The notes under the pieces: generated by a model | Seen by the model: only the letters and a program-made list of their open reading frames with translations | What the model was told of the DNA's origin: nothing | Database searches by the model: none | NCBI GenBank assembly: GCA_026415295.1 | Contig: JAOAHJ010000004.1 | Location: 1 to 64,000, forward strand | Source: Spirochaetota bacterium | GTDB lineage: Bacteria; Spirochaetota; JAAYUW01; JAOAHJ01 | Direction: 5' to 3' | DNA: 64,000 bases | In this document: piece after piece, positions 1 through 64,000 of the stretch | How the letters are laid out: each line of letters opens with the position of its first letter | How positions within the stretch are numbered: position 1 is the first letter of the stretch | Translations under genes and position numbers: made by a program

Positions 1-131
1 ATATTATAATTACACTAAATAAAATAAAAAACTACTAAATATTTTTTGATTTAATAAATTTAAAATTTAAAGAAGATAAATTTAGGTTAATTAAGATTTG
101 AATTAAATAAAAAATGATATAATTTTTATTT

Positions 132-551
132 ATGAAATTAATCAATAGCAATAAAATCAAATTATTTAAGAATTATATTAAAAAAAGAATTTTCTTATTG
201 AAGAATGATATTAAAACTATATATTTTGCTTATCAAAGAAAAGATATTGGTTTATTACCTAAATTAATTGCTTTAATAACAATTAGTTATGCTTTAAGTC
301 CAATAGATCTTATTCCTGATTTTATTCCAATTTTAGGATATGTTGATGATTTTTTAATTTTACCTTTACTTATAATGCTATCAATTAAATTAATTCCAAA
401 GGAAATAATAGATGAATGTAGATTAAAAGCTAAAAATGAAAAGATAGAATTTAAAAAAAATTGGAAAGTTGGTTTTATTATAATTCTTTTTTGGATATTT
501 ATTATTTTTTTATTAATATATAAAATTTTTAAGTTAATCGTAATTAAATAA
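132..551 (+). CDS. YkvA-like DUF1232 membrane protein
   Basis: Small membrane protein of the YkvA/DUF1232 family, whose function is unknown. The family signature is clear at about residues 56-80: a tyrosine-alanine-leucine-serine-proline run, then IDLIPDFIPILGYVDD, followed by a hydrophobic stretch. A second strong membrane segment lies at the C-terminus (about residues 112-135). The N-terminal 35 residues are basic. There is no Shine-Dalgarno sequence before the ATG. A TATAAT hexamer at 118-123 ends only eight bases upstream, so the message may be almost leaderless (inference). The next gene is a second small membrane protein on the same strand; no functional link is evident. Confidence in the family is good; the cellular role is unknown. 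Confidence 0.85.
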   Translation: MKLINSNKIKLFKNYIKKRIFLLKNDIKTIYFAYQRKDIGLLPKLIALITISYALSPIDLIPDFIPILGYVDDFLILPLLIMLSIKLIPKEIIDECRLKAKNEKIEFKKNWKVGFIIILFWIFIIFLLIYKIFKLIVIK

Positions 552-618
552 AATTAATAGAAAATTAATTTAAATTAAAAATAATAAATAATAAAAAGAA
601 ATTAAAAGTTGATAGTTT

Positions 619-960
619 ATGATATATTTTTTAAAAATTATAATTTCAGCACTTTTAATATTTATTATTTCTGAAATTAGCAAAAAATATCCAAAAGTAG
701 GTGGTTTAATTGCTTCTCTCCCACTAGTGTCTTTAATTTCTATTTTATGGTTGTTTTATGAAACAAGAGATAAACAGAAGGTTATAGATTACTGTAACTC
801 TATATATATCTATATTTTCCCCTCTATTTTTATATTTATATTTTTGCCAATATTTTTAAAATTAAATATAAATTTCTATATTTCTCTTTTAATCTCATCA
901 TTTATTTGCATTATATTCTATTCTTTGGTTTATTTTATATTAAATAAAAAATTTTTCTAA
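619..960 (+). CDS. DUF3147/GlpM-like small membrane protein
   Basis: A 113-residue protein made almost entirely of four hydrophobic helices. The segment KKYPKVGGLIASLPLVSLIS at residues 23-42, followed by a Trp-Leu-Phe-Tyr-Glu-Thr run, is the typical pattern of the DUF3147/GlpM family of inner-membrane proteins. Their biochemical role is not established. No Shine-Dalgarno sequence precedes the ATG. It lies 67 bases after the DUF1232 gene and converges with the GGDEF gene on the other strand. Family assignment comes from recalled motif similarity, so it is fairly but not fully certain. Confidence 0.65.
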   Translation: MIYFLKIIISALLIFIISEISKKYPKVGGLIASLPLVSLISILWLFYETRDKQKVIDYCNSIYIYIFPSIFIFIFLPIFLKLNINFYISLLISSFICIIFYSLVYFILNKKFF

Positions 961-976
961 TTTTTTATTAGATTTA

Positions 977-2098
977 TTAATTGTAAATTATTTTATTCTT
1001 ACCTTCCTTTTTTGCTTTATATAATTTTTCATCAACATATTTTATTGCTTCTTTATAAGTAATTTTTTCTGGAATTTGACTTATACCACATGAAATTGAA
1101 AAATTGAAATTGTTGTTATCTATTGTGAGAGTTATATTTTCTATTATTTTTATAATTCTCTTCATTAATTTATAGCAATTGTATACTGAAATATTATTTA
1201 AAATTATTAAAAACTCATCACCACCATATCTGATACAAATATCAGATTTTCTAAGATTATTTAAAAAAATTCCTCCCAGTGTTTTTAATGTTTCATCTCC
1301 AGCCAGATGTCCATATTTATCATTAATTTCTTTCATATTATCTATATCAACTAAGATATAGACCTGGGTTTTTGATTGAACATGCTGTTCTGAGAAAAGT
1401 TCCTCAAATAAGTTTCTATTATATACCCCTGTTAAGGAATCTCTTAGTAATTTATTAAAAGCATAATATTGAATTGAATTATAGGATTTTATTATTTTAA
1501 TTATAAATGATAAAATGAAATAACTAACAATCAAAAATGTTATTCTAATGATAAATCTCCCCCAATTTATATTTATAGTTTTTTCTGAAAGAATACATGA
1601 TATTGCATAGATAAGAATTATATAAAAAATTGTTAAATTAATTGAACCTTTGTTAGGTAATAAAGTAAGATATTGCAAAATTAGAATATATCCTAAATAA
1701 AAATCAGATCTTATTCCTCCTCTCATTGTTATAATAATTGAAATAATTATAGTATCTATATAGATAGTATATTTCTCTATTTTTCTAAAAGAAATAGAAT
1801 AAATTGTAAAAATTAAAAATAAATTAAATAATAAATAACTTATTAGTATTGCTTGAACAATTAGAAATGATTTAAAATAATTTGAAAAAAATAGGTTAAT
1901 TATAGCAGTTGATACAGCTAAAAGTTTATAAAATATTATTTTTTTTTGAAGAATTACTTCATCGTTTATAAATATGTTAGAAAAAAGTGATTCTCTCTCT
2001 TTTTTTAATTTTTTATCAATATTCTCTCTATCAAGATATTCTGTTTTTTCTGATATTTTATTGTTTTTGTTATTTTCTTTTTCTTTCATATTTATCAT
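977..2098 (-). CDS. Membrane-anchored diguanylate cyclase (GGDEF)
   Basis: Predicted inner-membrane diguanylate cyclase making cyclic di-GMP from two GTP. The N-terminal 50 residues are charged and low-complexity. About five to six hydrophobic segments (roughly residues 50-205) form an uncharacterised membrane sensor. The GGDEF domain covers about residues 215-373, starting at the family-typical RDSLTGVYNRNLFEEL. The active-site motif is an intact RYGGDEF. It is preceded five residues upstream by RKSD, matching the RxxD inhibitory site, so product feedback inhibition is likely. A second methionine four codons in is an equally possible start, and neither has a Shine-Dalgarno sequence. It stands alone, divergent from the EamA gene. 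A second GGDEF protein is encoded at 57673-58551. Confidence 0.9.
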   Translation of the reverse strand: MINMKEKENNKNNKISEKTEYLDRENIDKKLKKERESLFSNIFINDEVILQKKIIFYKLLAVSTAIINLFFSNYFKSFLIVQAILISYLLFNLFLIFTIYSISFRKIEKYTIYIDTIIISIIITMRGGIRSDFYLGYILILQYLTLLPNKGSINLTIFYIILIYAISCILSEKTININWGRFIIRITFLIVSYFILSFIIKIIKSYNSIQYYAFNKLLRDSLTGVYNRNLFEELFSEQHVQSKTQVYILVDIDNMKEINDKYGHLAGDETLKTLGGIFLNNLRKSDICIRYGGDEFLIILNNISVYNCYKLMKRIIKIIENITLTIDNNNFNFSISCGISQIPEKITYKEAIKYVDEKLYKAKKEGKNKIIYN

Positions 2099-2205
2099 AT
2101 TATAATCTTTTTTTAAACAATTTAAAATTTAAATTTATTAAGTTTTATTAATCTTGTATATTTTTTTATTTTTATTAATTTAATTAAAAAAAATTAAAGA
2201 TATGT

Positions 2206-3168
2206 ATGACTGAAGAAAAAAATAACATTATATCAAATAATAGTTTTGGTAAAATAAATATTAAAGATCTTTTCATTACTATCTTTGCTCCAATATTATG
2301 GAGTTTAGGTGGTCCTGGGATAAGGTTAGTTTCTGTTTCACCCTGGACAATTATATTTTTTAGATCTATTTCAATGAGTATTACTATTTTTTTCTTTATA
2401 ATAATGTTTTATAGGAAAAATTGTTTTAAAGTTTTTAAGGATTTAGGTATAGAAGGAACTTGGGTATCAATATTACTAGCTTTAACAACTTTTTTTTATG
2501 TTCTTTCAATTTCTAAAACTACAGTTGCTAATGCTCTTTTATTACAAGGGACTGCTCCTATTTGGGCTACTTTGTTTGGTTATATTTTATTAAAAGAAAA
2601 AATAAACTTTTCAATTATTTTATCTTTATTCTTTTCTTTTTTTGGAATAATTTTAATTTTGTTCAATAAAAATGAAACAAGTTTACTTGCAAACTTAAAT
2701 GAGAATTTTTTTAGTTTTGATAATTTTTTCAAAGCCACTTTATCAGGTAAAAATTTATTAGGCAATATTTTTGCTTTAATTACTGGATTTTGTCTTGCAG
2801 GTCAAATTTTAATAATAAGAAAAAATCCAACTATAAATCTTATACCAGCTACTGTTGTAGGAGGTTTGTTTGCTGCGATATTATCTTTATTTTTTAGACC
2901 TGAGTTTTATATTAAATTCAAAGACTTTACTATATTGTTATTTCTTGGAGCAATTCAGATAGGTTTAGGTTATATTTTATTTTATAGGGGGAGCAAAAAT
3001 CTACCAGTAAATTTGTCAAGTTTAATAACTTTACTAGAAACATTACTTGGGCCTTTGTGGGTTTTCTTGATCTTTGGGGAGTATATTTCAAAAAATACTA
3101 TAATAGGTGGTATAATAATTTTAATTTCTTTAATTATTAATTTATATTCATATAAATTAATAAAGTAA
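2206..3168 (+). CDS. EamA/DMT-family transporter
   Basis: Ten-helix permease of the drug/metabolite transporter superfamily (EamA, RhaT-like). Two repeated halves of about five helices each are visible. The first half holds the family-typical TVANALLLQGTAPIWATLFG, with helix-breaking Pro-Ile-Trp, at about residues 105-124. The second half holds the equivalent NLSSLITLLETLLGPLWVFL near residue 267, followed by a Gly-Glu pair. The substrate cannot be read from sequence; relatives export amino acids, nucleosides or other metabolites. Length (320 residues) is normal. There is no clear ribosome binding site. It is a single gene between two convergent or divergent neighbours, so context gives no clue to substrate. 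Confidence 0.85.
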   Translation: MTEEKNNIISNNSFGKINIKDLFITIFAPILWSLGGPGIRLVSVSPWTIIFFRSISMSITIFFFIIMFYRKNCFKVFKDLGIEGTWVSILLALTTFFYVLSISKTTVANALLLQGTAPIWATLFGYILLKEKINFSIILSLFFSFFGIILILFNKNETSLLANLNENFFSFDNFFKATLSGKNLLGNIFALITGFCLAGQILIIRKNPTINLIPATVVGGLFAAILSLFFRPEFYIKFKDFTILLFLGAIQIGLGYILFYRGSKNLPVNLSSLITLLETLLGPLWVFLIFGEYISKNTIIGGIIILISLIINLYSYKLIK

Positions 3169-3225
3169 AATAATAATATTTATATAAGCATATTTAATAT
3201 TTAATATTAGATCAAACTTTTCTTA

Positions 3226-4107
3226 TTATTTTTGTTTAACTTTTATATTTTTTTTTAATTTTAAAAATACTATAATTATTAAAGTAGCTAAAAAAATAAA
3301 TGGCCACAAACTTACTATAAATAGAAATGTGTTTAATAAATATTTAGTTCCAGTTTTAATAGAAGATAAGAGTTTAATAAAAAAATTTGAATTTGATCTA
3401 TCAAAAATTTCTGCTTCAATATTAACATTAGAATAATTTATATTATTTATTAAATAATTAAACTGGCCTTCAAGAACTTCAATTTCTTCCCTTATTTCCT
3501 TTAATGATTTTTCTATCTCTATTATTTCAGATACTTTATCTGTTCTATTAATTAAAAGTAATAATCTTTTTTCAACTTCTTTTTTTAATTTTAACCTTCT
3601 ATCTATATCAATATATTGTAAAGAAACATCCTCAACAAAAAGATTTTTACTCTCAACTATTAAGAAAAATTTATCTATAATATCTAGAAATTGAAAAATT
3701 TTATTTGATGGTATTTTTAAATTAATATTAATCGTTTTGTTTTTATCATTAATTGAATTTATAATTTGATAAGATACTATATAGCCTTCAAAATTTATTG
3801 CTAATTCTTCTATTTTTTTATAAAAAAGATCTATATTTTCAACTCTTCCTTTAATATAACTATTATATATTAAAAAATCTTTTTTAATGAAATTTAGAGT
3901 ATTTGAATTAGAATTATTACTTGAATTTGTAAATGTTTTTTTAATTTCTGAAGTTTTACTAAAATTAGATAAATTGTTTGTATTTTTAAATAATTTAGCA
4001 TTATTTAAAGGTTTGTAATTTTTACATGAAAGAATTATTAAGGAACAAATAAAATAGAAAAGTACTATAAAACTTAATTTTAATAAATTATTATTATTTT
4101 TTAACAT
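3226..4107 (-). CDS. DUF4349-like lipoprotein
   Basis: Predicted lipoprotein. The N-terminus has a hydrophobic stretch ending in the relaxed lipobox IILSC at about residues 24-28. A Ser/Asn-rich linker follows to about residue 75. The middle part (about 78-230) matches the DUF4349 pattern: a beta segment with SYIKGRVENIDLFYKKIEEL, a region on conserved IPSNKIFQFLDII, and a helical hairpin with EIIEIEKSLKEIREEIEVLE that probably forms a coiled coil. One C-terminal membrane helix (about 255-280) ends in a lysine-rich tail. The function of DUF4349 proteins is unknown; envelope or adhesion roles are guesses. It reads away from the adjacent tRNA gene. Confidence 0.75.
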   Translation of the reverse strand: MLKNNNNLLKLSFIVLFYFICSLIILSCKNYKPLNNAKLFKNTNNLSNFSKTSEIKKTFTNSSNNSNSNTLNFIKKDFLIYNSYIKGRVENIDLFYKKIEELAINFEGYIVSYQIINSINDKNKTININLKIPSNKIFQFLDIIDKFFLIVESKNLFVEDVSLQYIDIDRRLKLKKEVEKRLLLLINRTDKVSEIIEIEKSLKEIREEIEVLEGQFNYLINNINYSNVNIEAEIFDRSNSNFFIKLLSSIKTGTKYLLNTFLFIVSLWPFIFLATLIIIVFLKLKKNIKVKQK

Positions 4108-4159
4108 AAATTTATTTTAATATAATTTAAGAAAATTAAAAGTCTAATTAAAAAATTTA

Positions 4160-4187
4160 TTGACAAAATATAATTTTTTGTTATATA
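4160..4187 (+). promoter_or_regulatory. Sigma70-type promoter of tRNA-Met
   Basis: A perfect TTGACA box at 4160-4165 is followed after 16 bases by TATATA (4182-4187), with an overlapping TATATT two bases further on. Predicted transcription starts near 4194, about ten bases before the mature tRNA. This is the clearest promoter in the window. Confidence 0.75.
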
Positions 4188-4203
4188 TTTTTTAGCAAAT
4201 AAT

Positions 4204-4276
4204 GGCGGCGTAGCTCAGATGGTAGAGCAGTCGGCTCATATCCGACCTGTCAGGGGTTCAAGTCCCTTCGCCGCTA
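4204..4276 (+). tRNA. tRNA-Met (anticodon CAU), elongator type
   Basis: A full cloverleaf folds by eye. The acceptor stem is 4204-4210 with 4269-4275 (seven pairs, the first a G-U). The D stem is GCTC/GAGC, the anticodon stem GTCGG/CCGAC with loop CTCATAT (anticodon CAT at 4237-4239), and the T arm AGGGG-TTCAAGT-CCCTT. The variable loop has five bases, the discriminator is A4276, and no CCA is encoded. The acceptor begins with a pair and the anticodon stem lacks three G-C pairs, so it is not an initiator tRNA. Overall it resembles elongator tRNA-Met rather than lysidine-modified tRNA-Ile2. It is much richer in G+C than its surroundings. Confidence 0.95.
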
Positions 4277-4532
4277 ATTTCTTAAATCTATAATAAAATA
4301 GAAAAATTTAAAAACAATTTTTTGAAATTTTTTGAAAGATAATTGTCTTTGTATAAGAATCTATATAATTTCTAATTTTTTAAAGTTACTTTTTTATTAA
4401 AATATATTTTTTTATAAAAGTAGAAATTTTTTACGTTAATATTTTATTTATTTTAATAAATTTAGGAATAGTTAAATAAATATTTTATACTAAATATTAA
4501 AATTATATTTAATTTTTTCCGAATATAAATTG
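4277..4532. other. AT-rich intergenic stretch
   Basis: About 255 bases between the tRNA and the next gene. The sequence is almost pure A+T. I see no open frame worth reporting, no GC-rich hairpin and no recognisable RNA. A TATAAA string at 4524-4529 sits directly before the next start codon. Confidence 0.5.
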
Positions 4533-4997
4533 ATGAATAATTATTCTAGAGGAATCTATTTATTTTTATTTATTTTTTATGTCTTTTTCACTATCTTTTC
4601 TTCAATTAATTTAATTTATTTCTTTAATTTACAAAGTGAAATAAAGTATAAAAAGAATATTTTATCTGATTTAGAAAAAGAAAATAACAAATTACTAAGT
4701 GAAATCAATTATCTTAAAAATAACTCTAATCTAGAAAGTAACTCAAAAGCTATAATATTTAAAAAAAATAATAATGAAAAATTTATTTTTATTAATAATG
4801 AAAAAAAATATAAAGAATATATAAATACAGAAATAAAAAATAGAAGTATTTATATTTTAGTATATATATTTATTAACATAATAATTGGATTTATTATTGT
4901 TTATATAAAAATAATAAAAATATTAAATATTAATGGTAAAGAAGTAACAGCAGGCTACTTAATCGAAAAAAAAACAAAATATTATAAAGGTATATAA
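4533..4997 (+). CDS. Small membrane protein with coiled coil (FtsB/DivIC-like topology)
   Basis: Not recognised at family level. The 154-residue protein has an N-terminal membrane helix (about residues 8-32) and a charged coiled-coil stretch with heptad-like Leu/Ile spacing (about 35-65, including LSDLEKENNKLLSEINYL). A second membrane helix lies at about 108-128, followed by a basic tail. One helix plus a coiled coil recalls FtsB/DivIC septum proteins, but the second helix and length argue for caution. A TTG directly precedes the ATG chosen here. No ribosome binding site is present. It converges with the small gene on the other strand. Confidence 0.6.
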   Translation: MNNYSRGIYLFLFIFYVFFTIFSSINLIYFFNLQSEIKYKKNILSDLEKENNKLLSEINYLKNNSNLESNSKAIIFKKNNNEKFIFINNEKKYKEYINTEIKNRSIYILVYIFINIIIGFIIVYIKIIKILNINGKEVTAGYLIEKKTKYYKGI

Positions 4998-5021
4998 CGA
5001 AAGAAACTTAAATAAATTATT

Positions 5022-5318
5022 TTATTTATTTTCTATATGTTTATCCTGTTTAATCCAATTACTTAAAATCTTTGCTATTAAAATACAAGTTTCATCTATT
5101 CTTTTTTGATAGTTTGCAAATTTATATAATTCTAAAGCTTTTAGTATGTTTCCTTTTTTGAAAAGATACAGATCACCTAATCTTATCAAACCATCTATAT
5201 ATTTAGTAAGTTTAAATAGCTTTTCTGCATTAATATAATCTTTTTTATTAAAAAGTTCATTTGCTTTTCTTATGAAATAGATTCTATATTGTGGTTTTAA
5301 AAAATCTTCACTTTTCAT
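5022..5318 (-). CDS. Small TPR-like protein
   Basis: Hypothetical protein of 98 residues. Two helical hairpins with tetratricopeptide-like spacing can be seen: ANELFNKKDYINAEKLFKLT (about residues 18-37) and LGDLYLFKKGNILKALELYK (about 47-66), each with the small-large-aromatic pattern of TPR repeats. No signal peptide or membrane segment is present, so it should be cytoplasmic. It stands alone, tail to tail with the preceding gene. A scaffold or adaptor role would fit, but nothing in the sequence names a partner. Confidence 0.65.
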   Translation of the reverse strand: MKSEDFLKPQYRIYFIRKANELFNKKDYINAEKLFKLTKYIDGLIRLGDLYLFKKGNILKALELYKFANYQKRIDETCILIAKILSNWIKQDKHIENK

Positions 5319-5454
5319 AAATAAATTATGATTACTATTCTATTTAAAAATTAATATAAAAATTTTAGTTATTCAATATAATAATATAAAATCTTTTTAA
5401 TAAAAAAACAAATAAAAATTAAATTACAATTTTTAATTTAGAAATCCGATAATA

Positions 5455-5482
5455 TTGACAAAAATGTAAATTACTTTAAAAT
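5455..5482 (+). promoter_or_regulatory. Sigma70-type promoter of small secreted protein gene
   Basis: Perfect TTGACA at 5455-5460, a 16-base spacer, then TAAAAT at 5477-5482 (five of six matches to TATAAT). Predicted transcription starts near 5489, leaving a leader of about 20 bases that carries the GGAG ribosome binding site. Confidence 0.65.
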
Positions 5483-5508
5483 TATATTAAATGGAAATGG
5501 AGTTTATT

Positions 5509-5910
5509 ATGAAAAAAGGGATAAGATTTTTAGTTTTTATAATCTTAATTTTATTAATAGTATTACCAGTTTTAGCGCAGCAACAAGGAAGTAATAAATA
5601 TCAGCATTTTGTATTTAGATTAAAAATTTGTCAACTATCTAGATATGGTGCCAAGATTCAATATTTTACGTATACAGGTTACGTTAAAACCATATATATT
5701 CCATCATCATTTGTTAATAAATTATTATTTATAAAAATTGATCCAAATACTCCATATTCATTTATGCATGTTGTTTTAAATGAAGGTAAGGTTTGGAGAA
5801 TACACATTTATTTACCAAATATAATGGTTAATGAATATTCTACAATGGATTTATCTGAAGAAGAGATTAAAAAGATTCAAGAAGTAAAAGAGGTACAGAT
5901 ATATTTTTAA
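5509..5910 (+). CDS. Small secreted protein of unknown function
   Basis: Exported 133-residue protein with a classical signal peptide: MKKG, a long hydrophobic core and an Ala-x-Ala-like cleavage region PVLAQQQ at about residues 22-28. The mature part (about 105 residues) looks like a compact beta-rich domain with several Tyr and Phe residues and a charged helical end (DLSEEEIKKIQEVKEV). I do not recognise the family. The start at 5509 is preferred over an ATG 18 bases earlier because a GGAG ribosome binding site lies at the right distance and the signal peptide begins there. A strong promoter directly precedes it, suggesting notable expression (inference). It is monocistronic. Confidence 0.75.
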   Translation: MKKGIRFLVFIILILLIVLPVLAQQQGSNKYQHFVFRLKICQLSRYGAKIQYFTYTGYVKTIYIPSSFVNKLLFIKIDPNTPYSFMHVVLNEGKVWRIHIYLPNIMVNEYSTMDLSEEEIKKIQEVKEVQIYF

Positions 5911-6079
5911 CTAGGCAAATTCCTTCTTTATTAATTTTTAATAAGTTTTTAATTTTTTTTAGTCAATTTATTTTTTAGGTTTCTTTGTTTATTCAAAAAG
6001 AATTTTAAAATAAATATCAGTAAAATTAATATTTATATTTTACTAATTTATTATTTATATTTAATTAAAGTAGTTTAAT

Positions 6080-8068
6080 ATGATGAATTTATTTGAATTA
6101 AATGATAAACAAAAGGAAGCTGTTTTTTATAACGAAGGACCACTTCTTGTTCTAGCTCCAGCAGGTTCAGGAAAAACAAAAGTTTTAGCATATAAAATTG
6201 CTTACCTTATTTATAATAAAAAAGTTTCTTCAAAAAATATTCTTGCTTTAACTTTTACTAACAAAGCATCTAAAGAAATGCAATTTAGAGTTTCTTCTTT
6301 ATTAAATTGTAATAAATTAGATATTAATATATCTACTTTTCATTCCTTTTTTTATAATATATTAAAAAAAGAAGCCAATTTAATAGGTTATAAAACTAAC
6401 TTTTCAATATACAATGAGAACGATTGTATAGAACTATTGAATAAAATAATAGAAGAAAATGATTTGGATATAAATGTTTCTATTAGAGAACTTTATATGC
6501 AAATAAGTAAATATAAAAATTCACTATTTGAATTGAAATATGAAGACTCTAATCTAAAGAAGATAATAAAACTTTATCAAGAATATCTTCTTTCTTATAA
6601 TGCTATGGATTTTGATGATATTTTATTAAACTTTTTTAATCTTTTGATTGAAAATAAAACTTTTTATAATAAATACTCTAGTATTTTTAAATATATATTA
6701 ATTGATGAATATCAAGATACTAATATTATTCAATATAATATTATAAAAAAACTATGTGAAAATGGTTCAATTTTAACATGTGTTGGAGATGATGATCAAA
6801 GTATATATGGTTTTAGAGGAGCAAATTATAGAAATATATTTGCACTTGAAAGAGACTTTCCTAACCTCAAAACTATTATATTAACAATTAATTATAGAAA
6901 TAGTAAAAACATTTTAGAAGCTAGCTATTCTGTAATAAATAAAAATAGATTAAGAAAAATAAAAGAAGTTACTTCTAATAGAGAAATATATGAAAAAATT
7001 GTGATATTTAAAAGCAAAAATCCAGAAAACGAAGCTAAATTTGTATATGATATTATTTATGAAAATTTGTATAAAAATGGTATAAAATATCAAGATATAG
7101 CTGTTCTTTATAGAAATAATTATCAATCTAGACCTATTGAGGAATTATTCAAAATAAAAAATGTTCCCTATAAAATTTATGGAGAAAAATCATTTTATGA
7201 AAGAGAAGAAATAAAAGATATTCTCTCTTATATTTTTTTCCTAGTCAATCCATACGATGAACTATCTTTATTAAAAATTATTAATAAGCCAAAAAGAGGT
7301 ATTGGGGTTAAGTTGATAAAAAAATTAACAGAAATATCAAAAATTAATAATATAAGTATATTTGATATTATAAAAATTTTATCTAATGATAGATTAAAAT
7401 TTTCATTCAAAGAGGAAGAAGTAGATAAACTTGTAGAATTTTATAAGCAAATTGAATATTTTATAGTATCAATAAAAAATATTGAAAATATGTATAGAAC
7501 TTTAAAAGATTTGATAAATGTTATAAAATATGAAGATTATTTAAAAGAAAAATATGATGAAAAAACTTATAATTATAAAATTAAAAACATTAATTCTTTT
7601 ATTGATTCTTTATTTTATCTTTCAAAAAATTTAAAGGATGAATCAGAGATAACAATTTATGATATTGTAAATAGGCTGAAATTTTTATCTTCAAATGATT
7701 TAGAAAAAGACGAAGAAAAAACTGATAGTGTAAATTTAATGACTATTCATTCTTCAAAGGGACTAGAATTTAGAATTGTCATTTTGATTGGAATTGAAGA
7801 AGAAATTATTCCTTCTTCTAATTGTTTAAATGATGAAGATTTAGAAGAGGAAAGAAGATTATTTTATGTTGCTATGACTAGAGCCAAGGATAAGCTTTAC
7901 ATTTCTTATAATGAAAAAAGATTTAAGTTTAATAATGAATATGAAACTTACCCTTCCCAATTTCTTGATGATATTCCAGAAGATTTAATATTATATGATT
8001 TAAAAGAACATGAGAATAAAGTTTCAGCGGAAGATTTTGCTAGGTTAAAAGATCTTTTAAGAAATTAA
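6080..8068 (+). CDS. pcrA: UvrD/PcrA-family 3'-5' DNA helicase
   Basis: Superfamily 1A ATP-dependent helicase acting in excision repair, replication restart or plasmid replication. All motifs are present in order: Q-motif region NDKQKEAV at residues 8-15, Walker A APAGSGKT at 26-33, DEYQDT (motif II) near 208, GDDDQSIYGFRGA (motif III) near 236, LTINYRN (motif IV) near 272, MTIHSSKGLEF (motif V) near 554 and RRLFYVAMTRAKDKL (motif VI) near 592. At 662 residues it is somewhat shorter than typical PcrA/UvrD (about 720-750), the shortfall being mainly at the C-terminus. Two ATGs stand in tandem at the start and neither has a Shine-Dalgarno sequence. UvrD versus PcrA cannot be decided from sequence; Rep is less likely. 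Confidence 0.93.
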   Translation: MMNLFELNDKQKEAVFYNEGPLLVLAPAGSGKTKVLAYKIAYLIYNKKVSSKNILALTFTNKASKEMQFRVSSLLNCNKLDINISTFHSFFYNILKKEANLIGYKTNFSIYNENDCIELLNKIIEENDLDINVSIRELYMQISKYKNSLFELKYEDSNLKKIIKLYQEYLLSYNAMDFDDILLNFFNLLIENKTFYNKYSSIFKYILIDEYQDTNIIQYNIIKKLCENGSILTCVGDDDQSIYGFRGANYRNIFALERDFPNLKTIILTINYRNSKNILEASYSVINKNRLRKIKEVTSNREIYEKIVIFKSKNPENEAKFVYDIIYENLYKNGIKYQDIAVLYRNNYQSRPIEELFKIKNVPYKIYGEKSFYEREEIKDILSYIFFLVNPYDELSLLKIINKPKRGIGVKLIKKLTEISKINNISIFDIIKILSNDRLKFSFKEEEVDKLVEFYKQIEYFIVSIKNIENMYRTLKDLINVIKYEDYLKEKYDEKTYNYKIKNINSFIDSLFYLSKNLKDESEITIYDIVNRLKFLSSNDLEKDEEKTDSVNLMTIHSSKGLEFRIVILIGIEEEIIPSSNCLNDEDLEEERRLFYVAMTRAKDKLYISYNEKRFKFNNEYETYPSQFLDDIPEDLILYDLKEHENKVSAEDFARLKDLLRN

Positions 8069-8204
8069 ATAGAATGGTTTTTATTTTTAAAATTAAAAAA
8101 TAAATAACAATTTTTTTAATTAAATATAATATTTTTTGAGATAATTTTAATATAATTAAAAAATAATCATAAAATTTTACACTTTAAAATTTCTATAATA
8201 AAAT

Positions 8205-9758
8205 TTACTCAATTTCTTCTGTAATTTGTATTGGTACTATTTCTTTAATTATTTTATCAAGTAATCCAATAGTTTTTGAAAAATTAATTATCTCTCCAAT
8301 AAAATTATCATCAAAAGATGAAGTAAGATTTTTTATTCTTAAATTTTTTTTCTGTTTATAATCATTAATTATTTCTAACAAAATTTTATTTATATAAAAA
8401 TAATTATTAAATATTTCTTTTATTAATGCCAAACACTTATTATTTATTTCTAATATTTCTTGGTTGGCCAAATTTATAATTGTTTTATTTTTGTTATAAA
8501 CTTCAGGTTTTTTTAATATTTGGTTGTATGTTTTTTCTAATATTGAGGCTTCCTCTTCAAATTTGTTAATCTTATTTATACTATCATTTAAGTTATGAAT
8601 TGATTGATTGATTCCAGTGTTAAGATTATCATCTAAAAATATTGCTTTATAAATTATATTAAGTAGAATATTTTTATATTTACCTTCGTAAAATACTATT
8701 GTAAATGTTTTTATTATAGAATAAGGCTTTACAAATTCTAAATTTTTTAATCCAGTAGATAAAAAAATATTTGAATAGGTTTCATTATAAAAATTTGAAG
8801 TTATTATATCAACTTTATTAAATAGAGCTTTAATAGATTTATCTATATCTTTTAATTTATTGTCTTTTTCAATTTTTTCTATGTGTTCTTTAACTTTTTT
8901 TATTTTTTCATCTATTATAAATTTAGATAATCTTTCTTCAAGATTAACAATTTTAGATTTATATTCAATGGATTTATACATAAATTGTAAATATTTTTCA
9001 AACTTCATTGGATTAAATCTTACTTTTAATACTTCAAAAATATTCTTTATTTTTTTTCTATAATAATTATTTGAAAATTTTTCTCCTTTAAGAGCATAGT
9101 ATCTAGATAAATATTTTTGCATAAAAATATCAAAATTTTCATCAGGATTAAAATTAATATTTAAGAAATTTAAATCTGCTAGTAGTTCTTTAAACTTTTC
9201 AGAAACTTTTATATCAGAAAAATTAGGGCTATATTTAGGATCTACATTTGAAATTAATTTAGCATCAAAAAGAGAAAGGATGCTAATGAAGTTGAACTCT
9301 ACAATATCATAGAAAGATTTAAATTCATTTATTAATTTATCTACTTGATTTATAATAATATTTGTTATTTTTTCATTAATAATTTTGAATAATTTATCAT
9401 AATATAATTTTGTTTTTTCAAGCCCATATTTTTCAAGTACTTTATTAACACTCTCTATCTCTAAAAGATTATAGTAGGTTAAGGTATCTTTATCTAGTAA
9501 GTCTTTTAAAAAGTTTTTAACAACAACTTCTTTTGCTGATTTATTTGAGAAAAGGTGTTCAAGTGGTTCTCTAAAATATGAAAGCTCATTTTTTAAGAAA
9601 TATAAATCTTTAGCAAATGTTTTAAAAATTATTTCTTTTTTAGTATTATAATATTTAGGGGAATCTTTTAAAATTTCTTTCCCTATTCTTTTCAAAATTA
9701 TTTCAGATGATGGTTGGGTTTTAAAAAGAGATTTAAAAAATTCAGAAAAAAAACTCAT
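8205..9758 (-). CDS. Large helical cytoplasmic protein of unknown function
   Basis: A 517-residue protein without signal peptide or membrane helix, rich in Lys, Glu, Ile and Asn and predicted largely alpha-helical. A probable coiled coil covers about residues 270-320 (including EERLSKFIIDEKIKKVKEHI). The N-terminus MSFFSEFFKSLFKTQPS could form an amphipathic helix. I recall spirochaete proteins of this size and style (a family catalogued as DUF5312), but I cannot confirm membership from memory. An 80-residue membrane protein gene lies 71 bases upstream on the same strand and may be co-transcribed. It converges with the helicase gene. Function unknown. Confidence 0.7.
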   Translation of the reverse strand: MSFFSEFFKSLFKTQPSSEIILKRIGKEILKDSPKYYNTKKEIIFKTFAKDLYFLKNELSYFREPLEHLFSNKSAKEVVVKNFLKDLLDKDTLTYYNLLEIESVNKVLEKYGLEKTKLYYDKLFKIINEKITNIIINQVDKLINEFKSFYDIVEFNFISILSLFDAKLISNVDPKYSPNFSDIKVSEKFKELLADLNFLNINFNPDENFDIFMQKYLSRYYALKGEKFSNNYYRKKIKNIFEVLKVRFNPMKFEKYLQFMYKSIEYKSKIVNLEERLSKFIIDEKIKKVKEHIEKIEKDNKLKDIDKSIKALFNKVDIITSNFYNETYSNIFLSTGLKNLEFVKPYSIIKTFTIVFYEGKYKNILLNIIYKAIFLDDNLNTGINQSIHNLNDSINKINKFEEEASILEKTYNQILKKPEVYNKNKTIINLANQEILEINNKCLALIKEIFNNYFYINKILLEIINDYKQKKNLRIKNLTSSFDDNFIGEIINFSKTIGLLDKIIKEIVPIQITEEIE

Positions 9759-9829
9759 TAACGATTTTCTCTTTGTATATAATAATTATATATTAATTAA
9801 AAAATAAATTTAATTCCTGTATATTATTT

Positions 9830-10072
9830 TTATTTTGAAGTTTTCTTTTTATTTTTTGAATATTTTAAGTATTCTTTTCCTTTTGATAATTTATTGAAAC
9901 CAATAATAGCAAAAAAGATAGATAAACCAAACATAAGAAAGATATAGCCAAGAGTAAAGTTACTAATAAGATATAAAGCATAGAATCCAAGAAAAGATAC
10001 TAATGATAGAATAATTAATAAAATTCCTAATATTATTTTTAAATAACCATTTTTAAACAATAATATATCCAT
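9830..10072 (-). CDS. Small two-helix membrane protein
   Basis: Hypothetical 80-residue protein with two strong hydrophobic helices (about residues 10-32 and 38-60) and a very basic C-terminal tail (KLSKGKEYLKYSKNKKKTSK). A good ribosome binding site (GGAG, five bases before the ATG) supports it as real. It precedes the 517-residue unknown gene on the same strand. The positively charged tail is expected to stay in the cytoplasm. No family recognised. Confidence 0.65.
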   Translation of the reverse strand: MDILLFKNGYLKIILGILLIILSLVSFLGFYALYLISNFTLGYIFLMFGLSIFFAIIGFNKLSKGKEYLKYSKNKKKTSK

Positions 10073-10153
10073 ATTTTCTCCAATTTCTTAATATTTTAGA
10101 TAAATTTAATTTAATTTTAATTAAAATCAATAATTTATTTTTTAATATTAATA

Positions 10154-10181
10154 TTGACAAAAAAAAATTTATCTGTAAAAA
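10154..10181 (+). promoter_or_regulatory. Probable promoter of opp operon
   Basis: Perfect TTGACA at 10154-10159. With a 16-base spacer the -10 would be TAAAAA (10176-10181), preceded by TG. The -10 is weak, so only the -35 is convincing. Predicted start near 10188 gives a leader of about 55 bases ending in the AAGGAG site of the first gene. Confidence 0.45.
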
Positions 10182-10244
10182 AAATTTATAAAGAATCGTA
10201 ACTTTTTATTATCCTTAAAATATTTTTATAAGGAGTAATTTTTT

Positions 10245-11588
10245 ATGAAAATAAAATTTTTATTTTTTATTGGTATTATAGTTTTTTTATTTTCTTTTTT
10301 TCTTATAGGTTATTCATTTAATAGATTTTATGAGAGTTACTCATATAAAACATCAACATATTTTTATACTGAATTCCCCATAATATCTAATTTTTTAAAA
10401 GGAAATGTTAAAGAATATAATTCAAGAATTGACCAAATTTTCTTTTTTATACTGTTAATAGCTTCTATTTATTTTTTTATTTATAGCTTTAAATTAATTG
10501 GAGAAAATTTAATATTTAAGAGTGGAAAAACATTAGGGGGAACTATTAAATATTTTCTTATGAGCACATTACTTAAAGGAGTAACAAAGTATCCCTTATT
10601 TACATTTATTGTCAGAAGATTTTTATCTATGATACCAATAATGCTTGTTGTTGTTTTTATAACTATTGGTTTAATGGAACTTGCTCCAGGGGATATTTTA
10701 ACTCAATTTAGATTTAATCCAGAAATTAAAGAAGATGTAATAAAGAAATTAGCTTCTCAGTATGGACTTGATAAGCCATTTATTAGAAAATTTTTAGATT
10801 GGATTAAAAGTGTTATAACAAAAGGCGATTTTGGAGAATCTTTAAGTTATAAGAGACCAGTTTATGAATTACTTGCAGATAATTTACCACATACTATATT
10901 TCTAAATTTCTTATCAATATTTTTTATCTATGCTTTAGCTATACCTCTTGGTGTAACGGCAGCTTTGAATCAATTTAAATGGAAAGATAGAACTATATCT
11001 TTTATAACCTTTATTTTTTTATCAACACCAGTATATTTTTTCGCGATAATGTTGCTTTATTTAGTTTATTGGATTAAAAATGGTTTAGGATGGAAAGATT
11101 TTCCTATACCAATTGGAAGTGGTACTCCGTATAACTGGATGGATCTAAGTATTTTCGAAAAAATGAAAAATTATTTTTTTAGAATGATTTTACCAGTTCT
11201 TGCAACTTCAATGGGAGGAATAGCATCATTTATTAGATTTATGAGAGGTCAAATGCTTGAAGAACTTAACAAGTTATATATTACAACTGCAAGATCTAAA
11301 GGATTGAAAAGAAGTCTAATTGTTTATAAACATGCTTTAAGAAATGCTGTTAACCCATTTGTAACTAATTTTGGTGGTATATTTGCATCTCTTCTATCAG
11401 GATCATTATTAACTGAAATTATCTTTAATTTCCCAGGAATAGGTTATATATTGTATCAAGCTTTACAAGCAGAGGATTTATTCCTTGTAATGGGAAACTT
11501 TATTTTGTCAGCATTTTTAACTTTATTAGGCATTCTTATATCAGATATTCTATTAACTGTTGTAGATCCAAGAATAAGAATTAGTTAA
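10245..11588 (+). CDS. oppB: Oligopeptide/dipeptide ABC transporter permease, OppB type
   Basis: Inner-membrane permease of a peptide- or oligosaccharide-type ABC importer. The canonical OppB/DppB start (FIVRRFLSMIPIMLVVVFIT) only appears at about residue 120. Before it lies an unusual N-terminal region with two extra membrane helices (about 5-25 and 68-88) flanking an extracytoplasmic loop. Diagnostic OppB features follow: ELAPGD, the QYGLDKPF segment with KGDFGES, and the EAA loop around TTARSKGLKRSLIVYKHALRNA at about 347-367. At 447 residues it is about 100 longer than usual OppB. AAGGAG precedes the ATG. It is first of four tightly spaced genes (OppB, C, D, F). No substrate-binding protein sits in the operon; the candidate is at 41522-43375. 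Confidence 0.92.
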   Translation: MKIKFLFFIGIIVFLFSFFLIGYSFNRFYESYSYKTSTYFYTEFPIISNFLKGNVKEYNSRIDQIFFFILLIASIYFFIYSFKLIGENLIFKSGKTLGGTIKYFLMSTLLKGVTKYPLFTFIVRRFLSMIPIMLVVVFITIGLMELAPGDILTQFRFNPEIKEDVIKKLASQYGLDKPFIRKFLDWIKSVITKGDFGESLSYKRPVYELLADNLPHTIFLNFLSIFFIYALAIPLGVTAALNQFKWKDRTISFITFIFLSTPVYFFAIMLLYLVYWIKNGLGWKDFPIPIGSGTPYNWMDLSIFEKMKNYFFRMILPVLATSMGGIASFIRFMRGQMLEELNKLYITTARSKGLKRSLIVYKHALRNAVNPFVTNFGGIFASLLSGSLLTEIIFNFPGIGYILYQALQAEDLFLVMGNFILSAFLTLLGILISDILLTVVDPRIRIS

Positions 11589-11624
11589 TATCTAAATCTT
11601 CTATTAAATTAAAGGAGAAAGAAT

Positions 11625-12872
11625 ATGTTAGATTTTGATCTAAATGTAGTAAAAGAAAGAAAAGAAAAATTATATGGAAAAATAAAAAAGGAAACTGATA
11701 AACATTTAAGAAAAATAGTAAATTATCAAAAAAAGGAAAGAAAAGAAACTTCATTTACTCTTTTCATAAGAAAATTTAAAAAACATAAACTTGCTGTAAT
11801 ATTTTTTTGGATTTTAATGTTCTTCTATTTTTGTATGTTTTTATCTGGATTTATAGCTCCTTATTCTGCACAATATAAATTTAAAAGGAATTCTTATAAT
11901 ATACCAACAAGGATTCACTTTTTTGATGAAAGAGGAAAGTTTATTGGGCCATATGTTTTTAAATATAAAATGATTAACCCTATATTCAAATCCTATTCAA
12001 GAGAAGTTGAAGATGTAGTATTTTATAAAAACAAACAAATAAATATATATGTTAAATACAAAATTAGTTTTTTTGTTAAAGCAGAACCATATAAACTATT
12101 CTGGTTTATACCTACAGATATTCATTTGTTTGGTGTTAAAGGAAGTTACGATAGTAAAACAGGTGAGCATCAATATCCTATTTTTCTATTTGGGGCAGAT
12201 GGTTTAGGTAGGGATATTTTTTCAAGAATATTGCATGGAAGTTGGGTTTCATTAACAGTTGGTTTTCTTGGAACTTTTATTAGTTTAATAATAGCTCTTA
12301 TTTTAGGTGGAATAGCAGGTTATTTAGGAGGTAAAATAGACTGGTTGATAATGAGATTTTGTGAAATATTATTATTATTCCCTGGTTTTTACTTTTTATT
12401 ATTTTTAAGATCATTAATTCCAGTTTCCATCCCTCCAGCTCAATCATATATATTAATAGTTACTATTCTTGCAATAATTAGTTTTGGAGGATTAACAAGA
12501 ATTGTTAGAGGATTTTTTTTATCATTCAAAAATGAAGATTATGTTTTAGCAGCTCAAGCTCAAGGAATATCACAATCAAGAATTATATTTAAACATATTG
12601 TTCCTCAACTTTCTTCATACTTAATAGTTAGTGTTTCAATGTCAATACCAGGTTATATTTTAGGTGAAACTGGTTTGTCATTTTTAGGACTTGGAATAAC
12701 AGAACCATCTGTATCGTGGGGTTTGCTTTTATCTGAATCAAATAATGTAAGTAATGTTTTTTATTATCCATGGATTTTGATTCCTTCGATTTTTATAATA
12801 TTAACTACAATGTCATTTAATATGATCGGTGATGGTTTGAGAGATGCTTTAGATCCAAGAACAAAAATTTAA
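11625..12872 (+). CDS. oppC: Oligopeptide/dipeptide ABC transporter permease, OppC type
   Basis: Second permease of the importer. A charged 50-residue N-terminus is followed by the OppC-type segment FIRKFKKHKLAVIFFW and membrane helix 1. A large extracytoplasmic insertion (about residues 85-185, including RIHFFDERGKFIGPYVFKYK and FWFIPTDIHLFGVKG) precedes the GADGLGRDIFSRILHGSW motif near 188. The EAA loop AAQAQGISQSRIIFKHIVPQ lies near 311. I recall this periplasmic insertion from a known subgroup of OppC/DppC proteins, so it is not a new fusion. AGGAG ribosome binding site. The gene starts 36 bases after oppB and is followed by the two ATPase genes. Confidence 0.92.
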   Translation: MLDFDLNVVKERKEKLYGKIKKETDKHLRKIVNYQKKERKETSFTLFIRKFKKHKLAVIFFWILMFFYFCMFLSGFIAPYSAQYKFKRNSYNIPTRIHFFDERGKFIGPYVFKYKMINPIFKSYSREVEDVVFYKNKQINIYVKYKISFFVKAEPYKLFWFIPTDIHLFGVKGSYDSKTGEHQYPIFLFGADGLGRDIFSRILHGSWVSLTVGFLGTFISLIIALILGGIAGYLGGKIDWLIMRFCEILLLFPGFYFLLFLRSLIPVSIPPAQSYILIVTILAIISFGGLTRIVRGFFLSFKNEDYVLAAQAQGISQSRIIFKHIVPQLSSYLIVSVSMSIPGYILGETGLSFLGLGITEPSVSWGLLLSESNNVSNVFYYPWILIPSIFIILTTMSFNMIGDGLRDALDPRTKI

Positions 12873-12935
12873 TTTATAATTTTCTTATAAGTTATTATAT
12901 AATTGATAAATTATAATAAATTAAAGGATATAAAT

Positions 12936-13910
12936 ATGCAGCAAAAAAATAAAGTAATAGAAGTAAAAAATTTGAAAACATACTATTATTTATTTGATCA
13001 TGTAGCTAAAGCTGTTGATGATGTTTCTTTTGAAATATATGAGGGAGAGACTTTAGGGGTTGTTGGAGAATCTGGTTGTGGGAAATCGCAAACTGCTTTC
13101 TCAATTATGAGATTAATTGATAAACCAGGTTATATTATAAATGGTTCAATTTATTATAAAGGGGTAGATTTGCTTGGTCTAACTGAAGATGAAATGTTGA
13201 CAATCAGAGGTAAAGAGATTTCAATGATATTTCAGGAACCAATGAATTCTTTAAATCCTCTATATACTGTTGGTGATCAAATAAGAGAAATGATATTAAA
13301 CCATTTGAATATGACAGTTGAAGAAGCTGAAGAAAGATCTATAAAATACTTAGAACTTGTTGGAATTCCAAATCCTGAAAAGAGATTCAATGATTATCCC
13401 CATCAACTTTCAGGAGGTATGAGACAAAGAGTTATGATTGCGATGGCTCTTGCTTGTGAGCCCTCATTGTTAATTGCAGATGAGCCTACAACAGCTTTGG
13501 ATGTTACTATTCAAGCACAAATATTAAAACTTATTGATGAATTAAAATCTAAGGTTAATTCTGCAATTATGTTTATAACTCATGATTTAGGTGTTATAGC
13601 CAACTTTGCTGATAGAGTTCAAGTAATGTATGCAGGAAAAATTGTAGAATCTGGAGCAAAAAGAGAGATATTTAAAAATCCACTTCATCCATATTCAAAA
13701 GGTTTACTTAATTCTATACCACCTATTGGTTTTACAAAAGAGAAGGGTAAACTTTATCAAATAGAAGGAAATGTTCCTTCACCTAAAAACTTTCCTGAAG
13801 GATGTAGGTTTAATACAAGATGTCCTTATGTAAAAGATATATGTAAAGAAAAAAATCCAGATTTAAAAGAAGTTGCACCTGCTCATTATGTAGCTTGTTG
13901 GCTATTCTAA
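12936..13910 (+). CDS. oppD: Oligopeptide ABC transporter ATPase, OppD type
   Basis: ATP-binding subunit. Walker A GESGCGKSQT at about residues 47-56, Q-loop FQEPMNSLNPL near 99, signature LSGGMRQR near 160, Walker B LLIADEPT near 180 and the H-loop THDLGVIA near 214 are all intact. The C-terminal oligopeptide-transporter extension contains CRFNTRCPYVKDICKEKNP, whose cysteines bind an iron-sulfur cluster in relatives. The ATG at 12936 is chosen over an upstream in-frame TTG because an AAAGGA site lies at proper distance and family alignment begins here (KVIEVKNLKTYY). It pairs with the following OppF-type ATPase. Confidence 0.93.
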   Translation: MQQKNKVIEVKNLKTYYYLFDHVAKAVDDVSFEIYEGETLGVVGESGCGKSQTAFSIMRLIDKPGYIINGSIYYKGVDLLGLTEDEMLTIRGKEISMIFQEPMNSLNPLYTVGDQIREMILNHLNMTVEEAEERSIKYLELVGIPNPEKRFNDYPHQLSGGMRQRVMIAMALACEPSLLIADEPTTALDVTIQAQILKLIDELKSKVNSAIMFITHDLGVIANFADRVQVMYAGKIVESGAKREIFKNPLHPYSKGLLNSIPPIGFTKEKGKLYQIEGNVPSPKNFPEGCRFNTRCPYVKDICKEKNPDLKEVAPAHYVACWLF

Positions 13911-13938
13911 ATCATTTAAATTCATAGGAGGTTTATTT

Positions 13939-15087
13939 ATGAAAATGTTACAAGTATATAATTTAGTTAAGCATTTCCCATTAAAAGCAGGTGGATTTAG
14001 TTTTTCTCAGTTTCAAGTTCATGCAATAAATAATATTAGTTTTTATATAAATGAAGGAGAAACTTTAGGTGTAGTTGGAGAATCGGGTTGTGGTAAAACT
14101 ACAGCAGGGAGACTTGTTCTTAGAATGTACGAACCTACCTCAGGAGCATGTTATATTGATACAGAAGAAAATATTGTTAAAAAATGTGAAGAGTTGAGAC
14201 AAATTTATCAAAATAAAAAAGATGAAATAAACAAAATGAAAGCTATGGGTTATAAAATAACCAAAGAGCAACTTAATGATTTTGATAAAATTAAAAAAGA
14301 ATATGTAAATCTAGCTGATAAATATGATATTTTCCACATGAAACATGATTTATTGAAAAAGAAAAGAAAAGAGATGCAAATTGTTTTTCAAGATCCTTAC
14401 TCTTCTCTCAATCCTAGAATGTATGTAAAAGATATTATTGCTGAAGGAATAGTAGAACATACAGGTATTCCATGGTCTGAAGCTTATAAGGAGGTGTATA
14501 AGCTTTTAGATATAGTAGGTCTTCCATCTCTTTCAGCAAATAAGTATCCACATGAATTTTCTGGTGGTCAAAGACAGAGAATTTCTATTGCAAGAGCTTT
14601 AGCAGTTAATCCAAGGTTTATTGTTTGTGATGAAGCCACATCTGCATTAGATGTTTCTATACAAGCACAAATTTTAAATCTTTTAATTGATTTACAAAAA
14701 GAATTCAAGTTAACTTATATGTTTATTTCTCATAATTTAACAGTAGTACAATATATGAGTGATAGAATTGCAGTAATGTATCTTGGGAAAATTGTAGAAC
14801 TTGCATCATCAGATCAACTATATAATAATACAAAGCACCCTTATTCTGTGGCTCTTTTATCAGCTATTCCTGTAGCAGATCCAGATTATAAATTTGAAGT
14901 TATTCCTATAGAAGGTGATGTTCCATCTCCTATTTTTTTACCAAAAGGATGTTATTTTAGATCTAGATGTAGATATGCTATTGAAAAATGCGCTATAGAA
15001 GAACCACAACTAGAAGATATAGGCAATGGTCACTTAGTAGCTTGTTTTAATCCAATTAAAAATAAAAACGAGATAAAAACAAAATAA
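13939..15087 (+). CDS. oppF: Oligopeptide ABC transporter ATPase, OppF type with insertion
   Basis: Second ATPase of the importer. Walker A GESGCGKT at residues 47-54, Q-loop VFQDPYSSLNPRM from 149, signature FSGGQRQR, Walker B FIVCDEAT, H-loop ISHNLTVV and the C-terminal Cys pair region GCYFRSRCRYAIEKC are present. Unusual: a highly charged insertion of roughly 50-60 residues (about 78-135) separates Walker A from the Q-loop, where ordinary OppF has only a short strand-loop. The insertion looks helical, possibly a coiled-coil hairpin (EELRQIYQNKKDEINKMKAM and DKIKKEYVNLADKYD). A GGAGG site precedes the ATG, 28 bases after oppD. At 382 residues it is longer than the usual 310-330. Confidence 0.93.
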   Translation: MKMLQVYNLVKHFPLKAGGFSFSQFQVHAINNISFYINEGETLGVVGESGCGKTTAGRLVLRMYEPTSGACYIDTEENIVKKCEELRQIYQNKKDEINKMKAMGYKITKEQLNDFDKIKKEYVNLADKYDIFHMKHDLLKKKRKEMQIVFQDPYSSLNPRMYVKDIIAEGIVEHTGIPWSEAYKEVYKLLDIVGLPSLSANKYPHEFSGGQRQRISIARALAVNPRFIVCDEATSALDVSIQAQILNLLIDLQKEFKLTYMFISHNLTVVQYMSDRIAVMYLGKIVELASSDQLYNNTKHPYSVALLSAIPVADPDYKFEVIPIEGDVPSPIFLPKGCYFRSRCRYAIEKCAIEEPQLEDIGNGHLVACFNPIKNKNEIKTK

Positions 15088-15148
15088 TAAATAATTTAAA
15101 ATAATTTTTTTAATATATAGCATTTAATTTTTTTGAGTAAAAGTAATT

Positions 15149-16003
15149 ATGGTTGAAAATAATAACTATAAAGGAGGTTTAGTTTATAGTGAAAAAATAT
15201 CTAAAACTAAATCTCCTTTTTTAGCACTTTGGAAAACTATATTTTTTGATTCTAAACAGAGAATTTTATTATCAAGATTATTTTTAAGGTCTTTTTTAGC
15301 AGGAAAAGATATTCCAAAAATATTTTTTTATAAAAATATTTCAAAAATTAAAAATTTAACATATATGGTTCTTAAATCCTGGGGAGAAGACATAATAAAA
15401 ATTTTAAAATGCCAAATATATATAAATGGTTTAGATAAAATTGATAAGGAAAGGAATTATCTCTTTATTTCAAACCATTTATCTCCTGTAGATATTCCAT
15501 TAATCTATTCTACTATTCCTGTTTTAGCAGGATTTGTTTCAAATTATGAACTTTCTTATTTACCTGTTTTTAATTTTTGGATGAAAAAATCTAATGCAGT
15601 ATTTATTAAATTTGGAGATGAAAAGTCACTAGTAGATTCATTAAAAAAGTTAATAGATAATTTAAAAAATGGTTATAACCAAATATTATTCCCAGAAGGT
15701 AGAATGAGTCCAGATGGGTCAGTTCAAAACTTTAATAGAGGAGGCATCTTCTCTGCTTTAATTACAGGAATTCCTATAGTCCCAATGTTTATAAAAGGGA
15801 CTAGGGAATGTTTGAAACCTGGTGAATTTAATTTTAATCTTTCAGTTCCTCTTTATATAGAATATTTTGATCCTATTGAAACTAATAATATAAGTAGAAA
15901 TGATAAAAAAAATTTTGTGAACTACCTTTACAATTTATATAAAAAGTTTGAAGAAGAGTTTGAAAATAGAAAAGATAATTTAAAATTGTATAATTTAGAA
16001 TAA
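15149..16003 (+). CDS. PlsC-like 1-acylglycerol-3-phosphate acyltransferase
   Basis: Predicted membrane-associated lysophospholipid acyltransferase that makes phosphatidic acid or a related lipid. The catalytic motif H-x4-D appears as NHLSPVDIP at about residues 109-117. The glycerol-phosphate binding motif FPEGRMSPDG is at about 179-188, and IPIVPMFIKGT at about 209-219 matches the fourth family block. An N-terminal extension of about 80 residues, including FLRSFLAGKDIPK, lies ahead of the usual start and resembles none I can name. It has no good Shine-Dalgarno sequence and starts about 60 bases after oppF, so read-through from the opp operon is possible. The PHP gene follows by 27 bases. 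Confidence 0.85.
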   Translation: MVENNNYKGGLVYSEKISKTKSPFLALWKTIFFDSKQRILLSRLFLRSFLAGKDIPKIFFYKNISKIKNLTYMVLKSWGEDIIKILKCQIYINGLDKIDKERNYLFISNHLSPVDIPLIYSTIPVLAGFVSNYELSYLPVFNFWMKKSNAVFIKFGDEKSLVDSLKKLIDNLKNGYNQILFPEGRMSPDGSVQNFNRGGIFSALITGIPIVPMFIKGTRECLKPGEFNFNLSVPLYIEYFDPIETNNISRNDKKNFVNYLYNLYKKFEEEFENRKDNLKLYNLE

Positions 16004-16030
16004 TTATTTATAAATTATTAAGGGAATAAA

Positions 16031-16954
16031 TTGTTTATTGGTAATTTAATAAAAAAAAATATAAAAAATTATTTTAATTCATCAGTTGATCTTCATTTGC
16101 ATTCAAATCTTTCAGATGGCACATATTCGGTAAAAGAAATTTATTTCAATGCTAAAAAGCTTAAAATGAAAATTATTTCAATAAATGACCATGATAATAT
16201 AATTCCAGAAAATGAATATAACGAATTTTTAAAAGATTCTTCTCTTAAATTAATTAATGGTATTGAAACTTCATCTTTTTTGTATTACAAAGAAAAGAAA
16301 TTTTCTGTTCATGTTTTAGGATATAAAGTAAAGGATTATAATAAAGTGTTAAAATTAGTTGAGGAATTAAAAAAATTTAGAAGAGAGAGAAATTTAAAGA
16401 TTTTGAATAAAATGAAAGATTTTTTTTATAAAAATAATATATTATTTGATTTTGAAAGTTTTGAAAGAAATTCTGATTTTAATAAAATTTCTAGATTGCA
16501 TTATGCAAAAATCTTATTTGATTTAAAAATTGAGAAATCAGTAAAAAAAGCTTTTAAAAAATATTTAACAAGAGATGGGGTACTATATTGTGAAAAGAAA
16601 AATTTTGATTTTTTAGAACTTATAAATTATTTAAAAGATTGCTTTGCAAAAGTTTTCCTTGCACATCCTTTTATTTCATTTCCGAAAGAGCTTATATCTA
16701 ATAAAAAGCAACTTATGAAATATTTTGATAATATTATTTTAAATGGGATTGATGGAATAGAAGTATTTTATCCAGAATTTAAAAGTAATGAAGAAAAAAT
16801 TTTATATAATTATTGCTTAAAAAATAACATTCCTATCTCTTGTGGTTCAGATTTTCATGGATTAAATAAACCATATATAAAAATTGGAGAAATATCTAAA
16901 AATTTGACAACTGAAATAGAAGAAAGAATTATAAATTATTTTATTAATATATAA
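16031..16954 (+). CDS. PHP-domain phosphoesterase (TTG start)
   Basis: Metal-dependent PHP-family protein, probably a 5'-3' exonuclease-like or 3',5'-nucleotide phosphatase such as TrpH/YciV. Metal-ligand motifs in order: VDLHLHSNLSDGTYS at about residues 19-33, INDHDN near 57, NGIETSS near 76 and the C-terminal CGSDFHG near 275. An FLAHPF motif near 212 supplies another ligand. The gene starts with TTG, supported by an AAGGG site seven bases upstream and absence of a nearby ATG in frame. It follows the acyltransferase closely and precedes the Mrp ATPase gene, suggesting one transcript. The substrate is not determinable from sequence. Confidence 0.87.
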   Translation: MFIGNLIKKNIKNYFNSSVDLHLHSNLSDGTYSVKEIYFNAKKLKMKIISINDHDNIIPENEYNEFLKDSSLKLINGIETSSFLYYKEKKFSVHVLGYKVKDYNKVLKLVEELKKFRRERNLKILNKMKDFFYKNNILFDFESFERNSDFNKISRLHYAKILFDLKIEKSVKKAFKKYLTRDGVLYCEKKNFDFLELINYLKDCFAKVFLAHPFISFPKELISNKKQLMKYFDNIILNGIDGIEVFYPEFKSNEEKILYNYCLKNNIPISCGSDFHGLNKPYIKIGEISKNLTTEIEERIINYFINI

Positions 16955-17012
16955 TAGTATTATTATTTAAAATGATAATTAAATTTTCTATATTAAAATA
17001 AGGATATTTATT

Positions 17013-17831
17013 ATGAGTGATAAGGAAGAATATAAAGATTTTTTAATAAAAGAGAACCTTTCAAGAATTAAAAACAAAATAATAGTGCTTTCTTGCAAAG
17101 GTGGGGTTGGCAAATCAACTATTGCTACTAATATTTCATATGGTTTTGCAATTAAAGGTTTTAAAACTGCAATTTTTGATATAGATATGCATGGTCCATC
17201 AATTCCAAAAATGATAGGAAATGAATGTGTTAATCTTGAAGAAAAAAATGAAGATGGAAGGAGTAAGCCTTATAAAGTACTTGAGAATCTTTATGCTTTA
17301 AGTATGGGATTTTTTCTTAAAAACACCGATGATCCTTTAATTTGGAGAGGGCCAATAAAAGTAGGACTTTTGAAAAAGTTTTTTTCTGATATTTATTGGC
17401 CTGAACTTGATTTACTAGTTATTGATTCTCCACCTGGTACTGGGGATGAGATTATTTCATTATTTAATATTATAGGAAATATTGATGGTGCAATTATTGT
17501 ATCAACACCCCAAGATATTTCTATGATTGATGTTAGTAAATCTGTAAAATTTTGTAAAATGTTTAATATAAAAATATTAGGGATCATTGAAAATATGTCA
17601 TATTTTGAATGTCCCAATTGTAAAAATAGGATTAAGGTTTTTGATGGAAATGCTTCAGAAAAATTAAAAGAGTTATATGGCTTAGAGATATTGGGTGAAT
17701 TACCCTTAGATCCTGATATTTCTAAATGTTCAGATATTGGAAGACCATATATTTATGATTTTGGTAAAAAAGAGGGAGGAATAATTTTTTCTAACATTGT
17801 AAATAAGCTAATTGAAAAGATTTATATTTGA
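17013..17831 (+). CDS. mrp: Mrp/NBP35 family iron-sulfur carrier ATPase
   Basis: P-loop ATPase of the Mrp/ApbC/NBP35 group that carries [4Fe-4S] clusters to apoproteins in the cytoplasm. The deviant Walker A CKGGVGKST is at about residues 29-37. DIDMHGPSIPKM near 56 and DSPPGTGDE near 136 are family signatures. The dimer-bridging CxxC occurs as ECPNCKN near 202. It has no N-terminal DUF59 domain, as in many Mrp short forms. Such a carrier fits the iron-sulfur-rich Nqr and Hyd enzymes encoded elsewhere in the window (inference). A GGA-type ribosome binding site precedes the ATG. Confidence 0.92.
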   Translation: MSDKEEYKDFLIKENLSRIKNKIIVLSCKGGVGKSTIATNISYGFAIKGFKTAIFDIDMHGPSIPKMIGNECVNLEEKNEDGRSKPYKVLENLYALSMGFFLKNTDDPLIWRGPIKVGLLKKFFSDIYWPELDLLVIDSPPGTGDEIISLFNIIGNIDGAIIVSTPQDISMIDVSKSVKFCKMFNIKILGIIENMSYFECPNCKNRIKVFDGNASEKLKELYGLEILGELPLDPDISKCSDIGRPYIYDFGKKEGGIIFSNIVNKLIEKIYI

Positions 17832-17909
17832 TTTTTTCAGTTAAATTATTTTTAGTAAAATAAATATTGAGTTTGAAAAATAATAATAAATAGATTAAAA
17901 ATATTAAAA

Positions 17910-19613
17910 ATGATTTTAAAAGTTAAAAAAACATTTTTATTTTTTATTTTTGTTATGCTTTTATTTTCTTCTTGTAATATTAGTGAAAAAAATTTAATAA
18001 AAGATAAAAATGAAATAAAAGAAGAAAAAAAAGAGACAGTTTTAGAAGATTTTAAAGAAGAAATTCCATTAAATTATATAATTAATTATAAATTTATTGA
18101 TTCTTTTGAATATTCATATGAATACTTTAAAGTAAAAGAAAAATTTCCATTACAAAAAGAAAAGATCTATTTGTATTCTTTTTTATCTTTATTTTATTAT
18201 ATTTTCTCTTTTTATTCTGAAAGTAAAGAATTAAAAAGTTTAAATAAGATTAACGAAAAGATAAATATTGATGATATAAATAATCTATTTTTTGAAATAT
18301 ATTTGGAATATAAACATAATTTTAAAATTTCAAATAATAATATAATATTTGATTATTTCTTTATTTTATCTTTTTTTGTAAAAGGTGATTATTCTTCTTT
18401 TATTTTTAGAGTTAATGCTAATGATAAGTTGAAAGAGAAACTAAGTGAGGAAAAAATAGAATTCTTGTATTATCTTGTAGCATTTTCATATTTAAAAATT
18501 TATAATATATCTAAATCTTTAGAAAATTTAAAAGAAATTAAAAGAGAATTTTTAGCTAATAAAGTCAAATTATATATAGAATATTTTTTTTATAATAATC
18601 TTATAAATTCAAATTTATTATATGAAAAACTTGAAAATTCTGAATATTATATTAAAAATGATGGATATTATTTATTTTCTTTAATCGATCCATTAAAAAA
18701 AGAGATTTTTGATAATGTTAAAAAATTTAACTATTTAAATTTTTATAAAGAAGTTAAAACAAAAGAGTCATTGCCATATAGAGTAATATATTTTAAAGGA
18801 TATTTTTTCGTAGGAACTTTTTTATCTGGTCTTTTTGTTTTTAATCAAAATGGAGAGCTTTATAAATATTATACACCTTACAATTCACAATTAATATCAT
18901 TATTTATTAGAAATTTTTTTATTTATGAGGATAAGCTTTATATTGTTACATATGAAGGAATAAACGAGGTTATCGTTAATAATGGAAAAGTTGAAATTAG
19001 AAAGAATTTAAACTTTCCATTGAAATTAAATTATAATTCTATTTATGAGAATGAAGATTATATAGCTTGTTCAACACATTTTTATGGTGTTTTATTATGG
19101 GATAAAAAAAATAAAAAGTTACAAAAAATTTTAGATAAGTCAATATGTGAAACTGTTTTTATATATGGTAATTATTTATTTATAGGGCATCTCCAAAATG
19201 GTTTATCTATATATAATATAAAAGAAAAAAAAATAGTTAAATCTAATATTAAGGAAGCAGGGTTAGATATAAAAAGTTTTGAAGTTTACAATAATATGAT
19301 CTTTATATGTTCTTATAGAAAAGGTGTTTGGATTTTGGATTATAACTTATTAAAAAGTGAAAATAAAATATTAATAAAAAATATTATTCCATCAAATATT
19401 ATGGATTATATTTTGAAAATAAAAATTGTATTTGATAATTTATATATTATTTCTATAAATGGTGGTATATTAAAATTAAATTTAAAAAATTATAATTTAC
19501 ATTTTGTTAGTTTGTTTGATAAGATTAGGATTACAGATATAAATTACAATGACAATATTTATGTAATTTCAACATATGAACAGGGAGTTTATGCTTTTTT
19601 TGGAAATTTTTAA
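17910..19613 (+). CDS. Lipoprotein with C-terminal beta-propeller-like region
   Basis: Predicted lipoprotein: signal sequence followed by the lipobox LFSSC at about residues 19-23. A charged linker follows, then a helical region with tetratricopeptide-like character (about 70-245). The C-terminal 300 residues contain recurring short beta units such as VIYFKGYFFVGTFLSGLFVF, YEGINEVIV, FYGVLLWDKK, NGLSIYNI and RKGVWILDYN. These resemble the blades of propeller repeats found in sensor proteins (two-component-regulator propeller type). No catalytic motif is seen. It overlaps the start of the LptF/LptG-like gene by 23 bases, so the two are translationally coupled and may work together in the envelope. 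Function unknown. Confidence 0.72.
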   Translation: MILKVKKTFLFFIFVMLLFSSCNISEKNLIKDKNEIKEEKKETVLEDFKEEIPLNYIINYKFIDSFEYSYEYFKVKEKFPLQKEKIYLYSFLSLFYYIFSFYSESKELKSLNKINEKINIDDINNLFFEIYLEYKHNFKISNNNIIFDYFFILSFFVKGDYSSFIFRVNANDKLKEKLSEEKIEFLYYLVAFSYLKIYNISKSLENLKEIKREFLANKVKLYIEYFFYNNLINSNLLYEKLENSEYYIKNDGYYLFSLIDPLKKEIFDNVKKFNYLNFYKEVKTKESLPYRVIYFKGYFFVGTFLSGLFVFNQNGELYKYYTPYNSQLISLFIRNFFIYEDKLYIVTYEGINEVIVNNGKVEIRKNLNFPLKLNYNSIYENEDYIACSTHFYGVLLWDKKNKKLQKILDKSICETVFIYGNYLFIGHLQNGLSIYNIKEKKIVKSNIKEAGLDIKSFEVYNNMIFICSYRKGVWILDYNLLKSENKILIKNIIPSNIMDYILKIKIVFDNLYIISINGGILKLNLKNYNLHFVSLFDKIRITDINYNDNIYVISTYEQGVYAFFGNF

Positions 19614-20811
19614 ACTAAATAGGATTCAAAAATATCTTTTTAAACAAAATATTTTATATTATATAGGTTCTTTTTTTCTTTTTTTAATGTTATTTTTATT
19701 GGGATCTTTAAGATTAATTATAGACTCTATTTTAACGACAAGTTCTATATCTTTTTTTATTATATTGAAGCTTTTACTACTCACAATACCCCAACATATT
19801 ATGATTTCAGCTCCTGTAGCAATGAATTTGTCTCTTGCTCTTCTATTTGGTAACTTGTCGGTAAATAATGAGATATTAGCAATCAAGAGTTTTGGTATAA
19901 ATTTAAATGTTTTTATAAAGCCAATTCTCTATTTTTCAATTATAGTTGCTCTTTTTATATATTTTGATATGGAATATTTACTTTCATATTCAAAAAATTT
20001 ATATCTTGAAGAACTGAATAAACACAGAGTTAAATCAATAGAATCTTCTATACAAGAAAAAAAAGTGGGTAAATATTCTAATTATGAAATATATGTTGAT
20101 AAAATAGAAAACAATGAAAAAAATAAGAGAAAAGAATTTATTAATATTAAAATATTTGAAAAATCATCAGATTTTCAGAGATTAATTTATTCAAAAAAAG
20201 GATATATTCTTGAATTTGATGATGATGATGGAGAACCATCAATAGCACTTTATTTAGAAAATGGTTATGTTGTAAATAACATTTATAATAATGATAAACT
20301 TGAATTAATAAAAATTAATTTTTCTAATTTTGTTATATATTTCCCAAAAATTAAATATTATATGAGTGGAGATATTTTAGAAAAACGATTAAAAGATTTA
20401 AAAAATGAAATAATACAGATTAATGAAGAAAATAAAAAAATAATACATAATTTACTAAAAGAGAATCCAAATTTAAATATAAAAGAAGTTTTAAAAAGTC
20501 CATATAATTATGGATTAAATAGTTCAAGATATATAGAAAGTATATATTATCTTAAAATTGGCATAATCATTTCGACTTTTATTTTTGCTATCTCTGGATA
20601 CTCTATTGTTAAAGGTTTTAGAAACTTAAATATTGGATTTTCTATTTTTATTTCTTTTATAATGATTATGTTATTTTATGGTGTATTTCTTATTTTTCTA
20701 AACTATATGGTTTCAAAAACTAAATTATCAATTCCTGTTTTATATTCAGTGGTTTTAGGATTTCTATTCTTTCTATCCTTAATTTTGATAATAAGAGGAA
20801 GAAAATTTTAA
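19591..20811 (+). CDS. LptF/LptG (YjgP/YjgQ) family permease
   Basis: Inner-membrane component of the lipopolysaccharide export machine family. Three N-terminal membrane helices span about residues 8-125, with the family-typical QHIMISAPVAMNLSLALLFGNL and EILAIKSFGIN (about 70-103). An extracytoplasmic beta-jellyroll-like domain follows (about 150-260), then three C-terminal helices (about 315-405). LptF and LptG cannot be told apart here. Only one member is present and no lptB/lptA/lptC is nearby. The ATG at 19591, after AGGGAG, is preferred over an in-frame ATG 15 bases upstream. The gene overlaps the end of the lipoprotein gene. Together with lpxB it supports an LPS-type outer membrane. 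Confidence 0.85.
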   Translation: MLFLEIFKLNRIQKYLFKQNILYYIGSFFLFLMLFLLGSLRLIIDSILTTSSISFFIILKLLLLTIPQHIMISAPVAMNLSLALLFGNLSVNNEILAIKSFGINLNVFIKPILYFSIIVALFIYFDMEYLLSYSKNLYLEELNKHRVKSIESSIQEKKVGKYSNYEIYVDKIENNEKNKRKEFINIKIFEKSSDFQRLIYSKKGYILEFDDDDGEPSIALYLENGYVVNNIYNNDKLELIKINFSNFVIYFPKIKYYMSGDILEKRLKDLKNEIIQINEENKKIIHNLLKENPNLNIKEVLKSPYNYGLNSSRYIESIYYLKIGIIISTFIFAISGYSIVKGFRNLNIGFSIFISFIMIMLFYGVFLIFLNYMVSKTKLSIPVLYSVVLGFLFFLSLILIIRGRKF

Positions 20812-20942
20812 ATTAATATTACTATAAATATTTTATAAAATATTTTAATATTTTTGTAAATATTATATGATATAATTATATGATTTGTTTAATATATTTA
20901 TTTATTTAATATTCTTAATTTTAATAATTAAATAAAAAAGCT

Positions 20943-22181
20943 TTATTTATAAAAAATTTGTATTATTGGGCCAATAAATTGAAGGGTCTCTGTTTCCATT
21001 GGACAATGTCCACTTCCATTTATAATATAAAGTTTCTTGAATTTTAATCTTTCTATTATTTTTAAGTTTTCATCATTAAGCTTAACCACATTATCATTTT
21101 CACCCCATATAAACACAAACTCTCTATTAATTTCGTATATAAATTCATAAATGTTTATAATATCATTTATATCTAGCATATAGAGGACATTTTCAATTGT
21201 TTTAGGTAATATTAGAGGATTTAAATATCCATAAATATCTTTTTCTTGTGGAGATTTATTATATACAAATTTTAGTATTTTTTTGATAGAATCATAATTT
21301 AATTGAGTTTTAATAAACTCAACTAAAAACTTTTTTATAAATGATATTTTTAAAAATATATCTGATCTTTTGCTATTATTTATAGCAGGTGAAATTAATA
21401 TAAATCTATTTTTGAGTAGAATTTTTTTGTATTCTTCATTGTTTGTAACTTCATTTATATTGAAAAAATTAAAAATTTTAAATAGATTTTTACTTTGTTT
21501 GATTTTTGATTCAAACAATATTTCAAAATTTTCAATAAAATTTTCATAAAGATAGATGGTATATAAACATATTCTACCGCCCATAGAGTGTCCAAACAAT
21601 GTCCACTCAATATTTTCTAAATAATAATTTTTATCAAACTCTTTTAAAAGTTTTAAAATTATTAAAGAGAAATCAACCGAAGATAGTTTTATTTTTTTTC
21701 TTTCAGAATAACCAAAATTTGGTAAATCAATTGCAAATATAAAAAAAATTTTACTTTTTAAATTATTATTCTTTAAATTTTCATTGTTATTAATTATTTC
21801 TAAAAAATTTTCTGAAAAATTCTGATAAGAATATGTTGAACCTGCAAAACCATGAATTAAAAATAATTTTTCAATACATTTTTTGTCAAAATTTTTAATA
21901 TTTTGGGGATATTTGTAAAATAGTTCATAATTTGTCCAGATTCTATAATGAATTTTTAATTCTGTTCTAATTCCTTTCAATGTGAAAAATTCTATATTTG
22001 TATAAAAACTGTTATTAAAGGGGGTTTTATTCTCTTTATTCTGGTTAGAATAAAAAAAGTTTATAATGTTGTCAACATTATTATTTAATTCATTTCCCAT
22101 TATTATTTTACCATTAAATATTAAATAAAGGATTAATATTGTTAAAAAATTAATAATTTTTATATTTTTTCTGAATTCCAT
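20943..22181 (-). CDS. Alpha/beta hydrolase with N-terminal membrane anchor
   Basis: Predicted esterase or lipase of the alpha/beta hydrolase fold. An N-terminal hydrophobic segment (about residues 8-28) may be a signal peptide or anchor, placing the enzyme outside the cytoplasm. Oxyanion region FLIHGFAGSTYS, nucleophile elbow FGHSMGGR (Ser), WGENDNVV (acid) and GSGHCPMET (His) make a complete triad. Length (about 412 residues) exceeds the usual 260-300; the excess is an Asn/Lys-rich insertion in the cap region. The ATG at 22181 is chosen over an upstream TTG. Substrate unknown. It lies 65 bases downstream of the Sir2 gene on the same strand, so it may end the cob/sir2 transcript. Confidence 0.85.
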   Translation of the reverse strand: MEFRKNIKIINFLTILILYLIFNGKIIMGNELNNNVDNIINFFYSNQNKENKTPFNNSFYTNIEFFTLKGIRTELKIHYRIWTNYELFYKYPQNIKNFDKKCIEKLFLIHGFAGSTYSYQNFSENFLEIINNNENLKNNNLKSKIFFIFAIDLPNFGYSERKKIKLSSVDFSLIILKLLKEFDKNYYLENIEWTLFGHSMGGRICLYTIYLYENFIENFEILFESKIKQSKNLFKIFNFFNINEVTNNEEYKKILLKNRFILISPAINNSKRSDIFLKISFIKKFLVEFIKTQLNYDSIKKILKFVYNKSPQEKDIYGYLNPLILPKTIENVLYMLDINDIINIYEFIYEINREFVFIWGENDNVVKLNDENLKIIERLKFKKLYIINGSGHCPMETETLQFIGPIIQIFYK

Positions 22182-22246
22182 AATTGAACTCAAAATTTTT
22201 GTTTTTTGATAAAATAAATATTAAATATTTATTTTATTAAACAATA

Positions 22247-22987
22247 TTATGTTACTTCAAGTTCTATTTTTTCCATAGCAATTGAAGCTTTTTCTTTTAA
22301 AAATATATCTACAATAGTTTTTGTAAAAATTGATTCTACAATATTTATTTCTACTATAAAGCAGTTATTTCTTTTTGCAATAAATGGTAAATTATTAGCT
22401 GGAGCAACTTCTCCTGAAGTTCCTATTATAATTAATAAATCAGCTTTATTTATTTCATCAATTGATTTTTTAATAGCATCTTCTTTAATAGCTTCACCAA
22501 AAAATATAATATCTGGTTTTAATGGAAATTTGCAATAATTACAAAATGGTGGTTTTTCTTCTATAGATATATTTTCTATGTTAAATGTTTTATTGCACTT
22601 TAAACAAATGAATTTATTAAGATTACCATGAAATTCTATAACATTTTCACATCCTCCTTCTTGGTGTAGGTTATCAATATTTTGTGTTATTACTGTTTTG
22701 ACAAACCCTTTTTTATAAAGATTTCCTATTACTATGTGAGCTTTATTAGGTTTAATATTAGAAAAATAATCATAAAATATTTCTTTTATAACTTTCCAGC
22801 AACTAAATGGATTATTAAGATAATTATCAATATATAGAAACTCTGGATCGTATTTATTCCATATTCCATCTTTTCCTCTGAATGGAGGAATTCCACTTTC
22901 TACAGATATACCAGCTCCTGTAAAAATAATACAGTATTTTGAATCTTTTATTTTTTGTCCAACAATGTTATAAAAGTTCTTTTCCAT
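22247..22987 (-). CDS. cobB: Sir2-family NAD-dependent protein deacylase
   Basis: Sirtuin that removes acyl groups from lysine using NAD+. Motifs: GAGISVESGIPPFRG (about residues 22-36), TQNIDNLHQEGG (about 99-110) with the catalytic His in EFHGN (about 117-121), and a zinc ribbon of two Cys pairs (CLKC about 125-128; CNYC about 149-152). IIGTSGEVAPANNLP near 193 also fits. Length 246 is standard. It sits directly downstream of cobD and cbiB. In Salmonella a sirtuin was named CobB through its link to cobalamin synthesis, so the location may be meaningful or coincidental. No Shine-Dalgarno sequence is visible. Confidence 0.93.
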   Translation of the reverse strand: MEKNFYNIVGQKIKDSKYCIIFTGAGISVESGIPPFRGKDGIWNKYDPEFLYIDNYLNNPFSCWKVIKEIFYDYFSNIKPNKAHIVIGNLYKKGFVKTVITQNIDNLHQEGGCENVIEFHGNLNKFICLKCNKTFNIENISIEEKPPFCNYCKFPLKPDIIFFGEAIKEDAIKKSIDEINKADLLIIIGTSGEVAPANNLPFIAKRNNCFIVEINIVESIFTKTIVDIFLKEKASIAMEKIELEVT

Positions 22988-23073
22988 TTTAGTTTTTTCT
23001 AACTTTTAAAATTAAAATCTTTAATTTATTGTTTAATTTTTTATTTTTATATTTCTATTTTTTAAATTTTATT

Positions 23074-24132
23074 TTATAAACAAATAAAATTTTTATTTTC
23101 TTTTAAAATTTTATAAAGAATAATATTTTCATCTTTTCTTTTTAAACCAATTCTAATGAAATCTTTTAATTTAAAATTATAAAGATCTCTAACATTTACA
23201 AAATTATTGTTTAATATTTCTAGAAATTTTTGCTTTTCCTTTAGTTTTATTATAAAAAAATTAGTATCAGATTTACAAAACATAAATCTAAAAAATTTCT
23301 TTTTCTCTTTTTCTAAAAATTTACAAGTTTCATTCCTAAATTTATCTAAATAATCAATATTTTCAATTATTTTTTCAACCAATAGATATCCACTAGAACC
23401 TATACCCCATAAAAGCCTATGTTTTTTAAAAACAGAACTATATTTTTTTGTTAAAACAAAACCTACTCTTATTCCAGGTGTACCTAGAAATTTTGTGAAG
23501 GTTTGAATATATATAATGTTGTTGTGGTCAATTTTTTTTATTTTATTTGAAAAAAGTGATTTTTTAAAATCTTCATTAATTTTATAAAAATTATCAGGAA
23601 TAAAATGTATAAATGCTTCATCAATAATAGTTAAAGTCTCATATTTTTCTATTTCAACTAAAAAATCAAATAAATTTTTATATATTCCTGATGGATTATT
23701 AGGGTTTCCTATAATGATAGCAATTTTATTTTTGCTTTTTTTCCTAATTTTTTTTAATTTATCTAAAATAGTTTCTAATTCTAAATCATTTTTATTAAAG
23801 TAATTAATTTCATATAATTTATTTGTAGAATTAAATAAAGAAATTTTTTTATATTCTGAATAATTTGGACATGGAATAATAATTTCAAAGTTATTTAAGA
23901 TATTATTTCCTATAATATGAAAAGCTTCTGTTGCTCCTGCAGTAATAATTGAATAATTGCCAAAATAATTTTGAAAATTATTTTCTATCCACTCTATATA
24001 ATTGTATTTTCTATCTAAATAATTAAGTTCTTTATAAAAATATTTATTTATAAATTTTGGAGTTAAAGGGTTTATAGAAATTGAGAAATCGGTAAAATTT
24101 TTATTTTTTATTCCACCATGATCAATTTTCAT
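23074..24132 (-). CDS. cobD: L-threonine-O-3-phosphate decarboxylase, CobD type
   Basis: PLP-dependent fold-type-I enzyme of the HisC/CobD group. CobD makes (R)-1-amino-2-propanol O-2-phosphate for the nucleotide loop of cobalamin. Supporting CobD rather than HisC: the N-terminal HGG motif followed by FSISINPLTP, and the adjacent cbiB gene. The PLP features are ITAGATEAFHI near residue 58, IGNPNNPSG near 137, IIDEAF near 165 and FTKFLGTPGIRVG near 204, with the Schiff-base lysine in FTK. The ATG at 24132 is taken as start because the HGG motif follows within four residues; an in-frame TTG lies 24 bases upstream. Histidinol-phosphate aminotransferase is the main alternative. Confidence 0.83.
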   Translation of the reverse strand: MKIDHGGIKNKNFTDFSISINPLTPKFINKYFYKELNYLDRKYNYIEWIENNFQNYFGNYSIITAGATEAFHIIGNNILNNFEIIIPCPNYSEYKKISLFNSTNKLYEINYFNKNDLELETILDKLKKIRKKSKNKIAIIIGNPNNPSGIYKNLFDFLVEIEKYETLTIIDEAFIHFIPDNFYKINEDFKKSLFSNKIKKIDHNNIIYIQTFTKFLGTPGIRVGFVLTKKYSSVFKKHRLLWGIGSSGYLLVEKIIENIDYLDKFRNETCKFLEKEKKKFFRFMFCKSDTNFFIIKLKEKQKFLEILNNNFVNVRDLYNFKLKDFIRIGLKRKDENIILYKILKENKNFICL

Positions 24133-24184
24133 AAATAAAAAATTTTTATTACTCAAAATATTAATTAAATTGTAAGAATTTTAT

Positions 24185-25135
24185 TTATTTAATTATTGTT
24201 AAGCTAAAAATTGTAAATATAAAAATTAAAAAGATAATAATTTTAAAATGGTTTAATCCAACAATAATATTTTCCATTTCTGGAGGTTTTCCTTCAAATT
24301 TATAACAATTAGGTTTTTCAAAACTCAAATTTTGAATACCTGCAAATGCAGACATTGGATAGGTGCCATTTATTTTTATATTACCATATTTTTTAATATA
24401 TTTTAAACTGTTTAATGGATTAATAGGAATAATAAATATTATGGACAATCGTGCTGGAATAAAGTTTAATATATCATCTGTTCTAGCACAAAATTTTCCA
24501 AAAAATTCATATTTTTCATTTCTATATCCAAATAGAGCATCATATGTATTTACAATTCTATATATTATACTTCCATATAGTCCGAATATTAAGAAGTAAA
24601 AAATAGGAGCAAGTATACTGTCAGGAATATTCTCTGAAAGACTTTCAAGGGCAGCTGAATAAAGTTGATTTTTATTAAGGTTTTCAACATTTCTACTTAC
24701 TATTTTGGAAACTTCATTTCTTAATTTAAAAATGTCTCCTGTAATACAATTATTTACATGAATATAGAGTGATCTTATAGAAAATGTAGACTTTAATATT
24801 AAAGAATCTATTAAAATCTGTAAGCAAAATATTATTTTATAAACATTTTTATTAAAAATAATAGAAATTATTAATTCTAAGTATTTTTCTATTAATGATT
24901 TAAGTAAAAATATTATAAAAATCCAAAAACTTACTTCTATTATTAAAGAAAACATTCCGGAAAAAAAATAGATTGTTTTTCTAATTTTATCTTTTTTAAA
25001 ATTTATTTTCTCGATAATTTTATAAGTTTTTTTCCCTAAAAACCCCATATAGCAGACAGGGTGAATAATTGAAGGATATTCTCCAAATATAATATCTATA
25101 AGAAAAGCTAAAATAAAAACAATAATTTTTTCTAT
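24185..25135 (-). CDS. cbiB: Adenosylcobinamide-phosphate synthase CbiB, probable ATA start
   Basis: Membrane enzyme attaching aminopropanol (phosphate) to adenosylcobyric acid in cobalamin synthesis. Diagnostic blocks: LESLSENIPDSILAPIFY, YRIVNTYDALFGYR, ARTDDILNFIPARLS and YPMSAFAGIQN. The first ATG (25048) would cut off the conserved N-terminal block FLIDIIFGEYPSIIHPVCYMG, which is encoded in frame just upstream. In that frame there is no ATG, GTG or TTG after the previous gene's stop. A ribosome binding site (AAAAAGGA) is followed six bases later by ATA at 25135-25133, the best start, giving 316 residues; ATT codons lie nearby. Five membrane helices are likely. The gene starts 20 bases after the unknown 151-residue gene and precedes cobD. 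Confidence 0.85.
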   Translation of the reverse strand: MEKIIVFILAFLIDIIFGEYPSIIHPVCYMGFLGKKTYKIIEKINFKKDKIRKTIYFFSGMFSLIIEVSFWIFIIFLLKSLIEKYLELIISIIFNKNVYKIIFCLQILIDSLILKSTFSIRSLYIHVNNCITGDIFKLRNEVSKIVSRNVENLNKNQLYSAALESLSENIPDSILAPIFYFLIFGLYGSIIYRIVNTYDALFGYRNEKYEFFGKFCARTDDILNFIPARLSIIFIIPINPLNSLKYIKKYGNIKINGTYPMSAFAGIQNLSFEKPNCYKFEGKPPEMENIIVGLNHFKIIIFLIFIFTIFSLTIIK

Positions 25136-25155
25136 AACTTTTCCTTTTTTTAATT

Positions 25156-25611
25156 TTATATTTCTAATACTTTTTTTAAAATTTCTGGTTCAAGTCTGTA
25201 TATTGAACCTTTTCCACCAAAGAAATTATGCTTTTCTATAAGATGTATAGAGAGATCGGTATAATTAATTTCAATATTTTCTGGTAAATATTTTAATTTT
25301 ATTTCAGTTTTTGGAAAAAATCCTTTATCTTCAAAAGGACATTTTGTTTTGCCTCTGGTTGAATTTACAGAAACAATCCATTTTTTATCAACTTCTACTT
25401 CCAATCCATCAAATTCAAATCCTTTTTCCCTAAAGTATTTTAGTTTAGAAACAATCTTTTCAACTGAAATTTCAAGCTGATTTAACAAAGAAATATCTTC
25501 AGAAATTATATCAAACAGTGTTCTTTTATCATTACCAAGAAAACCAACAATTGAAAACTTTCCAGGTTTCATGTTTTCTTCTATTTTTTTATATTGAGGT
25601 ATACCTTTCAT
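25156..25611 (-). CDS. Hypothetical protein between nqr and cob genes
   Basis: Not recognised. The 151-residue protein has no signal peptide, membrane helix or cysteine cluster (a single Cys near residue 92). It looks like a mixed alpha/beta cytoplasmic domain: an N-terminal segment with GKFSIVGFLGNDKRTL, a central helix ISLLNQLEISVEKIVSKLKY, and beta-rich parts around LEVEVDKKWIVSVN and TEIKLKYLPENIEINY. A good ribosome binding site (AGGGG) precedes the ATG. It starts 57 bases after nqrF and ends 20 bases before the probable cbiB start, so it bridges the respiratory and cobamide genes in one apparent transcript. Role unknown. Confidence 0.7.
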   Translation of the reverse strand: MKGIPQYKKIEENMKPGKFSIVGFLGNDKRTLFDIISEDISLLNQLEISVEKIVSKLKYFREKGFEFDGLEVEVDKKWIVSVNSTRGKTKCPFEDKGFFPKTEIKLKYLPENIEINYTDLSIHLIEKHNFFGGKGSIYRLEPEILKKVLEI

Positions 25612-25668
25612 ATAACCCCTCTTTTTAATAGAATTATTATTAAAATTAATAAATTGTAATATTCTTGA

Positions 25669-26805
25669 TTAAGCAAATTTGTCATAATATATTTTATTAA
25701 TATCTAGTCCCATTGAAGTTAGAAGTTTTACACAAGCATCTATCATACCTGGACTACCACAAAGATAAGCTTCAAGATTTGAGGTATCTTTAATATATTT
25801 TTTTACAGCATCTGTTACAAGGCCAGTTTCACCTTTCCAATCTTCTTCTGGTTTTGGTTCGGAAACGATTGGTATAAAAGTAAAATTTGGAAGTTTTTTT
25901 TCAATTTCTTTAAAATATTCAATTAGAAAGAGATCTTTTGTTGTTCTTGCGCCAAAAATAAATAGTGATTTTCTATGGGTAATATTTTTTCTTATCATGT
26001 CCAATATAATTGATTTTATTGGCGCCATTCCAGATCCACCAGCAATAAAAACAATATCAGAATCAGTCTCTCTTAAATAAAATTCTCCATAAGGTCCATT
26101 TATTGTTAATTTATCACCTACTTTAAGATACTTGTGTATATAAGTTGTGCAGATACCATTTTTTACATATCTTATCATTAATTCTATATTGTTGTACTCA
26201 TAAGGTTCAGATGATATTGAATATGCTCTATAAACAGTATTTTCTGAAAGTTCATATGGAGGGACTTCTATTTGAATAAACTGACCAGCTTTAAATTCTA
26301 TTTTATCAGGATTAAGTAATTTTAATTTTAATCCTTTAATGTCATATGTTAGATCAAAAATTTCAACAACCTCTACTTCAAACTTTTTAATATTAAAAAA
26401 TTCTTCTGGAATAAATATTTCTAAATCTTCTTTAACCTTAAATTGACACGAAAGTCGTATATTTTGATTTATTTCATCTTTAGAAAGCCAAGGAACTTCA
26501 GTAGGTAAAATAGTTGTATTTTTTGGCGATAATAATTTAATTTTACATAAACCACAAGCACCTTTTCCTCCACAAGCAGAAGGGATAAAAATATTATTAG
26601 ATGTAAGAGAAGCTAGTAAACTTTTTCCGCCTTCTACTTCTAAAGTTTTTTTGTTATTAATAATTATTTTTTTTATACCATAATTACCAACTGTTGAATC
26701 AATAATAATTATTATTAATGTTAAAATAGAAGTAAAAGTTGAGATTATTAAAATATTTTTTAGAAGATTATAAAATTCTGCTTGAATAATTAAAAAGTAA
26801 AACAT
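25669..26805 (-). CDS. nqrF: Na+-translocating NADH:quinone reductase subunit F
   Basis: NADH-oxidising subunit of the Na+-NQR complex at the inner membrane. One N-terminal membrane helix (about residues 15-36) is followed by a plant-type [2Fe-2S] domain: Cys residues in PSACGGKGACGLC near 75-87 plus LSCQF near 118. The FAD domain includes YRAYSISSEP near 190, and the NADH-binding part has FIAGGSGMAPIKS near 250. The tail AYLCGSPGMIDACVKLL is typical. Length 378 is close to the usual 405-410. AAGGGAT ribosome binding site. It is last of the nqr genes here (order B, C, D, E, F), with nqrA missing. Confidence 0.93.
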   Translation of the reverse strand: MFYFLIIQAEFYNLLKNILIISTFTSILTLIIIIIDSTVGNYGIKKIIINNKKTLEVEGGKSLLASLTSNNIFIPSACGGKGACGLCKIKLLSPKNTTILPTEVPWLSKDEINQNIRLSCQFKVKEDLEIFIPEEFFNIKKFEVEVVEIFDLTYDIKGLKLKLLNPDKIEFKAGQFIQIEVPPYELSENTVYRAYSISSEPYEYNNIELMIRYVKNGICTTYIHKYLKVGDKLTINGPYGEFYLRETDSDIVFIAGGSGMAPIKSIILDMIRKNITHRKSLFIFGARTTKDLFLIEYFKEIEKKLPNFTFIPIVSEPKPEEDWKGETGLVTDAVKKYIKDTSNLEAYLCGSPGMIDACVKLLTSMGLDINKIYYDKFA

Positions 26806-26843
26806 AATATATCCCTTCTATCTTTTTTATAATTATCATTTAT

Positions 26844-27428
26844 TCATATTTTTATAATGCCTGCAAAACCTGTAAATATTAAGGCCATTATACCAGCTAT
26901 TATTAATGCTATTCCAGCATTTTCTAATCCCTTTGGTATTTTGTCTAATTTTAACTTTGATCTAATTCCCGCCATAACAATTATTGCAAATGACCACCCA
27001 AGTCCTCCACCAAAACCATAAATGACAGAATTTATAAAATTATAATTTCTAATAATCATGAATAAACATACTCCAAGAATAGCACAATTTACAGTTATTA
27101 AAGGAAGAAAAATTCCAAGTGAAATGTATAAATTTTCTGAAACTCTTTCAATAATCATTTCTAATATTTGAACAAAAGCAGCTATAACAATAATAAATAT
27201 AATAAATCTTAAAAATTCTAATTTTAGAGGGACTAAAATAAAGTAGTATACAAGCCAATTTAAGCCAGTTGTAAAAGTCATAACAAAAGTAACAGCAAGA
27301 CCTAATCCAGCTGAGGTTTTAATATCCTTTGAAACAGCCAAAAAAGAACACATTCCAAGAAAGTTAGTTAATAAAATATTATTTGTTAAAATTGATCCAA
27401 TAAATATATATAAACTTATTAAATTCAT
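26844..27428 (-). CDS. nqrE: Na+-translocating NADH:quinone reductase subunit E
   Basis: Six-helix membrane subunit of Na+-NQR, homologous to RnfA. Conserved features include NNILLTNFLGMCSFLAVS near residues 17-34, GIFLPLITVNCAILGV near 105-120 and GGGLGWSFAIIVMAGIRSKL near 140-160. The two conserved Cys residues within helices 1 and 4 (CSF and NCAI) are the ligands of an intramembrane iron-sulfur cluster in the complex. The start codon overlaps the stop of nqrD (ATGA), so the two are translationally coupled. The following gene is nqrF. Na+-NQR rather than Rnf is favoured because the neighbouring F subunit carries the NADH reductase domain. Confidence 0.93.
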   Translation of the reverse strand: MNLISLYIFIGSILTNNILLTNFLGMCSFLAVSKDIKTSAGLGLAVTFVMTFTTGLNWLVYYFILVPLKLEFLRFIIFIIVIAAFVQILEMIIERVSENLYISLGIFLPLITVNCAILGVCLFMIIRNYNFINSVIYGFGGGLGWSFAIIVMAGIRSKLKLDKIPKGLENAGIALIIAGIMALIFTGFAGIIKI

Positions 27429-28036
27429 TTTTTATCCTCCTCTCTAATTAAAAAAGCTTTTAGAAACCAAATTAACAAAGCTAAAACAAAGAAACCACCA
27501 GGTGCCATTACCATTAATGTCCATTTTGTGAAATTAGGATCTAATACTTGAAATCCAAAAACTGTACCCATTCCTAGCACTTCTCTTATAATAGAAATTG
27601 TGATTAAAATAATAGAATATCCAAGACCAGAAGAAAAACCGTCAATAAGTGATAAAAGTGGAGGATTTGATAGAGCAAAAGCTTCTGTTCTCCCAAGAAC
27701 TATGCAATTAGTAATTATTAATCCAACATAAGGACCTAATTGTCTTGAGATATCTGGTAGAAAAGTTTTTAATATAATATCTATAACTATTACATAAGAA
27801 GCTATTATTAAAGTTTCAACCATTAATCTTATTTTAGAAGGAATACTTTTTCGCAATATAGATACAGTTAAGTTTGATAAAGTTGTTGTAAAAATAAGTC
27901 CAAAACACATTACTAAGGTATTTTTAACGAAATTTGTAACAGCAAGTGTTGAGCATATTCCAAGTATTTGAACAACTACTGGATTTTTATAAAATAAGTT
28001 ATCTTTAAATATTTTTGTAATCTCTCCTTTTTTCAT
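27425..28036 (-). CDS. nqrD: Na+-translocating NADH:quinone reductase subunit D
   Basis: Membrane subunit related to NqrE in inverted topology, homologous to RnfE. The typical elements NPVVVQILGICSTLAVTN (about residues 18-35), QLGPYVGLIITNCIVLGRTEAFA (about 100-122) and DGFSSGLGYSIILITISIIRE (about 132-152) are present. Cys residues in the two matching helices pair with those of NqrE to hold the cluster. A GAGGA site precedes the ATG; the last codons overlap nqrE by four bases. There is a gap of 123 bases upstream to nqrC. Confidence 0.93.
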   Translation of the reverse strand: MKKGEITKIFKDNLFYKNPVVVQILGICSTLAVTNFVKNTLVMCFGLIFTTTLSNLTVSILRKSIPSKIRLMVETLIIASYVIVIDIILKTFLPDISRQLGPYVGLIITNCIVLGRTEAFALSNPPLLSLIDGFSSGLGYSIILITISIIREVLGMGTVFGFQVLDPNFTKWTLMVMAPGGFFVLALLIWFLKAFLIREEDKK

Positions 28037-28159
28037 AAAATCCTCATTTTTGTAATCTTTTAACTAATGTTAATTTATTAATAATTAAATATTGTTTTAT
28101 ATAATAACACAGATTAATTTAATATAATAAAATTTTATTAAATATTTTATAAAAATTAT

Positions 28160-28981
28160 CTATTCAAAGATCTCTTCAATTATTTTTTTTAATTCAAGGT
28201 TAAAAATAGATAAAATATAATTTGTTGTTATAGTTGCTCCAGTTATAGCTTCAATAGTATTTTTATTAATTTGAGAATCTTCTTTTTTTAATTCTAACGG
28301 TAATAGTTTCCCTTCAAAACTTCTTTTAAACCAATCTTCAGATATTCTACCACCAAGTCCAGGTGTTTCAGATTGTTTTAAAAACTCTATACCTGTTATA
28401 CAATTTAAATTCTTTATAAAATTATCATCTATAGTAATAGATGGAATTATTTCTTGATTATATTTAACTCCAATAGTTGCAGTTATTTCACCCCATAATC
28501 CTGGTCCTATTACAATAAAAACAATTGAGTAAATTTTTCCATCTTTTATATATTCAAAAATAAGATTAATAAATGTTTTATTATTATTAAAATTATTATT
28601 TAAATTTTTAATCATATTTTCAAATTCTTTTTTAAAATTAAAGCTATTAAAAAAAAGATAAAAAGTATGATTTTTGAAATTTATTTTATAGAATAGATTT
28701 TTATATATACTTATTAATAAATTTTCATTTCTGCTTTCAAATAAAATATTTAAATTTTTTATTTCTAATTTATATTCTTTTTTTATTTCGTTTAAAATAT
28801 TTGTATTCTTTTCAAAACCTGAAGATTTTAATAATGCTTTTATAAGAAAAATTTCTTCATTTCTTTTAATTTTCTCTTCAAAAACAAAGTTAACAAAACC
28901 TAGAAATCCAATAAAAATAAATGTTATAAAGAATATATATAGTATAGTTTTTATGTTTTCTTTTAATTTACTTTTATTCAT
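28160..28981 (-). CDS. nqrC: Na+-translocating NADH:quinone reductase subunit C
   Basis: FMN-carrying subunit of Na+-NQR. One N-terminal membrane helix (about residues 12-34) anchors a periplasmic FMN-binding domain. The flavinylation motif is EAITGATITTNY near residues 240-251, with the second Thr of TGAT as the covalent FMN site. GPGLWGEITATIGV (about 159-172) and SETPGLGGRIS (about 200-210) are family hallmarks. AAGGAAA ribosome binding site. The gene lies 68 bases downstream of nqrB. A flavin transferase (ApbE) is required for modification but is not encoded in the window. Confidence 0.92.
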   Translation of the reverse strand: MNKSKLKENIKTILYIFFITFIFIGFLGFVNFVFEEKIKRNEEIFLIKALLKSSGFEKNTNILNEIKKEYKLEIKNLNILFESRNENLLISIYKNLFYKINFKNHTFYLFFNSFNFKKEFENMIKNLNNNFNNNKTFINLIFEYIKDGKIYSIVFIVIGPGLWGEITATIGVKYNQEIIPSITIDDNFIKNLNCITGIEFLKQSETPGLGGRISEDWFKRSFEGKLLPLELKKEDSQINKNTIEAITGATITTNYILSIFNLELKKIIEEIFE

Positions 28982-29049
28982 AAAAATTTCCTTAAAGCTA
29001 TTTTTTCTAAAATTAGATAAAAAATTAAGTATTATTATTTATCTTTTAT

Positions 29050-29985
29050 TTATTTTTTGACAAAAAGTATGTCAAGAGTCGGTGCAATCATGTTACCAAA
29101 AAGAATTGCAAACATCATTCCTTCTCTCCAATTTGCAAATTCTCTTATTAATACAGTTAAAAATCCAATAATAATTCCATATAAAATTTTAGATTTGTCT
29201 TTATTTGGAGATGATACAGGGTCAGTAACCATAAAAAACAGACCGAATAAGAATCCACCAGAAAATATAGCATATATAGGGTTCATAAAGTCATTTTTAT
29301 TAATTAGATAAAGTATTGTTTGAAAAATTAGAAAAGATAAAAGTGTATGGAAAACTGATTTAATATTTGCAACTTTTTTTATTAATAAAAAAATCCCACA
29401 AATTATAATAATTATTGCTGAAGTTTCACCTATTGATCCTGGAATAAAACCAGTAATTAATGATAATAGATTAAAATTTTCTGGTTTAACAAGAGGTGTT
29501 GCAGAAGTTATAGAATCATATTTTATTTTTATTAGTTTATTTATAAAATCTGAAATATTTATAGAAAAATTACTTTCTAAATTGATTATTGGGGTTACCC
29601 ATTTTGAAGTCATTAAAACTCCAAAATTTATATAAATAAAAGCTCTGCCTGTTAAAGCAGGGTTAAAAATATTTCTTCCAAAACCACCAAAAACCATTTT
29701 TCCGATTACAATGGCAAAAACAATTCCTATAAGTGAAATATATAAAGGAATTGTGGGAGGTAATGTCAAAGTGTAAAGAAATGAAGTTACAAAAACAGCT
29801 TCTGATACTTTTTCATTTTTTTTATATAAAAAAAGGTACTCACATATATAAGCTACTATTGAATTTATTATTAAAAGTATAAGAACTTTTATACCAAAAA
29901 TTAAAGTTGAGAATAAAATTATAGGAATTAAAGAAATTAAAACAATTGTCATTGGTTTTTGTTTTTGAATTTTCAATAATTCCAT
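29050..29985 (-). CDS. nqrB: Na+-translocating NADH:quinone reductase subunit B (short form)
   Basis: Ten-helix membrane subunit with covalent FMN. Distinctive NqrB blocks: IGKMVFGGFGRNIFNPALTG, FMVTDPVSSPNKDKSK and EGMMFAILFGNMIAPTLD. The flavinylation region reads SITSATPLV, where Thr of SAT is the expected FMN site. At 311 residues from the ATG at 29985 (chosen for its AAAGGAAA site) it is clearly shorter than the about 410 of typical NqrB; the N-terminal region is missing. This length is nearer to RnfD, but the motifs are NqrB-like. It is the first gene of the cluster, where nqrA normally stands directly before it. Instead there is an intergenic region and a divergent exbB. Confidence 0.9.
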   Translation of the reverse strand: MELLKIQKQKPMTIVLISLIPIILFSTLIFGIKVLILLIINSIVAYICEYLFLYKKNEKVSEAVFVTSFLYTLTLPPTIPLYISLIGIVFAIVIGKMVFGGFGRNIFNPALTGRAFIYINFGVLMTSKWVTPIINLESNFSINISDFINKLIKIKYDSITSATPLVKPENFNLLSLITGFIPGSIGETSAIIIIICGIFLLIKKVANIKSVFHTLLSFLIFQTILYLINKNDFMNPIYAIFSGGFLFGLFFMVTDPVSSPNKDKSKILYGIIIGFLTVLIREFANWREGMMFAILFGNMIAPTLDILFVKK

Positions 29986-30414
29986 AAAATATTTCCTTTT
30001 TATAAAATTATAAATATTTTTGATTAAGTAAATCAAAGTTCACATTCCATATTTTTGATTTTGTCTATTTAATAATTGTTTAATTTATAATATAGGCTTA
30101 AAATAAATAATCTTTAAAAGTTTATTAATTTTATTGTAAATTGAAGGTATTATTAAATTCAAAATTCAACTTTATTTTATTACAATTTTGTAAAAAGTCA
30201 AAAATATATAATAAAAAATTCAATTAAGCTTGACATATAAATATATTTATAATAACTTATTTTTAGTATAATAAAATAATATTTTTTGAATAAAATTTGT
30301 TTTTATTTATTTTAAGTTTTAATAAAACAATTTTTGGGTAAATTAATACGAAGAAATTAGTTTGTAGATATTTCTTTGTTTTTGTCTAAAAAATATTAAA
30401 AAGGAGTATTTTTT
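29986..30414. promoter_or_regulatory. Divergent intergenic region nqrB / exbB
   Basis: About 430 AT-rich bases between two divergent operons. On the plus strand a perfect TTGACA occurs at 30230-30235. The nearest properly spaced -10 is a weak TAACTT (30253-30258), while TATAAT strings occur at 30248-30253 and 30267-30272 at non-standard spacing. I could not identify a convincing minus-strand promoter for nqrB. No open frame, tRNA or GC-rich hairpin is visible; no remnant of nqrA is seen. Confidence 0.45.
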
Positions 30415-31014
30415 ATGAATAATATTTTTCAAGCTGGTGGTATTTTAATGATACCTTTATTTTTAACATCAATTTTTGCTTTTGCAATAATACTTGAAAG
30501 ATTTGTTTATTATAATAAAATAAATGATTTTAAGGAAAATAATTTTTTAAGATTAAAATCTTTTATATTAGCTAAAAGTTATGATCAATCTATTGCTTAT
30601 CTTAAAAATTTTAAATCTCCAATTTCAATGATATCTGAAACCTTAATAAAAGAGAAAAATTTAACAAATGTGGACCTTGAACTAGTAGCTGAGCTCGAAA
30701 ACATAAAAGCTTCAAATAATATTTATAAATTTTTACCTATATTAAAAGTATTACCTAATCTTTCCACAATGCTTGGTCTTTTAGGTACTGTATTGGGAAT
30801 GATTAAAAATTTTGCAATTGTAGCTCAAGTTGGGACTGGTGACCCAAAAGCTCTTGCATCAGGTATTTCTGAAGCTCTAATTACTACTGCTACTGGATTG
30901 TTTATAGCAATTCCTATAATGCTGTTTTATACAATTTTAGAAAACAAAGCTTCAAATATTGAAGATAATATTCAGGTTTATACCAGTGAAATATTAAAAT
31001 TTTTAAAAGATTAA
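30415..31014 (+). CDS. exbB: ExbB/TolQ/MotA-family proton channel protein
   Basis: Inner-membrane motor subunit of the TonB or Tol system. One N-terminal membrane helix (about residues 5-25) is followed by a cytoplasmic part and two further helices (about 113-135 and 155-178). The signature PNLSTMLGLLGTVLGMIKNF (about 115-134) and the segment ISEALITTATGLFIAIPIML (about 155-174) with its conserved Thr residues are intact. Length 199 matches short ExbB proteins. AGGAG ribosome binding site. Its partners exbD and tonB are encoded about 4 kb downstream on the same strand, after two CBS proteins and an RNase R-like gene. Confidence 0.9.
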   Translation: MNNIFQAGGILMIPLFLTSIFAFAIILERFVYYNKINDFKENNFLRLKSFILAKSYDQSIAYLKNFKSPISMISETLIKEKNLTNVDLELVAELENIKASNNIYKFLPILKVLPNLSTMLGLLGTVLGMIKNFAIVAQVGTGDPKALASGISEALITTATGLFIAIPIMLFYTILENKASNIEDNIQVYTSEILKFLKD

Positions 31015-31051
31015 ATGTTAAAATTTTTATAAGTTTATATATATTATAATT

Positions 31052-32065
31052 GTGGAAATTCAGATAATATTATTGATAATTTTAATTTCTTTTTCTGCTT
31101 TTTTTTCTTCTTCTGAAACTGTATTATATCTTGTTAAAGATTATTTTTTTAATAAAAAATCAAAAAATTATAGTATTTATAGTTTTATTAAAAGAAATGA
31201 AGAAAATATTCTTCCATTAATTCTTTTTTCAAATACTGTTGTTAATATATTTATAGGTTTGCTAACTGAAAATATAGGGTATAAGTTGTTTCCAACAGAT
31301 ACAAATATTTTTATAATAATAATTGGATCTACTATTATATTGTTGATATTTGGAGAAATACTTCCCAAAAAAATAGGTATTTCCCTACATAAAATTATAT
31401 ATCCTTTCAATTTTTTTATATTATATTATCTTTTTATTTTTCTTAAAAATTTAAATAAAATAATATCCTTCTTTTTGAAACCTTTTTTTAAAATAAAAAA
31501 AGAAAATAATTTTATTGAACAAAAGGAGATAATATTAATTTTGAATGATGCTTTTAAAAATAATCTTATTAATTATTATCAATATAAACTTTTTTTAAAT
31601 GTAATTAATACAAAAAATAGGTTAGTTAAAGATATTATGATTCCATATAAATATGTTTTATTTATAAATGATTCTATGAACCTTAATCAAATCTATTCTA
31701 TCTTTTTAAGAGAATATAATTTTTTTATACCCGTATATTATCCTGATAAAAATTTTATTTTAGGTTATATAGATAAAAGAGATTTTATAAATTATATTAA
31801 TGAAGAATATGGAAATATAAGCAATTTATTAAAAATAAATAATGAAAAAGAGAAAACTATTGTTGAGTATTTAATTAAAAAATTTATTCGTAAACCAGAA
31901 ATTATTTATGAGAAAGCTAATTTATCTAAAGTTTTGGATATAATTTTTAATAAGGGAGAAGAGATAATTTTTGTAATTGATGAATATTTTCAGTTTTCTG
32001 GAATAGTTTTCTCAAATTATTTAGTTAATAAAATTTTAAATGTTAATTTAAATAGTAATAAATAA
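31052..32065 (+). CDS. CNNM/CorC-like membrane protein with CBS pair (short form)
   Basis: DUF21-CBS protein of the HlyC/CorC/CNNM group linked to Mg2+ or Co2+ handling. The N-terminus ISFSAFFSSSETVLYLV is the DUF21 signature, followed by a membrane domain with IFGEILPKKIGI near residue 100. Two CBS motifs follow (VKDIMIPYKYVLFIND near 193 and an IFVIDEYFQFSGIV-type ending near 309). The C-terminal CorC domain found in the family is absent, giving 337 residues. A GTG start is used, without a clear Shine-Dalgarno sequence. The next gene is a paralogue four bases downstream, suggesting a heteromeric pair. Confidence 0.82.
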   Translation: MEIQIILLIILISFSAFFSSSETVLYLVKDYFFNKKSKNYSIYSFIKRNEENILPLILFSNTVVNIFIGLLTENIGYKLFPTDTNIFIIIIGSTIILLIFGEILPKKIGISLHKIIYPFNFFILYYLFIFLKNLNKIISFFLKPFFKIKKENNFIEQKEIILILNDAFKNNLINYYQYKLFLNVINTKNRLVKDIMIPYKYVLFINDSMNLNQIYSIFLREYNFFIPVYYPDKNFILGYIDKRDFINYINEEYGNISNLLKINNEKEKTIVEYLIKKFIRKPEIIYEKANLSKVLDIIFNKGEEIIFVIDEYFQFSGIVFSNYLVNKILNVNLNSNK

Positions 32066-32068
32066 TTA

Positions 32069-33349
32069 TTGAAAACTAAAGCAATGAAATTACATTATAT
32101 TTTTTTATCTTTTATTTTTATTCTTTTAGAAGGTTTTTTTGCTGGTTCAGAAACAGGTTTTTTTTCTCTTGATCTTATACTATTGAAATTTAAAAGTTCA
32201 TATAATAAATGGGCAGATATACTTCACAAATTTACAAAGAAAAGAGAGAAAATAATTCTTGTATCTCTTCTTGGTACCAATTTTTGTGTTATTGCTTCAA
32301 CTCAATTGATGAGCTATTCACTTGGAGATATAAAATTTAAGTATTTTTTTATGATGGCAATATTCCCTTTTATTGTTCTTTTTATTGGCGAAATAATTCC
32401 AAAATTAATTTTTTCAAGAGTTCCTTTTTATTTATCAAAATATTCATATTACCCATTTAAATTTTTACAAATCATTTTTTATCCTATTATTTTTTTCTTT
32501 GAAAAATTCATAAGTATTGTTGATTTATTATTTAATATAAATAGAGAATTAAATGATGAAGTTTCGAAAGACATAGAAAGTTCTTTTATAAGAAAATCAA
32601 TAAAAGACATTTTTGAAAAAGAGAGTTCAATATTGAATAATATTGTTGAATTTGAAAACCAAAAGATAATTTATTTTAAAAAACCATTTGCATTTTACCA
32701 ATTAATACATTTTAATGAAGAAGAATTTCAAAATTGTTCTTTAATAAATTTAAAGGATAAAATATTAAATATTTTGAAAACAAAATCTGTTGATTATATT
32801 ATTCTTATTAAAAAAGATTTTTCTAAAATATTTGGTTATATTGATATTAAAAAAATCTTTAATTTTCTATATTCAAAAGATGAAGATAATAATATAATAA
32901 AAGATAAATTTTATATCCTTGAAATACCTATCTATTTATTTGAAAGTTCAAATTTATTAAATTTACTTGAAATTTATAATAAAACCAATTCAAACTTATT
33001 TTTTTCAGTAAATCAATATGGTTCAGTTTCTGGTGTAGTAAATATAAACGATATTTTTAATTTATTTTATGGAGATATTTTTTTACAAAGAGAAAATAAA
33101 ATATTTTATACTGAAAAGGTTTCTGAAAAAGTTTATATTTGTGATTCTAATTTGAATATTAAATATTTAAAAAATTTAATTAATATTGAAATAAAAGAAG
33201 GTAGATATTCTACATTAAATGGTTTTTTACAATACTTAACTGGGAAAATACTTTCCCAAGGAGATAAAATAGAATATCAAAATGTTATTTTTGAAGTAAT
33301 TTCTGTTAATAAAAGGGTTCCAGATAAAATAAAGATTTCTTTAATTTAA
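32069..33349 (+). CDS. CNNM/CorC-like membrane protein with CorC domain
   Basis: Second DUF21-CBS protein. The start FEGFF-like pattern reads LLEGFFAGSETGFFSLDLI at about residues 20-38, typical of DUF21. IGEIIPKLIF near 107 repeats the conserved Gly-Glu-x-x-Pro-Lys. A degenerate CBS pair follows (about 210-345). The last 75 residues form the CorC/HlyC C-terminal domain (GRYSTLNGFLQYLTGKI, then EYQNVIFEVI). The start is uncertain: a TTG at 32069 or an ATG at 32084, neither with a Shine-Dalgarno sequence. It is four bases from its paralogue, which lacks the CorC domain. Probable role: divalent cation transport or its regulation at the inner membrane. Confidence 0.82.
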   Translation: MKTKAMKLHYIFLSFIFILLEGFFAGSETGFFSLDLILLKFKSSYNKWADILHKFTKKREKIILVSLLGTNFCVIASTQLMSYSLGDIKFKYFFMMAIFPFIVLFIGEIIPKLIFSRVPFYLSKYSYYPFKFLQIIFYPIIFFFEKFISIVDLLFNINRELNDEVSKDIESSFIRKSIKDIFEKESSILNNIVEFENQKIIYFKKPFAFYQLIHFNEEEFQNCSLINLKDKILNILKTKSVDYIILIKKDFSKIFGYIDIKKIFNFLYSKDEDNNIIKDKFYILEIPIYLFESSNLLNLLEIYNKTNSNLFFSVNQYGSVSGVVNINDIFNLFYGDIFLQRENKIFYTEKVSEKVYICDSNLNIKYLKNLINIEIKEGRYSTLNGFLQYLTGKILSQGDKIEYQNVIFEVISVNKRVPDKIKISLI

Positions 33350-33369
33350 ATTTTTATCAAGGGTAAAAA

Positions 33370-35070
33370 ATGAAAATTAAAAAGACAAACATTATTAAGT
33401 ATTTTTTTACAAATGACTCTGGAAAAATCGATGATTTTAAAAAATATTTTAATGTAGATGAAAAATCAAAAATTAAAAAAATAAAAACTATATTAAATGG
33501 TCTTGTTAAAGAAAAAGTAATTTATAAAGAGAAAGATTTATATAAACCATATCTTTTTGCTATAGATAAAGATTTACAATATATAATAAAAAAAATAAAA
33601 ATTAATCCATATTTCCCTAAAAAAGTAATAGACGAAGCAGTTGAAATTTTTCAAAATTATGAAAAAGACATTGAAAATGAAAAAATAAAAAAAGAAAGAG
33701 TTAATTTATGTGATTTGTTTACTGTAACCATGGATGGATTGAATGCAAAAGATTTTGATGATGCTATTGCTTTGTTAAAAGAAGACGATAATTATAAACT
33801 TTTTGTTCACATTGCTGATGTTTCTCACTATGTTAAAATAGGTTCCAGTCTTGATAAAGAGGCTCTTAAAAGAGGTAATTCCTATTATTTTGCAAAGTGC
33901 GTTATTCCAATGTTTCCATTTGAGCTCTCAAATATAGTTTGTTCATTAAATGAAGGAGTTGAAAGACTTACAGTTACGGTTGAATTGATCATTGATAAAA
34001 GAGGAGATATTATTAGTTCAAAATTTTATAACTCTATAATTAATGTAAAAAAAAGGATACCTTATGAAATAGGTAATCAGTTAATAAAAGATAAAAATAA
34101 TCAATATTTTAATTTTCTTAATTTATGTTTGGAATTAAAAAATATACTTTATAAAAAAAGAATAGAAAATAATTCTATAGATTTTGATTTACCAGAAATA
34201 GAGATTGAGTTTAAAAAATCAAATATTTATCCTGATAATATTTATAAATATATTAGAGGAGAAACAGAAAGAATAATAGAGGAATTTATGTTGATTGCAA
34301 ACCAAGCTGTTGCAAAATATCTCCAAGATAAGGCTCCCTTAATATTTAGAGTTCATGATAGCCCACCAGAAGAAAAAAGAGAAATAGTTTATAAATATCT
34401 TGATTTAATGGGTATTAAAAGACCTAGAAGATATAATCAAAGAGAGATAAATGAAATTTTAGAACTAATAAGAGGGAAAAAAGAGGAAAAGCTATTGTCT
34501 TCATACATTTTAAGATCTATGTCCCAAGCTATTTATTCAGATAAAAATATTGGCCATTTTGGTTTAAATTTTGAAGATTATACCCATTTTACATCTCCAA
34601 TAAGAAGATATTCGGATCTAATTATACATAGAATATTAAAAGCAGTTTTAGCAGGAAAGAGGTCTCCTTATGACGAAAATAAATTGAAAAAGATAGCAGA
34701 ATATGTTTCTTTTACAGAAAGAAATGCAACAGAAGCTGAAAGAGATTTTTTAAAATTAAAAGGTGCCAAATTTTTAAAAGATAAAAAAAATTTTATATTC
34801 AAAGCTTTTGTTTCTGGAATTATAGAAGATGGAATATTTTTTGAGCTCGAAGATTACGGTATTGAAGGTTTTGTTCCTTCTTTTATCCTAAATAAAAAAG
34901 GTTATTTTTTTGATAATGAATACTTGGTGTATGTAAAAAAAGATTACAAGGAAGATAGAAATAATCAAAGTATAATTAAACTAGGGGATTATTTTAATGT
35001 TTCTATATTTTATATAAATGAAAAAAGAGGTTTTGTTGATCTAAAAATAGAAGAAAAATTAAGTGATTAA
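33370..35070 (+). CDS. rnr: RNase R/RNase II-family exoribonuclease, short form
   Basis: 3'-5' exoribonuclease. The RNB catalytic block TMDGLNAKDFDDAIAL (about residues 118-133) has the four metal-binding Asp residues. VHIADVSHYV near 143, CVIPMFPFELSNIVCSLNEG near 177-196, YIRGETERIIEEFMLIAN near 297-314 and YTHFTSPIRRYSDL near 402-415 are all typical. A C-terminal S1 domain begins at FKAFVSGIIEDGIFFELED near 477. The N-terminal 115 residues look like a single winged helix; the two cold-shock domains of standard RNase R are not evident, explaining 566 instead of about 750 residues. GGG ribosome binding site; 21 bases after the CBS gene. Confidence 0.9.
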   Translation: MKIKKTNIIKYFFTNDSGKIDDFKKYFNVDEKSKIKKIKTILNGLVKEKVIYKEKDLYKPYLFAIDKDLQYIIKKIKINPYFPKKVIDEAVEIFQNYEKDIENEKIKKERVNLCDLFTVTMDGLNAKDFDDAIALLKEDDNYKLFVHIADVSHYVKIGSSLDKEALKRGNSYYFAKCVIPMFPFELSNIVCSLNEGVERLTVTVELIIDKRGDIISSKFYNSIINVKKRIPYEIGNQLIKDKNNQYFNFLNLCLELKNILYKKRIENNSIDFDLPEIEIEFKKSNIYPDNIYKYIRGETERIIEEFMLIANQAVAKYLQDKAPLIFRVHDSPPEEKREIVYKYLDLMGIKRPRRYNQREINEILELIRGKKEEKLLSSYILRSMSQAIYSDKNIGHFGLNFEDYTHFTSPIRRYSDLIIHRILKAVLAGKRSPYDENKLKKIAEYVSFTERNATEAERDFLKLKGAKFLKDKKNFIFKAFVSGIIEDGIFFELEDYGIEGFVPSFILNKKGYFFDNEYLVYVKKDYKEDRNNQSIIKLGDYFNVSIFYINEKRGFVDLKIEEKLSD

Positions 35071-35164
35071 ATTAAATATAAATTCTAAATTGAAATAAAT
35101 AAATTTTTGTCTAAGATTTATATAAATTAAAAATAAATTGTAAAATAAAAATAAGGTAGAGTTA

Positions 35165-35566
35165 ATGAGAATTAAAAGAAAACAGAGAGAAAGATCTATT
35201 GCTTCTATTGAAATGACCCCCCTTATTGATATGGTTTTTCTATTATTGATATTTTTTTTATTATCAACAACATTAGACAATTTTAGGAGATTAAACATTA
35301 AATTACCTTCATCACAGACTGGAGAAAAAGTTAAAACAAAAGATTTATCAATATATATAGATAGGGAAAATAATATATATTTAGAAAATCAAATTGTTTC
35401 TTTAAAGATTCTTGATGAAAAATTGAAAAGTATAGATAAAGAAAGCATTTCTACTGTTTTTATTAATGGTGATGAAAATACACAGTATAAAATAATTATC
35501 GATATAATGGATATACTGAGAAAAAACGGTTTTTTTAATATATCATTAGGTGTGAAAAGTTATTAA
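35165..35566 (+). CDS. exbD: ExbD/TolR-family energy transducer
   Basis: Periplasmic-facing subunit of the TonB/Tol motor. A short basic cytoplasmic head is followed by the signature IEMTPLIDMVFLLLIFFLLS (about residues 17-36), with the essential Asp in PLIDM. The C-terminal periplasmic domain (about 45-133) contains INGDENTQYKIIIDIMDILR. Length 133 is standard. AAGG ribosome binding site; 30 bases upstream of the TonB gene. The matching ExbB is at 30415-31014. Confidence 0.92.
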   Translation: MRIKRKQRERSIASIEMTPLIDMVFLLLIFFLLSTTLDNFRRLNIKLPSSQTGEKVKTKDLSIYIDRENNIYLENQIVSLKILDEKLKSIDKESISTVFINGDENTQYKIIIDIMDILRKNGFFNISLGVKSY

Positions 35567-35595
35567 TAAAAATAATTAATTAATGAGGTTGGCTT

Positions 35596-36309
35596 ATTAA
35601 AAAATATTTTGTTATTTCTTTAATTTTGCATCTTATAATTATTCTTTATTTATTTAATAGAAATATTTATAAAGACTTTAAAAATTCGGAGTTAAATAAA
35701 GATATAATAGTTAATATTGTTTTTACAGAAGAATCTGAATCAAATTTAAAGTTGGTAGGGAAGCAAGAAGAAATTATTGGCAAAGTAATTTACGAAAAGA
35801 AAGAAAATAAAAATAATACCAAATCCTCTGAGAATAAAATAGAAAAAAAAGAAGAAAATGCTAAAACTTATATTCAGTCAAATTTAGAAAATGAGAAAAA
35901 AATTGATATAAATAAGGAGCAACCAGAAGGAAAAGAAGAAAAAAAAGAGCAGGTTGTAGAAGAAGATAAAAGTATACTATCAGAACTTACAACAGTTAAA
36001 ACTTCATCTGGTGGAGGTACCGAATCATCTGAAATTATATGGGATAATAATGTATCAAGAAAGATTCAGATCAAAATTATTCCTCAAGTACCCGATAGTT
36101 TGAAAAAGTTATCAGGAAAATTTATAGTTATAGTATATATTGAAGTTAATAAATTTGGATCTGTAATATTTGTACAAATATACCAGTCATCAGGTATACC
36201 TGAACTTGATAATATATGTAAAGAAGTAGTAAGAAAATGGGTTTTTAATATGATTTCTGAAGATAGGATAGATTCTGGGAAAGTTACTTTTATCTTTAAT
36301 TTTAATTAA
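35596..36309 (+). CDS. tonB: TonB-like protein, probable ATT start
   Basis: Energy transducer that couples the ExbB/ExbD motor to outer-membrane transporters. Domains: N-terminal membrane anchor (about residues 2-20), a highly charged Lys/Glu-rich linker (about 65-130) that may span the periplasm, and a C-terminal TonB domain (about 150-237) with IYQSSGIPELDNICKEVVRKW. The first TTG (35626) lies inside the anchor. Reading upstream in frame gives IKKYFVISLILHLIIILYLF, with TGA stop at 35584-35586 and no ATG, GTG or TTG. A GAGG site ends seven bases before ATT at 35596, which is therefore the best start. It follows exbD by 30 bases. Confidence 0.83.
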   Translation: MKKYFVISLILHLIIILYLFNRNIYKDFKNSELNKDIIVNIVFTEESESNLKLVGKQEEIIGKVIYEKKENKNNTKSSENKIEKKEENAKTYIQSNLENEKKIDINKEQPEGKEEKKEQVVEEDKSILSELTTVKTSSGGGTESSEIIWDNNVSRKIQIKIIPQVPDSLKKLSGKFIVIVYIEVNKFGSVIFVQIYQSSGIPELDNICKEVVRKWVFNMISEDRIDSGKVTFIFNFN

Positions 36310-36381
36310 TATTTATATAAATTTTTTTTGATGAATTTTTAAATTAAAATGCTTTTTGAAATTTTATATTAGGAGAATTTT

Positions 36382-37629
36382 TTGAAAATATTAGAATTTA
36401 TAAAATACTTATTTCTTTCTAAAGATAATATTGATTTTAATTTGCAGAAAAAATTAAGAGAAAAGGTATCAATAGAAGATAGTTTTATTTTTAATGATAA
36501 AAAATATTATTATAAGATTGATTCTGATGAAGGTTTAGTTTTTTATGATGAAGGTATTAATAAATATCATTTTTTTGGTTATATAAATAATGATAGGGGT
36601 AAAAAAATCTTTTATCAATACTGGTTGCTTGACCCATTAAAACCAACTATTTTTTTTATTCATGGTAATGCAGAAAATTCATCTTCTCATCCATTATTCT
36701 TATTTTATTTTATAAAAAGAGGTTATAATATTCTTACTTTTGACCAGGAAGGTTATGGATCATCTGATGGCATAAGAGGTACAATTGAAGATTTAGATTA
36801 TTATTTCCAAAATATAGATTTAGTATATAAATTTTATTATAACAAATTATTATTTTTAAAAAAAGGGGCTTTAAATTTAGTGTCAACTAATGAGCTAAAG
36901 GATCCAGAGTTTATATTTATTGGTTTTTCAATGGGAGGTTTTGAAGTATTTTATTATTTGTTTTTATTTTTAACAAAAACTTATATTAATAATAAAAATA
37001 ACAACAAAAAAAAATGGGATAACTGTGAATTTAGATATTTAAATTCTGTTAAAAAGATTATATTACTATGCCCATGGCTGTACACTCATAAAAGATTAAC
37101 TAACCATTTTATTTTGTTTTTAATAAGTATATTTTATAAATTTTTTAATCCTTATATTTTACTTTCTCAGAAAACACAAAATGAAATTTTTAAAAAAGGT
37201 GAAGAATTTTATATTGAACTTTATAAAAATTTGACTGATAATTATGATTATTTAAAGAGAAGATTTAAAGATAAGAGAATACACAGATTACGATCTATAA
37301 GGTGGCTTGCTTATATAACTAAATATCAAAATGATCTTTATAAATATATAAAAAAATTATCTATTTTGTTTAATAATAAAAAAAACAAAAGTGATTTATT
37401 AAATTTGAGAAATATTTTAGAATATTATTGTAAGAATATTATTTTTTATATTGGAGAAAATGATATAATAGTTGATCAGAAAAGAATATATAAAATTTCA
37501 GAAATAATACAAAGTATAAGTAAAGAAAAAAATTTATATTCTCTCCCTGGTTTTTGTCATGACTTTTTAGATTATGATGAAAAGAGATTAAATATATTTT
37601 TGGATCTTTTACAAAAGCATTCTTTATAA
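36382..37629 (+). CDS. Alpha/beta hydrolase, serine aminopeptidase-like (TTG start)
   Basis: Cytoplasmic hydrolase of the monoglyceride-lipase/serine-aminopeptidase S33 type. Oxyanion segment FFIHGNAENSSS near residues 91-102, YNILTFDQEGYGSSDG near 115-130, nucleophile elbow GFSMGGFE near 181-188, acid residue in YIGENDIIVD near 360 and the catalytic His in GFCHDFLD near 394 complete the triad. Its 415 residues exceed the usual 300 because of a long insertion between nucleophile and acid (about 205-350), probably a cap. The TTG start is backed by an AGGAG site at optimal distance. It follows tonB by 72 bases. No signal peptide. Substrate unknown. Confidence 0.85.
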   Translation: MKILEFIKYLFLSKDNIDFNLQKKLREKVSIEDSFIFNDKKYYYKIDSDEGLVFYDEGINKYHFFGYINNDRGKKIFYQYWLLDPLKPTIFFIHGNAENSSSHPLFLFYFIKRGYNILTFDQEGYGSSDGIRGTIEDLDYYFQNIDLVYKFYYNKLLFLKKGALNLVSTNELKDPEFIFIGFSMGGFEVFYYLFLFLTKTYINNKNNNKKKWDNCEFRYLNSVKKIILLCPWLYTHKRLTNHFILFLISIFYKFFNPYILLSQKTQNEIFKKGEEFYIELYKNLTDNYDYLKRRFKDKRIHRLRSIRWLAYITKYQNDLYKYIKKLSILFNNKKNKSDLLNLRNILEYYCKNIIFYIGENDIIVDQKRIYKISEIIQSISKEKNLYSLPGFCHDFLDYDEKRLNIFLDLLQKHSL

Positions 37630-37667
37630 ATTGAAATATAGTTAAAACAAAATTTAATTGACAATAT

Positions 37668-37696
37668 ATAAAAAAAATATTAAATAAAAGTGAAAT
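37668..37696 (+). promoter_or_regulatory. Promoter of hyd/nuo-like operon
   Basis: Perfect TTGACA at 37668-37673, a 17-base spacer and TGAAAT at 37691-37696 (four of six matches). Predicted start near 37703, leaving a short leader with an AGGAG site. The position directly ahead of the NuoE-like gene supports it. Confidence 0.55.
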
Positions 37697-37716
37697 AAAT
37701 TTTTCAGGAGAATTTA

Positions 37717-38205
37717 ATGGTTGATAAAAAAGAAATCCATGAAAAATATGATGAGTTAAAAGAATATATACTTAATGTGAAAAATAGTGCTGGTCCTTTA
37801 ATTAATGTATTACATAAAGCTCAAGAAATATTTGGGTATTTACCAATAGAAGTTCAAAAATTTGTTGCAAGAGAATTAGGTGTTCCGATGTCTCAAGTTT
37901 ATGGTGTAGTTACATTTTACAACTTTTTTACTATGAAACCTAGAGGTAAATATGTAATAAATGTTTGTTTGGGTACTGCATGTTTTGTTAAAGGAGCTAA
38001 TAGAGTATTGGAGTATTTTGAAGAAGAACTTGGAGTAAAACATGGTGAAACAACTAAAGATTTGCTTTTTACACTGAGTTCTGCAAGATGTTTTGGTGCT
38101 TGCGGACTCGCTCCAGCAATTATGGTTAATGAAGAAGTTTATGGTAATGTTGATAAGAAAAAAGTAAAAGAAATTATTAAAAAATATAAAGAAGAGGGGA
38201 AATAG
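37717..38205 (+). CDS. hydC: NuoE/HydC-like [2Fe-2S] subunit
   Basis: Thioredoxin-like ferredoxin subunit of NADH-linked complexes: NuoE, or HydC of electron-bifurcating [FeFe] hydrogenase, or the equivalent subunit of NADP-reducing or formate-linked enzymes. An N-terminal helical bundle with VPMSQVYGVVTFYNFFTM (about residues 55-72) precedes the cluster domain with Cys in CLGTAC (about 85-90) and RCFGACG (about 125-131). Length 162 is normal. AGGAG ribosome binding site; strong upstream TTGACA. It starts an operon with a HATPase gene, a HydD-like gene and the NuoF/HydB gene. Which complex it serves is uncertain since no catalytic subunit follows. Confidence 0.88.
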   Translation: MVDKKEIHEKYDELKEYILNVKNSAGPLINVLHKAQEIFGYLPIEVQKFVARELGVPMSQVYGVVTFYNFFTMKPRGKYVINVCLGTACFVKGANRVLEYFEEELGVKHGETTKDLLFTLSSARCFGACGLAPAIMVNEEVYGNVDKKKVKEIIKKYKEEGK

Positions 38206-38207
38206 TT

Positions 38208-38774
38208 CTGGATGAATTATGTCTTCATATAATTGATCTTGTTGAAAATTCAATTTCTGCCAAAAGTACATTAATAAAAATAATAATAGAATTAAATGAT
38301 AATAAAAATATATTGAAAATTAGAATTGAAGATAATGGGAAAGGAATAGAAAAAGACAAGTTAAATTTAATATTATCGCCTTTTTATACTACAAAACAAG
38401 AGAGAGAAAAAAAAGTAGGGCTTGGGCTTCCACTTTTCAAAATGAATGCTCTTTTAACAGGAGGTAATTTTAATATTTTTTCTGAACCAGGGAAAGGAAC
38501 AATTGTAGAAGCTATCTTTGTTAAAGATAACATTGATAGACAACCACTTGGTAAATTATATGATACTATTTTTACTTTAATTATAGGCCATGAAGATATT
38601 AATTTTTATATAAAAATATCTAACAATGAGAAAGAGTTTATTATTGATACTAAGGTGATAAAAGATGAACTGCAAGGTATAAGTTTATCAAATCCTGATG
38701 TTATAAATTTTTTAAAAGATTATATTAAGAATGGACTTGAAGAGATAAATTTAAATTGTGAGAAGATTTATTAA
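38208..38774 (+). CDS. HATPase-domain protein of hydrogenase-type operon, probable CTG start
   Basis: Stand-alone GHKL ATPase domain without a histidine phosphorylation domain. Such genes are often found between the HydC and HydB genes in anaerobes. N box VENSISA near residue 14, G1 box EDNGKGIEKDKLN, G2 box KVGLGLPLFKM and the GKGT segment are intact. The conserved family start (ELCLHIIDLVENS) lies upstream of the first TTG at 38313. In that open frame, which begins after a stop at 38187-38189, there is no ATG, GTG or TTG. A GGGG site eight bases before CTG at 38208 marks this as likely start, two bases after the hydC stop. Predicted 188 residues; role perhaps regulation by phosphorylation or binding. 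Confidence 0.8.
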   Translation: MDELCLHIIDLVENSISAKSTLIKIIIELNDNKNILKIRIEDNGKGIEKDKLNLILSPFYTTKQEREKKVGLGLPLFKMNALLTGGNFNIFSEPGKGTIVEAIFVKDNIDRQPLGKLYDTIFTLIIGHEDINFYIKISNNEKEFIIDTKVIKDELQGISLSNPDVINFLKDYIKNGLEEINLNCEKIY

Positions 38775-38894
38775 AAAAAATAAATATTATAGTAAATATT
38801 AATATTTTAATATTTTTTAATATTTTAAGATTAAATAAATGAATTATTTGCAGTTTATTAGCGATATATTTATTAAAAAATTTAAGGGGGAATT

Positions 38895-39248
38895 ATGAAA
38901 TCACTTGAAGAATTAAGAAAAATAAGAGAAAAAGCACAAGCTGAATTACAGTTGAGAAACAGTGAAGCTAAAATAAAAATAGTAGTTGGAATGGGTACAT
39001 CTGGTATTGCTGCTGGAGCAAGAGAAGTACTTAAAACATTCGTAGATGAAATATCAAAAAGAGGAATAAAAGATGTTATAGTTACTCAAACAGGTGAAAA
39101 AGGTTTATCTTCTGCAGAACCTATAGTTGAAATTGTTGAAGAAGGTAAGGAAAAAATTATATATGGTAATATTGATCCAAAAAAAGCTATAAAAATAATA
39201 GAAGATCATATTATTGGTGGTAAAGTAATTAAAGAATTTATGGTTTGA
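38895..39248 (+). CDS. Cysteine-free thioredoxin-like protein (HydD-like)
   Basis: Small 117-residue protein related to the [2Fe-2S] thioredoxin-like ferredoxins that accompany NuoF/HydB. The scaffold is recognisable: an N-terminal helix LEELRKIREKAQAELQL, VVGMGTSGIAAGAREVL near residues 31-47 and VTQTGEKGLSSAEPIVEI near 63-80. In iron-sulfur relatives these segments read roughly GTCGIAAGA and TGCxGLC. Here the cysteine positions are Ser, Glu and Ser, and the protein has no Cys at all, so it cannot bind the usual cluster. A structural or assembly role is inferred. GGGGG ribosome binding site. It lies between the HATPase and HydB-like genes in the same operon. Confidence 0.75.
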   Translation: MKSLEELRKIREKAQAELQLRNSEAKIKIVVGMGTSGIAAGAREVLKTFVDEISKRGIKDVIVTQTGEKGLSSAEPIVEIVEEGKEKIIYGNIDPKKAIKIIEDHIIGGKVIKEFMV

Positions 39249-39293
39249 TAGTGTTTAAAAAAAAAATAAACAAATATATTTAGGGAGAAAAAG

Positions 39294-41165
39294 ATGGCAG
39301 TAAGATTGAATGTTCTTGTTTGTTCTGGGGCTGCTTGTTTATCTGCTAAATCAAAGGAAACAAAGGATGCTCTCTTACATGAAATAGATGCTCATGGTTT
39401 AAATTCAGAAGTTCAAATTATAGAAACAGGTTGTATGGGACCATGTCAATTAGGTCCTGTAGTTCTTGTTTATCCAGAAGGTATTTTTTATAAATTTGTA
39501 AAAGCTGATGATGCAAAAGAAATTGTAGAACAACATTTCTTAAAAGGAAGACCTGTAAAAAGATTGATGTATGAATCAGATGAAACTAAAGAGGTAATAA
39601 AATCGCATAAAGAAATTGATTATTTTGTTAAACAAGAAAAAATAGTTTTAAAAAATTGTGGTATAATTAATCCAGAATCTTTAGAAGAATATATAGCTAC
39701 AGGTGGATATGAAGCTTTAGGAAAAGTTTTAAGCTCTATGACTCCTGAACAAGTTATAGAAGAGATAAAAGCATCTGGATTAAGAGGTAGAGGAGGAGGT
39801 GGTTTCCCAACTGGTTTAAAATGGAGTTTTGTTAAGTCTGCTAAAGGAGATGAAAAGTTTGTTATTTGTAATGCAGATGAAGGAGATCCAGGTGCATTTA
39901 TGGATAGAAGTGTTCTTGAAGGCGATCCTCATGCTGTAATTGAAGGAATGACAATAGCAGGGTATGCAGTTGGTGCAAAGAAAGGCTATGTTTATGTAAG
40001 AGCAGAATATCCTCTTGCAATTAAAAGACTTCAATATGCGATTGAACAAGCAAGGAAATATGAGTTATTAGGTAATAATATATTTAATTCTGGTTTTGAT
40101 TTTGATCTTGAAATAAGAATAGGGGCAGGTGCTTTTGTTTGTGGTGAAGAGACAGCTTTAATTCATTCAATTGAAGGTAAAAGGGGTATGCCACGGCCTA
40201 GACCCCCTTTCCCAGCAAATAAAGGTTTATGGGGGAAACCAACATTGGTTAACAATGTTGAAACTTATGCAAATATAAGACATATAATTTTAAATGGAGC
40301 AAAATGGTTTGCTTCAATTGGAACAGAAACTTCTAAAGGAACAAAAGTTTTTGCACTTTCAGGTAAAATAAAAAATTCTGGATTAGCTGAAGTTCCAATG
40401 GGAACAACTATAAGAGAATTAATTTATGATATTGGAGGTGGTGTTCCTGGAAACAAAAAACTTAAAGCTGTCCAATTTGGAGGTCCTTCAGGCGGATGTA
40501 TACCAGCTGAGCATATTGATACTCCCATTGATTATGAATCTTTAATAAAACTTGGTGCTATGATGGGTTCTGGTGGATGCATTGTAATGGATGAATCAAA
40601 TTGTATGGTTTCTACTGCTAAGTTTTTTCTTGAATTTACAACTTTTGAATCATGTGGAAAATGTGTTCCATGTAGAATTGGCTTAAAACAGATGTATGCA
40701 ATTCTTGATAAAATAACAAAAGGACAAGGAACCCTGGAAGATTTAGAAAAATTAGAAGAACTTGGGAAAAATATAAATAAAACTGCCTTATGTGGTCTTG
40801 GCCAAACAGCTCCAAATCCAGTTTTATCTACCTTAAAATATTTCAAAAATGAATATTTAGATCATATAGAAAAAGGGTACTGTGAAGCAAGAGAATGTCG
40901 AGACCTTATTTATTTTGAAATAGATTCTGAGAAATGTAAAAAATGCGGTATATGTGCCAGGAATTGTCCTGTTAATTGTATTTCAGGGGAGATAAGAAAA
41001 AAACCTTTTATTATTGATCAAAGTAAATGTATAAAATGTGGAAATTGTTTTGATGTTTGTCCTTTTGATGCTATAAATAAAAATTCTGGAATAAAGATTA
41101 ATATTTCAAAAGCTATAAAAAAATCTCCTTTAGAAAAAGCTGAAGAAGAGTATTATGAAATTTGA
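39294..41165 (+). CDS. hydB: NuoF/HydB-like NADH-binding flavoprotein subunit
   Basis: FMN- and NAD(H)-binding subunit of a bifurcating hydrogenase or similar complex. Domains in order: N-terminal thioredoxin-like [2Fe-2S] domain with Cys in CSGAAC and TGCMGPC (about residues 10-60); NuoF core with GLRGRGGGGFPTG (NADH loop, about 162-174) and CNADEGDPGAFMDRS (FMN region, about 192-206); [4Fe-4S] site SCGKCVPCRIG near 453; C-terminal ferredoxin with two [4Fe-4S] motifs, CKKCGICARNCP and CIKCGNCFDVCP (about 545-590). This five-part layout and 623 residues match HydB rather than complex I NuoF. GGGAG ribosome binding site. A strong terminator follows, and no HydA is encoded next to it. Confidence 0.92.
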   Translation: MAVRLNVLVCSGAACLSAKSKETKDALLHEIDAHGLNSEVQIIETGCMGPCQLGPVVLVYPEGIFYKFVKADDAKEIVEQHFLKGRPVKRLMYESDETKEVIKSHKEIDYFVKQEKIVLKNCGIINPESLEEYIATGGYEALGKVLSSMTPEQVIEEIKASGLRGRGGGGFPTGLKWSFVKSAKGDEKFVICNADEGDPGAFMDRSVLEGDPHAVIEGMTIAGYAVGAKKGYVYVRAEYPLAIKRLQYAIEQARKYELLGNNIFNSGFDFDLEIRIGAGAFVCGEETALIHSIEGKRGMPRPRPPFPANKGLWGKPTLVNNVETYANIRHIILNGAKWFASIGTETSKGTKVFALSGKIKNSGLAEVPMGTTIRELIYDIGGGVPGNKKLKAVQFGGPSGGCIPAEHIDTPIDYESLIKLGAMMGSGGCIVMDESNCMVSTAKFFLEFTTFESCGKCVPCRIGLKQMYAILDKITKGQGTLEDLEKLEELGKNINKTALCGLGQTAPNPVLSTLKYFKNEYLDHIEKGYCEARECRDLIYFEIDSEKCKKCGICARNCPVNCISGEIRKKPFIIDQSKCIKCGNCFDVCPFDAINKNSGIKINISKAIKKSPLEKAEEEYYEI

Positions 41166-41247
41166 TGATTGCTTATATTCTTGAATATTAAAATCAAAAA
41201 GTGGCATTGAACAAATAATAAATAAATAATAAAAAATTAATTTTAGT

Positions 41248-41288
41248 AAAGGAACTGAATAAATAAATTATTCAGTTCCTTTTTTTAA
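41248..41288 (+). terminator. Rho-independent terminator after hydB
   Basis: Perfect 15-bp inverted repeat AAAGGAACTGAATAA (41248-41262) and its complement (41268-41282) with a five-base loop, running into a T tract to 41286. It lies 83 bases after the hydB stop and closes the hyd operon. Confidence 0.92.
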
Positions 41289-41455
41289 AAAAATTTCAAT
41301 GTTATAAATTTTTAAATGATATTTGTTTATAAATAAATAACAATTAAAATAATTATCAAATAAATTTTATAAAAAATAATACATAAATATTATTATTATT
41401 AAACTTTTACTTTTTTTAATAAAACCTAATTTTAATAAAAAAATAAAAAAAATTA

Positions 41456-41483
41456 TTGACAAAAAAAAATAATAATTTATTCT
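41456..41483 (+). promoter_or_regulatory. Promoter of solute-binding protein gene
   Basis: Perfect TTGACA at 41456-41461, a 16-base spacer and TATTCT at 41478-41483. Predicted start near 41490. The rest of the 356-base gap (41166-41521) holds the hydB terminator and otherwise only AT-rich sequence in which I see nothing. Confidence 0.55.
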
Positions 41484-41521
41484 AAATATGAATTATTAAA
41501 ATAATTTATGGAGGAACTGTA

Positions 41522-43375
41522 ATGAAAAGAAGAGGTTTATCTTTTCTTTTGGTTGCACTTTTAATGGCTTCTTTTTTAGTTTTATTTGCTGGAAAAGAAG
41601 GGCAACCTACACCTGTAGCTGGTTCTCTTGATATGAGTATGTATCAGTTACAAGGAACAAAAGTTATTCAGTATCCTATTACATGGCAAATAGGAACTTA
41701 TGGTGGCCAATTTAGAGAATCCATTTTAGGAGACCCAAAAACTTTTAATATGGCTGCCTCTGCTGATGCAACATCTAGTTTTATTATTGGTTTAATGTTT
41801 GATTCTTTATTTGAAATTGATCCAAATACTAAAGATTTTGTTGGTAATTTAGCTGAATCTTACCAGATAATATTGGATGAAAAATATGGTCAAACTGACC
41901 CTCAACTTAAAAAGCCAGCTGGTAAAATGGAAATAGTTGTTAAATTAAGAAGAGATGTTAAGTGGTCTGATGGAAAACCATTTACAGCTGATGATGTTGT
42001 TTATTATCACAATAAAGTTATATTGAATGAAAACATTCTTATTAATGGATATAATTCATATTTTTTAACAATGCCTGATAAGACTCAACAACCAATTAAA
42101 TGTGAAAAAGTTGATCAATATACAGTTAAGTATTTATTCCCAAGAATAATTGCAAACCCATTATTAAGAATCTCTTATGCAGTTATGCCAAAACATATAA
42201 TTGAACCTGTTATTTCAAAAGATGATGGAAAGACATTCAAAACATTCTGGAATGCTGGAACCAATCCAAAAGAATTTGTTGTTAATGGACCATTTATTGT
42301 TGAACAATATATAACTAACTCAATGATTGTAATGACAAGAAATAAAAATTATTGGAAGAAAGATGCAAAAGGTCAAAGACTTCCTTATCTTGATAAGATA
42401 GTTATTTCAATAGTAAAAGATCAAAATGCTGATCTTTTAAGATTTAAAAATGGTGAATCTGATATTTATGGAATGAGAGGAGAAGATTATAAGGCTCTTG
42501 TCAATGAACAAGATAAATTAGGTATTGATATATGGTCTGGGGGCCCAACACTTGGAACAACTTTCTTTGTATTTAACCAGAATCCAAATAAAGTTCCTGC
42601 TCAAAAATTAAGATGGTTTACAAATAAAAAATTTAGACAAGCTTTCTCAATGTTAATAGATAGAGAGACTATAGTTATTAACGTTCTTGATGGTATTGGA
42701 GCTCCTCAACTTTCACCAACACCAGTTCAATCTCCTATGTATGATCCTAATGTTAAAAATGTATATATGTATAATCCTGCAAAAGCTAAACAATTCTTTG
42801 CTGAGATGGGATGGAAAGATACAAATGGTGATGGTTTCCTTGAAGATGATAAAGGTGTTACAGTTGAATTTGAAATGTTGACAAATGCTGGGAACACTGT
42901 AAGAGAAAGAATATTAAATATAGTTAATGAAGAAGCTAAAAAAGCAGGTCTTAAAACAACTGCAAGACCTATAGATTTTAATACTCTTGTTTCAAAGTTA
43001 ACATCTACATTTGATTGGGAATGTATACAAATTGGTTTAACTGGTTCAAGATATCCAGAAACTGGTGAAAATGTATGGATGCCAGATGGAAACTTACATA
43101 TGTGGTATCCTTTACAGGAAGATATTTTCAATCCAGCATATCCATGGGAACTTGAAATTGTTAAAAACTTCTTACCATTTAAATATGAAGTTGATCAAGC
43201 AAAAAGAAAAGTTTATTGGTCAAATATCTTAAAAATATTATGTGAGGAATTACCACTTATTTATACTGTTCAATCTTTAGGTCTTGTTGCAGTAAAAAGA
43301 GGAATTAAAAACTTCTATTATGATGTTGTTATTGGAATTGATAGAAGATATTTATTCTGGGAGAAAAAACAATAA
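41522..43375 (+). CDS. oppA: Family-5 extracellular solute-binding protein (Opp/Dpp type)
   Basis: Periplasmic binding protein for peptides, oligosaccharides or similar ligands of an ABC importer. A signal peptide (MKRRGLSFLL to about residue 24) lacks a lipobox cysteine, so the mature protein is probably soluble in the periplasm. Family-5 hallmarks: WQIGTYGGQFRES near 56, VKLRRDVKWSDGKPFTADDVVYY near 140, NGPFIVEQY near 257 and KFRQAFSMLIDRETIV near 367. At 617 residues it fits the large class that works with OppC permeases carrying an extra periplasmic loop, as encoded at 10.2-15.1 kb (inference). It has its own promoter, a GGAGG site and its own terminator. Codon use looks richer in G/C than neighbours, consistent with high expression. 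Confidence 0.92.
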   Translation: MKRRGLSFLLVALLMASFLVLFAGKEGQPTPVAGSLDMSMYQLQGTKVIQYPITWQIGTYGGQFRESILGDPKTFNMAASADATSSFIIGLMFDSLFEIDPNTKDFVGNLAESYQIILDEKYGQTDPQLKKPAGKMEIVVKLRRDVKWSDGKPFTADDVVYYHNKVILNENILINGYNSYFLTMPDKTQQPIKCEKVDQYTVKYLFPRIIANPLLRISYAVMPKHIIEPVISKDDGKTFKTFWNAGTNPKEFVVNGPFIVEQYITNSMIVMTRNKNYWKKDAKGQRLPYLDKIVISIVKDQNADLLRFKNGESDIYGMRGEDYKALVNEQDKLGIDIWSGGPTLGTTFFVFNQNPNKVPAQKLRWFTNKKFRQAFSMLIDRETIVINVLDGIGAPQLSPTPVQSPMYDPNVKNVYMYNPAKAKQFFAEMGWKDTNGDGFLEDDKGVTVEFEMLTNAGNTVRERILNIVNEEAKKAGLKTTARPIDFNTLVSKLTSTFDWECIQIGLTGSRYPETGENVWMPDGNLHMWYPLQEDIFNPAYPWELEIVKNFLPFKYEVDQAKRKVYWSNILKILCEELPLIYTVQSLGLVAVKRGIKNFYYDVVIGIDRRYLFWEKKQ

Positions 43376-43417
43376 TATTTAATTTAATACTTTTTAAAAT
43401 AAAAATCGCTTAATTAT

Positions 43418-43462
43418 AAAGGGGTTATCTCTTATTGAAAGGGGTAACCCCTTTTTATTTTT
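43418..43462 (+). terminator. Rho-independent terminator after oppA
   Basis: Inverted repeat AAAGGGGTTA (43418-43427) with TAACCCCTTT (43445-43454), loop 17 bases, followed by a T-rich run. It stands 43 bases after the solute-binding protein gene. A repeat of GGGGT inside the loop (43441-43445) allows an alternative pairing. Confidence 0.85.
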
Positions 43463-43542
43463 GAAAAAATAAAAAAATGATATATATTTTATTAAATCTA
43501 TAAATATTATTTAGAATTAAGATAATATTTTAGGAGGGGGCT

Positions 43543-44040
43543 TTGGAAATATTTAAGATTATAAACTATTTTGATTTTTTTTCTTTACTTTTAGTTTTAT
43601 CAATTTCAATCACTTCGTATTTTAAAGGATTTTTGAAAAAATTGTTTTCTTTAGCTTATATTATTGCTAGTTTTTTATTTACATTTTTTATTTCTGAAAG
43701 TATTAAAAAATTTGTTTTTTCAAAATGGGGGAAAATATACTTTTTAGTTATTATTCTATTTTTTCTTGTTTTTTTATTTTTTTATCTTATTTTGAAACTT
43801 ATATTTAACCCTCTTCTTTCTGGTTATGAAAATAATGCAAATTATTCTTGGATTGGGGGATTGAATAGGAGTCTTGGATTTATAGTAGGATTTGTTGAAG
43901 CTTTTATAATAATTATATTAATATTGATTTTATATTATAAATATATAAAGAATCTTCAAATTAAATTTATCAATGATATATTTAGTTCTTCATTTTCTTA
44001 TAAACTTTTTCTTAGATTGAAAGATATTTTTATTAAATAG
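43543..44040 (+). CDS. CvpA-family membrane protein (TTG start)
   Basis: Four-helix inner-membrane protein of the CvpA/colicin V production family. The diagnostic C-terminal segment WIGGLNRSLGFIVGFVEAF (about residues 105-123) and the N-terminal SYFKGFLKKLFSLAY (about 26-40) are present. The TTG start is well supported by a very strong GGAGGGG site. The gene is first in a row with a FliG-like gene and mutS2; cvpA next to mutS2 is also common in Firmicutes. The biochemical role of CvpA proteins is unclear. Confidence 0.85.
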   Translation: MEIFKIINYFDFFSLLLVLSISITSYFKGFLKKLFSLAYIIASFLFTFFISESIKKFVFSKWGKIYFLVIILFFLVFLFFYLILKLIFNPLLSGYENNANYSWIGGLNRSLGFIVGFVEAFIIIILILILYYKYIKNLQIKFINDIFSSSFSYKLFLRLKDIFIK

Positions 44041-44119
44041 AATAAGTTTTTATTATTCAAGCAATAACAAAGTTACAATTAATAATAAAAGAACATTCAA
44101 ATTTAGTAAGAGTTTTAAT

Positions 44120-44818
44120 ATGTTATTAAAAAAGAGATTTGCAGAAAGGTTAAAAGAATTGATAAAATTAAAAAATTTATCAAATAAAGATATAGAAGTC
44201 CTTGAAAGGAAAAAATATATTCCTTTAATTGAAGAGATTATTGGAAATGGTTATATTATAAATGATGAAAAAATTAAAATTTATAAGAAAGACAAAATAA
44301 TTGGAATAAAAATTGGAAATTTAATTATAAAATTAATTTACGATTTAACCTTTGATGATAATTCTAAAACTATGATAATTCCTTTATCTATTGATGAAGG
44401 TGATCTATTGATGGTTAAATTGATTGATGAAAAATCTGATATTGAATCTATTTTGAATTATATTATGAGTTATTTAAATGAAAAAGAAAAAAATGTGGTT
44501 TTAGAAAATATTAAAAATGTGGATGAAGAGTTATATTGGAAATTTTCAAAAAATTTTCCTCCAATTACAAAGATTTCTGGTATTCTTGATGATATTGTTG
44601 CTAAAACTTGTGAAAGAATGAGCAACTTAGAACTTGTTTCAATACTTTCTATAATGGATGGAAAGGAAAGAAGAAAAATTTATAGAAATGTTTCTGAAAA
44701 TAGAAGTATTATTTTGCAGGAAGAACTCGATTACATAACTTATTTTACAAAAAGTGAAATAAGAAAATCTTTAAATAAATTTTATAAACTTCTTCAACAA
44801 TTTTTAAATGAAAATTAA
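44120..44818 (+). CDS. FliG-C-like helical protein
   Basis: Unrecognised at full length (232 residues). The C-terminal 90 residues (about 140-230) resemble the middle/C-terminal modules of flagellar switch protein FliG: a segment GILDDIVAKTCERMSNLELVS, then SIMDGKERRKIYRNVSENRS with the pattern of FliG helices, then EELDYITYFTKSEIRKSLNK. The first 100 residues contain a basic start and a small beta-rich part (KIKIYKKDKIIGIKIGNLII). No membrane helix. It lies between cvpA and mutS2, away from any flagellar gene. It may be a FliG- or MgtE-N-like scaffold module used outside the flagellum. Low confidence in the homology. Confidence 0.6.
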   Translation: MLLKKRFAERLKELIKLKNLSNKDIEVLERKKYIPLIEEIIGNGYIINDEKIKIYKKDKIIGIKIGNLIIKLIYDLTFDDNSKTMIIPLSIDEGDLLMVKLIDEKSDIESILNYIMSYLNEKEKNVVLENIKNVDEELYWKFSKNFPPITKISGILDDIVAKTCERMSNLELVSILSIMDGKERRKIYRNVSENRSIILQEELDYITYFTKSEIRKSLNKFYKLLQQFLNEN

Positions 44819-44854
44819 AATTTTAATTTATTTCAAATTTAAATTGTGGTGTTT

Positions 44855-47200
44855 ATGGATTTTGATACTATAAGAATTTTAGAATTTAATAAAATAATAG
44901 AAGAATTGAGTTTATATTGTAAAACTTTTGATGGAAAAGAAAATATAAAAAATATAAAATTCTATTATGACAAAGATTCTTTAAAAATAGAGCAAGATAT
45001 TATTGAAGAATTTTATAGTTTAAAAGTTAAAGGAATTAATTACAATCCAATAAATTTAGACTCATTTTCCCAAATTTTTTCTAAAATAGTTGCAGGAATT
45101 GTGCCAGAAATTGATGAATTCAAAAATATTTTTGTTTTATTGCAAGAATCGATAAATTTTAGAAACTTTTTTATAAAAAATAAGAATAATTTTATAAATT
45201 TCCTTAAAAAGTATAATATTAAGTTTTATGATTTTTCTGATATTTTGGATTTTTTCAATAAAATATTTGATAATGAATTTAATATAAAAGATAGTGCATC
45301 TGTAAGATTAAAAGAAATAAGAGTTTTAATTACTAGTATTGAGAGAAAGTTAAGAAACTTAATAGATAGTTATTTTAAGAGATCAGATCTGCAAGAAATA
45401 CTTGCATCAGATTCATTTATAATTAAAAATAATAAATTTTTAATACCAGTAAAAACAAATTTTAAAGGAAAAATCAAAGGTATAATTTCAGAAATTTCAT
45501 CATCAGGAAAAACTTTTTTTATAGAAACTTATGAAATGATTGAATTAAATAATAAACTTTTTAGCTTAAAGTCTGAGGAGATTATTGAGATCTATAGAAT
45601 ATTAAGAGAATTATCTATTAATTTAAGAAACGAAATTGATGATATAAAAGCATTTTATGATCAATATATTATTGTTGACATTTATATAGCAAAAGTTTCA
45701 TATTTTTTTGATAAAAAATGGGAAAGAGCTTTTATTACTGAAAATGAAATTGTGTTAAATGATTGTTATCATCCATTTTTAAAAGATCCTGTAAAAAACA
45801 ATTTAAAATTTAATAAAGATAAGCCTGTTATTATAATTTCTGGACCAAATACTGGAGGTAAAACTGTATTACTAAAAACTATAGGCTTAATTGCTTTACT
45901 TTTTCAAGCTGGTTTTTTTATCCCAACAGGTTATAATTCTAAATTGCCAATATTTAATAATATTTTTATTGATTGTGGAGATGAACAATCTATAGATAGA
46001 TCTCTTTCAACTTTTTCTTCTCATTTATTAAAAATTGACAAAATAATAAAAAATTCTGACTCAAATTCTCTCGTTTTAATAGATGAAATTGGAACTGGTA
46101 CATCACCTGAAGAAGGAGAAGCTTTATCTATTGCTATTGTAGAAAAATTAAAAAGTAAGGGTTGTTTTTCTATTATATCTTCTCATTTCGAAAAAGTTAA
46201 ACTGTTAGGGTTAAAAAATGATAAAATTTTATCTTGTTCGATGAGGTTTGATTCTAAGAATTTAAAACCATTATACATATTTGATCAAAATATATTTGGG
46301 CAATCTTTTGCAATTGAAATTGCTGAAAGCTTGAATTTTGATAGTGAAATAATTAATACTGCTAAAAATCTCTTAAAAAGAAAGTTTGATAACTTTTTGG
46401 TACTAAAAATAGAAGATATTTTAAATGAGTATAATAGCAAAATAAAGGAATTGGATTTAATTAAGAAAGAATATGAAAAAAAATTGGAGGAAATAAAAAA
46501 ATTGGAAGAGAAATATAGTAAAGATTCTAAAGAGATTAAAAATGAACTAATTAAAAATTTTTACAATGAGTTTTTAAATTTTAAGAAAGATATAGAAAAA
46601 GAGATTAATTTAATTAAAACTAAAGGTTATGATAAATCTATCTCTAAAAACATAACTCAAAAATTTAATCAATTTAGTGAAATGAATTTTATTAAAAATA
46701 AAGATGAAGAGGGTCCTTTTAAAAATCAAGTGGAAAATTTAGAAGATTATAAAGATAATAAAAAATTCAAGTTTAATATAGGGGATTTTGTTAAAATTAA
46801 AGATTTAAATACTATTGGGAAAGTTTTAGGAATAAAAGGAGATAAAATTAGAGTTAACATAAACAATATTATTTTTGAAACTATTAAGGAAAATCTCCAA
46901 ATTGTCGATCATAATGATAAGAGAGAAACTTATTCTTTTAATTCATCAAGTAAAAATATAAAATATGAAATTGATTTAAGAGGATTTAAGGTATATGAAG
47001 CTGAAGCAAAACTTGATGAATTTTTGGATAAAGCTCTCCTTTCAAATTATGAAAAGCTTTATATCATACATGGAAAGGGAGATGGTATATTAAGTAGATT
47101 TGTCCATGAATATTTAAAAAGTAAAAAATTTGTGAAAAGTTTCTCTTTTGCCCCTATCGAGGAAGGAGGAAACGGATGTACAATAGTATTTCTCAAATAG
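44855..47200 (+). CDS. mutS2: Endonuclease MutS2
   Basis: MutS-like ATPase with a C-terminal Smr nuclease domain, known to suppress homologous recombination and to act on collided ribosomes. The N-terminus starts DFDTIRILEFNKIIEEL, typical of MutS2. Walker A SGPNTGGKTVLLKTIG lies at about residues 329-344 and Walker B LVLIDEIGTGTSPEEG near 408. A long coiled coil follows (about 520-600). The Smr domain covers about 705-781, with DLRGFKVYEAE and YIIHGKGDGILS. I chose the ATG at 44855; two GTG codons lie just upstream. Length 781 is normal. Its last 25 bases overlap the next gene. Confidence 0.95.
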   Translation: MDFDTIRILEFNKIIEELSLYCKTFDGKENIKNIKFYYDKDSLKIEQDIIEEFYSLKVKGINYNPINLDSFSQIFSKIVAGIVPEIDEFKNIFVLLQESINFRNFFIKNKNNFINFLKKYNIKFYDFSDILDFFNKIFDNEFNIKDSASVRLKEIRVLITSIERKLRNLIDSYFKRSDLQEILASDSFIIKNNKFLIPVKTNFKGKIKGIISEISSSGKTFFIETYEMIELNNKLFSLKSEEIIEIYRILRELSINLRNEIDDIKAFYDQYIIVDIYIAKVSYFFDKKWERAFITENEIVLNDCYHPFLKDPVKNNLKFNKDKPVIIISGPNTGGKTVLLKTIGLIALLFQAGFFIPTGYNSKLPIFNNIFIDCGDEQSIDRSLSTFSSHLLKIDKIIKNSDSNSLVLIDEIGTGTSPEEGEALSIAIVEKLKSKGCFSIISSHFEKVKLLGLKNDKILSCSMRFDSKNLKPLYIFDQNIFGQSFAIEIAESLNFDSEIINTAKNLLKRKFDNFLVLKIEDILNEYNSKIKELDLIKKEYEKKLEEIKKLEEKYSKDSKEIKNELIKNFYNEFLNFKKDIEKEINLIKTKGYDKSISKNITQKFNQFSEMNFIKNKDEEGPFKNQVENLEDYKDNKKFKFNIGDFVKIKDLNTIGKVLGIKGDKIRVNINNIIFETIKENLQIVDHNDKRETYSFNSSSKNIKYEIDLRGFKVYEAEAKLDEFLDKALLSNYEKLYIIHGKGDGILSRFVHEYLKSKKFVKSFSFAPIEEGGNGCTIVFLK

Positions 47201-47973
47201 TTAATATTCAAAAGGATATATTAAAATCTCTCTCTGAACAAGAAATTCTAGACATGCTTTATAGAATTTCTTCTAGTAATTGGTTTAAAGGAATTAAGCT
47301 TGGAACTGAAGTTGAAGGTAATACTTTTGAAGAAATCAAAACTGTCAGAGAACTTTTCCCAAAGCAAACAATAAAATTTAAAGTTGGTGGAGCTGGAGCT
47401 AAAAATGATATTAGAATGGCCTTTATTTTAAGAGTGAATTCAATTATTTTACCTATGGCAGAAACAGAATATGCAATAGAAAATTTTTTAGAAACTTATC
47501 AAGAGTTTAGAGATATATTTGGATTTGACATAGATTTATCTATTAATGTTGAAACTATAACTTTGGTTAAAAATTTTGAGAAAATAAAACATTTTCTAAA
47601 ATATTTTAAACAAGTTACTATAGGTAGGACTGATCTTTCTCAATCGATGAAAGAAGATGTTAATAGTATGAGAGTTCTTGAAATAGTTAAGTATGTAATT
47701 GATGTTGTTAGAGGATATAAAAGAGATATTTTAATTTCTATTGGCGGAAAAATTACTCCCAAGGCGTCAAGAAGAATAAATATGTTATGCGATTCAGATT
47801 TTTTAAATACTCAATTTGTGTATGTTACAAACAATAAAAATGTAGAAAAAAATATTAGGCTAGCACTAATTTTTGAATCTCTTTTATATACTTTATTTTA
47901 TAAAAGGAATTTAAGAACAGATTTTGAATTAGATAGATTTATTAATGACCATTATAACAGATTAGAAAAATAA
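47176..47973 (+). CDS. HpcH/HpaI aldolase/citrate-lyase-like protein
   Basis: TIM-barrel protein of the HpcH/HpaI aldolase or citrate-lyase beta superfamily. Recognisable elements: KLGTEVEGNTF near residue 40, the Gly/Ala-rich strand KFKVGGAGAKNDIRMA near 68-83, IILPMAETEYAIENF near 93-107, the strand LSINVETITLV near 123 and TIGRTDLSQS near 147-156, equivalent to the phosphate/metal loop IGxxDLS. The usual metal-binding Glu/Asp pair may be in the METE and NVET segments. The substrate is unknown. Its ATG, with an excellent AAGGAGG site, lies inside the end of mutS2 (25-base overlap), implying translational coupling. Confidence 0.75.
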   Translation: MYNSISQIVNIQKDILKSLSEQEILDMLYRISSSNWFKGIKLGTEVEGNTFEEIKTVRELFPKQTIKFKVGGAGAKNDIRMAFILRVNSIILPMAETEYAIENFLETYQEFRDIFGFDIDLSINVETITLVKNFEKIKHFLKYFKQVTIGRTDLSQSMKEDVNSMRVLEIVKYVIDVVRGYKRDILISIGGKITPKASRRINMLCDSDFLNTQFVYVTNNKNVEKNIRLALIFESLLYTLFYKRNLRTDFELDRFINDHYNRLEK

Positions 47974-48258
47974 AAATTAAATTAAATTAAAATATATATC
48001 TTTCTTAATTAGATTATCATATTTAATTTATAATTATTAATAGATTTATTTATAATTAATAATAAATCAAAATTTAATTTCAAAATATAAAAAATTAAAT
48101 TAAAAGTGTGTTTTAAAAATTTCTAATCATAATATTATCATATAAAAAATTTATTTAATTTTAATTTTACCTTTTTGATTTTATTAAAAAATCTGATAAA
48201 TTTTAGTGGAAATTGCAGTTTTATTTAATATTTTATTTATTTAAATGAGGTTTTTAAT
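47974..48258. other. AT-rich intergenic stretch
   Basis: About 285 bases before gatB, nearly all A and T. No open frame, hairpin or promoter with good match is visible beyond scattered TATAAT-like strings. Confidence 0.4.
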
Positions 48259-49701
48259 ATGGAAAACTTTAATGTTGTTATTGGAATAGAGATCCATATA
48301 CAACTTAATACCAAAACTAAAGCTTTTTGCAGATGTTCAACTAGTTCAAATATTCTTAAGCCTAATCAAAATATTTGTCCTATATGTGTTGGTGAGCCTG
48401 GTACATTACCAAATGTTAATAGAGAAATAGTTTTAAAAGGAATTAAAATAGGGTTAGCCTTAAATTGTAAAGTAAATAGCATTCTTAAATTTGACAGAAA
48501 AAATTATTTCTATCCAGATTTGCCTAAAGGATATCAAATAACACAATATGATATGCCTATTGCTTATGATGGATATATTGAAATACCAGATGAAAACTTG
48601 AATTTTAAAAAAATAGGAATTGAAAGGGTTCATTTAGAAGAAGATACTGCAAAAATGCTTCATTATAAAGATTATAATATTACTTATATTGATTTTAATA
48701 GAGCTGGAATTCCTCTTGTAGAAATAGTTTCGAAACCAGATATCAAATCACCAGTTGAAGCAGCAAATTATGTAAAACAAATAAAGAGAGAAATAGAATA
48801 TACAGAGACATCCACATGTTCTTTGGAAGATGGTTCAATGAGATGTGATATTAATGTATCTGTCAATGAACCTGGGAAACCATTATCTTATAAAGTTGAA
48901 ATAAAGAATCTTAATTCTATATCATCAATTAAAAAAGCTCTTGAATATGAAATAGAACTCCAAAAAAATAAATTAAGAAGAGGAGAAAAAATAGAAACAG
49001 AAACAAAACTTTATGATGTTGAAAAGGAGATTACCATTTCAATGAGAAGTAAAGAACTAGCTTCAGATTATAGATATTTTCCTGAACCAGATATACCTCT
49101 TGTAAGTATTACCAATGAAATTATAAATGAAGTTAAAGCTAAAATTTATGAATCACCAAATATGAAAATAAAAAGGTTCATAAATGATTACAAAATTTCT
49201 TTTTATTATGCAGATATAATAATATCAAGAAAAGATATTGCAAATTATTACGAAGAAGCTGTTTCTATTTCACAAGACCCTGTTAAAACAGCAAATTATC
49301 TTATATCAGATATATTTGGGGTATTAAATGATGAAAAGAAAGATTTTTCAGAAAATAAGCTTTCCTCAAAAGATTTTGGTTTGCTCATAAAAAAATTAAA
49401 TGAGGGCAGCTTTACTCAAAAATCTTTTAAAGAAAACCTACCTAATATTATAAAAGGAAATCTTTCAGTTGATGATTTTTTGAACAAAAACATTAAAATA
49501 GTTGATGAAAATTTTATTTCAAGTATAATTGATAAAGTTATAGATAAAGAAAGAGACGATGCAATTAAAAAATATTTAAATGGTAAAACATCAGTTTTTG
49601 GTTATTTAGTAGGAGAGATCATGAAAGAGACTAAAGGTCAAGCAGACACTACTATTGTAAATAAAGTTTTAAAGGATAAACTTAACAAAATTGGGAAATA
49701 A
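48259..49701 (+). CDS. gatB: Asp-tRNA(Asn)/Glu-tRNA(Gln) amidotransferase subunit B
   Basis: Kinase subunit of the GatCAB amidotransferase, which converts misacylated Glu-tRNA(Gln) or Asp-tRNA(Asn) in the cytoplasm. Typical blocks: GIEIHIQLNTKTKAFC (about residues 9-24), CPICVGEPGTLPNVN (about 40-54), YFYPDLPKGYQITQYD (about 82-97), IERVHLEEDTAKM (about 123-135) and DFNRAGIPLVEIV (about 149-161). The four zinc-binding Cys come from CRCST and CPIC. The YqeY-like tail ends with KGQADTTIVNKVLKDKL. 480 residues is standard. GAGG ribosome binding site. gatA and gatC are not in the window. Confidence 0.96.
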   Translation: MENFNVVIGIEIHIQLNTKTKAFCRCSTSSNILKPNQNICPICVGEPGTLPNVNREIVLKGIKIGLALNCKVNSILKFDRKNYFYPDLPKGYQITQYDMPIAYDGYIEIPDENLNFKKIGIERVHLEEDTAKMLHYKDYNITYIDFNRAGIPLVEIVSKPDIKSPVEAANYVKQIKREIEYTETSTCSLEDGSMRCDINVSVNEPGKPLSYKVEIKNLNSISSIKKALEYEIELQKNKLRRGEKIETETKLYDVEKEITISMRSKELASDYRYFPEPDIPLVSITNEIINEVKAKIYESPNMKIKRFINDYKISFYYADIIISRKDIANYYEEAVSISQDPVKTANYLISDIFGVLNDEKKDFSENKLSSKDFGLLIKKLNEGSFTQKSFKENLPNIIKGNLSVDDFLNKNIKIVDENFISSIIDKVIDKERDDAIKKYLNGKTSVFGYLVGEIMKETKGQADTTIVNKVLKDKLNKIGK

Positions 49702-49779
49702 CCTAATTTTTTTTTTATTAAAAAAGAGGTATGCAAATAATAAAAAAACTTTTTATATTTAATAAGGAGTTATAAATTT

Positions 49780-50445
49780 ATGAATAGTAATATAAATAAT
49801 AAGAGCAGAGGTAGCTTCAGAAATTTTTTCAAAAGAAAAAATAGAGAGAATAAACCAAGAAATAAAGATTGGTTTGATAAAAATAAACAAGAAAGTAAAA
49901 CATTTTCTTATAAAACTTCTATAAAGTATGAACCTATAACCAAAAAAAAAGATAGTTATTTAAATGATGATCAAGAAGAATTAAGAAATGAATATATTAA
50001 TAATATAGGTGATAATAAGAATAATAATATTGAATTTCAAAAAAGCCCAGATAATTTTTTAATAAATAAAGAATCAGAAGAGTTAACTAAAGATGATACT
50101 ATATTTAATAATATGAATTTTAAAGATAGAGTTTTTGAAACAAATAAATCAAATTGTTCTATTTGTGGAAAAGTTGTATTTGATAAATCTAGTGCTTTTT
50201 TAATTAATGATGAAAAAGGTGAGGAACTTATTTGTTTTGAATGTGCAAAAAATCAGATAGAAAAAAAATATAATATATCTCAAAGAAACAAAATAATTTA
50301 TCTTGGGGCAGGGACCTTTGGAGAAATAAGACAAATTAAAGGAGAAAAAGGTTTTGTAATCCTAAGAAGATTTAAATTTTGCTCTCCAAAACATGAAAAA
50401 TTTTCAAACGCTTATTTACCAGATAATATAGAGGAAATTAAATAG
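49780..50445 (+). CDS. Zinc-ribbon protein with disordered N-terminus
   Basis: Hypothetical protein of 221 residues. The first 125 residues are low-complexity, very rich in Asn, Lys, Glu and Ser and probably disordered, with a strongly basic start (RGSFRNFFKRKNRENKPRNK) that could bind RNA or DNA. From about residue 126 there is a treble-clef or zinc-ribbon-like domain with Cys pairs CSICGK (about 127-132) and CFECAK (about 151-156), followed by a compact beta domain (IIYLGAGTFGEIRQI). AGGAG ribosome binding site. It sits between gatB and tgt, so a translation-linked role is possible (inference). Family not recognised. Confidence 0.65.
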   Translation: MNSNINNKSRGSFRNFFKRKNRENKPRNKDWFDKNKQESKTFSYKTSIKYEPITKKKDSYLNDDQEELRNEYINNIGDNKNNNIEFQKSPDNFLINKESEELTKDDTIFNNMNFKDRVFETNKSNCSICGKVVFDKSSAFLINDEKGEELICFECAKNQIEKKYNISQRNKIIYLGAGTFGEIRQIKGEKGFVILRRFKFCSPKHEKFSNAYLPDNIEEIK

Positions 50446-50592
50446 AAACAATAGATTTAAGTTATTAAATTAATATAAAAATTTTGAATTGCTTATAATT
50501 TATCAACATTTTTTATTAATTTAAAATAAATATTAATTAAAAATAAAAAAATTTTTAATTTATATTAGAAAGTTAACTAATTTTTTAGATAG

Positions 50593-51723
<1,131 letters not shown>

Positions 51724-51767
51724 GTTTATTTAAATAAAGTTTAATAAAATAATTTGGGAGGTTTTTT

Positions 51768-52259
51768 ATGGATATTAAAATTGTCGAAATAAAAAAGCCA
51801 GAAAATATAAATTTTATATTAGGACAATCTCATTTTATCAAAACTGTTGAGGATATATTTAATGCAATAACTTCTTCTGTTCCTTTTGCTAAATTTGGGA
51901 TTGCTTTTTGTGAAGCTTCAGGAAAAAGACTTATAAGATATAGCGGTACATCTGATGATATGATAAAATTAGCTTTAGAAAATGCAAAAGAAATAGGGTG
52001 TGGACACTCTTTTATTATTTTTATTGAAAACTTTTTCCCTGTAAATATATTGAATACATTAAAACAGGTACCAGAAATATGTAATATTTATTGTGCTACT
52101 GCAAACCCTACAAAAATTGTTATTTTAGAAGAGGGGGAGCAGAGAGGTATAATAGGTATACTTGATGGTTATAGACCTATTGGTGTTGAAGATGAAAATG
52201 AAAAAAAGTGGCGACAAGATTTATTACTCAATTTTGGTTATAGAGAAAAAAAATATTAA
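51768..52259 (+). CDS. Adenosine-specific kinase family protein (DUF355-like)
   Basis: Small 163-residue protein of the family named adenosine-specific kinase after archaeal representatives; physiological role poorly defined. The typical sequence runs through MDIKIVEIKKPENINFILGQ, IFNAITSSVPFAKFGIAFCEASG (about residues 32-54), NAKEIGCGHSFIIF, CATANPTKIVILEEGEQRGIIGILDG (about 109-134) and a YRE-rich end. The family is known to me mostly from archaea and thermophilic bacteria, which hints at lifestyle. GGGAGG ribosome binding site. Position between tgt and lpxB gives no functional clue. Confidence 0.82.
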   Translation: MDIKIVEIKKPENINFILGQSHFIKTVEDIFNAITSSVPFAKFGIAFCEASGKRLIRYSGTSDDMIKLALENAKEIGCGHSFIIFIENFFPVNILNTLKQVPEICNIYCATANPTKIVILEEGEQRGIIGILDGYRPIGVEDENEKKWRQDLLLNFGYREKKY

Positions 52260-52363
52260 ATTTTAATGTTTATGATATTTTTTAATTTTTTAAGTTTTTT
52301 TTATATTAATTAATTTAACTATTTATATTTTTTACTTTATTTAATTTATGTAAAGGATTTTTA

Positions 52364-53578
52364 ATGAAATATAAAAAAAAATTAAAAATAGGTTTTTCTG
52401 TAGGTGAAGTTTCGGGAGATTTTAACGCTTCACTTTTATACAGTAAATTAAAGGAGGTAGCCGAAAAAAACTCTATTTATATGGAAGCATTTGGACTTGG
52501 AGGAAGATTTCTAAGAGAGGAAGGTGTTAATATATTTGCTGATCTTACGCATAGGTCTTCTATAGGAGTTTTTGAGTCTATTCCTTATGCTTTTGATAGA
52601 ATAAAAATTGCCAAAAATTTTATTAGAAAGGTTAAAAATGAGAAACCAGATATTTTTATTTTTGTAGATAATCAAGGTTTTAATATACCTTTATCAAAAG
52701 CTATTAAAGATGTTGATAAATCAATTAAAACTGTATATTATTTCCCTCCACATATATCTATATGGGGACAATGGAATGGTAGGAAATTACAAAAATATAT
52801 AGATTATTTTATAACTCCATTTTATAATGATTATTTAGAATATAAAAAATTTAATGATAAGAATGTATACTTCTTTGGTCATCCCTTTTTTGATAACGAA
52901 TATATTGAATCAAAATTAGCAGAAAAACCACAAATAATTTATAATACAACTAATATTAAAGATAGTTTAATTATTGATTATTCAAAAAATTTAAATTCAA
53001 ATTTTGATTGTGTCTTTTTAATGCCTGGATCTAGAAATCAAGAAATTAATAATTTATTTAAAATTTTTTTAGAAGTTGCTGACAAAATATATAACAAATT
53101 TAATTTAATTTCAATTGTACCATTATCTAACGAAAAGTTTCTTAGTAAAATAATTAAATTTATAGGAAAAAGAAAGAATATAATAGTAATATCAAAAAAT
53201 AATTATTCATTACTTAAAAATTCAAAATTTTGTATAATGTCATCAGGAACAGCTACTTTGGAAGCTTTAATATTAAATGTTCCAATGGCAATATGTTATA
53301 AGATATCTCCAATTACATTTTTTATTGGAAAATTTTTAGTGAACACTAAATGGGTAGGAATGGCTAATATTCTTGCAAATAAAGAAATTGGTAAAGAGTT
53401 TTTGCAAAAAGATTGTAATTCAAATAGTATTTATAGTTATGTTGAACAATATCTAGAAAATAAAGAGCTCTATTATAATCTTAAAAGAGAAAAGTTAGAT
53501 ATATTTAATAAACTAAAAGAAAAATATGGTGGTAATGTAATTGATAAAACTGCAAATTTTTTAATTTCATTAGTCTAA
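52364..53578 (+). CDS. lpxB: Lipid-A-disaccharide synthase
   Basis: Glycosyltransferase family 19 enzyme that condenses UDP-diacylglucosamine with lipid X at the inner membrane, a step in lipid A synthesis. Conserved blocks: VGEVSGDFNASLLYSKLK (about residues 13-30), FGLGGRFLREEGV (about 43-55), SSIGVFESIP (about 65-74), DNQGFNIPLSKAIK (about 103-116), the FGHPFFDNEY region near 170, LMPGSRNQEINNL near 223 and SSGTATLEAL near 298-307. Length 404 is slightly over typical. AGGA ribosome binding site. Other lpx genes are absent from the window. It is evidence for an LPS-type outer membrane. Confidence 0.9.
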   Translation: MKYKKKLKIGFSVGEVSGDFNASLLYSKLKEVAEKNSIYMEAFGLGGRFLREEGVNIFADLTHRSSIGVFESIPYAFDRIKIAKNFIRKVKNEKPDIFIFVDNQGFNIPLSKAIKDVDKSIKTVYYFPPHISIWGQWNGRKLQKYIDYFITPFYNDYLEYKKFNDKNVYFFGHPFFDNEYIESKLAEKPQIIYNTTNIKDSLIIDYSKNLNSNFDCVFLMPGSRNQEINNLFKIFLEVADKIYNKFNLISIVPLSNEKFLSKIIKFIGKRKNIIVISKNNYSLLKNSKFCIMSSGTATLEALILNVPMAICYKISPITFFIGKFLVNTKWVGMANILANKEIGKEFLQKDCNSNSIYSYVEQYLENKELYYNLKREKLDIFNKLKEKYGGNVIDKTANFLISLV

Positions 53579-53625
53579 TCTATTATTTTATTGACTGAAC
53601 AACATAATTTTATTATTTTTAATTT

Positions 53626-54051
53626 ATGAAAAAAAGTATAATAGTAAATTGTCCAAAATGTAATCAAAAATTAAAAATTCCTTATCTTGAAGGTAAAAGA
53701 TTAAAAGTAAAATGCAGAATCTGTAACAATAGTTTTGAATACTTTTCACCAAAACTTAAAAAAAATTTATATAAAGAGATTAAAGAAAACATAGATTCCT
53801 TTTTATATGATATTAAACCATATATTCCAGATTTTTATAAGAAATTTAATTTGTTTTTAAAAAATATTTTAATTAAACTTAAGTACAACTTTGGTTATTT
53901 TTTAGGTAATATTAAATACACAGTCCATAAATTAAAAAATGATTCATACTATAGAAAGAATATTTTAAAGGGAGAAAATTCTGCTCTTTATATTCTTATT
54001 ATTTTAATTTTAATATTTTTCTTTTTGAGATTATTAGTTAGGTTAAGATAA
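53626..54051 (+). CDS. Zinc-ribbon membrane protein (MJ0042-type finger)
   Basis: Hypothetical 141-residue protein. The N-terminus carries a zinc ribbon of the MJ0042 kind, CPKCNQKLKIPYLEGKRLKV followed by KCRICNNSF (Cys pairs near residues 9-12 and 30-33). A basic helical middle part follows and one C-terminal membrane helix (about 120-138) ends in a short Arg-rich tail, so it is probably tail-anchored with the ribbon in the cytoplasm. A TTGACT box lies 35 bases upstream and could drive an almost leaderless transcript. No Shine-Dalgarno sequence. It converges with the EIIA-MgtE gene. Confidence 0.7.
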   Translation: MKKSIIVNCPKCNQKLKIPYLEGKRLKVKCRICNNSFEYFSPKLKKNLYKEIKENIDSFLYDIKPYIPDFYKKFNLFLKNILIKLKYNFGYFLGNIKYTVHKLKNDSYYRKNILKGENSALYILIILILIFFFLRLLVRLR

Positions 54052-54098
54052 CTTAATAAATTTTTTATTCTAATTTATCTTATATAAACCTATATTTT

Positions 54099-55976
54099 TT
54101 ATTTAGGTAAATAGTGGAAAGCTTTAAGTATAATAGATGAAAGATTCATATATAAAATAATTCCAAGTATATCAGCTATTGAAGTTATAAGAGGTCCAGA
54201 TGCTACAGCAGGATCTTGTCCAAATTTATACAATAAAAAAGGTAAAAGAAGTCCAATTAAGCTACTTATTACTATGATAGCTATCATAGAAATAGAGACA
54301 GCAAGCCCTATAATTACTCCAGATCTTATCCATCCAAGTATAAAAACTGCAATTCCCATTGCAATCCCCAACATAAGAGAAACCAGAAACTCTTTGAATG
54401 TTATTTTAATAAAATCTTTTTCACTTATTTCACCAAGTGCAATACTTCTTATTATAAGGGTAGAAGATTGTGAGCCAGCGTTGCCACCACTATCAACAAG
54501 TAGTGGAAGAAAAAATACCAAAGCAACAACAGTTTGTATAAGTGTTTCAAAATGTGCAAGCCCTGCACCAGAGAATATATTAATAAATACTAGGATAATA
54601 AGCCATGAGATTCTTCTTTTCCATAGATCAAAAATTGAAGTATTAATAAATTTTTTTTCTAATGGTAAAATAGCACTTCCCTTATGGAAATCTTCTGTAG
54701 CAACTTCTTCAACAACATCAATAATATCATCATGTGTAACAATTCCAAGGAGATGTCCATCTGAGTCAACAACTGGTAAAATATATGTATCATACTTTTT
54801 AAAAAGTTGTATTGCTTCTTCTTTTTTTTGATCTGCATAAAGACACACAAAACTTCCATCAAGAATTGATTCAAGTTTATCTTCTGGATTTGCAAGAATT
54901 ATTCTTTTTAGGTCAATATCATCTATTAGTTTTCCTTTATCATTAATAACATAAATTGTTTCAATTGTTTCTGAATTATGTCCATTTCTTCTTATATATT
55001 CTAATACTTCCTTTATTTTCATTTCAGGGTTTACTGCAATATATTTATTTGAAATTAATCTTCCAACTGAATCTTCATTATAAGACAACTGTTCAAGTGC
55101 TTTTTTTCTTTCATTTATATCAAGTAAATCAATTAATTTTTGAACAATTTGAGAAGGCAATTCTTCAAATAAAGATATTCTATCATCAGATGGTAGTTTA
55201 GTAATAAGTTCTCTTATTTCTTCTGAAGCAAGATTTTTTATAAGATTATTTTGATTTTCAGGTTCAAGTAAAGAAAAAACTTCATCAGCTTTATTTTTAG
55301 GTAGTATTCTAAAAAAAATAATACTATAATCTAAAGGAAGATTATTCATTATATCTGCGAGTTGAAATGGTTCAAGTTCTGATATAAAAGATTTTAATTC
55401 ATTAAGTTTTCTTTCTTTTATCAAATCAGCAATATCAGGCAAAATCATATCAGTTATTAAAGCTGTTTCTGCATGTAAAGATATTTTTTCGATATCTTCT
55501 TTATCTGCTTCTGGGTTTTCTATAATGTATATCCATTCAAGTATTCTTTTTTGAATAGCATTTAAATCATATATATTTTCAAAATCTCTTAAATTTTCAT
55601 ATTTTGTCCAAAACTTGATTAATTTAGAAATTGTTATTAAATATTCATTGCTTTTATTTTTAGGGATAACAAAGAGTATAATTAATTTTGCTTTATCTCC
55701 TTTTTCATTAAAAATTATTCCATTGTGTGAAAATCCTATAGAACAAATAATTTCACCTTCAAAGTCTATTCTACAATGAGGAGAAGCTATATTAAAGTCG
55801 AGATAAGTATTTAATTGTTTTTCCCTTTCTATTATTAAATTATATATATCATAATTTTCTGGAATTATATTTAAGTTTTTAATTTTTTCAGTTAAAAGTT
55901 TTAAAACCTCTTCTTTATTTAAGTTTTCAATTTCTATCAATCTTCCTTCTGTTACAGCACTTATAATTGCTTCCAT
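54099..55976 (-). CDS. mgtE: PTS EIIA-like / MgtE magnesium channel fusion
   Basis: Fusion protein of 625 residues. Residues 1-150 resemble a PTS EIIA type-2 (fructose/nitrogen) domain: a helix-turn start, EREKQLNTYLDFNIASPHCRI with the equivalent of the phosphorylatable His at residue 67, and an AKLIILFVIPKNKSNEYL strand-loop. Residues about 170-300 are the MgtE N domain (superhelix with EPFQLADIMNNLPLD). Two CBS domains follow (about 305-425). The C-terminal five-helix pore includes VDSGGNAGSQSSTLIIRSIALGE (about 493-515), the magnesium selectivity region, and GQDPAVASGP near 586. Normal MgtE is about 450 residues. AGAGGG ribosome binding site. Magnesium gating may be tied to phosphotransfer (inference). 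Confidence 0.88.
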   Translation of the reverse strand: MEAIISAVTEGRLIEIENLNKEEVLKLLTEKIKNLNIIPENYDIYNLIIEREKQLNTYLDFNIASPHCRIDFEGEIICSIGFSHNGIIFNEKGDKAKLIILFVIPKNKSNEYLITISKLIKFWTKYENLRDFENIYDLNAIQKRILEWIYIIENPEADKEDIEKISLHAETALITDMILPDIADLIKERKLNELKSFISELEPFQLADIMNNLPLDYSIIFFRILPKNKADEVFSLLEPENQNNLIKNLASEEIRELITKLPSDDRISLFEELPSQIVQKLIDLLDINERKKALEQLSYNEDSVGRLISNKYIAVNPEMKIKEVLEYIRRNGHNSETIETIYVINDKGKLIDDIDLKRIILANPEDKLESILDGSFVCLYADQKKEEAIQLFKKYDTYILPVVDSDGHLLGIVTHDDIIDVVEEVATEDFHKGSAILPLEKKFINTSIFDLWKRRISWLIILVFINIFSGAGLAHFETLIQTVVALVFFLPLLVDSGGNAGSQSSTLIIRSIALGEISEKDFIKITFKEFLVSLMLGIAMGIAVFILGWIRSGVIIGLAVSISMIAIIVISSLIGLLLPFLLYKFGQDPAVASGPLITSIADILGIILYMNLSSIILKAFHYLPK

Positions 55977-56181
55977 TTTGTCCCTCTCTAAAATTAATAA
56001 ATAAATAATATATTTTAAATAATTAAAAAAAATTAAGCTTATACAAAGAATTTTGTATTTACAAGTTTTTTAAGTAAATTTATAGCAAATAGTTTTTATG
56101 GAATAAAAAAATTTTTATTTAAGAAATTTATTTGAAATTTTTATTTTTTATTGCCAGAAGAAAATTATCATTTCACTAATT

Positions 56182-56634
56182 TTATTCAAGATATTTTTTA
56201 TACTCATTAATAAATTCAATTATTTTTTCTTTTATCTGATCTCTTATTTTTCTTGTAAATTGAAGTTTTTCTTCTTCTGATCCTATAAAACTTGAAGGAT
56301 CTTGAAATGACCAATGCAATCTTTTTACATTACCTGGAAATATGGGACATTTTTCAGCTGCCTCGGGATCACAAACTGTGATAACAAAATTATAAGTTTT
56401 ACCAGATTTGTATAATTCAAAAACTGATTTTGTTTTATTTTGTGAGATATCATAACCTATTTCATTCATTGCTTTTACTACATACGGATTCAGTTGCCCA
56501 GGTTCTATTCCTGCTGATTCTGCTTCAAAAAATTCCTTTCCTAACTCATTTAAAAATTTTTCAGCCATCTGACTTCTTGCAGAATTATGAACACAAACAA
56601 AAAGTACTTTTACTTTTTCTTCTCTTTTTTTCAT
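56182..56634 (-). CDS. arsC: Arsenate reductase, thioredoxin-coupled ArsC type
   Basis: Low-molecular-weight phosphatase-fold enzyme reducing arsenate to arsenite in the cytoplasm. The P-loop [17 protein letters not shown] (about residues 13-29) holds the nucleophile Cys. [22 protein letters not shown] (about 39-60) and [16 protein letters not shown] with [11 protein letters not shown] (about 91-120) contain the second Cys residues and the catalytic Asp. Length 150 is slightly longer than usual. GGG ribosome binding site. No arsR or arsB lies beside it, so it is an orphan resistance gene or a protein phosphatase. Confidence 0.9.
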
Positions 56635-56906
56635 ATTTTTCCCTGTAAGTATTTTTTTTATTTTAATTATCAGTCTTTTATTTTTTAAAAAAATTATTTA
56701 AAAAAAATTATTTTTTAAATTCAAAATAAAAATTAAATAATTTTATTAATTAATAATTAAATATTTGTTAAAAAATAATTAAGTTAGCTATTTAAATTAT
56801 AAAACTATTGAAAAATTATTAAAAAAGTCTTTAAGAAGAATATTTTTATTAATAATTGAAAATTTTTAAAGAAATTATATTTTAATATAAGTGAATTATA
56901 TAAATT
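56635..56906. other. AT-rich divergent intergenic region
   Basis: About 270 bases between divergent arsC and the methyltransferase gene, almost pure A+T. TATATAAAT directly precedes the methyltransferase ATG. No other element is recognised. Confidence 0.4.
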
Positions 56907-57566
56907 ATGATGACAAAAATGTTAAATACAGAAAATGGTTATAATTTATTTTATAAAAATTATAAAGATGAATATAAATATCTTGATTCTTTTGATTGGG
57001 ATTTATTTTTGAATTTATTTAAAAAAAACATTATTGATAAGGATAACATAAACATTATGATTCTTGGATGTGGTGATGGTAGAGAAACATTAAGAATTTA
57101 TAGATTACTCAAGAAGTTAAATAAAAATTTTAATCTTTATGGGGTTGATATTTCAGAAAAAATGCTTTCTGTTTTGAAAAAAAAATTAAAAAAATTAGAT
57201 ATTAATGAAAAAAATTTTTTTAAGTATGATTTTTTAGATAACTTTGATAAAAAGTTTATTAATTATTTTGATTTTGTAATTGGACTTTTTATTTTAGTAC
57301 ATATAAAGCCTATAGATCTAACAAAATTTTTTGACAATATTAAACAGATTTTAAAAAAAGAAGGCTATTTTATTTTTAATAATATACCTCAAAAAGAAGG
57401 GAAAGTTCTAAAAGTTAATAACCATAAATTTGTTATTGAGTTTTTTGATCATAATATTGATAAAGTTATTGAAGTTGCATTAAATAGTGGTTTTACATTT
57501 ATCAAGAAAGAGTCTAATTTTTTTGAAAAGAAGTTAGTTTCAGATATTTTGCTTTTTAAAAATTAA
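56907..57566 (+). CDS. Class I SAM-dependent methyltransferase
   Basis: Predicted methyltransferase of 219 residues with a Rossmann-like fold. Motif I is MILGCGDGRETLRI (about residues 51-64), the acidic end of strand 2 is LYGVDISEKMLSVL (about 78-91), and motif IV is FDFVIGLFILVHI (about 119-131). The C-terminal strands follow with KKEGYFIFNNIP near 154. The substrate is unknown. Two ATG codons stand in tandem at the start without a Shine-Dalgarno sequence. The gene is followed by a PAS-GGDEF gene on the same strand after about 105 bases. Confidence 0.82.
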   Translation: MMTKMLNTENGYNLFYKNYKDEYKYLDSFDWDLFLNLFKKNIIDKDNINIMILGCGDGRETLRIYRLLKKLNKNFNLYGVDISEKMLSVLKKKLKKLDINEKNFFKYDFLDNFDKKFINYFDFVIGLFILVHIKPIDLTKFFDNIKQILKKEGYFIFNNIPQKEGKVLKVNNHKFVIEFFDHNIDKVIEVALNSGFTFIKKESNFFEKKLVSDILLFKN

Positions 57567-57672
57567 TTAAAAAATTAAAATGAAAAAATTTATTTAAAAA
57601 AATATTTTGTAAATTACTATATAAAAAAGTAAATTAAAATTAATTTTAATTTGATATTATATTAACTATTTT

Positions 57673-58551
57673 ATGAAAAACATTTTAAATTTATTAAAAA
57701 TATTGGAAAATTCTTCTGCTGGAATTTTAATTTTTGATAAAAATAAAAATATTGTATTTAATAATTTAACATTTAGTCATAATATTTTTAAAATCGATTT
57801 TGAAAATGAAGATTTCATAAGTTTTTTAAATAAATTTAAAGAATTTATATCAGAAGAATTTGGCAGATCCAATTTAGAGGATATATCTTATGAGTTTGAG
57901 TTTACATTAAAATCTGGGAATTTAATATGGATTAAATTTGATATAAAAAAAGAGTTTGATAATAATAAAAATTTGAAATACTTAATTATAACATTTTTTG
58001 ATATTACTGAATGTAAAAAAAAGGAATTTGAATATAAAAAAAAGAGTCAGATAGATTTTTTAACAAATGTTTATAATAGAAATTATTTTGAGGAAAAACT
58101 TGACATAGAGATTCAGAGATGTACAAGATCAGAGAAACCATTATCTATATTAATGATAGATGTAGATAATTTCAAATACATAAATGATAACTTTGGTCAT
58201 AATGTAGGAGATTTAATATTAAAAAATATAGCTAATATAGTTAAATTATCTCTTCATAGAAAATCTGATTTTGTATCAAGATATGGAGGGGATGAATTTA
58301 TTTGTTTGTTGCCTTATACAGACTCAAAAGGAGCGGTAGTTGTGTCTAATAGAATAAATAAAAAATTTGATGAAATTAAATTTAATAACTCACTTTATGA
58401 AAAAATTACTTTAAGTATTGGTGTATATACTCAATTACCTGAAAAGAATATAATTAAAGAAAAAATAATTGAAAATGTAGATAAAGCTTTATATTATTCT
58501 AAAAAAAATGGTAAAAATTTAATTACCTTATATGATGATATTTATAAATAA
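57673..58551 (+). CDS. PAS-GGDEF diguanylate cyclase
   Basis: Soluble 292-residue protein. Residues about 1-120 form a PAS-like sensor (SAGILIFDKNKNIVFNN near 15-31 and a PAC-like end LIITFFDITECKKKE near 103-117). The GGDEF domain starts at QIDFLTNVYNRNYFEEK near 128. The active site SRYGGDEF (about 210-217) is intact, preceded by RKSD, an RxxD inhibitory site. It should make cyclic di-GMP under control of the PAS domain; the ligand is unknown. No membrane helix. A TATTAT hexamer 12 bases before the ATG and no Shine-Dalgarno sequence suggest a short-leader message. A bidirectional terminator separates it from the EF-G-like gene. Confidence 0.92.
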   Translation: MKNILNLLKILENSSAGILIFDKNKNIVFNNLTFSHNIFKIDFENEDFISFLNKFKEFISEEFGRSNLEDISYEFEFTLKSGNLIWIKFDIKKEFDNNKNLKYLIITFFDITECKKKEFEYKKKSQIDFLTNVYNRNYFEEKLDIEIQRCTRSEKPLSILMIDVDNFKYINDNFGHNVGDLILKNIANIVKLSLHRKSDFVSRYGGDEFICLLPYTDSKGAVVVSNRINKKFDEIKFNNSLYEKITLSIGVYTQLPEKNIIKEKIIENVDKALYYSKKNGKNLITLYDDIYK

Positions 58552-58582
58552 ATGAAATAAATAATTATTTTTTTATAAATAA

Positions 58583-58643
58583 AAGGCTACCCATTTTAAT
58601 TAATTTAATATTAAATAGTTTATTGGGTAGCCTTCTTTTTTTA
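58583..58643. terminator. Bidirectional terminator between PAS-GGDEF and EF-G-like genes
   Basis: Perfect 11-bp inverted repeat AAGGCTACCCA (58583-58593) and its complement (58624-58634), loop 30 bases, with a T run after the plus-strand arm (58636-58642) and an A-rich flank on the other side. It serves two convergent genes, and its right flank reaches the last codons of the EF-G-like gene. Confidence 0.82.
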
Positions 58644-60728
58644 TTCTTCCTGTTCTTCCTGAATCTCTTTCTTCCTCTGCTCTATAATATTCTCAGCTAT
58701 CTTACCAGTAATTGGTGAATAATGGTCAAATTCAATTTCAAATGAACCTGTTCCTTGAGTTATTGATTTTAAATCAATAGCATATTTTAAAAGTTCAGCA
58801 TGTGGAACTTCTGCTTTAATTAACTGGTTTTTTCCTGGAAGTGGATCCATTCCAAGTATTTTGCCTCTTTTTGAGTTCAAATCTGACATAATATCTCCAG
58901 TATATTTTTCAGGGGAATAAACATACAACTTCATTATGGGTTCAAGGAGAATAGGATCTGCATTTCTTAATGCTTCTTTTAAAGCTTGCCTTGCAGCAAT
59001 TTTAAATGATAACTCAGAAGAATCAACAGGATGGTACATTCCATCAAATAATTCAACTTCAATATCTACTACTGGATAGCTTGCAAGAACACCTCTTTCC
59101 ATTCCTTCTAATAATCCTTTTTCTACACCAGGTATAAATTGCTTTGGTATTTTACCACCAACAATTGCATTAATAAAATTAAATCCTTTTCCTCTCTGGT
59201 TAGGTCTAACTCTTATATGAACTTCTCCAAATTGCCCATGCCCACCAGATTGTTTTTTATGTCTATATTTTGCTTCTGATTCTTTTCTAATTGTTTCTTT
59301 ATAATTAATTTTTGGTATAGAAATATCAATGTTTGTTTTTAATAATTTTTTTACTTTTGAAAAATATACATCAAGGTGTAGTTCTCCCATTCCAGAAGCT
59401 ACATTTTCATGAGTTTCTGGATTAAAACTAATTTTGAAAGTTGGATCTTCTTCTGAAAATTTATTTAGATTTGATATTATTTTTTCAAGAACATTTTTAT
59501 CTGCAGATGATATGGCAACGGAATATATTGGTTGTGGCAAATCAAGTTTTGGTAATAAAACATTTATATTCTTATCACATATTGTGTCAGAAATTGAGAT
59601 CTGATCAATTTTCTGAAAAATAACAATGTCTCCACAACTAGCTTCATCAATTTCTGTATATTTATTGCCAATTGGAATTAGCAATTTTGAAATTTTTATT
59701 TTTGTGTTTTTCTCTGGAATGATTAATTCAGTTTCCTTTGTTATTTTCCCTGAAATGATATGTATATAAGAAAGTTTACCTGCAAATTGATCAATAACGG
59801 TTTTAAAACAAAAACCGATAAAAGGGGCATTTGGGTCTATTTTTATTCTTTCATTTTCATTGTTTCTTGAAACAAACTCTTTTTTATATGTAATGTCTGG
59901 GAAAGCTTCCTCTGCTATTCTTAACATTGATGAAAGTCCTATCCCTTTTTCTGCAGATCCACAGATAATAGGAATAAATTTGCCTTCTTCGACAGTTTTT
60001 AAAAGTCCTTCTAAGATTTCTTCTTTTGTAAGTTTTTCTCCAGCTAAAAATTTTTCAATTAAATTATCTGAAGCTTCTGCAACTGCTTCCATTATTGCTT
60101 CATGAGCTTTATTAGCATTGTCTTTATAATTTTGAGGAATATCTTTTTCTACAAAATTATTTCCCTCTTTTATATAAGATTTCATTTCTATAACATCGAT
60201 AACTCCGATGAATTCTTTTTTTTCATTATAAATTGGCAATTCAACTGGAACAGCAGGTTTATTGAAGTTTTCTTTTATATCATTTGCAACTTTTTCAAAA
60301 TTAGCAATAGGTTTATCTAATTTATTTATGAATATTATTCTCGGAATGTTGTATTTATCAAGTAGATTCCAATGTTTTATAGTTTCAATTTGTACTCCTG
60401 CTTCACCATCAACAACAAGTATTGCTCCATCTGCAACTCTTAAGGATGCTCTAACTTCACCAACAAAGTCTGCAGATCCTGGGACATCTATAATATTAAA
60501 TTTAAAATTTTCATGCTCAATATAAGCAATTGAAGATTTTAGGGAAATTTTTCTTGCTTTTTCTTCTTCATCCCAATCTGATACAGTATTTCCTTTTTCT
60601 ATATTACCTGGTTCTTTTATTATATTCTTTTGAAAAAGGATATTTTCAAGTAATATTGTTTTCCCCGATCCAGTATGCCCAAGTAAAACAATATTTCTTA
60701 TTTTTGATGTAGGATAATGGTTAGCCAT
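58641..60728 (-). CDS. Elongation factor G-like GTPase (EF-G paralogue)
   Basis: Five-domain translational GTPase of 695 residues, probably an EF-G2-type paralogue rather than the main translocase. G1 is GHTGSGKT (residues 17-24). G3 reads DVPGSADF (81-88), with Ser85 replacing the catalytic His of DTPGHVDF. G4 NKLDK near 131 is intact. Switch I reads RKISLKS instead of RGITITS. Domain IV is present (QSGGHGQFGEVHIRV near 495), as is the domain V end SPITGKIAENIIEQRKKE. Such paralogues occur in thermophiles and spirochaetes and may act in ribosome recycling or stress. A GGAGG site precedes the ATG. No rpsL/rpsG/tuf genes are nearby, unlike true fusA. Confidence 0.9.
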   Translation of the reverse strand: MANHYPTSKIRNIVLLGHTGSGKTILLENILFQKNIIKEPGNIEKGNTVSDWDEEEKARKISLKSSIAYIEHENFKFNIIDVPGSADFVGEVRASLRVADGAILVVDGEAGVQIETIKHWNLLDKYNIPRIIFINKLDKPIANFEKVANDIKENFNKPAVPVELPIYNEKKEFIGVIDVIEMKSYIKEGNNFVEKDIPQNYKDNANKAHEAIMEAVAEASDNLIEKFLAGEKLTKEEILEGLLKTVEEGKFIPIICGSAEKGIGLSSMLRIAEEAFPDITYKKEFVSRNNENERIKIDPNAPFIGFCFKTVIDQFAGKLSYIHIISGKITKETELIIPEKNTKIKISKLLIPIGNKYTEIDEASCGDIVIFQKIDQISISDTICDKNINVLLPKLDLPQPIYSVAISSADKNVLEKIISNLNKFSEEDPTFKISFNPETHENVASGMGELHLDVYFSKVKKLLKTNIDISIPKINYKETIRKESEAKYRHKKQSGGHGQFGEVHIRVRPNQRGKGFNFINAIVGGKIPKQFIPGVEKGLLEGMERGVLASYPVVDIEVELFDGMYHPVDSSELSFKIAARQALKEALRNADPILLEPIMKLYVYSPEKYTGDIMSDLNSKRGKILGMDPLPGKNQLIKAEVPHAELLKYAIDLKSITQGTGSFEIEFDHYSPITGKIAENIIEQRKKEIQEEQEE

Positions 60729-60809
60729 AATTCCTCCTGTATAATTTACAAAAGATAATTTTTAATAAAAATACATAAAAACAAATAATTGTCAAACTTT
60801 ATTAAACAT

Positions 60810-62255
60810 TTATATATGAGTTGGGAAGCCTTCTGCAACTTCAAAAGCACCATGTAATATTTCGTTTATTGTTGGATGTGGAAATATTGTTAAACATAAT
60901 TGATCCAACTTAATTTTATTTTTACAAGATAAAATAAGTTGGGATATAAGCTCCGTTGCATATGGTGATACTATTGTACCACCAACTATAATATTATCTT
61001 TTTTATTATAAATAATTTTTGCAAATCCATCTTTTTCTTCCATAGTTCTAGCCCTACCGTTTGCTGATAGAGGAAATTTTGCAATTTTGAAATCTTCTTT
61101 GTTTTTAATTTTATCTGAATTTTCTAAATCTACTTCTCTTAAACCAGTACTTGCAATTTCAGGGATTGAGAATATTATTGATGGATAATAATCAAGTTCA
61201 ATTTTTGTTTTTTTACCACAAATATTATTCGCTGCAACTATGCCTTCATATAAAGCAACATGGGCAAGCATTATTTTAGCTCTTATATCTCCTATAGCAT
61301 AAATGTTATCTATATTTGTTTTCAAGTAATCATCAGTAATAACTCCTTTTTGAATATTTAATCCTAAATTTTTCAAATCATCATTAATATTTGGAACTCT
61401 ACCAGTTGATAAGAGTACTTTTTCGACTAATATTTCTCTAGTTAAATTTTCATTGTGACCATTGTTAGTCTTTTTTTTATTATTCTTAATTATAAGTTTA
61501 TATTTGTTTTCTTGTTCTAAAAAGCTTATGTCTTCTATATTTGAGTTTTCAAAAATTTCAACCTTGTTGCTTTTTAGAGATTTTTTAACTTCCTCTACAG
61601 CATCAGAATCTTCAAATGGGAGAATATGATCCATTAATTCAATAATATAAGTTTTAACCTTGAATATTGAAAAAAAAGTTGCAAATTCAACCCCAATGAC
61701 ACCACCACCTATTATTGCTATAGATTCTGGAAGATTTTCTAAATTAAAAATATCATCTGAAGTTAAGATACCTGAAATTTTTTTAAAAAAATCTGGGGAA
61801 GAGGGTTTTGATCCATTTGCTAAAACTATAAAATCAGTTTCTAATTCAATTAAAGAATTATCAGAAGTTCTAGTTACCAAAATTTTATTTTTGGAAATTA
61901 CTTCCGCTAACCCATAAATGAGATTTACTTTGTATTTATTAAGTAGATATTCTATTCCTTTTCTTGATAAAAGGACACTTTTATTCATTTGTTTCTTAAT
62001 AGCATTAAAATCGAAAGCTATGTTGTCAACTTTTATACCAAATTTTCTAAGTTTTTCATTTGCATCATAAAAATAATGGGCTGATTGAATTAAGCTTTTA
62101 GTAGGAATACATCCAACATTTGTGCATGTTCCACCGATATAACTTTTTTCAACAAGAGTAACTTTTTTCCCAAATTGAGCTAATTTGATAGCACAAGCAT
62201 AACCAGCAGGTCCTCCACCTATAACAACTATTTCTGTCTTTTCTAAAATATTCAT
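60810..62255 (-). CDS. lpdA: Dihydrolipoamide dehydrogenase (E3)
   Basis: FAD-dependent disulfide oxidoreductase of 2-oxoacid dehydrogenase or glycine cleavage complexes. FAD site GGGPAGYACAIKLAQFG (about residues 13-29), redox disulfide GGTCTNVGCIPTKSL (about 41-55), NAD site IIGGGVIGVEFATFF (about 182-196), second FAD block IDNIYAIGDI near 313, and the catalytic His-Glu pair in FPHPTINEILHGAFE near 460-474. Length 481 is normal. A short Lys/Asn-rich insertion occurs near residue 260. AGGA ribosome binding site. No E1/E2 or gcv gene is adjacent, so the partner complex is unknown. Related flavin disulfide reductases are less likely given the complete E3 motif set. Confidence 0.9.
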   Translation of the reverse strand: MNILEKTEIVVIGGGPAGYACAIKLAQFGKKVTLVEKSYIGGTCTNVGCIPTKSLIQSAHYFYDANEKLRKFGIKVDNIAFDFNAIKKQMNKSVLLSRKGIEYLLNKYKVNLIYGLAEVISKNKILVTRTSDNSLIELETDFIVLANGSKPSSPDFFKKISGILTSDDIFNLENLPESIAIIGGGVIGVEFATFFSIFKVKTYIIELMDHILPFEDSDAVEEVKKSLKSNKVEIFENSNIEDISFLEQENKYKLIIKNNKKKTNNGHNENLTREILVEKVLLSTGRVPNINDDLKNLGLNIQKGVITDDYLKTNIDNIYAIGDIRAKIMLAHVALYEGIVAANNICGKKTKIELDYYPSIIFSIPEIASTGLREVDLENSDKIKNKEDFKIAKFPLSANGRARTMEEKDGFAKIIYNKKDNIIVGGTIVSPYATELISQLILSCKNKIKLDQLCLTIFPHPTINEILHGAFEVAEGFPTHI

Positions 62256-62376
62256 ACTTTATAATCCTTTTGAATTTTGCATATTTTTAAGTTTTTAAGA
62301 TAATAATAAAATTTTGATAATTTTCAAATAAAAAATATTTAAATTATCAGTTTGTTATTTTTATTTATTATAATTT

Positions 62377-62404
62377 TTGACAAAAAAATTATATTATTTA
62401 AAAT
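62377..62404 (+). promoter_or_regulatory. Sigma70-type promoter of HtrA-like gene
   Basis: Perfect TTGACA at 62377-62382, a 16-base spacer and TAAAAT at 62399-62404, the same pair and spacing as at 5455-5482. Predicted start near 62411; leader about 98 bases ending in AAGGAG. Confidence 0.6.
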
Positions 62405-62508
62405 CTATATAACTTATACAAAAAATAAATTTTAGGCTAAACTTTTAACAAAAATTATAAAAAAAATAATTATTAAATATTTAATTATTAAAATAAGGAG
62501 TAACTAGA

Positions 62509-64000
62509 ATGTTTTATTCAATTAATAATAATAAATTTATAATGCTTTTATTTAAATATTTTAGAAAAATAACCCTTCTTTTATTTTTTCTATTATTTAT
62601 TTTTTATAATTATTCTTGCGAATTAATAAATTACAATTATATAAAAAAACAAACAGTATTATATCCAACATTTGATATAAAAATAGTTGAAAAACATATA
62701 AATGAAAAAAATCTTGATTATATTATTGAATTATCTACTATTTATCCAGAGATTATTAATAGTTATAAAAAAGAAATTATATCACTAATTAAGTATTATT
62801 ATGATTATTATAATCTTTCAAAAGACTTTTTTGGTTTAATAAAAATATATTTTAACATTCAAAATTTATTTATAGATAATAAGGAAAATATTAATACAAA
62901 TATTATAAGTCTTGATAGTAGTGAAAAATATTTATTAAATAGAGTTGTTTTATCAATTAAAGAAAATTTATTTAATTTATATAATAATGAAAAAAATTAT
63001 ATATTTAAATATGCATTTTATAAATATTTAAAGAATTATATAAGTGATTTAGAAATAAAATTACCTGAGCTATCAGATAAAAACAAAATAATAAGTTCTT
63101 ACTCTGATATAATGGATAATATTTTAACTGTTTATAATGATAAGGGCTTTAAAATTGTAAATGGAGTATCTATTCCAGATATTTTTATTGGATCAGCTTT
63201 TTTTATTGACTACAATTTACTAGTTACAAATAATCATGTAATTAGTAATGATGGCAAAGATTTTAATCAAATTTATGTTATATTAGCAGGTAATAAAATT
63301 AGATGCGAAGTATTGTATTCTGATAAAGATTTTGATTTAGCAATTTTAAAAATTAGTTATTCTAATAAAAAGTTTAAATATTTTAATATCAGAGAAAACA
63401 TAAATGTTGGAGATGAGGTAACTGCTTGTGGTTCTCCTTATGGTTTAGAAAATACATTTACAAGGGGTATTATATCGAATACTAGGAGAAAAGTGATACC
63501 TCTGATAAATGCTTATCAAACTGATACCCCAATGAATCCAGGTAATTCAGGAGGTCCTGTAGTAGATAAAAATTTTAATTTAATAGGAATATCTTTTTCT
63601 AGTGTTTATGAATCTCAAAATCTTAATTTTATAATTCCTGTAGAATATTTGATTTATTCTTTAATCTATTCTAAATATTCCTATAAACCATTAAGATCTT
63701 GGCTGGGTTTTTATTTTAATAAAAGCAGGATAACATATTTAAATAAGAACAGTATCAATTATTTCAAGTTTAAAAAAGTTATTGGGGATAATTTAAATTT
63801 TGTAAATTTTAAAATAAAACAAATAAATAATATTGAATTTAATGATGAAGAAATACTAAACAATTTTGATTTAATTCAAAAATATATATTTTTCTTACCA
63901 GCATCAACAATTGTTAGTGTAATTTTAATAGATAATAAAGGATTAGAAAAAAACGTTAATTTTTTAACTTACTTGAGGCCTAAAAATGTTAATTTAGAAA
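62509..64000 (+). CDS. HtrA/DegP-like serine protease lipoprotein (partial, runs off window)
   Basis: Start and the first 497 codons are present; the stop lies beyond the window. The N-terminus has a hydrophobic segment ending in a possible lipobox NYSC (about residues 35-38), so it may be a lipoprotein. About 180 residues of helical sequence of unknown type follow. The trypsin-like domain has its triad: His243 in VTNNHVI, Asp276 in DFDLAIL and Ser347 in GNSGGPVV, plus GSPYGLENTFTRGII. After the protease part there is a region (about 395-497) without a recognisable PDZ motif. AAGGAG site precedes the ATG, with a TTGACA promoter upstream. It would act in envelope protein quality control. Confidence 0.85.
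   Translation, partial: MFYSINNNKFIMLLFKYFRKITLLLFFLLFIFYNYSCELINYNYIKKQTVLYPTFDIKIVEKHINEKNLDYIIELSTIYPEIINSYKKEIISLIKYYYDYYNLSKDFFGLIKIYFNIQNLFIDNKENINTNIISLDSSEKYLLNRVVLSIKENLFNLYNNEKNYIFKYAFYKYLKNYISDLEIKLPELSDKNKIISSYSDIMDNILTVYNDKGFKIVNGVSIPDIFIGSAFFIDYNLLVTNNHVISNDGKDFNQIYVILAGNKIRCEVLYSDKDFDLAILKISYSNKKFKYFNIRENINVGDEVTACGSPYGLENTFTRGIISNTRRKVIPLINAYQTDTPMNPGNSGGPVVDKNFNLIGISFSSVYESQNLNFIIPVEYLIYSLIYSKYSYKPLRSWLGFYFNKSRITYLNKNSINYFKFKKVIGDNLNFVNFKIKQINNIEFNDEEILNNFDLIQKYIFFLPASTIVSVILIDNKGLEKNVNFLTYLRPKNVNLE

Follow-up and report, generated by a model that had tools for sequence, protein, structure and literature searches.

The window, by which we mean the whole stretch of 64,000 nucleotides that was analysed, belongs to an assembly of 2.1 Mb (39 contigs, about 23% GC) and contains the genes exbD and tonB side by side, an order that is also found in relatives. 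A search of the genome contigs for ExbD gave distant homologues only. The tonB product matches the TonB_C profile (PF03544) with an E-value of 2.9e-5 and 25.6 bits in a search of the genome, above the cut-off of 24.6, and scored 23.4 bits, just below the cut-off, in a second Pfam search; it is encoded by the sole TonB_C gene found in the assembly. In the region 30415-36309, two genes for CorC/HlyC-like membrane proteins and an RNase R-like gene separate an exbB-like gene from exbD-tonB. The assembly yielded only one TonB-dependent receptor barrel (PF00593; G000:C22:2400-3797, minus strand), and TonB may accordingly have just one transporter to energise. The positions of the features are given in Table 1.

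Table 1. Genes and start-site features of the window
Feature	Position	Strand	Remarks
cobD/cbiB	24185..25135	-	putative start ATA at 25135; SD AAGGA at 25142-25146
exbB-like gene	30415-31014		assigned from the sequence
exbD	35165..35566	+	starts with ATG; immediately precedes tonB; aligns with a homologue in the G002 locus
Out-of-frame ATG mini-frame (MRLAY)	35583..35600	+	ATG AGG TTG GCT TAT TAA; TAA overlaps the ATT
Shine-Dalgarno (SD) GAGGT	35585..35589	+	GAGG at 35585-35588
tonB	35596..36309	+	237 aa; membrane anchor after a short KK stretch, then a charged linker and the TonB_C domain
ATT, proposed tonB start codon	35596..35598	+	
Ser-X3-His (SLILH), ExbB-contacting anchor motif	35617..35631	+	S8 and H12 invariant in the five-protein alignment
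TTG, first canonical in-frame start	35626..35628	+	one residue before the anchor His
SD-like GAGGGG of the HATPase_c-type gene	38194..38199	+	from the sequence
HATPase_c-type ATP-binding protein	38208..38774	+	putative start CTG at 38208; Pfam

The tonB frame is closed upstream by an in-frame TGA (35584-35586, plus strand) and remains open as far as position 36309. As the initial annotation had stated, no ATG, GTG or TTG is present in this frame between the TGA and the TTG at 35626, and a GAGG is located seven bases (TTGGCTT) before the ATT. Counting AATGAGGT, the SD GAGGT matches seven of the eight bases of AAGGAGGT; aligned to AAGGAGGT, its spacing is 6, which lies within the normal range of 3-8 observed for ATG genes of the same genome, defined as the cluster formed by SDs of at least five bases. 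The 16S gene, sought for its anti-SD, was not found in the assembly. The codons preceding the anchor helix read GGT TGG CTT ATT AAA AAA, and among them only ATT differs from ATG by a single change in codon position 1 or 3. The predicted RNA structure at the start is ordinary (z -0.74). It should be noted that ATT is common in this DNA of 22% GC and is meaningless by itself, and that an SD match of at least five bases precedes 2.7% of arbitrary interior codons versus 35% of first ATGs; given these chance rates, the combination of SD and ATT constitutes only moderate evidence.

The main weight in favour of an ATT start lies instead in the conserved anchor, which must be translated. In an alignment of the tonB product with four homologues the Ser and the His of the anchor are invariant; the counterpart of SLILH in E. 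coli TonB is SVCIH, whose Ser16 and His20 touch ExbB in the structure (PMC12215075). The Ser-X3-His motif is complete only if initiation takes place upstream of the TTG at 35626. Because this TTG is located one residue before the His, a protein started there would lack the Ser and about half of the helix, leaving about 10 hydrophobic residues before NRN. As such a start would delete the invariant Ser and halve the anchor, initiation upstream of the TTG appears to be close to required. In G001 and G003, two relatives of the same order, the entire anchor is encoded from an ATG. With a start at ATT, the N-terminus would be shorter than in any aligned homologue, the His being residue 12 instead of residues 14-24. 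The initial proposal that ATT would provide a proper anchor is thus supported by the restored Ser-X3-His, by the correct spacing of the SD, and by near-cognate starts elsewhere in the lineage.

Based on this, we consider it probable (about 0.82) that tonB is translated from the ATT at 35596. The 30S subunit would be positioned by pairing of GAGGT with the anti-SD, the initiator tRNA would pair with AUU at two positions, leaving a mismatch at the third base, and the product would begin with the anchor fMet-KKYFVISLILHLIIILYLF. We infer that ATT, and not another codon, is used in vivo. By analogy with known cases, the output from ATT is likely to be well below that of AUG, and a regulatory role for this start is plausible: a weak ATT following exbD, together with the presumed discrimination by IF3, may keep TonB scarce relative to ExbB and ExbD. 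The possibility that ATT is conserved among tonB orthologues, which the initial annotation had proposed to check, did not hold, since tonB begins with ATG in both G001 and G003, the two relatives with a readable start. The absence of ATT from these genes speaks against a switch that is old and conserved in tonB. Unusual initiation machinery, in the form of a loss of IF3 or an unusual initiator tRNA, was considered and rejected: IF3 is present, as is a tRNA-Met(CAT) with a GGG/CCC anticodon stem.

The alternative that deserves most attention is that a one-base insertion, either an assembly error or a true mutation of this strain, has split a normal start, the ATG at 35583, from the tonB frame. 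This ATG, which the initial annotation had not mentioned, lies 13 bases upstream of the ATT in the neighbouring frame, and readthrough from it after one indel would make the anchor His residue 16, the position that it has in G001; moreover, MAG assemblies can hold frame errors, and G001 contains one frameshift-like join. However, the coding DNA of the present genome that was aligned with orthologues, 293 kb in all, showed no frameshift, while about 0.9% of genes have near-cognate starts; by comparison, an indel in this short stretch is improbable. In addition, the ATG at 35583 is not preceded by an SD, and GAGGT, located downstream of it, is spaced for the ATT; the stretch from this ATG to the TAA contains no long homopolymer, and a chance out-of-frame ATG is not unusual in such a stretch. 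We therefore regard an insertion as unlikely.

Initiation at the TTG at 35626, yielding a TonB with a truncated anchor, seems less credible still. TTG is a legal start used by about one-tenth of the genes here, but this one has no upstream SD, and its use would sacrifice the Ser even though Ser and His are both invariant in the homologues. Finally, tonB could be a decaying pseudogene that has lost its start and is not translated. The ATG starts in two relatives imply that a canonical tonB start has probably been lost, which fits this idea; yet the frame is intact up to the C-terminal domain, its coding score resembles that of other genes, the SD has been maintained, and no other TonB_C gene was found in this genome, which has exbB, exbD and one receptor barrel. 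Decay is, in our view, the least probable of these alternatives, and translation from ATT remains the preferred reading.

Near-cognate starts are also predicted for other genes of the window. The two further cases named in the initial annotation, with ATA and CTG, correspond to cobD (ATA at 25135, minus strand) and to the HATPase_c-type gene (CTG at 38208). In a CobD started at ATA, residue 8 corresponds to position 2 of the Pfam CobD_Cbib profile, and the first ATG would be residue 30; no cobD orthologues were found in G001-G003. The HATPase gene is settled by its orthologues, which start at the residue aligned with the CTG, with TTG in G002 and G003 and with ATG in G001. A separate observation concerns a hydrolase-like gene in G001 (contig C17), the orthologue of the gene at 36382-37629 just downstream of tonB in the window: it has 155 codons devoid of a canonical in-frame start despite homology in this part, which points to a near-cognate start or, alternatively, to a frame error close to the start.

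Elsewhere in the genome (G000), infC starts with ATA preceded by an SD-like AGGGG; its start is near-cognate in G000, G001 and G002, and appears to be ATC in the latter two. The thiI gene has a CTG start with GGAGG (G000:C3:59661, plus strand), and this case, too, is settled by orthologues, as G001 and G003 start with ATG at the same residue (L188, L189). Conserved N-termini located upstream of the first canonical codon are found, by Pfam, in cobD, thiI, infC and the HATPase gene. ATA is also the start of a B12-type radical SAM gene. The most telling case is padR, which encodes a PadR-family regulator and starts with ATT (G000:C3:25351-25857, minus strand). Its start, GGAGG-5nt-AT[T/C]-AAA, is shared by the four genomes of the order (relatives: L200, L201, L202), each of which has closely spaced upstream stops. 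In G001 and G003 an in-frame GTG or TTG overlaps the SD of padR; in G000 and G002 no canonical start is available. Signal-peptide-like N-termini with an SD and ATT or ATA, and no earlier canonical start, were also seen at G000:C14:6250 (minus), G000:C10:14572 (minus) and G001:C17:77893, and these three loci are possible further cases.

How common such starts are was addressed in two ways. A scan of 1433 ORFs of at least 90 aa, covering 1.77 Mb or about 84% of the assembly, yielded, with tonB not counted, near-cognate starts of which about six are well supported and four or five less so. As stand-alone proof, the SD scan was rejected because it did not rise above shuffled decoy motifs: it found nine genes with near-cognate starts, compared with 4.9 +/- 3.1 for the decoys, 34 of 200 of which scored as high. 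Random base-calling errors as a source of near-cognate codons were likewise discarded, given that no gene has an SD of at least five bases before AAG, ACG or AGG, which such errors should generate as often as third-base changes; this argument is weak, since the SD scan is not above decoys. For that same reason we adopted a homology survey that ignored SDs and compared the genome with 773 kb of G001 and with individually fetched loci of relatives. By reading the alignments, five of the 567 genes with a homologue were found to require initiation ahead of every canonical codon, a proportion that is somewhat enriched because individual loci had been fetched for those genes. These five, thiI, padR, tonB, the HATPase gene and infC, all have an SD before CTG, ATT or ATA, which in infC and the HATPase gene is the SD-like AGGGG. 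The relatives compared (G001-G003) belong to the same order; the relatives searched included none from its own species, genus or family. It is tempting to speculate, though we regard it as doubtful, that the order uses ATT, ATA, ATC and CTG as functional start codons in nearly 1% of its genes, far more than in the E. coli and S. aureus catalogues, and that some of them, such as padR, form a small fidelity-tuned set to which tonB is a recent recruit.

Gene callers generally consider only ATG, GTG and TTG, and genes of this kind would be truncated or misplaced. In the present genome, this would strip TonB of its motor-contacting anchor, and ThiI, CobD and infC of N-terminal parts. The homology-supported set of near-cognate starts, one of which is kept in four of four genomes, provides a testable list for studying their frequency in AT-rich bacteria and their possible role in the fidelity-sensitive control of expression.

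The locus resembles known ExbB-ExbD-TonB systems in the adjacency of exbD and tonB, the TonB_C domain, the presence of one TonB-dependent receptor barrel, and an anchor with Ser-X3-His-X6-Leu. It differs from them in that the second Ser of SHLS is missing, and in that exbB is located about 4 kb upstream of exbD-tonB. With respect to the start codon, the initial remark that ATT starts are known but rare, with infC as the example, agrees with the published AUU starts of infC, pcnB and cvfC1. E. coli has two AUU-start genes, infC and pcnB, whose weak starts are under IF3 discrimination (PMC9410913). Like these, tonB would be a protein-coding gene with an AUU start; unlike them, the gene concerned is tonB, and its putative AUU start is not kept among relatives. 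In S. aureus, the near-cognate starts of cvfC1 (AUU), ccpN (AUA), infC (AUA) and citZ (AUA) were identified by profiling, with retapamulin, and by reporters, and their output is about 10% of that of AUG (PMC13009471). The SDs are extended there, whereas that of tonB is only GAGGT, and the S. aureus starts have been demonstrated experimentally, whereas those described here are predicted from the sequence. The padR start is comparable to that of ccpN in Firmicutes, likewise a regulator gene with a near-cognate start that is conserved (PMC13009471). According to a published figure, CUG accounts for 0.024% of bacterial starts. Annotation rarely considers near-cognate codons. Thus, near-cognate starts as such are already known, and tonB is an added case; the added value lies in the lineage context and in the conserved padR start.
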